A DNA stretch of 23,059 bases from a virus: IMG/VR virus record IMGVR_UViG_3300028025_000239, positions 1 to 23,059 of that record; one strand, written 5' to 3'. Below the pieces are notes generated by a model that did no database searches, had not been told where the DNA came from, and saw only the letters and a list, made by a program, of their open reading frames with translations. Made by a program: the position numbers and the translations under genes. Below, one piece after another: positions 1 through 23,059 of this stretch. The stretch's first letter is position 1. Every line of letters begins with the position of its first letter.

Positions 1-113
1 TTAGGGCGTTAAGCCGCCAAAGTAGGATGCAGTAAGTATGGAATTTTGCGGCTTTCTGCCATACAGCTTGCAACTGCCAAATACTGCCCTGTTGCTTTTT
101 GGTCACATAACGC

Positions 114-142
114 TTGACGAATTAAGATAACTTAATTATTCT
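114..142 (+). promoter_or_regulatory. sigma70-like promoter of the plus-strand operon
   Basis: A -35-like TTGACG lies at 114-119 and a -10-like TATTCT at 137-142, separated by exactly 17 nt. The predicted transcription start near 149 leaves a short leader before the ATG at 173. This is the only good promoter pattern I see at the head of the four plus-strand genes, and a bacterial RNA polymerase could use it. The -10 matches consensus at four of six positions, so it is a moderate call. Confidence 0.6.
120..137. promoter_or_regulatory. candidate operator: perfect 7-bp inverted repeat in the promoter spacer
   Basis: The arms AATTAAG (120-126) and CTTAATT (131-137) are perfect inverted repeats around a 4-nt ATAA centre. 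The repeat fills the space between the -35 and -10 boxes and touches the first base of the -10. That is where a dimeric repressor would block polymerase. The arms are AT-rich, so chance is not excluded, and no repressor gene is in the window. Confidence 0.45.
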
Positions 143-172
143 GTTCTTACTTTAACTGAAAGTGAGATAGAA

Positions 173-376
173 ATGAACATACAAAACCTAATACCCCGCA
201 CAAGTCAAAATGTAGAAGTGCGCTACATCCCTGAAGAAGAATGGTATCGCTTGACTGACGAACGCAATGAAGATGGTTATGGCGTTTTTCGTGATGGCAA
301 ACTAATCTATTCCAACCATGATCCAATCGAAGCAAGTTACGAATTTGACGAGGTGACACATGAACACACCCTATAA
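173..376 (+). CDS. small acidic phage protein, function unknown
   Basis: First gene of the plus-strand operon, 67 residues. The ATG at 173 follows a GAGAT-type ribosome binding site in a short leader after the promoter at 114-142. The protein is rich in Glu, Asp, Tyr and Arg, with no membrane segment or cysteine. The stretch EEEWYRLTDERNEDGYGVF (residues 21-39) and the following DGKLIYS look like a small alpha/beta fold. I do not recognise the family. Its 3' end overlaps the next gene by 17 nt, so the two are probably translated together. The lead position behind a putative operator suggests an early or regulated gene, but this is inference only. Confidence 0.65.
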   Translation: MNIQNLIPRTSQNVEVRYIPEEEWYRLTDERNEDGYGVFRDGKLIYSNHDPIEASYEFDEVTHEHTL

Positions 377-833
377 CACAGGCAAAGTAGAGATCGGCAA
401 GTACTACCAAAAGCCGTTACGCATTGAGCAAGACGATGACATGATTAAGGTTCAAGGCTGGCTTATTGGTGAAAGCAAAGAGGCCCGCATGGAACGCATA
501 GCCAAACGGATTTATTTTGGATTGGTGCTGGCTTTAACAGTAATACTGTTGTTTTCAAGCAACGCTAAAGCTGCGGCTATTGCGACTATGCCCAATGAAG
601 GCGGTGGCAAGATCGTATTGACCGATGAGGTATGCAAAAACGATGGCAAGACTTACAACAAGTTAAGCCGTGCGTACAACTACACTACATCAGGCCACGG
701 TAGTGAAGGCTGTTTTTACATTGAAGATGACACGGTTGTAGTCATTTGGGACACGGCAGCAGGGGTAAAAAGGATGCGCTACCCAGCAGAAAACTTCACC
801 CTTATCAAGCGCAGCAAAGGTACGCAGATATGA
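360..833 (+). CDS. secreted or membrane-anchored small phage protein (two possible starts)
   Basis: 157 residues from the ATG at 360, preceded by GAGGT at 350-354. Residues 51-66 are a hydrophobic segment followed by SSNAKA, a good signal-peptidase site after residue 71. The remaining domain (about 72-157) contains GGKIVLTDEVC, a GCFYIEDD turn and a VVVIWDTAAG strand pair. Two cysteines, C92 and C118, could form a disulfide in the periplasm. An in-frame ATG at 489 (Met44) with its own GAGG would give a 114-residue protein beginning directly with a classical signal peptide. From the upstream start the protein would have a 50-residue cytoplasmic head. The family (small phage protein with an export signal) is familiar to me, but its function is not. 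It overlaps the genes on both sides. Confidence 0.7.
   Translation: MNTPYNTGKVEIGKYYQKPLRIEQDDDMIKVQGWLIGESKEARMERIAKRIYFGLVLALTVILLFSSNAKAAAIATMPNEGGGKIVLTDEVCKNDGKTYNKLSRAYNYTTSGHGSEGCFYIEDDTVVVIWDTAAGVKRMRYPAENFTLIKRSKGTQI
480..491 (+). promoter_or_regulatory. internal ribosome binding site and alternative ATG
   Basis: GAGG at 480-483 lies 5 nt before an in-frame ATG at 489 within the 360-833 gene. Initiation here would produce MERIAKR followed by the hydrophobic core, which is the textbook n-region/h-region arrangement of a signal peptide. It may be the true start or a second one. Confidence 0.45.
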
Positions 834-1174
834 ACAATGAACCAGTAGCGTGGATAGATTCGTACGATTTAGAGCGTTTACCGCACCATGATTGCTGGGT
901 AAACGGGCAAGAACATAAAAATAGCGTACCACTCTACACCCATCCAGCAGACCTAACAGATGAGGAAATTATTGAAAGTCTTGCTGAACTTGAGCATGAC
1001 CAATGGATGTCATGGGCTGATTCAATAATGAAATCTGAAAAGATTAGCGATAACAGGTTTGCAAGATGGGCTAGTTTAATGATTCCTTATGCTGAATTAT
1101 CAGAAGAAATGAAAGAGCATGACAGAGTTTGGGCTAGGAGAGCATTAGCAATACTAAAAAAGACACAAAAGTGA
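830..1174 (+). CDS. small phage protein: PVAW/VPLY head plus RyR-like helical tail
   Basis: 114 residues. The ATG at 830 overlaps the preceding stop as ATGA; an upstream in-frame ATG at 746 would add 28 poorly coding residues inside the previous gene and was not used. The N-terminal part has EPVAW (4-8) and VPLYTHP (33-39), a head piece I know from many small phage proteins of unknown role. The C-terminal part (about 46-111) is helical, with LAELEHDQWMSW, RWASLMIPY and KEHDR. That pattern resembles the RyR domain seen in phage and bacterial proteins; the assignment is from memory of the motif. The binding partner or ligand is unknown. The next gene overlaps its stop. Confidence 0.7.
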   Translation: MNNEPVAWIDSYDLERLPHHDCWVNGQEHKNSVPLYTHPADLTDEEIIESLAELEHDQWMSWADSIMKSEKISDNRFARWASLMIPYAELSEEMKEHDRVWARRALAILKKTQK

Positions 1175-1608
1175 AATACAAGCAGTTTGACCAACGGTTA
1201 CATGATGCGTGTGATCCACCAGCCCGTAATGCAGTAGCGGGTTGGCTTAAAACGGTTCACCATGTTGATGCTGTGCCTAACCCTGATAAGTACGCTGTAG
1301 ACCTTGTTTTTAGTAAAAATGGGCAGGAAATAGGGTTTGGGGAAGTAGAAGTACGGGATTGGGGCATGGATTTTTGCCCTTACGAAACCATCCATATTGC
1401 CCAGCGCAAAGAAAAGCTGTTTAGTCACCCTCGTACTACGATGTATGTAGTCACTCGAAACCTAACCCATGCTTACTGGATCAGGGCCAGCAAGATCAAA
1501 GAATGTCCGCTAATAGAAGTACCAAATAAAGCAGTAGCTAATGAGGAGTATTTCTACGATGTACCCACGCATATGTGGAAATTTGTAGATTTACGGGATG
1601 TGTTTTAG
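1171..1608 (+). CDS. putative PD-(D/E)XK-fold nuclease-like phage protein
   Basis: 145 residues from a GTG at 1171 that overlaps the preceding TGA (GTGA). The central part reads YAVDLVF (41-47), then GFGEVEVRDWG (55-65), then a helix with QRKEKLF (78-84) and a strand MYVVTRN. Asp44, Glu58 and Glu60 are spaced like the D...ExK site of restriction-endonuclease-like folds, but the last position is Glu rather than Lys, so activity is uncertain. Two cysteines (C69 and C112) are far apart. It is the last gene of the plus-strand operon and its TAG interleaves with the endolysin stop on the other strand. The function is inferred from the motif only. Confidence 0.65.
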   Translation: MKYKQFDQRLHDACDPPARNAVAGWLKTVHHVDAVPNPDKYAVDLVFSKNGQEIGFGEVEVRDWGMDFCPYETIHIAQRKEKLFSHPRTTMYVVTRNLTHAYWIRASKIKECPLIEVPNKAVANEEYFYDVPTHMWKFVDLRDVF

Positions 1609-2192
1609 GTTAAAACATCCAAAACTTTATTGATTTTGGCTATTCTGTCTGCCATTCCAATAGTCCCGCCATTAATGCGTTTTGACATGGTTTCAATATC
1701 CATTGCATCGGCTAACAGATTTAACTGTTTACGATTCCAAAACCACCCCGCAGAAAGAGCCGCATAGCGGGGTTGTTCAACAAGTTGGGGGTTAGCTACC
1801 AAGTCCTCACCAATCGCCTCGCCAAACGCCTTGTAGTTGTCTTTGCCAGTCAATTGGATTAGTCCACGCCCGATGTATTTAGCACCATCACCATCTTCCG
1901 TATTACCCATCCTGCCTGAATACACTTTATTGGCGATCATTTCAGGCTGACGGGCAAACTTTTCAGCAATATCAGCATCAGGAAAGCGTGAAGGCCATGT
2001 AGCCATCAGCGCTTTAGCCGAATAATTCAGGTTTTCTTTTAGGAACTTAAACCCGCCTGATTCGTGCATACATTGACCGATAAAACAGGCTTGGCGTTTA
2101 GGAGTGTTGATTTCGTACTTTTCAAAAGTTTCTACTAAAGGCTCAAACCATTTGCCTTCAATGCCTAAAGCTAAAAGCTGAGATTCAATCAT
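1605..2192 (-). CDS. endolysin, glycoside hydrolase family 19
   Basis: 195 residues, a full-length single-domain GH19 lysozyme/chitinase-type phage endolysin that cuts peptidoglycan sugar chains at the end of infection. The likely catalytic Glu44 is in HESGGF (43-48), the second Glu53 is in KENLNYS (52-58), and the conserved GRGLIQLTG is at 108-116. There is no signal peptide or transmembrane anchor, so release depends on the holin encoded just upstream; the ATG overlaps the holin stop as ATGA. It is the last gene of the late operon and I see no terminator after it. It converges on the plus-strand operon with a 4-nt overlap of the two stop codons. Confidence 0.93.
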   Translation of the reverse strand: MIESQLLALGIEGKWFEPLVETFEKYEINTPKRQACFIGQCMHESGGFKFLKENLNYSAKALMATWPSRFPDADIAEKFARQPEMIANKVYSGRMGNTEDGDGAKYIGRGLIQLTGKDNYKAFGEAIGEDLVANPQLVEQPRYAALSAGWFWNRKQLNLLADAMDIETMSKRINGGTIGMADRIAKINKVLDVLT

Positions 2193-2695
2193 TTTTTAAG
2201 CATCCCTTCAATTTCTTTAGTTTTGTCTTTGCTGCCTTGGCTTGATCCAAAGTAAAAAGATAAGACTTGACCTGCGCTACTGGTAATAAATCCAAGCGCA
2301 AAGATCACCATTTGCTGTTGATCTACAGGTACATCTTTAAACATCAAAATACCAATAAAACTAAACGCTAAAGTTACCGTACCAAGCGCAAGCAGGGGGA
2401 CTACCGACTTATCCAGCTTAGTAGCGTGTTCGCTTGTGGCTACGGCTGCGTACGCTTGGCGGGCAGAATCACGGTCTTGAGCGTCTAATTTGGCGTATTC
2501 AAGGTCAAGTTCCTTCAGCTTCATTGCCATCTCAGGATTGCCAGTCAAAGCGGCTGTAACGCCTTCTATTGTGTCATCGGGTATGCCTAGCTTAGAAGCG
2601 ATCCAGCCCACAGCAGCACCCCCAGCAGGGCCAGCAACAGCAGTAGCCAAGACAGGAGCAACACCTTTAAGTAGTCCAAGTAAAGTTTCCATCAT
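2189..2695 (-). CDS. three-TM holin (gene-transfer-agent holin type)
   Basis: 168 residues. Hydrophobic segments are at about 8-35, 98-118 and 128-150. The middle is charged and helical, with DLEYAKLDAQDRDSARQAYA, and the tail has FYFGSSQGSKDKTKEIE. This pattern matches the 3-TM holin family found in gene transfer agents and many proteobacterial phages. It should form the membrane lesion that lets the GH19 endolysin out, and its position directly upstream of that gene agrees. Two adjacent ATGs are possible (2695 and 2692). The first overlaps the previous stop as ATGA. The first segment is rich in Gly and Ala and could be partly amphipathic. Confidence 0.85.
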   Translation of the reverse strand: MMETLLGLLKGVAPVLATAVAGPAGGAAVGWIASKLGIPDDTIEGVTAALTGNPEMAMKLKELDLEYAKLDAQDRDSARQAYAAVATSEHATKLDKSVVPLLALGTVTLAFSFIGILMFKDVPVDQQQMVIFALGFITSSAGQVLSFYFGSSQGSKDKTKEIEGMLKK

Positions 2696-3132
2696 TTATC
2701 ACCCCAAACAATAGCCCACGCTATCCAACCTGCTACCAGTAAGCACATTAACTGCGCCCTACGAATATTCTTTAAATCACCGTCATATTTCTGTTTTTCT
2801 TCTTTTTCCAGCTTTTCTAGTTCGTTCTTTATCTTCAAGATTTCAGCCCATTCTTTCTCGCCTAGCGCAGTATTCTTGAATTGTCGCAAGAACTCTACCT
2901 TTAAGGAATACTCCTCATGGCTAATAAGTTTGCGCTGACGGTATTCAGCTAAAGCCTTGTGTATTGCTAAACGCTGCTTTACTTGTGCTTCTTTTTTAGC
3001 CCGTAATCTATCTTTGGCTAGTTGTGTTGCTACATCCGTTCCGTCTTTTTGGAACGCTTCTACTTGTTTAGTTAATGACTTGGCACTTTCCCTAGCTGAA
3101 TCAAGGCTGTCTGTAAGGGTTTTGACATCCAC
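2692..3132 (-). CDS. coiled-coil protein with C-terminal membrane anchor, lysis region
   Basis: 146 residues from the GTG at 3132, which sits 1 nt after the preceding TAA as elsewhere in this operon; a TTG at 3147 would add five residues. Residues 5-50 and 75-125 are charged, heptad-like helices (ILKIKNELEKLEKEEKQKYD). One membrane segment at about 126-143 is followed by a short GDK end. It lies between another tail-anchored protein and the holin. It could be an antiholin, a spanin substitute or a pinholin partner. There is no lipobox and no N-terminal signal, so classical o-spanin and i-spanin labels do not fit. The family is not recognised. Confidence 0.72.
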   Translation of the reverse strand: MDVKTLTDSLDSARESAKSLTKQVEAFQKDGTDVATQLAKDRLRAKKEAQVKQRLAIHKALAEYRQRKLISHEEYSLKVEFLRQFKNTALGEKEWAEILKIKNELEKLEKEEKQKYDGDLKNIRRAQLMCLLVAGWIAWAIVWGDK

Positions 3133-3133
3133 A

Positions 3134-3364
3134 TTATTTATCGCCAAATAAGTGGATTACCCAACCGAATACGGTGCTGATTCCAGCAACAATGGTCATG
3201 CCTACCCAAAAGCCGCCCCTAGACCGTTCTGCCATGCCTACCAGCTTCTTTAGGTCAGCATCCATGTTGTCTATTTTCTTTTCCATAGAATCAAACTTGC
3301 GTTCGTAATCTTCGACCTTTTGCCAAAGTACGCCATATTTGACTGGGTCAATTTCAAACGCCAT
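3134..3364 (-). CDS. small tail-anchored coiled-coil protein, lysis region (XhlA-like layout)
   Basis: 76 residues from ATG 3364, 1 nt after the preceding stop; a TTG three codons earlier is less likely. The order is a charged coiled coil (residues 16-45, KVEDYERKFDSMEKKIDNMD) followed by one membrane helix (51-72) and the end HLFGDK. Haemolysin XhlA-type and related holin accessory proteins have this layout, but the sequence resemblance is only architectural. It lies upstream of a second tail-anchored protein, the holin and the endolysin, so a role in timing lysis is a fair inference. Confidence 0.72.
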   Translation of the reverse strand: MAFEIDPVKYGVLWQKVEDYERKFDSMEKKIDNMDADLKKLVGMAERSRGGFWVGMTIVAGISTVFGWVIHLFGDK

Positions 3365-3365
3365 A

Positions 3366-3623
3366 TTAACCAACTAACGCTTTTACTTCGTCTTGTGTAA
3401 GACCTAATGCGGCTAGTTTAGCTAGTGCAGAAGCCTTTGTATCTTTAGCGGCTTGTGCTTTAGCGGCTACTGTAGCTTGTGTAGATTCCCATAAAGCATC
3501 AAGTTCGTCTTGAGTAGGTTTTGGTGAAGAATCTAGCCAATCCAAACCATCATAAGATTCGCCATTTAATGACCATTGTTTACCAGCATAATTTTGCGTA
3601 AGGATTTGAGAATAATCAATCAT
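3366..3623 (-). CDS. fibre-associated small protein (XkdW-like), partner of the 3620-4195 gene
   Basis: 85 residues. The N-terminal half, with WSLNG (18-22), YDGLDWLDSSPKPTQDELDALW (24-45), is the Trp-rich module common in small proteins encoded right after phage tail fibres; XkdW and related tail-fibre-associated proteins share it. The rest is an Ala/Lys helix with TQDEVKALVG at the end. The ATG overlaps the preceding fibre-like gene stop (ATGA). Such proteins are thought to help fibre folding or attachment. Which of the two applies here cannot be read from sequence. Confidence 0.78.
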   Translation of the reverse strand: MIDYSQILTQNYAGKQWSLNGESYDGLDWLDSSPKPTQDELDALWESTQATVAAKAQAAKDTKASALAKLAALGLTQDEVKALVG

Positions 3624-4195
3624 CCTGCAATCTCCATTAGGGTTAGAGTTGAAATTACTCGGTAAGAACCAGCATCATTTCCATCTGTTACTTCTCTATT
3701 TACATAAAGAGAACCTGTGCCAGCACGACCATAAACAGCGTAAGTTGTGGCAGAAGTTGTGGCAGGGGAATCTAAATAAGTTGCTTGGTTGCAAGCCATT
3801 TCGTATTGGCTTCTAGTATTTGCAGAAGCAGTTGCAGAAATTCTGCTTCCTGAAGAATCGCCAAGTGAACCAGTTACAATCGAACCATTTTTATACAAAG
3901 CCAATCCGCCATCCACATTGCTACCAACATCAGAACCTAAATAAACAGTAAACATCACTAAAACTTTGTTTGCTGAATTTTTTGGTGTAATTGATGCTGA
4001 AAGACCTGATATGGAAGCAAAAGAAGTTCCACTTTGAACTGTTGTATCTGTTTTTACCACTTGCACCACTTGCAATACGCTACCAGCAGGAAGCGTTGAG
4101 TATGGTACTTTTCCTGAAACTAATGCTGAAGTGCTTTGAATAGTTCCGTCAGGGAATGTTATGGCATCAGTTGTGCCGTTAATAATTGTGGACAT
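3620..4195 (-). CDS. tail fibre-like protein, paralogue B
   Basis: 191 residues, Ser/Thr/Gly-rich and beta-type, without membrane segments. It is clearly a paralogue of the 5652-6239 product: both contain PAGSVLQVV, a SASITP strand, AGSR or SGSR turns, LDSPATTS with TTY, and end in TLTLMEIA or TITLMEIA. The N-terminus (DAITFPDGTIQSTSAL) is a short leader typical of fibre tips. It probably forms part of the receptor-binding tail fibre or a virion-attached appendage. Start ATG 4195 overlaps the previous stop as TAATG, and the small XkdW-like gene follows directly. The sequence between the anchors has diverged, as expected if each copy binds a different surface sugar. Confidence 0.8.
   Translation of the reverse strand: MSTIINGTTDAITFPDGTIQSTSALVSGKVPYSTLPAGSVLQVVQVVKTDTTVQSGTSFASISGLSASITPKNSANKVLVMFTVYLGSDVGSNVDGGLALYKNGSIVTGSLGDSSGSRISATASANTRSQYEMACNQATYLDSPATTSATTYAVYGRAGTGSLYVNREVTDGNDAGSYRVISTLTLMEIAG
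4065..4090. repeat. near-identical 26-nt segment shared by the two fibre paralogues (copy B)
   Basis: This stretch matches 6091-6116 at 25 of 26 positions and encodes the PAGSVLQVV segment in both. The flanking DNA is much less alike, so it is an island of identity within diverged genes. Confidence 0.75.
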
Positions 4196-4359
4196 TATGC
4201 TTCCTCTGCTGGTAATGGTGTATTGCCTTCAGCTACCCATTTTAGGTAGGCTTGGTAGTCTGTGTTGGCTGGGTCGTATGGAATAAAAGCGTTATCGCTT
4301 GTGCGAATAACCTCGTTTGCCAATTCGTTTGTGTAAGGGTTCATAAATAATTTATACAT
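4195..4359 (-). CDS. short fibre-associated protein (chaperone-like)
   Basis: 54 residues from ATG 4359, 1 nt after the preceding TAA; an upstream ATG 10 codons earlier lies inside the previous gene and was not used. The pattern [25 protein letters not shown], then [17 protein letters not shown] is the short module found after many phage tail fibre genes, resembling the C-terminal part of tail-fibre assembly proteins. It is placed between a 345-residue fibre and paralogue B, so it is most likely the partner of the former. Confidence 0.75.
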
Positions 4360-4360
4360 T

Positions 4361-5398
4361 TTATAACTCCGCACTTGCAATCCAAGCAATAGTATTAGAC
4401 GAACTTCCTAATTGCTTTGTTGCGTTGGTATTGTCAAAATATAAGAAACCAGTAGTTGATGGAAACGCACCTTGTGTACCACCTGCTGTTTGTGGGTAAA
4501 GTGTCATTGTTGGAGTTGTTCTTTTTTGAACTAAAAATGACGGATTTGCATTTCCGTTAGTCAATCCTGTATTAGTGTATGCGGCAATCGTCCATGTATA
4601 GCTAGGCTCATAATAGCGTTGGCAAAGTTGCAATTCTGTTGTGTACTGTCTGTATTCAAATGAAGTAGCTTGTGTGCCTACCTCTAGCTGAACTCCAGTA
4701 ATGTAGAAAGTTGCTCCGTTTGTACCAACTACGGATGTTGCGCCTGTGGCTGAAAAGTATGTTGCAGATGCCCATGCGCCAGCAGTTCCGCTATATGTTG
4801 AACCTACACCAAGCCCCCAATAAATCTTAATACCTGTTGTGTTGTTAGTTGTCCATGTTCCGCTAGTATCGCCAGCAACAGTAATAGTTTTTTGTTCCCA
4901 AGTATTAGCGGCTGAAATTGTATAAGTAAACGGATAACTTCTGCTTTGAGCATCATTTAAAAACGATGCGCCAAAAGTGCCTGTTAATGAACTCCGCACC
5001 CAAAAAGATAAAGTAACCGTTTTAGCATTAGCAGTACCCCAACCTAAATCGGCAGTATTAAAACCTTCAATAGATTGACCTAGAATAAATAAATCAGCAG
5101 AACCTATAGAATAAGCAGATGATGATGTTGCACCAAGATAGTTAGTAAACCCTGCTGGCGGTGTTACAGAACCAGCGTTTTGCTGAACCGTAAACTTAGA
5201 TGCAGCAGAGCCATATCCATACCATCTATCTACAGTATATTGAACTGCGCCAGTATTATTCATCGTAACACTAGCACCAGCGTTTCTTTGGTCAATAACC
5301 ATCGCACCGTTGATGATGCGATTCCGCATGACTGAACTAATGGGTGCTAGAACTCCACCGCTTGCATCGTTTATTCGGTTTACTTGTAACTGGCTCAT
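4361..5398 (-). CDS. tail fibre or receptor-binding protein with carbohydrate-binding-like fold
   Basis: 345 residues. The N-terminal segment has [20 protein letters not shown] (25-44) and [10 protein letters not shown], followed by a beta-sandwich region with [28 protein letters not shown] and [17 protein letters not shown]. Then come [11 protein letters not shown] and LCQRYYE. I know this as a widespread phage tail/virion family with a lectin-like or CBM-like jelly roll. The stretch after LCQRYYE (about residues 260-345) is probably the variable tip. ATG 5398 overlaps the upstream stop as ATGA, and a 54-residue partner gene follows 1 nt after its stop. The host receptor is unknown. Confidence 0.85.
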
Positions 5399-5655
5399 AC
5401 CGTTCCTTTCGGATACTTATCTTTTACTGCTTGAATTTGTGCTTTCCATGCGTCTAAACCGTCATGAAAGATGGTGTCAAACTGGTCTGCAAATGATGGG
5501 TATTCGGCTTGTCGTTTGTCTTTATAGGCATTGGCATCAATATAAGCCTGTAACGCAGCTTGGTCGTATGTGACTTCGTTACCATTAGCATCGTAAGCAA
5601 CATCGCCATTAGTTGTGACAATATTTGGATATAGTGTTCTTAATGCATCACTCAT
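5395..5655 (-). CDS. small fibre-associated protein (phage EYPS/DQFD family)
   Basis: 86 residues. The C-terminal half contains KDKRQAEYPSFADQFDTIFH and then AWKAQIQAVKDKYPKG, a combination that recurs in small proteins near tail fibres of cyanophages and other aquatic phages. The N-terminal half has LRTLYPNIVTTNGDVAYDAN, a beta hairpin. Role unproven; a fibre assembly chaperone or a connector is the usual guess. Both ends overlap neighbours by 4 nt (ATGA), between paralogue A and the 345-residue fibre. Confidence 0.75.
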   Translation of the reverse strand: MSDALRTLYPNIVTTNGDVAYDANGNEVTYDQAALQAYIDANAYKDKRQAEYPSFADQFDTIFHDGLDAWKAQIQAVKDKYPKGTV

Positions 5656-6239
5656 GCCGCAATCTCCATTAAAGTAATTGTTGATGCAAACCTACCAACA
5701 CCACCATTGTCACCATCAGATTGGCTTCTATTAAAATAAAATGTTCCGCTTTCAATGCGGAATTGCAATTTATAAGTAGTAGAAGAAGTTGTAGCTGGCG
5801 AGTCTAAAAAATTAATTGATATACATTCAGATTGACCCGAATCAAGTTGGTAAGCATTTGTTGTTGCTGGTGACCTACTGCCTGCCGCATCTCCAACATC
5901 AATAGCCGTGCTTCCTCTTATTAACCTAATTATTGAACCACTAACACTAGCTTGACCGCTACAAGTAGCTGATGCCAATACAAGTATTTTGCTCGAAGAA
6001 CTTGTAGGTGTAATACTTGCTGACATACCAGTAATATCGGTAAAAGCCCCAGTTGCAGAAGAAGTAAATGCATCTGTTTTTGTCACGCTAACCACTTGCA
6101 AAACGCTACCAGCAGGTCTATTGCCTGTGGTGATAATAGTTCCGCTTACAGCAGGTAATGTCTGCGTAAAGTTACTAGCAGTTGCTGGCTCTTGGATGGT
6201 GATTTGTCCACCACCGCTGGATTGTAAAACTAGGCTCAT
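5652..6239 (-). CDS. tail fibre-like protein, paralogue A
   Basis: 195 residues from ATG 6239, chosen because it overlaps the preceding stop (ATGA); a GTG four codons upstream is possible. The leader MSLVLQSSGGGQITIQ, then PATASNFTQTLPAVSGTI is a common phage fibre N-terminus. After that come PAGSVLQVVSVTKTD, SASITPTSSSSK, LDSPATTSSTTY and the end TITLMEIAA, shared with paralogue B (3620-4195). It probably belongs to a trimeric, beta-rich virion appendage. The pair suggests gene duplication followed by divergence of the central region. Confidence 0.8.
   Translation of the reverse strand: MSLVLQSSGGGQITIQEPATASNFTQTLPAVSGTIITTGNRPAGSVLQVVSVTKTDAFTSSATGAFTDITGMSASITPTSSSSKILVLASATCSGQASVSGSIIRLIRGSTAIDVGDAAGSRSPATTNAYQLDSGQSECISINFLDSPATTSSTTYKLQFRIESGTFYFNRSQSDGDNGGVGRFASTITLMEIAA
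6091..6116. repeat. near-identical 26-nt segment shared by the two fibre paralogues (copy A)
   Basis: Second copy of the segment at 4065-4090, differing at one base, in the same orientation and reading frame of paralogue A. Confidence 0.75.
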
Positions 6240-6811
6240 AATATGACCCACCTTTGTGTTGAAGGAATTGTTACCGTTACCCCTGAGTTTACTGTAATTG
6301 GGCCTACCGATTCAGCATTTTTTCCAGTAGAAAGCGTGTAATTTGTTGTTACCGTTACACCGTTTTCAACGAAAACTTCGTCACCGCCACCACCAGTAGC
6401 ACCACCGCCTAATTGACCCCATGCACCGCCTTGGTAGCCTTCAAATTGTGAAGTGTCTGTGTTGTAGCGGATTTCACCGTTTACTGGGCTTACTGGTCGT
6501 TGTGCTGTAGTTCCTTTTGGAATCAGCATAAAGCCTGTACCTGTAAATACAGGGTTTACAAAAGCAGTAGTAAATTGGGTGTATTCAACAGCATCACCAG
6601 CTACCGAACCTGCAACTAAATTAACCGCTTTATGGGTATTTAAGTCTAAATTACCCGTCATTGGGGTTTGGCCGTCTGCCGCTACTGAATCAGTAAGAGC
6701 AGCAGCCAAGTCATTCATGGTGTTATTTGCCCATGATGAACTAATCGTAGTTTGGGTTACTACTGGATTACCTGCAGGGAGCGAATAAACTCCCGATCCG
6801 TTTCTTGACAT
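6236..6811 (-). CDS. tail fibre protein with modular repeats and RWVIL C-terminus
   Basis: 191 residues in three recognisable modules. Residues 1-60 (SRNGSGVYSLPAGNPVVTQT, then WANNTMNDLAAALTDS) are a frequent phage fibre head. Residues 97-138 hold the IPKGTTAQRPVSPVNGEIRY and GYQGGAWGQLGGG module seen in many fibres. Residues 145-191 form a beta-strand tail ending SVGPITVNSGVTVTIPSTQR-WVIL. The same tail closes the 745-residue protein encoded at 19423-21660. The protein is short for a fibre, so it may be an adaptor or a tip protein. ATG 6811 overlaps the previous stop as TAATG. Confidence 0.82.
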   Translation of the reverse strand: MSRNGSGVYSLPAGNPVVTQTTISSSWANNTMNDLAAALTDSVAADGQTPMTGNLDLNTHKAVNLVAGSVAGDAVEYTQFTTAFVNPVFTGTGFMLIPKGTTAQRPVSPVNGEIRYNTDTSQFEGYQGGAWGQLGGGATGGGGDEVFVENGVTVTTNYTLSTGKNAESVGPITVNSGVTVTIPSTQRWVIL

Positions 6812-8607
6812 TATTTTTTCCCTTTTCTTAATTCTTCTGCCAGTTTTTCAGGCGTGAAATTAATGGCTTCCTGCACTTGTTTGCTTAATTTCTTCTTTTC
6901 TAACGCTTCTGATCCTACTTCAACCATTGGGCCTGCAAGCGGCATTTTATTCAATAATTTGTTCAAAACTTTATCGACTGCGCTTGAAGTATTAGAAGTG
7001 TTTGTGCCTCTAACTGGTGAATTAATAGCAATTACAGTATCTCGTAAGTTTCTAATTTCTTGTGCGCCAGCTTTTCCAAGTAAATAATCTAATTTGCCTG
7101 ATTTATCAAGGTTTTTAACTATTACATCGAATTGTTTAGGATTAAAGGTGCGCTGACCTAAAGAATCGGTTTCAATGTTGCTGGTAATTGCATTTCTAAG
7201 GTTTTCAATAGTTTGCCCTTTAAGTTCTGCCCAAGCCTGCTGACCTTTTTCGGTCTTTTTAAGGGTATACCCTAAAGATTTTAAGCTATCTAAATCAGCT
7301 TGCATTACAGACTTGTCAAACACCTTTTCCAAAGCAACAACTCTGTCGTTAGAATTTGGTTTTTTGCTCAACAAATCATCAATTAAACCAATGTTTTCAA
7401 ACTCATTGGCAAATTTAGTTCTCAACCTTCTTGCTTCTTTAAATAGATCGCCACCAGCGTTTTGTGTAGCCGTATCAATCATTGTTTTAATATCGCCACC
7501 AAACGCCATGTTGCTAGGAGTATCGCCTGATAGCCTATTGACCATTTTGCGCACTTCTTCTACTTCATTTAAAGTCATTTCACCGTTTTTGGCTAGTTGA
7601 TTTAACTTTATTTTTGCGGCATTTATAACTGGAGCATTAGTGGCTTCAGCTTCCATAGTGTCAAGTTGGTTAATAATTCCTTGAACATTAACTTTTTGCT
7701 GACCTTCTTCCGATGCTCTAGCAGTTGTGTAAGCACTTTTGTAAGCATTTTTAGCTTTATTGGCAGATTCTCTTAAAGCGGCATCTACAACTTCACCAGT
7801 AGGTCTAAAATAGAATGGATTAGCTACTTTTGCGCCTGTAGCATCTACATAAGCATCTAAGTTTTGACCAATTTGCGTATTTCTTAGTTCTTGAGCGGCA
7901 ATTAACGGTCTACCCACATCTTCAGGGTAAGTTTTCATTGTTTCAACTTCAAACTGTTGTTGCCCTAAATCACGGGTTGCTTGACCTTTGCTGAGTTTAA
8001 TAGGCACTCGTAGTTGTTCTGCCATTTGCGCTCTTACAACTGCATTTGGCACTTCTGCTGCGCCTGCGCCCGACATGGTAGACATTGGCGGTTCAGGCTG
8101 ACGCAGAACTTGTGCAATGCGTGGGCCAACATCTTGTACTGTTTGTGCTGCTTGTCTTACCTGAGTAGGAGTTCCACCTGCTGCCCTTGCATAGCTTGGC
8201 AACATACCAACGCTAGGAATAACAGGGGGTAATTTACTGGCTTCAAACACATTACCCATACTTTGAAGTATGTCTTGGCTTACAGGGCTTGTAGGCTGGT
8301 ATTGAAAGCGTTGTGCAAATTCAGGGCTATCAACACGCTTACTAGTGCCTTGCCGTATGTTTTCTATAGCACCCGCACCTACCCCTAAAAATGGTGCGGC
8401 TGCGCCTGTAACGATAGCTGCTGGCACTTCGTATACAGCCTTTACCCGATCCATCATGGTACGGGGCGGTTCTTGTACTACAGGTGGGTTTGGAACTGAA
8501 CCAACTACGGTAGGAACATCGCTGGTAATGATGTTGCCTTGATCTATAACAAAGCCAGCGGGTAAACCGCTTTTTTCTTCAAGTACAAATCCTTTTGGAA
8601 GTGCCAT
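6811..8607 (-). CDS. ejection or internal virion protein (large helical)
   Basis: 598 residues. It starts with a tandem motif, LPKGFVLEE and LPAGFVID, which I associate with phage internal-virion or DNA-ejection proteins. A hydrophobic patch near residues 60-85 (AAIVTGAAAPFLGVGAGAI) could insert into membranes. The rest is mostly alpha-helical, including VPIKLSKGQATRD, LGQQQFEVETMKTYPED and many Lys/Glu-rich helices to the end. In podoviruses such proteins are packed in the capsid and pass into the cell to form a DNA channel. The placement after other ejection candidates and before the fibres fits. Catalytic activity (for example a transglycosylase) is not visible. Confidence 0.75.
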   Translation of the reverse strand: MALPKGFVLEEKSGLPAGFVIDQGNIITSDVPTVVGSVPNPPVVQEPPRTMMDRVKAVYEVPAAIVTGAAAPFLGVGAGAIENIRQGTSKRVDSPEFAQRFQYQPTSPVSQDILQSMGNVFEASKLPPVIPSVGMLPSYARAAGGTPTQVRQAAQTVQDVGPRIAQVLRQPEPPMSTMSGAGAAEVPNAVVRAQMAEQLRVPIKLSKGQATRDLGQQQFEVETMKTYPEDVGRPLIAAQELRNTQIGQNLDAYVDATGAKVANPFYFRPTGEVVDAALRESANKAKNAYKSAYTTARASEEGQQKVNVQGIINQLDTMEAEATNAPVINAAKIKLNQLAKNGEMTLNEVEEVRKMVNRLSGDTPSNMAFGGDIKTMIDTATQNAGGDLFKEARRLRTKFANEFENIGLIDDLLSKKPNSNDRVVALEKVFDKSVMQADLDSLKSLGYTLKKTEKGQQAWAELKGQTIENLRNAITSNIETDSLGQRTFNPKQFDVIVKNLDKSGKLDYLLGKAGAQEIRNLRDTVIAINSPVRGTNTSNTSSAVDKVLNKLLNKMPLAGPMVEVGSEALEKKKLSKQVQEAINFTPEKLAEELRKGKK

Positions 8608-10037
8608 TACTTATTCCCCGCTGGTTTCCAATTAATGCCGCCATCCGTAGATACAATCCGCTGACCCGTTGTTGGGTTGGTAGCGTACATTGGTGCGCCA
8701 ACAGATACTTTGCCAGCTGATCTAACAGCTTCAGTTTTAGCTTCACCTTGCGTTTTTGTGCTGATGCTATCCCAATCACCTTCAGGATAATATTTTTTCT
8801 GCAAATCAATCATTTGATTAATTGTTGCTAAACGAGAAGGAACAGGAATATTTGGATTGCCTAAATCACCAGCCAGTTTTTGGTACAAAATAACATCCAT
8901 TACACCTTGTGGGCCTTCAAACCTTGGCTGCTTCATTGTCAAAGCACCTGACAATAGATTTAATTGTGCATCAGCTTTAGATGCTTCTCCACCGCCACCA
9001 AAGAACTCCCTTGTACCAGTCACAATATTAGACAATCTGCCTGAACTTGGTGCTTCTGAACTTAACAAAGTTGAAGCAGATTTCATCAAATCAAAACTGT
9101 CTTTGGCGTTTCGTTGATTTTTAACCAATTCATCGCTAAATTTAGCTGCTGCTTCTTGGTTAGCTTTTGGTGACAAAGCAGGGTTGTATTGGTATTGCAA
9201 CTGTACGGCAGGTGCAAATTTGTCTTTCGGTGCTTGTGAAGGCGCATTGGCGGCTGGAACGGTAGGAGCATTACCCATTGGCATACCGCCAGCAACAGGA
9301 ACATTGCTTACAGGCATTGGTGCGCCAGCAGGAGCGTTCATTGGTGCGCCCGCAGGCATTCCACCACCAGCACCCATACCTGTGTTGTAGTAAAGGTTTG
9401 CTCTTGAAATAGCTTGATCGCCAGCTTTTAAGTTTAGGCTTGCTCTTTCGTAAGCAGACATTTCAGGCTTAACACCGCCAACTTGGAAAGTGCTAATTGG
9501 GTCAGGTGAATTAACATCAATAACACCTTCACGAGTTTTACCTGTTTTCTCATCGGTAAAGCTGGCTTTTTCCCATTTAGGCCCTTGCGTTAAATTCTTT
9601 ATGCCAACAGCTTGCAATGCAGGGTTAGATGCACTTGCAGCAAACAGATTAGCAGCTTGACGATCAGGCATATTAGACATTAATGGTGCGCCTGTAGGGG
9701 TAGGCCCTGCCATTTCGGTTTGTTTAGGATTAATTAAGTCTTGATATTGGCTTAACTCATCACCGTAACGCTTACGCAATGCAGCGGCTAAATCTAATGC
9801 TTTTTTATCGCCTTGTTCAGCAAGGTCTTTACCTACATAAATATTGGCTAATCTAGCAAGGTTTTGAGTAAATGCAGGGGGGACATATCGACCACTAATC
9901 ATTTGACCTTGTGGCATCTGTTGGCCTTGTGCCATTAGCATTTGCGCCATTTGTTGCTGGCGGTTTAATTGCTGTTGCTGACCTAATATTTCAGGTGGTA
10001 AGTTGCCGCCTAGATTGATTGTTGGTATCGTAGCCAT
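8607..10037 (-). CDS. ejection or internal virion protein with Met/Pro/Ala-rich linker
   Basis: 476 residues from ATG 10037, 2 nt after the upstream gene's TAA begins its tail; an ATG 16 codons earlier lies inside that gene. Residues 18-46 are Gln/Met-rich. Residues 220-271 are a low-complexity linker of Gly, Met, Ala and Pro (GGGMPAGAPMNAPAGAPMP). The C-terminal part has FEGPQGVMDVILYQKLAGDL (373-392) and IDLQKKYYPEGDW, similar to a motif in predicted phage ejection proteins. The final 40 residues (ATNPTTGQRIVSTDGGINW) look like a short beta hairpin. Linker plus helices suggests a flexible capsid-internal protein. Confidence 0.72.
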   Translation of the reverse strand: MATIPTINLGGNLPPEILGQQQQLNRQQQMAQMLMAQGQQMPQGQMISGRYVPPAFTQNLARLANIYVGKDLAEQGDKKALDLAAALRKRYGDELSQYQDLINPKQTEMAGPTPTGAPLMSNMPDRQAANLFAASASNPALQAVGIKNLTQGPKWEKASFTDEKTGKTREGVIDVNSPDPISTFQVGGVKPEMSAYERASLNLKAGDQAISRANLYYNTGMGAGGGMPAGAPMNAPAGAPMPVSNVPVAGGMPMGNAPTVPAANAPSQAPKDKFAPAVQLQYQYNPALSPKANQEAAAKFSDELVKNQRNAKDSFDLMKSASTLLSSEAPSSGRLSNIVTGTREFFGGGGEASKADAQLNLLSGALTMKQPRFEGPQGVMDVILYQKLAGDLGNPNIPVPSRLATINQMIDLQKKYYPEGDWDSISTKTQGEAKTEAVRSAGKVSVGAPMYATNPTTGQRIVSTDGGINWKPAGNK

Positions 10038-10038
10038 A

Positions 10039-10329
10039 TTAGTACATTGCGTATTGATATGCTGGGTCTGTGTAAGCAGGCGCATCAGGCATAGGTTGGC
10101 TGTAATCAGTTACAGGAGCAGGCTTTTTAGGGTCTTGTTTACGCAACATTGCTGCCAATGCCATATTGTCATTTTTACCTTGTCCTAATTGACCAGCAGA
10201 TTGGGTTAAACCTTGACCTTGTTGCATTGCCATATTTTGCATGGCTTGTTGCTGTGCAATATTTTGAAAGTATGGGCTTAGACCGCCTAAATCTTGCGGT
10301 TGCTGCATTTGCATAATGTATGGGTTCAT
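10039..10329 (-). CDS. small Gln/Met-rich virion-associated protein
   Basis: 96 residues, low complexity. Gln and Met are very abundant in residues 5-50 (IAQQQAMQNMAMQQGQG), and the end is Pro/Tyr-rich (MPDAPAYTDPAYQYAMY). It has no cysteine and no membrane segment. It sits between two ejection-type proteins with ATGA and 1-nt junctions, so it probably belongs to the same internal-virion set. The Gln-rich composition resembles the head of the next protein (QQQQLNRQQQMAQMLM). I do not recognise a function. Confidence 0.65.
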   Translation of the reverse strand: MNPYIMQMQQPQDLGGLSPYFQNIAQQQAMQNMAMQQGQGLTQSAGQLGQGKNDNMALAAMLRKQDPKKPAPVTDYSQPMPDAPAYTDPAYQYAMY

Positions 10330-11378
10330 AATTGTCCGTAATCTACGGCTTTGTAGCCGTTATCAAGGGTTATTACAGCATTAGGGTACATAGCTTCTAC
10401 TTCATGCGCCATTACGCCTGTGTGCGTTCCATGCCCTGCTAATGGGTGATCCTTAAATTCGGCTTTGTATTCGTATGTATATACAGGCAAGCCGTTAGGT
10501 AGCCAAGCAATTTGTTTAATGTTTTCTTTAGTGCGAATGTCGGATTTCATAATTCCAGCACCGCCTAAACCGTATAAACCTTCGTTAAAAGCGGCTTGTT
10601 GGGCAACTTTAGAATTAAAATCACCCATTTGGGCGTTGTATTGCATACCAGCCGCACCCAATAAATCAGGGCCACTTGTGGTTGCTTGCTGTGCAGAATT
10701 AACGAATTGTGGGCCTGTTACTTGTGAACCAGTACGCACCGCAGAAAGGGTGTTAAGTGGCTCGTTACGCAGATAAGCCTGCTCTTGCAGGGCAGATTGG
10801 CGGGCTTGCTGACCAACATTAAAGCCTTGAGTGGTAGCACCTAAACGCAAGTCATTTACACGCTGCCCTTGTTGCATCATGGCACGATTATAGGCTTCTG
10901 AACCAATATCAATACCTTTATTAGCTAATTGTTGTTGTAAACGCTGTTCGTCTTGTTCAATTTGTGGCTGTAAACGCTGCATATAAGCGTCTTGAAAAGA
11001 CTGGCTAGGATTAAACCCTGTAGAAGGCAACGCACTTGTATCAAAAGGCGTGTTGAGCATATTCTCAACATAACTTACGCCTTTAGTAGCTACATCGCCT
11101 AGACTGCTACTTATTCGATTTTGATTTTCTAATAATCTTTGTTGATCGGGGCTTAAAGACTGGGTTGCAGTCCAAGTAGGGTTGCCGTATGGGTCTTGAC
11201 CAGTAACGGAGTAATCAAGTCTGCCGTATGGAGTTACTTGATTTACACGGTTTGCAGCCGTAGCCGCTCTTGCCGCATCTAAGTTTCCTGTTGCGGTTTC
11301 CCTAGCTGCTGCTGAATAGTCAGGCGCAGCAGGCGCACTAGCCGCAGGGCCTAATCCTAAAAATCCACCACCACCCAT
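10326..11378 (-). CDS. ejection-type virion protein with C-terminal S74-like chaperone domain
   Basis: 350 residues. The Gly/Ala-rich start MGGGGFLGLGPAASAPAAP is followed by long Gln/Ala helices (RLQPQIEQDEQRLQQQLANK at 135-154, VGQQARQSALQEQAYL). From residue 275 the sequence becomes KSDIRTKENIKQI (278-290), YTYEYK, GVMAHEVEAMYP and KAVDYGQL, the signature of the peptidase S74 (endosialidase-type) intramolecular chaperone. By family knowledge Ser279 would be the nucleophile that cuts after Lys278. S74 modules normally finish fibres and spikes. Here the body is not fibre-like, so the domain may release or trimerise a different virion part. The ATG follows GGGAG at a good distance. Confidence 0.8.
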   Translation of the reverse strand: MGGGGFLGLGPAASAPAAPDYSAAARETATGNLDAARAATAANRVNQVTPYGRLDYSVTGQDPYGNPTWTATQSLSPDQQRLLENQNRISSSLGDVATKGVSYVENMLNTPFDTSALPSTGFNPSQSFQDAYMQRLQPQIEQDEQRLQQQLANKGIDIGSEAYNRAMMQQGQRVNDLRLGATTQGFNVGQQARQSALQEQAYLRNEPLNTLSAVRTGSQVTGPQFVNSAQQATTSGPDLLGAAGMQYNAQMGDFNSKVAQQAAFNEGLYGLGGAGIMKSDIRTKENIKQIAWLPNGLPVYTYEYKAEFKDHPLAGHGTHTGVMAHEVEAMYPNAVITLDNGYKAVDYGQL

Positions 11379-11379
11379 G

Positions 11380-11814
11380 TCATTCTCCCTTATTTAGAGG
11401 GCATCGGATGTTAAGAAACCGACACTCCTCTTTACGCATAGCCATAATCACTAAATCCCCATCCATGTGAGCATCAGGTATTTCGGCTACCACTTTAAAA
11501 CCAAGGTGTCGGTTTAATTTTAAGGCATCTTCATTATCGCCACAAATTTGACCTAGTATAACGCTAACACCTAATTTATTAAAGGGGTAATCAAATACCG
11601 CCCACAAAAAATCCCTACTTGCCCAATCCTCGCCAACGCTGCCAATGTGTATTTCGCAGGCCTTTGGCATAAAGTTGGTATATCCCGCTACTGCTACTAA
11701 ATTACCGTCTTTGAGTTGTCCTATACATTGCGTAGTTTCAGGCAACGGATGGTTCAAAATGCGTACCAGCCAATCGCCCATATACCGTTGGTTTTCAGTA
11801 GTAACTGATCGCAA
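11380..11814 (-). CDS. GNAT-family N-acetyltransferase
   Basis: 144 residues starting at TTG 11814, directly after the preceding TAA and 9 nt downstream of a GGGGG run. The fold is readable: strand LVAVAGYTNF (39-48), strand ACEIHIGSV, helix RDFLWAVFDYPFNKLG, strand VILGQICGDN with DALKLNRHLGFKVVAEIPDA (96-115), which is the classical GNAT motif B end. Substrate is unknown; acetyl-CoA is the donor by family. The classical R/Q-x-x-G-x-G/A loop is not evident, which is common in divergent phage copies. It lies inside the tail and ejection cluster and is probably co-expressed with structural proteins. A cysteine pair (C131, C138) is near the end. Confidence 0.82.
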   Translation of the reverse strand: MRSVTTENQRYMGDWLVRILNHPLPETTQCIGQLKDGNLVAVAGYTNFMPKACEIHIGSVGEDWASRDFLWAVFDYPFNKLGVSVILGQICGDNEDALKLNRHLGFKVVAEIPDAHMDGDLVIMAMRKEECRFLNIRCPLNKGE

Positions 11815-13584
11815 TTACAGAATGCCCCCACGCTCCATTACAAAATCGGTACTTGCCCAATGAAACTCAATGCGCTGAGATACCACATTCATGCTGACTG
11901 AGCCTGCATAGCCTAACCCCGTTACACCCTGCCATATCTTAGTAGTTACCAGTCCACCGCCCCAATTGGCGTTATCCCATGTGTCTAAATCCCATTCGCC
12001 AGTATTTAAAATTGACGGGTTAAATGATATTTGGTTGGTCAAATCTACAGTATCAAAGTCGGTACTTATGCCGCAAAGCACGGTAGGTAAGCCGTTATCC
12101 GTTTGAAGGATTGGGCGTACCAAAGTAAAGCGTTTTTGCTGACCACGACTGTCAAAATAGGAATACGCCTGCTGCACGAATGCTTTTATGTTATTGCCAT
12201 CATCGGCAAAAGTATCGTAAAACCTGCCTACAAAGCCTGTACCGCCAAAATAAATGTCATCACCGCTTAATTCCCAGCAATTTGCGTTGATATTGGTAAA
12301 TCTTGCCCATGATTTCGTAATGTTGTGCATTACATACTGCTCTGAGCCGCCAGTTACGGGTACATTGACGATCAACATATTCTTTTTAGCAAAATAATTC
12401 ATCTGCCAGCCAAAATTAGTCGAATAAAGGTCAGCCGCTTGGCTAATAGCAAAGAAAATCTTGTCAGTAATGTTTACACGGGGATCTAAACGGGTAGATT
12501 GCAAGCCTGCGGATAGCGGTACAAGACCATCTTCCGTCAAAAGTAGCAAATCACCGCCAAACTTAAACAAGCATTTACGAGCAAAAGTCTGCCCAACACT
12601 CCAAATACCAACTAATGCCCAATCATTTGGGTCGGAAGGGTCAGAACCCTTATAAACAGCAACTTCACCGTTAGAAGTAGCAAAAACAGCAAGATCATCT
12701 ACCCCGTAACCAGCGTCAATAGTCCATGTACCCATAGCTTGCAGGTAACCGCCCTTCTTAAATATACCGCCAAGAGGGAACTCGGTTACTGCACCATTAA
12801 TTGAATCTACGGGTAAATACCAAAAGCTAAGACTGTTCTTTTGCACAAAATACAGGCGTTCTTTAAACAGATTGATATGTGCAAACTGATTAGAATTTAA
12901 GCCTGTTATGTAGTATTTGACGGTATAAGTGCCTACGGTTGAAGCATCACCGCTTGGGGCGGTTGCCATCGTGTAGGTAAAAGTATCTGTACCTGTTACG
13001 GTAATACGGTATGCACCGTTGAAATCGGCTGGTACTGCGCCTGCTACCGTAACCGTATTGCCAGTCACTAAACCATGCGCCACAGCCGTTGTAAGGGTCG
13101 CTGTAAGGTTTCCTGTGCCACCCCTTGTAATGCTACTAATTGTCTGTGCGGTGCTTGTAGTGGCTGATCTTGACCATACTGTGCCGTCATATACAACCAT
13201 TGGGTCTACACCGTTTACAGCGGGCATAAATGAGCCACCAGCCGTTGTAATCATGGTATGAATCCACTTGCCATCCGTATTACCAGTAAGGCTTGCAGTT
13301 GCCGTAGAAGTGCTTACATTGTAGATAGTTGTGGCATTAGAGCCAAACATCGTATTACCCGATGGGCTGCTGTAATTCATCAAAGCCAAAACTGCACCTG
13401 AAATGCCAGTTGAAGTCTTAGTAAAGCCTTTACGCAGGGTTACATCGGTAGGTGTAGGAAAGAAATTGACCATCTGAACCGCATCTAGCGGGTTCATTTC
13501 AGCCAAAGAATCCCGTGCATTCCAACCGCCAATAGGGGCAGGCAGGCTAGTAGTAACGGCTCTGCGTTGCTGTGCGACTGCCAT
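11815..13584 (-). CDS. tail stabilisation / tail-tube type protein (beta-propeller-like)
   Basis: 589 residues, beta-rich throughout. The N-terminus has SLPAPIGGWNARDSLAEMNP (13-32) and VNFFPTPTDVTLRKGF (39-54), a podovirus pattern known from packaged-DNA stabiliser (P22 gp10-like) or T7 tail-tube B-like proteins. Residues 146-222 are a Gly/Thr-rich inserted module with HGLVTGNTVTVAG and DTFTYTM, of a type also found in other phage proteins. The body then resumes with repeating blade-like strands (FAHINLFKERLYFV, LAVFATSNGEVAVYKG). It should sit in the short tail between the adaptor ring and the needle or fibres. Exact homology to gp10 cannot be proven by eye. Confidence 0.8.
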   Translation of the reverse strand: MAVAQQRRAVTTSLPAPIGGWNARDSLAEMNPLDAVQMVNFFPTPTDVTLRKGFTKTSTGISGAVLALMNYSSPSGNTMFGSNATTIYNVSTSTATASLTGNTDGKWIHTMITTAGGSFMPAVNGVDPMVVYDGTVWSRSATTSTAQTISSITRGGTGNLTATLTTAVAHGLVTGNTVTVAGAVPADFNGAYRITVTGTDTFTYTMATAPSGDASTVGTYTVKYYITGLNSNQFAHINLFKERLYFVQKNSLSFWYLPVDSINGAVTEFPLGGIFKKGGYLQAMGTWTIDAGYGVDDLAVFATSNGEVAVYKGSDPSDPNDWALVGIWSVGQTFARKCLFKFGGDLLLLTEDGLVPLSAGLQSTRLDPRVNITDKIFFAISQAADLYSTNFGWQMNYFAKKNMLIVNVPVTGGSEQYVMHNITKSWARFTNINANCWELSGDDIYFGGTGFVGRFYDTFADDGNNIKAFVQQAYSYFDSRGQQKRFTLVRPILQTDNGLPTVLCGISTDFDTVDLTNQISFNPSILNTGEWDLDTWDNANWGGGLVTTKIWQGVTGLGYAGSVSMNVVSQRIEFHWASTDFVMERGGIL

Positions 13585-13586
13585 GA

Positions 13587-14489
13587 TTAACTGCCGTAGC
13601 CAGTATCGGGGATGTTAGCCCAGCCAATCAGCACGGCACTTGGGCTAGGTGCGAATGACAAGGTAGCAGAGCCTTTATCGTTAGCTTTGGCAACGCTTAA
13701 ATAGCGACTGTAATCTTGTTGCAATGCGGTAGTGTCAAACGATTTGACTTGGAAATACTTTAATTTGGTCAGCAATACCATAACTGTATCGTCTAATACG
13801 GTTGTGTCGGTATCTGCTGTAAAGCTGTTCTTTACTTGATTTGTTGCGCTTCTTGCCCAACCCTTAGAACGGTATTCAAAACCTAGGTATTCAAGGGTGT
13901 TGTAAGGCGGCCAAATCTGAAACTCATTGCCAAGAATACGCCAACGAACCCGAGGGCCTGTTGAAATATAGCCTGACTTTAGCCATTGCCATTGCTGGGC
14001 ATCAACTGGGCCAAGCATTTGCCAATGTTTTGTCTTATCCCAATGGGTATTGTCTGTAACGGTTTCATAATCAGGCGGTAAGGGATATTTCGTTTTACTG
14101 AAAGTCACAGTACCGCCAACGCTTGTAGCCGAGGCTAACTGGGTAGTCGTTACGGTTGATCCTGAAACTGAATTGACATAGGTATCTTGGGGGATAGCTG
14201 TGCCAACGATTGAGTAGGTATCATCCAAACCTGCGGTATTGGCAACATTTAGCAGGTCATAAGTGCCGTTAATGGTGTCGCAGGTTGTGGTGATAGCTGT
14301 GGTGTAGAAACGGTATTCCAACTCCAATGCTTGCCAATTATGTTCCTTAACAAGGTCATACCCTGCACGGTTCATCAACGCCAAGACTTGTTGCACATCT
14401 TGGTTAGTGTTGCCTTGCACATAAGTAGGTACAGCTAAGTTAAGTTCAGCGGTGACTTGCTGGACTAATTGGAGCATTGTTGATGACAT
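13587..14489 (-). CDS. head-tail adaptor or tail accessory protein
   Basis: 300 residues. The helical start (LQLVQQVTAELNL, DVQQVLALMNRAGYDLVKEH) is followed by a Thr-rich insert (about 68-130, ending VTTTQLASATSVGGTVTFSK). The highly conserved core is LPPDYETVTDNTHWD (137-151), WQMLGPVDAQQWQWLKSG, RWRILGNEFQIWPPY and LGFEYRSKGW. I know this from many podovirus genomes in the position of the head-tail adaptor (P22 gp4-like or T7 gp11-like role). It precedes the stabiliser gene with only a 2-nt gap. The assignment rests on context plus the core pattern. Confidence 0.78.
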   Translation of the reverse strand: MSSTMLQLVQQVTAELNLAVPTYVQGNTNQDVQQVLALMNRAGYDLVKEHNWQALELEYRFYTTAITTTCDTINGTYDLLNVANTAGLDDTYSIVGTAIPQDTYVNSVSGSTVTTTQLASATSVGGTVTFSKTKYPLPPDYETVTDNTHWDKTKHWQMLGPVDAQQWQWLKSGYISTGPRVRWRILGNEFQIWPPYNTLEYLGFEYRSKGWARSATNQVKNSFTADTDTTVLDDTVMVLLTKLKYFQVKSFDTTALQQDYSRYLSVAKANDKGSATLSFAPSPSAVLIGWANIPDTGYGS

Positions 14490-14490
14490 A

Positions 14491-15141
14491 TTAGGCTTCC
14501 TCTGTGGCTACCGTTTTCTGTTTACGGGGTTTCTTTTCACCAACAGCAGCAAGTATAGTTGCCATTTGCTCTTGCATTAAGGCTAACTTCGCTTCCGTTT
14601 CTGCCTTCATTTTAGCAGTTTCTAGTTCCTTTTTGGCAAGTTCTTCTTTCAAAGCGTTAATTTCTGCTTCACGCTTGTCGGTTTCGGCTGCCGTTGTTGC
14701 TAGATTTAAAAATGCCTTTGCCTTGTCACGGAACGCATAGGGTGACATTCCTGCCGCCATACCCATACGCTGTAACTGTTGATCTGAAGCATTTGCAATA
14801 GATTCTACCGTGTGGAACTTCATTGCCCGCATTTCTTCAGCTTGGCTTTTTGATACTAAAGGCCATTCTGATAAAGGCGTTCCAACCACTTCCTCGTCAT
14901 GCGCTCCTACACGGTTCATGTAGTTAGCCCATTGGATCGGAAAGCGTTGTTTATGGCTATTTAGCGCATAAGTGTCAATTTCGGTGAGGGTATCGCCAGC
15001 AACGCAAATATGTACAAAATCAAACTCTTTGAATATTGGTCTGCCAGCTTCTATGGATTCCTGCTCTTGTTGTACGGATTTCTTGTAAAAACGCACCTGT
15101 AAGCGTGAATCTGCTCCTTGTGTATCTGAAGGTAAAGCCAT
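14491..15141 (-). CDS. conserved podovirus structural-region protein with C-terminal coiled coil
   Basis: 216 residues. The core DFVHICVAGDTLTEIDTYAL (41-60), RFPIQWANYMN (66-76) and LSEWPLVSKSQAEEM is a phage family seen beside capsid and adaptor genes. Residues about 150-203 are a strong coiled coil (REAEINALKEELAKKELETA, KMKAETEAKLALMQEQM), ending in a basic KKPRKQKT. ATG 15141 has an AGGAG at 15150-15154. It is the first gene after the terminator at 15177-15210, so its level should be lower than that of the capsid unless readthrough or a hidden promoter supplies it. Function unknown; a completion or assembly role is possible. Confidence 0.75.
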   Translation of the reverse strand: MALPSDTQGADSRLQVRFYKKSVQQEQESIEAGRPIFKEFDFVHICVAGDTLTEIDTYALNSHKQRFPIQWANYMNRVGAHDEEVVGTPLSEWPLVSKSQAEEMRAMKFHTVESIANASDQQLQRMGMAAGMSPYAFRDKAKAFLNLATTAAETDKREAEINALKEELAKKELETAKMKAETEAKLALMQEQMATILAAVGEKKPRKQKTVATEEA

Positions 15142-15176
15142 TTTTAATTCTCCTAAGGTATTAGGTTGTTAAAAGG

Positions 15177-15210
15177 AAAAAGGGGCTACCAGTTAAGGTA
15201 ACCCCCTGTT
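15177..15210 (-). terminator. rho-independent terminator between capsid module and downstream genes
   Basis: On the minus strand GGGGTTACC (15205-15197) pairs with GGTAGCCCC (15190-15182) around a 6-nt loop, nine pairs with one G-U, followed at once by TTTTT (15181-15177). The upstream flank is AAAAACAG, so it may also stop plus-strand transcripts. Only 35 nt separate it from the next ATG. Confidence 0.85.
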
Positions 15211-15227
15211 TTTACTACATATTGCTA

Positions 15228-15524
15228 TTAAACACTAGTGGCTGCAAACCAAGCATAATCACCTGAAGCTACGGCAACGGCTGGGGCTGCATATGAGCCA
15301 CCTGAAGCTGTAACAACGAATGTAGAAGCATTGATTGAGCAAGTTGCTGTGGAAGCTGTAATAGCTGCACCAGCAACGCCCAGTACATAACGCTTACCGT
15401 CAGAGCCAAACACTTGTGAACCAAGTGGGCCATTGACAGGAACGCCAGTACCAGCAGAGTTTGGGTTAGTTTGGACTACAGCATCCAAATTAATACCCGA
15501 GGTGGGGGTAATGTTATATGACAT
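15228..15524 (-). CDS. small capsid decoration-like protein
   Basis: 98 residues, made of Ala, Gly, Ser, Thr and Val with few charges, and no membrane helix. The pattern GPLGSQVFGSDGKRYVLGVA (33-52) and the end SGDYAWFAATSV suggest a compact beta domain such as a head decoration or fibre protein. It follows the capsid gene by 28 nt and shares nearly the same AAAGGA ribosome binding site, and the terminator at 15177-15210 closes its transcript. High expression with the capsid gene is therefore expected. No catalytic motif. The role is inferred mainly from position. Confidence 0.72.
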   Translation of the reverse strand: MSYNITPTSGINLDAVVQTNPNSAGTGVPVNGPLGSQVFGSDGKRYVLGVAGAAITASTATCSINASTFVVTASGGSYAAPAVAVASGDYAWFAATSV

Positions 15525-15531
15525 AATATTT

Positions 15532-15537
15532 TCCTTT
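15532..15537 (-). promoter_or_regulatory. strong ribosome binding site of the decoration-like gene
   Basis: AAAGGA, 7 nt before ATG 15524. The leader AAAGGAAAATATT is almost a copy of the one in front of the capsid gene, which suggests matched high translation. Confidence 0.7.
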
Positions 15538-15551
15538 ATTTAGTCAGTTGA

Positions 15552-16532
15552 TTAAGTACCGCTCAAAATACCTTGCAAGGATGCGTTAGAGCAGGTTAAG
15601 TTACCAGCCCAACCGTACAACTTCACGATTGCATCTTGATTGATAGATTGACGCTCGCCACCGATAGGAACAAAATTACGCTCTTTGTGTGGACGGAAGA
15701 AGATGTAATTGGTGTTCAAGAGGTACATATACAATGGGTTCTCTTGTGCGCCAATACCACCACCTAGTACTACATCAGCAGACATACCACCACCGTAGAA
15801 CTTGAGGGATGCGAAACCTGCTGCGCCTTCGTCTACGCCAGCAATACGCTGAATTGCTTGCAAAGAAGCTACATAACGCTGATACAAAGTGTTACCAGCA
15901 ATAATAAGGTCTACCTTATCAGTACCACGAACAGATTTGATTGCAGCAGTTGTCATAGCAGCTTGGATCAATGTGGAAGAATCAGCACCCGTAGTTGCTT
16001 GGTTCTGCCAAAATGCCCAGTTTGCACGATTAATACCACCGTATGTACCAGTGGTTGGTGAAGTGCTGACAGCAGCGGCTAGACCTGTGATGTTCTTACC
16101 ACCGTTACCAGTACCGTCACCATACAAGTCACCCGAAATGCGGTTAAGCAGACGAGCCTCAGAAACTTGCATACGACCATCAAGAAGGTCGATGATTGCT
16201 TCTTTGCTGCTGTTTTGGAGCATTTCTAGACCGCTCATGGTTACTGAGTCAGCATACTGCGTAATGCTGAACTGAGCAGCCGAGATTGGGCTATCAGGAG
16301 TGATGTTCAGCACTTCATAGCCGCTATACGAGTTAGCGTTATTGGTTGCTGGGTCGTTGTACATGATTTCTTCCAAAATCACATTACCGCCTGAAAATGG
16401 GCGTACATTACCTTTGGAACTTAAACGCTGCAAAATTGCATTGTTTTGCGTTAAGTTGTCTGCCAATACTCCGCTACGACTTTGAATGGTGGTAGCGATA
16501 ATATCGGTGATTGCGCTATTTGCGAATGCCAT
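15552..16532 (-). CDS. major capsid protein
   Basis: 326 residues. Position after a scaffold-like gene, length and internal pattern point to the major head protein, presumably with the HK97 fold. Seen in order: helical N-arm (AITDIIATTIQSRSGVLADN), FSGGNVILEEIMYNDPAT (47-64), a spine-helix region with KEAIIDLLDGRMQVSEARLL (109-128), GDLYGDGTGNGGKNITGL (134-151), NRANWAFWQN and the terminal strands NYIFFRPHKERNFVPIG. It should form the procapsid with the scaffold encoded just upstream. ATG 16532 has an AAAGGA site with 6-nt spacing. No protease gene lies nearby, so processing as in classical HK97 is not indicated. Confidence 0.88.
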   Translation of the reverse strand: MAFANSAITDIIATTIQSRSGVLADNLTQNNAILQRLSSKGNVRPFSGGNVILEEIMYNDPATNNANSYSGYEVLNITPDSPISAAQFSITQYADSVTMSGLEMLQNSSKEAIIDLLDGRMQVSEARLLNRISGDLYGDGTGNGGKNITGLAAAVSTSPTTGTYGGINRANWAFWQNQATTGADSSTLIQAAMTTAAIKSVRGTDKVDLIIAGNTLYQRYVASLQAIQRIAGVDEGAAGFASLKFYGGGMSADVVLGGGIGAQENPLYMYLLNTNYIFFRPHKERNFVPIGGERQSINQDAIVKLYGWAGNLTCSNASLQGILSGT

Positions 16533-16538
16533 GATATT

Positions 16539-16544
16539 TCCTTT
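16539..16544 (-). promoter_or_regulatory. strong ribosome binding site of the major capsid gene
   Basis: AAAGGA, 6 nt before ATG 16532. It is one of the few junctions in the operon with a clear spacer rather than a coupled stop/start, which fits independent, high translation. Confidence 0.7.
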
Positions 16545-16555
16545 ATTAGATTAAG

Positions 16556-17647
16556 TTAAACCCGACCGCCTTCTGCATCGGCTAAATTAGCCATCAACAA
16601 AGACCGTCTATCCTTTGCATCTGTGCTTTTCACTTGACCGCTAGGAGTAACGGATCGTGGACTAACAGCAGTTGCTTTAGCTTTAGCTACTTGCTGTGCC
16701 TTAGATGCTTGGGTACTTACTGACTTCAGGAGTCGATCCTGCTCCAGTTTGTACGCTTCATCGTTCATACGCACCGCTTTGGCATAAGCCGTTTCTAGGT
16801 TTGGGGCTAAACCTCGCTCAAGTAATTGAGCCATATCTTCCCGTACCATTTCAAAGTGCGGAAACCGCTCTTTGTCACTACTTACTCGTTGAATTTCTTG
16901 GTTCAAACGAGCATTTTCCTCTTGCTCCCGAATCGCTGACAGTTGCTGAACTTGTTGCTGTGTAGCTTGAAGTTGCTGCATTAACTGTTGTTGATACGGG
17001 TCTACATACGCCTGTTCAGGCATTTGTAAGCTATCTGAATTTAATTGTATTCCATAATCTTGTGCAAGTCTATGAAACATCTGCACCTTTTCTTGGTATG
17101 GTGCTTTGGTCAAAATCATGTGCGCTCGACCAAGGTTATTGATCCAAGCTACAGGGTGAATGTTTTGCGCTTGAAGTTCAGGTGCAAATTGACCTATGGC
17201 TTCGGTAAGCTGTCGTGCATTGTCGGCTTCTGCTTTGTAGGCAGAAACGCCCTTTTTATACTCGGCTTCACGCTGGTTGGCATATTCAGCAAACTTAGCA
17301 AACTCCGCTTTATCTAGCGGCTTGCCTTCCTGCATCTTGTTCCATACCTCGACATACTCTTTTTTCCAAGTAGTTGGGCGTTTTATTTCCTCGTCAGGAA
17401 CATCACTAGCTTCTGCCACCAAGTCAGGTTCTTCAGCGGAATCCTGCTCGGGACTGGCTTCTTGGGCTTTGAAACGACCTTTTTCGTCACGGTCGTTGCT
17501 TTCTTCAACGCTATCTTCTTCGCTGGTGTTTTCGGCTTGGATTGGATCGTCATTTACTTCAATCTCCTTTTCAATAGGTGCTTCGAGTGTGCCTTCTTCG
17601 GCTTGGTCTAAGGCTGCTTCAAGTAATTCTCTGCGGTCATCTGACAT
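16556..17647 (-). CDS. scaffold-like capsid assembly protein
   Basis: 363 residues. The first 90 residues are very acidic and low in structure (IEKEIEVNDDPIQAENTSEE). The middle is helical, with WNKMQEGKPLDKAEFAKFAE and AYKAEADNARQLTEAIGQFA. A Gln-rich coiled coil follows (QQQLMQQLQATQQQVQQLSA, about 218-237). The C-terminus is basic and Ser/Ala-rich (SKAQQVAKAKATAVSPRS), as expected for the capsid-binding end of scaffold proteins. It directly precedes the major capsid gene, the classical scaffold position in podoviruses. ATG 17647 follows AGGA in the short gap after the previous TAG. Confidence 0.82.
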   Translation of the reverse strand: MSDDRRELLEAALDQAEEGTLEAPIEKEIEVNDDPIQAENTSEEDSVEESNDRDEKGRFKAQEASPEQDSAEEPDLVAEASDVPDEEIKRPTTWKKEYVEVWNKMQEGKPLDKAEFAKFAEYANQREAEYKKGVSAYKAEADNARQLTEAIGQFAPELQAQNIHPVAWINNLGRAHMILTKAPYQEKVQMFHRLAQDYGIQLNSDSLQMPEQAYVDPYQQQLMQQLQATQQQVQQLSAIREQEENARLNQEIQRVSSDKERFPHFEMVREDMAQLLERGLAPNLETAYAKAVRMNDEAYKLEQDRLLKSVSTQASKAQQVAKAKATAVSPRSVTPSGQVKSTDAKDRRSLLMANLADAEGGRV

Positions 17648-17655
17648 GGTTGTTC

Positions 17656-18054
17656 CTATCGGTAGTTAAGTTTGGAGTAAGCAATCTCAGCAATCTGCCG
17701 TTTACGGGCTTCTTGCTCTTTACGGCTAAATTCAATGGGTTTTTGCTGCATTGGCACATCATTACCGATTTCTACGCAATTATTCCGTTTAAGGTTTTCA
17801 CGGTGCTTAGATCGACTAGACACCCATGTACCGTCAGCCATGCTTATGTGGCCTTCAATGTCAGGAATAACCATAGGTGCTTCTTTTGGCGTCATTTCCA
17901 GCTTTTGCCGCCATGCTTTATCCGCTTCTTCCCCTTCAAACGGTAAGTTCCAATAAGCAAGGTACTTTTCACGGTCATCAAACTGCTTTTCGTCATATTC
18001 TTCGTGCGCTACCTTGCAGCATGGGCAAGTTACGCTGATTTTTACCAACGCCAT
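17656..18054 (-). CDS. conserved small phage protein with CPCC and HRENLKR motifs
   Basis: 132 residues. The N-terminus carries CPCC (10-13) and His17, a possible half metal site, though a second Cys pair is missing (only C93 remains). The conserved block is VIPDIEGHISMADGTWVSSR (62-81) followed by SKHRENLKRNNCVEIGND (82-99). I know this block, SRSxHRExLK with xVExGN, from phage proteins encoded near terminase or capsid genes, without a proven role. The C-terminal helix is basic (RKEQEARKRQ). ATG 18054 overlaps the glycosyltransferase stop as TAATG. It could be an assembly cofactor or a nucleic-acid-binding protein. Confidence 0.75.
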   Translation of the reverse strand: MALVKISVTCPCCKVAHEEYDEKQFDDREKYLAYWNLPFEGEEADKAWRQKLEMTPKEAPMVIPDIEGHISMADGTWVSSRSKHRENLKRNNCVEIGNDVPMQQKPIEFSRKEQEARKRQIAEIAYSKLNYR

Positions 18055-18962
18055 TACATTCTCCTTAAAATTTCAGGTAATTGATCGTATTCATCAGGCC
18101 TAAGTAGGCAAATACTGTCGTACCAACGGGCATTTTTCCACCGCCAGCATACAAATTCTTCTTTAGGCAGCAAAACTACGCATTTAACGCCCAAAGCACC
18201 TGCCAAGTGTGCTGTTCCTGTGTCTACCGTAACCACGCCCCGCATAGCCTTCATATGTTTAGCGGTAATTGACCAGTCTTTCTTCCATCCATCGTTAGGC
18301 AATGGCCTAAAGTTGCCATCAGTTTCAGGGTTTAGGCTGTAAACATCGTCACCCACCAGCTTTTCCATGTGTTCTGCGGATATAGACTTAATCCATTGCA
18401 AATTGCCCTTGCTTGCTGACCAATTTACGCCTATCTTTTTGGGAATATTACTGGGTTCAGCCTCAAAATAACCCTCTGATCCGACAATTTTCTTCGAATT
18501 TACGGGAAATAATGCCTTAACATACGGCATAGCGCAGTCAATGTAATACGGTAGCGACATTGATCCAATCCAGTAGTCGCATTCATGGGCTGGCCCTGCT
18601 TCTGTAAGGTTCGTAAGCTGGTCAATACACTCCATTTGCCCTAACACGCCAAACAATGCAGGTATAGTCAAAACTACCACCTTTTTTGCACCTAAAACCT
18701 TTAGGGCTGGCAGGAATCTAGCGTATTGGAATATATCGCCAAAGCCTTGTTCCATCTGCACTACGATGGTTTTATCTAACAAGGATTCACCCTGCCATGT
18801 TTTAGGGGCTACGGGCAGTCTTGCATACGGAATGATTTGGTTGGCAAGTATGTCTTTATGCCAGCGATACTCAAATAGCCTAAATCCAGCAGCGTACCTG
18901 CCAGCGTGTAAGTTGTCGTAGGCTAACTTATATTGTGCGTGTGGGTTTAAAGCAGTAGTAAT
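18054..18962 (-). CDS. GT9/GT41-like glycosyltransferase with remnant TPR N-terminus
   Basis: 302 residues if started at ATT 18962. The frame is open from 18971 and contains no ATG, GTG or TTG until TTG 18782. Upstream residues already match the family: LHAGRYAAGFRLFEYRWH (18-35, a TPR-like helix pair) and WQGESLLDKTIVVQ (56-69). Then follow EQGFGDIFQYARFLP (71-85), IGVNWSA, and the sugar-nucleotide region VVTVDTGTAHLAGALGVK (243-260) with WRWKNARWYDS. These are hallmarks of TPR-linked or heptosyltransferase-like enzymes that move a sugar from a nucleotide donor. GAGG lies 7 nt before the ATT. Its gene overlaps the AFQ-protein gene by 16 nt and the next gene by TAATG. The acceptor may be a virion protein or a host surface glycan. 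Confidence 0.82.
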   Translation of the reverse strand: MTTALNPHAQYKLAYDNLHAGRYAAGFRLFEYRWHKDILANQIIPYARLPVAPKTWQGESLLDKTIVVQMEQGFGDIFQYARFLPALKVLGAKKVVVLTIPALFGVLGQMECIDQLTNLTEAGPAHECDYWIGSMSLPYYIDCAMPYVKALFPVNSKKIVGSEGYFEAEPSNIPKKIGVNWSASKGNLQWIKSISAEHMEKLVGDDVYSLNPETDGNFRPLPNDGWKKDWSITAKHMKAMRGVVTVDTGTAHLAGALGVKCVVLLPKEEFVCWRWKNARWYDSICLLRPDEYDQLPEILRRM

Positions 18963-19423
18963 ATTGCAGCCTCATCGTCAAGTTCCTCTTGGCGTTTGGC
19001 TTCTAACACTTGTAACTCGTATTGGATTCGAGCCACTTCGTTTCTGTAAGCTACTGCCGCAAGGATGTTATCCCGTTGTCGTTCAAGGTAGCTTATAGAC
19101 CGCTGTAAATCTTCTGTTTCAGCTAACGGTATATCAGCTTTAACCTCTTGTTTAGATTGTACTTTAGGTTGCTTAACTTTAGCAACAGGATCAATCAAAT
19201 TCTTAAATGCTTGCTTGCGTGAAGCGTTGGCATCTTTGGTAGCTTTTTCTAACAGGCGTTGGCGTTCAGCAATCTTCTGCTGTAGCTTTCTGATCCGCTT
19301 TAGTTCTTCAGGAGTCCAGCTTGCATCATCACCACCTACCTTTTGGTTATCAGGCGGTGGCGGGTTATAGACTTGGAAAGCGTTATTTTGAAACGCATTA
19401 GCCTGAAAAGCGGTAGAAAACAT
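18947..19423 (-). CDS. small virion-type protein with AFQ repeats and coiled coil
   Basis: 158 residues. The N-terminus has three AFQ repeats at a 5-residue period (AFQAN, AFQNN, AFQVY; 5-19), then PPPPD. Charged helices follow: PEELKRIRKLQQKIAERQRL (38-57) and SYLERQRDNILAAVAYRNEV, with RIQYELQVLEAKRQEELDDE. It ends AAILLLL, a hydrophobic cap. AFQ-repeat N-termini are common in small phage proteins near fibre genes, and this one follows the large fibre with a TAATG overlap. It may be a virion peptide or a docking segment for the fibre. The function is not established. Confidence 0.75.
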   Translation of the reverse strand: MFSTAFQANAFQNNAFQVYNPPPPDNQKVGGDDASWTPEELKRIRKLQQKIAERQRLLEKATKDANASRKQAFKNLIDPVAKVKQPKVQSKQEVKADIPLAETEDLQRSISYLERQRDNILAAVAYRNEVARIQYELQVLEAKRQEELDDEAAILLLL

Positions 19424-21660
19424 TACAGAACGACCCAGCGACTTCCACTTGGTACGGTAATTGTTACCCCTGACGATACGACTACAGGGCCAACAGAACT
19501 TGCTGCATAACCGCTTGGAATACTGTAACTGGTAGCAATCGTCATGTTATTAACCACCAAACCATTTGATGCTTCTACGGCAGGTACTCGCAATGCGCCT
19601 GTGCCTGTGGTGTATGTAAAACTTGCCGATTGGTTCGGGGTAGTCGTGCCTTGACCATACGGTACATAGTTGGTTGTGTAGGTTACGGCTGGTGCTTTAT
19701 TGTTAAAGGTAGTCCAGTCCGTACTGCTCAAAGCACCTCGATTGACTGACGATGCGGTAGGTACATTTAATGTAATAACAGGTGTAGTAGTGCTATTTGC
19801 TACGGTAGAACTAAGGTCTGTACCTGTTGTGCCTAATGTAAGCGCAGCTACCGATGTAACCGTACCTAATGTGGAATCGTTAGAAGTAATCGTAAAATTA
19901 GGGTAAGTACCAGTTACCGTAGTAGTTCCTGCCCCAGTTAATGCAACTACTTGGTCGGGTGCGGTATTAGTAACAGTAAAGTTAGGGTATGTGCCGCTAG
20001 TGCTAATCCCTGTGCCGCCTGTAATGCTTACGGTTTGATCGGGTGCGGTATTTGTAATTGTTACATTGCCTGTACTTGCCGATACGCTAATACCAGTACC
20101 AGCCGTAGCTTGGGTTACGCCTGTATTGGCTATGGTAATTGCGCCAGCACCGTTTGTAACGGAAATTGCAGTACCAGCCGTTAATGTGGATTTTGTTAAA
20201 GTATTACCCGTGGAATTACCAATTAACAGTTGCCCATCGGTATAAGTTGTTTGACCTGTGCCACCTTGGTCTACAGCTACCGTGCCAATAATATGGGTTG
20301 TTTCTGTAGATACAATTTGTACTGAAACAAGCAAAGTGCCAACACTAGGGTTTGCCCTAAGAATTACGCCTACTTGAATTGAATAATTTGGTCTTGTAGG
20401 TTCTGTTACTGTATATGTTCCAGCAGTCGTAGCCGATAAAAATACAGCATCACCTTCAGCAAACGCAGATGTATCTAAGCCGTTTACTAAACCACTTATG
20501 GTTACATACCCAAAACCGTTGTTTGCAATAGTTGTAGTTGTAACGCCAATAATGTCAGAAGTTGTAAAGCTGGTTGCTATTGCTTTAGCAATAGTAGGTG
20601 TATTGCCAGTTGCACCATTTACATAAACCACCGTGCCATTATCTATAGTTGCGCCAGTTTGATTTCTAACTCGTACAATTTGTTCTTGACCGATGTTTAC
20701 GGTCATTTGACTATTGTCGTTGTAATACGCTAATGTTTTAGCATCGGTATCGTAAAAGACTTTGCCTTCTAAATAAGTTGGCGGTGTAATTGGGGTAAAG
20801 TTTTCTTCAATAACACCAGTAACAACACCTGTGTCGCTTACCGTTACTATGCTGTTCTGCAACAATTTACCTGTTGTGCCATCAAAACGGGCTATTGCGT
20901 TGTCTGTAGCGGAAGCAGGGCCTACTACATTGCCATCAAATTCATCGTTAGAAGTAATGGTGAAATTAGGGTATGTTCCGCTAATTGTGGTTGTTCCAGC
21001 ACCAGTTAAAGCTACAACTTGATCGGGGGCAGCATTGGTTACTACGCCTGTTGTATTGTCATAGCTAATGCCTGTGCCAGCACTTATGGAAGTTCTTGCC
21101 CTAGCTTGGGTAAAGTATTCGTTTGTACCTTCGGCAATGTTGGTAGTGGTTAATACGACTACGCCTGTTTGACCGTTTACAGATACTACGGCATCGGTAT
21201 TGTCTACTTTTTGCCAAATACTTCCATTAAAGATAGCCCAATCGCCAATAACCCAATCAGTAATCCCATTAAGATTTGTATTTCCTGATACATCAACAAC
21301 ATAGTAATAACCCTTAGTTCCTACTGAACTTGTTAGCGTTGGTGTGTTGGTTGAAGCGTTCCATGTACCTTGATAATTTAAATCGCCCATTAAAGGGATT
21401 TGGCTTTGCGGTACTTTACCGCCTGCATCGAGGGTAGCTACGCCTAATGCTGCGCCCTTTTCCGTTGTTGGAATGTAACCAGTAACGGTTACGCCTGACA
21501 TTGTGCCGCCAGTAATAGCCACATTGTTGGCATTTTGCTCTGCCATAGTGCCTAAACCAATTAATTGGTGGTCGGCATTCCAATCTGACGGTTCTACAAG
21601 TGTGTCATCCCCAGCATCAGGAACGGTTGATACCTTTAAATGCTTGACTGTTATAGGCAT
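19423..21660 (-). CDS. large repeat-rich tail fibre-like protein
   Basis: 745 residues, almost wholly beta-type with Thr, Gly, Val and Asn. Order: head region (1-90) with VEPSDWNADHQ; TWNASTNTPTLTSSVGTKGY (99-118) with DWVIGDWAIFNGSIWQKVDN (135-154), a known fibre module; repeat 1 (212-239); RFDGTTGKLLQNS; a domain at about 318-450 with VRVRNQTGATIDNGT; GGTGQTTYTDGQLLIGN (466-482); repeats 2 and 3 (540-595); LSSTDWTTFNNKAP (645-656); and the tail SSVGPVVVSSGVTITVPSGS-RWVVL. It has no enzyme motif. It lies directly after the portal, unusual for a fibre. ATG 21660 overlaps the portal stop as TAATG. Confidence 0.83.
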   Translation of the reverse strand: MPITVKHLKVSTVPDAGDDTLVEPSDWNADHQLIGLGTMAEQNANNVAITGGTMSGVTVTGYIPTTEKGAALGVATLDAGGKVPQSQIPLMGDLNYQGTWNASTNTPTLTSSVGTKGYYYVVDVSGNTNLNGITDWVIGDWAIFNGSIWQKVDNTDAVVSVNGQTGVVVLTTTNIAEGTNEYFTQARARTSISAGTGISYDNTTGVVTNAAPDQVVALTGAGTTTISGTYPNFTITSNDEFDGNVVGPASATDNAIARFDGTTGKLLQNSIVTVSDTGVVTGVIEENFTPITPPTYLEGKVFYDTDAKTLAYYNDNSQMTVNIGQEQIVRVRNQTGATIDNGTVVYVNGATGNTPTIAKAIATSFTTSDIIGVTTTTIANNGFGYVTISGLVNGLDTSAFAEGDAVFLSATTAGTYTVTEPTRPNYSIQVGVILRANPSVGTLLVSVQIVSTETTHIIGTVAVDQGGTGQTTYTDGQLLIGNSTGNTLTKSTLTAGTAISVTNGAGAITIANTGVTQATAGTGISVSASTGNVTITNTAPDQTVSITGGTGISTSGTYPNFTVTNTAPDQVVALTGAGTTTVTGTYPNFTITSNDSTLGTVTSVAALTLGTTGTDLSSTVANSTTTPVITLNVPTASSVNRGALSSTDWTTFNNKAPAVTYTTNYVPYGQGTTTPNQSASFTYTTGTGALRVPAVEASNGLVVNNMTIATSYSIPSGYAASSVGPVVVSSGVTITVPSGSRWVVL
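19876..20043. repeat. tandem pair of fibre repeats (copies 2 and 3)
   Basis: Two adjacent 28-codon units on the minus strand (20043-19960 and 19959-19876). Both encode PDQ, a short strand, a TGAG or TGGT turn, SGTYPNFT or TGTYPNFT, and then an Asn. They encode residues 540-595 of the large fibre-like protein. Confidence 0.75.
20944..21027. repeat. dispersed fibre repeat (copy 1)
   Basis: Encodes residues 212-239 of the same fibre. At protein level it differs from copy 3 only at two positions (ISG instead of VTG in the turn), which indicates recent duplication or gene conversion between copies about 1 kb apart. Confidence 0.75.
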
Positions 21661-23059
21661 TACTGTACCCCAATAATCTTACCGTCTTGACCCCGAACTA
21701 CCTGCTTCGGTCTATTGTGGTTCTCGTTAATTGTATTGACCAAATCACCCAAAGCTAGGGTCATTTGCTGGTTGCTCATGGCAATAGCATCGGCAATAGG
21801 CTGCATTGGGTGTTGCATAGAAGCTGCCATATCCATTTCCGTCATATAAGCCTGTTCACCGCTAGATTCGTCAGCACCAATACGGGCAACTTCAATCTTT
21901 GCACCGTTGTTAATGTGTGCCAATAAGACCTGAGTATTGCGCTCGGTGTGCATCTTCATCTGTGCGACCTTAACTTCCATCTCACGATCCATAGCATTGC
22001 GCTGTTCTTCAAGCTGGAATTTAAGCTGGTTTTCTTGGGCTTGGTACTCTTGTTTAGCCTTTTCAAGTTCCATCTGCATCTGCATCTTTTGTTGGTCAAT
22101 TTGCATCTGCATCTGCATTTCAGCTTGTTTAGCCTGAATCTTGGCTTGTTCGATCTGCATGGTCATTTCCATCTTCTGCTGTTCAGGTGATGGTGGCTTT
22201 GGTTGGCCTTTAGTTTGTTCAGCTTGCTGTCTAAACTGATCGGCTGTTTCGTCAATCAAACCTTCTAAGCCTTTACCAGCCTTAAATGCGGTTACGCCAA
22301 ACTTGAGCATCTCCATAAGCAATGGGGTAAGTTCAGGTACGCCTTGTGCTACTGGCAATGCGGTCTGCATAAAGCCACTAACTGCTGTTAGGAACTCAAC
22401 ACGGTCTTGCTTTTCTTGCTGCTCATCCTGATAAATCATGGAATCCGTAGTTACTTCAATACGGAAATTCTTGGCAGGCTCATCTTTCAAAAGTGCAAGG
22501 GCTTGCGGTATAAGCTGTTGATCTTGCGGGCTTAATTGCATTGCCCCGCTGATCTTGACGATGGTATCTTCAGTAAAGTGCTGGCAAATAATCTGCGCTT
22601 TGATCTGCAAAAGAGCGGTAGCAAAGTTCACCACTTCATGCTGCATAGTCTTTAAACGCCCTGAAGCGTTGTTGGACTTAATGATCTGTGCGCCAAGGGT
22701 TTCGTTCGGATCGGTCTGACCACGCTGAATGTCAGCAATGCCCATGATCTCGTAGATTTGACCCTTGACTTGATCCATAGCTTGATAAGCCATTTGCAAG
22801 CCTTCAGCAATAGGTCGAATGTCTACAAGGTTAATTGCGCCTTGTAAGCCACCTTTTTCGCTAAATGCACCGTAGTTCTTAACTGGCAGCAATGCGTTGT
22901 TCTCGCCTTCAGTAAACAAACGCTCCAAACTAGGCTCTGCCGCATCGTAAACACCACGCACTTTAAGGGCATGAATAAAGCCATCAATACGGTCTGCAAG
23001 GGTGTCCAGCTGTCTTGCTTGATCTTGGTACAGTACAAAGTCAGGTACAGGAATTAGGC
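21660..23059 (-). CDS. portal protein, C-terminal part (cut by window edge)
   Basis: The frame is open to the right edge, so the N-terminal part is outside; 465 residues are visible, the first being LIPVPDFVLYQDQARQLDTL. Conserved podovirus portal features are GQIYEIMGIADIQRGQTDPN and ETLGAQIIKSNNASGRLKTM in a row, then FATALLQIKAQIICQHF. The last 210 residues contain a long Gln/Met helix (AEMQMQMQIDQQKMQMQME), probably the helical barrel known from P22-type portals, and end with RPKQVVRGQDGKIIGVQ. It is the ring through which DNA enters and leaves the capsid. A GTG at 22961 is internal and not a start. Confidence 0.88.
   Translation of the reverse strand, partial: LIPVPDFVLYQDQARQLDTLADRIDGFIHALKVRGVYDAAEPSLERLFTEGENNALLPVKNYGAFSEKGGLQGAINLVDIRPIAEGLQMAYQAMDQVKGQIYEIMGIADIQRGQTDPNETLGAQIIKSNNASGRLKTMQHEVVNFATALLQIKAQIICQHFTEDTIVKISGAMQLSPQDQQLIPQALALLKDEPAKNFRIEVTTDSMIYQDEQQEKQDRVEFLTAVSGFMQTALPVAQGVPELTPLLMEMLKFGVTAFKAGKGLEGLIDETADQFRQQAEQTKGQPKPPSPEQQKMEMTMQIEQAKIQAKQAEMQMQMQIDQQKMQMQMELEKAKQEYQAQENQLKFQLEEQRNAMDREMEVKVAQMKMHTERNTQVLLAHINNGAKIEVARIGADESSGEQAYMTEMDMAASMQHPMQPIADAIAMSNQQMTLALGDLVNTINENHNRPKQVVRGQDGKIIGVQ
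22071..22118. repeat. hexanucleotide-type repeats in portal C-terminus
   Basis: Two short runs of CATCTG units (22071-22087 and 22103-22118) separated by 15 nt. On the coding strand they encode alternating Gln and Met within the portal helix. The run is in frame; copy-number change would lengthen the helix by two residues per unit. Confidence 0.7.

Follow-up and report, generated by a model that had tools for sequence, protein, structure and literature searches.

Non-canonical start codons in bacteria and phages

Besides infC, a few bacterial genes are known to be translated from AUU. IF3 represses non-canonical starts, and infC, autoregulated by IF3, is a rare well-characterised gene that has one (PMC5472188). 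Overproduction of IF3 also reduces re-initiation, with a smaller effect when a Shine-Dalgarno (SD) sequence is present (PMC2268962). In Staphylococcus aureus reporters, AUU and AUA starts gave about 10% of the output of AUG in poor medium (PMC13009471), and the AUU start of Escherichia coli pcnB is said to limit translation, according to a title cited in the same article. The sigR gene of Streptomyces starts with GTC in 32 of 34 genomes and with GTT in the other two, and is repressed by IF3 (PMC5472188). For phages, literature searches of titles and abstract openings, with partial coverage, found no gene with an AUU or ATT start, and none was found in the articles on SPP1 (PMC6316719) and phage M (PMC3561173).

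The phage glycosyltransferase (GT) gene described here would share its AUU start with infC of E. coli and with pcnB, but pcnB is cellular and the product of infC is IF3 itself, in a feedback loop, while the GT start lies within the preceding gene, AFQ. Like S. aureus cvfC1 (AUU) and ccpN (AUA), it has a conserved non-canonical start; those two are cellular genes with a strong, extended SD and ribosome profiling evidence (PMC13009471), whereas the phage gene has a GAGG. The start of sigR is also conserved, but it is another codon in a cellular sigma factor gene, and unlike its GTC/GTT pair no codon besides ATT was found in the 216 overlapping junctions of the phage clade. Finally, the same-strand overlap recalls ATGA overlaps and the gene pairs that work by termination-reinitiation. 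Actually, one sister type of the AFQ/GT pair is ATGA, but in the AUU clade GT would start 7-19 nt ahead of the AFQ stop and with its own GAGG.

The AFQ/GT junction in the window

The window, i.e. the whole 23-kb stretch of DNA analysed, is a virus record whose classification was taken from IMG/VR. Its minus strand carries a row of genes coding for the portal, a tail-fibre-like protein, AFQ, GT, a 132-aa protein, a 363-aa protein and the major head protein. The 363-aa protein had no PHROG match and is a putative scaffold by its position. The major head protein (15552-16532) shares about 50% identity with its counterparts in Myxococcus phage Mx8 and Stenotrophomonas phage BUCT555, and reached at most 52.5% identity (Mx8) to any phage in the collection searched. 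No tRNA genes were found in the window. A 34-kb contig (L002) comes from the same or a near-identical phage and codes for an identical GT protein.

All features of the junction lie on the minus strand. AFQ (18947..19423, 158 aa) ends at a TAA (18947..18949); in the window and in three relatives (L022, L183 and L197) the C-terminus of the protein is conserved and its N-terminus varies greatly, with either AFQ repeats or long ones resembling TDxNDTA. The C-terminal codons of AFQ contain both a GAGG resembling an SD sequence (18970..18973), within the codons for DDE, and, after a 7-nt spacer, the single ATT ahead of the AFQ stop (18960..18962) that is the proposed start codon of GT. From this ATT, GT (18054..18962) has 302 codons and a TAA stop (18056-18054), and overlaps AFQ by 16 nt (18947..18962). 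Its frame is -1 relative to that of AFQ and is bounded upstream by a TGA (18972..18974), so that both frames are open from TGA 18974 to TAA 18947. Between this TGA and the first ordinary in-frame start codon, a TTG at 18780..18782, there are 63 codons without ATG, GTG or TTG. This is the longest such stretch in the window among stop-to-stop frames of at least 140 codons, followed by AFQ itself (41 codons, overlapping the preceding gene), the portal gene (32, cut by the contig end) and 5652-6311 (20). The first-pass annotation of this DNA had described the open frame, the TTG, the ATT, the GAGG 7 nt ahead of it and the 16-nt overlap, and all its coordinates were correct.

The glycosyltransferase and its N-terminus

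The AlphaFold2 model of GT had a mean pLDDT of 91.6. Among solved folds it matched best GT9 enzymes and heptosyltransferases, with Z scores of 14.5-15.8 in the best eight rows (3tov_B, Z 15.8 over 224 residues, rmsd 3.1; 1psw, Z 15.4 over 223 residues, rmsd 3.6; TibC 4rb4_J, Z 14.7). This structure comparison places the GT-B catalytic region at about residues 58-302 (18057..18791). At the sequence level the similarity to Pfam Glyco_transf_9 (PF01075) was 19 bits, below the gathering cut-off of 22, and no PDB sequence matched the profile used at E 0.01. A search of the phage collection with GT gave two distant matches, and a scan of genome contigs found no relative. Judging from the model, the protein is a GT9-like enzyme with an extra helical N-terminus. 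It has the GT-B fold in common with GT9 glycosyltransferases and the heptosyltransferase TibC, but it scores under the Pfam cut-off for GT9 and adds a helical hairpin at residues 7-34 (18861..18944; predicted helices 7-19 and 23-34), which a start at TTG 18782 would remove.

In an alignment of 62 proteins from both the AUU clade and its sister clades, residues L18, H19, G21, G26, F27, E31, R33, W34, H35, W56 and G58 were invariant, all of them ahead of residue 61, the position of TTG 18782. The codon-position entropy of 88 sequences indicates where this constraint begins. In GT residues 2-5 the means at positions 1, 2 and 3 were 1.42, 0.72 and 0.21, which is the constraint of the AFQ frame, while the coding-type pattern in the GT frame was visible from about residue 6 and strong from residue 11. 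Since the AFQ-type constraint covers residues 2-5 and the coding constraint comes only after them, the ATT is invariant on its own, the pattern that a start codon should show. Whether conservation begins at the ATT had been posed as a check in the first-pass annotation; the codon itself is kept in 216 of 216 junctions, but at the protein level conservation begins at about residue 6.

Conservation of the ATT codon among relatives

Relatives were collected from IMG/VR with five GT queries, the AFQ alignment and a GT of a sister clade, and the junctions counted are those of related metagenomic contigs. All counts rest on the matches listed, at most 80 loci per scan (for one GT query, the best 80 of 346). 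A first count gave 188 distinct loci, 186 of them with the upstream stop in the examined DNA. ATT was the sole candidate start in 183 of these 186; two had an ATG (L036 and L038) and one neither (L044). The search motif had missed 13 other loci, one of which (L190) was cut; the 12 covering the region all had the ATT, and none of them was dropped when the fuller count was made.

This fuller count started from 485 loci, from which we set aside the window itself (L001) and a distant marine virus (L326). Another 25 lacking the AFQ end plus the GT motif were dropped, including some loci of the ATGA type, truncated contigs, and L038, L044, L332 and L371. The 458 remaining loci collapsed, after merging identical junctions, into 267 distinct ones, 216 of the overlap type and 51 with an ATG start. 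Three of the former (L152, L153 and L233, initially in a class with a late NTG) were moved into the AUU clade after reading, raising it from 213 to 216, and L344, L392 and L422 were likewise assigned to the gap class described below.

Among the matches listed, all 216 distinct overlap-type junctions had an ATT, located 10-19 nt ahead of the stop codon of AFQ, and in 213 there was no ATG, GTG or TTG up to the conserved LHxGR motif; the other three had one TTG, 23 nt past the start of the AFQ stop and just inside the conserved region. The upstream end of the GT frame was a TGA in 216 of 216, separated from the last ATT by 9-15 nt. In the same set of matches 210 junctions had a GAGG no more than 18 nt from the last ATT, with a spacer of 7 nt in 152, 4 in 36, 10 in 14 and 13 in 8; five of the six remaining junctions had GAGAG or GAGAC and one had CAGG. 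Counted from the last ATT, the overlap was 16 nt in 103 junctions, 19 in 90, 13 in 15 and 10 in 8. Two or three ATT codons precede the AFQ stop in 82 of the 216, so that in those the exact start ATT is ambiguous. The proposal that GT begins upstream of the ordinary start codons, possibly at AUU, is thus borne out at the level of sequence by the universal ATT, the GAGG and the lack of any alternative start, and GT in the window phage is very probably translated from the AUU at 18962-18960.

The invariance of the ATT has to be read together with the AFQ frame. The ATT takes its A from the third position of an AFQ codon, which ends in A in 216 of 216 (TTA 84, CTA 67, ATA 46, GTA 19), and the following AFQ codon, containing the other two bases, is TTA in 203, TTG in 7 and TTT in 6. 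Double coding, with Ile in one frame and Leu in the other, would alone force an ATT here, so its invariance is by itself no proof of initiation, and the argument for the AUU start comes mainly from the absence of any other. Elsewhere in the 3' region of AFQ, Leu and Ile codons end in every letter. Five other GT columns have at least 90% Ile; ATT, ATC and ATA occur side by side in four of them, and ATA predominates in the fifth.

A tree was built by a quick method, with SH-aLRT supports only, from 113 representatives of 270 proteins, which were clustered at 93% within each type with one taken per cluster. The AUU clade makes up one side of a starred branch, with three departures (L036, L038 and L044). 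Over its 89 AUU representatives there were no changes at the three ATT positions, partly by construction because the last ATT was picked at each locus. The wobble base right after the ATT changed 5 times, and seven other sampled AFQ wobble positions changed 13 to 38 times. AUU was retained over a tree length of about 12.5 amino-acid changes per site.

We also considered a conserved RNA structure around the start and rejected it, given that the window junction folded no better than its shuffles (single-sequence z 0.72). A consensus fold of the junction had no predicted pairs in 18 aligned sequences, and Rfam gave nothing at gathering threshold in four sources.

Relatives with an ATG start

The GT proteins of the sister clades are about 50-56% identical to that of the window and have the same AFQ gene upstream, but start with ATG, located at the aligned position in 57 of 59 distinct loci; the other two (L476 and L477) have, by eye, an ATGA overlap further upstream. 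Relatives with an ATG, which the first-pass annotation had suggested looking for, therefore do exist in the sister clades, while those of the overlap type keep the ATT and have no ATG there.

The 51 ATG-start junctions (50 from sister clades, plus L036) belong to two types. In the ATGA-overlap type the AFQ stop is TGA in 28 of 28 and GAGG is absent within 18 nt of the ATG in all of them. In the gap type, with about 20-44 nt between the genes, it is TAA in 23 of 23; this type includes L036, although its GT belongs to the AUU clade. The mean predicted pairing with the anti-SD of E. coli was -6.3 kcal/mol before AUU, +0.5 in the ATGA type and -2.9 in the gap type. An in-frame ATT in the AFQ tail was found in only 6 of the 51 ATG-start junctions (45 without), against 216 of 216 of the overlap type. 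The acidic, Leu-rich AFQ tail is recognisable in every junction type, which argues that the ATT is not demanded by the AFQ protein.

The three departures within the AUU clade are of different kinds. L036 has a gap and an ATG, and by eye its junction resembles the gap junctions of the sister clades. In L038 an HNH endonuclease gene (2516-3004; PF13392, E 4.3e-13) is inserted between AFQ and GT, whose ATG overlaps the end of the inserted gene. The AFQ tails of these two loci have no ATT in that frame and read ATT CTG and TTG ATG instead of NTA TTA. L044 has a non-coding insertion, and its AFQ end is outside the examined DNA: positions 1-640, at the contig end, are a long stretch without an AFQ end in place of the junction. 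This locus also has a weak match to LOOT RNA on the opposite strand (22.3 bits against a gathering threshold of 46.4).

Several other arrangements were seen. A sister-clade locus (L429) has an ORF at 2072-2530, HNH-like as judged from its sequence, between AFQ and GT, and the GT ATG overlaps its end. In some gap-type junctions (L415, just upstream of 3001) there is by eye a short leader ORF behind an AAGGAG, with a stop that overlaps the GT ATG. Neither in L332 (after 3468) nor in L371 (after 3447) did the examined stretch contain a recognisable GT, and a gene of the 132-aa type comes after AFQ; L332 retains GAGG and ATTATTA in AFQ even so, which counts against the proposed start, as do the 6 ATG-start junctions with an ATT and the six overlap junctions that lack GAGG.

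Alternative explanations of the junction

The alternative that survives best accepts the AUU start and sees no regulatory role in it: AUU would be tolerated because the Leu tail of AFQ permits no other start at that place. Any NTG there would turn the AFQ codon, mostly TTA, into TGA, TGC, TGT or TGG, making an ordinary start impossible at the exact place of the ATT; AUU is the start that lets AFQ keep its residue, since the change would give a stop, Cys or Trp. The overlap is also clearly under AFQ constraint, as the third positions of GT residues 2-5, with their low entropy, are the second positions of AFQ codons. However, a start slightly downstream is within easy reach. Four codons further on, an NTA codon of GT overlaps the stop of AFQ, and replacing the TAA stop by TGA, a change silent for AFQ, would give GT an ATG in 35 junctions, a GTG in 64 and a TTG in 54. 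In 153 of 213 junctions a single change that is silent for AFQ would thus create an ordinary start; such a start is present in 28 of 28 junctions of the ATGA type and in none of the 213 here, where among the matches listed the AFQ stop is TAA in 166, TAG in 47 and never TGA. On the tree, 14 switches of this stop between TAA and TAG and 31 changes at the preceding base were counted in 89 representatives, without a single TGA. These phages seldom use TGA as a stop in any case (84 of 1082 other ORFs of at least 110 aa on the same strand), so its absence at AFQ is suggestive only. Coding constraint as the sole cause of the AUU is weakened by these data, and we consider it possible but somewhat doubtful. 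The pattern is suggestive of selection against a canonical start in the AUU clade, and we lean slightly towards selection for a weak start, given the canonical one that lies an AFQ-silent change away and was not taken.

A second alternative does without initiation at AUU, with GT made as a fusion to AFQ by a programmed -1 frameshift, or through a +1 shift from a third-frame ATG near 18975. It would make use of the -1 relation and the shared open stretch of the two frames, and a third-frame ATG, GTG or TTG lies near the GAGG in 216 of 216 junctions. But the AFQ frame of the overlap contains no X XXY YYZ heptamer and no run of five like bases in any of the 216, the end of the third frame varies in position and falls before the AFQ stop in 144 of 216, no consensus structure was found in the 18 sequences folded, and the tRNA slips required would probably not pair. 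We regard frameshifting as very unlikely.

Still less credible is a start at TTG 18782 with a fortuitous open frame above it, even if the product would retain most of the catalytic core, which aligns from about residue 58-64. This TTG is found in only 19 of 210 aligned relatives (codon columns were counted in the 210 of the 216 with a GT longer than 270 codons), so that conservation only from the TTG, named beforehand as an observation that would speak against an upstream start, was not what we found. The region above it has the invariant residues and the confidently predicted helical hairpin, shows a coding-type codon-position pattern in residues 11-60, and is preceded in the sister clades by the ATG. 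Finally, a sequencing or assembly indel that removed an ordinary start, also raised as an objection at the outset and one that the window alone could not exclude, has a practically negligible probability, the same arrangement being present in 216 of 216 distinct junctions among the matches listed.

Initiation at AUU, which we infer with high confidence, is derived from the position, frame and conservation of the ATT, the lack of alternatives and the contrast with the relatives that start with ATG.

Possible control of GT expression

In the mechanism that we propose, the GAGG within the AFQ codons for DDE would position the 30S subunit on the AUU, 7 nt downstream. The subunit may arrive directly or, in coupled initiation, once it has translated AFQ as far as the stop 13 nt beyond. 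The initiator tRNA pairs poorly with AUU, which would keep GT output low relative to its structural neighbours, and this output should vary with the stringency of IF3, to which the junction might be sensitive through two features, the AUU and the possible coupling. It is plausible that the weak start is kept for a low or IF3-sensitive GT output. The first-pass annotation had read the AUU as low-level, controlled expression of a modifying enzyme within a highly expressed operon; the start itself is strongly supported by the sequence comparisons, and the expression part is plausible, agreeing with the missing TGA stop of AFQ and with the low output of AUU and AUA starts in the S. aureus reporters.

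Tentatively, the clade-wide AUU may be a long-maintained throttle that ties a virion- or host-modifying GT to IF3 stringency or to the state of the ribosomes. As an equally tentative part of this reading, the sister clades would throttle GT otherwise, by ATGA coupling without GAGG or by a gap with a short leader ORF. Such leader ORFs would fit a general need to hold GT down by different means.

A practical consequence is that gene finders limited to ATG, GTG and TTG will shorten GT, since in the window the first such codon is 63 codons in and invariant residues would be lost. The AUU group appears, from the contigs compared, to be a large group of uncultured phages with close relatives that use an ordinary AUG. 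The AFQ/GT family, in which one gene pair comes with three types of junction, is a natural experiment in the choice of a start codon. It opens two directly testable questions: why a weak start would be retained though a normal one is a single silent change away, and whether IF3 stringency may be a control input for phages.
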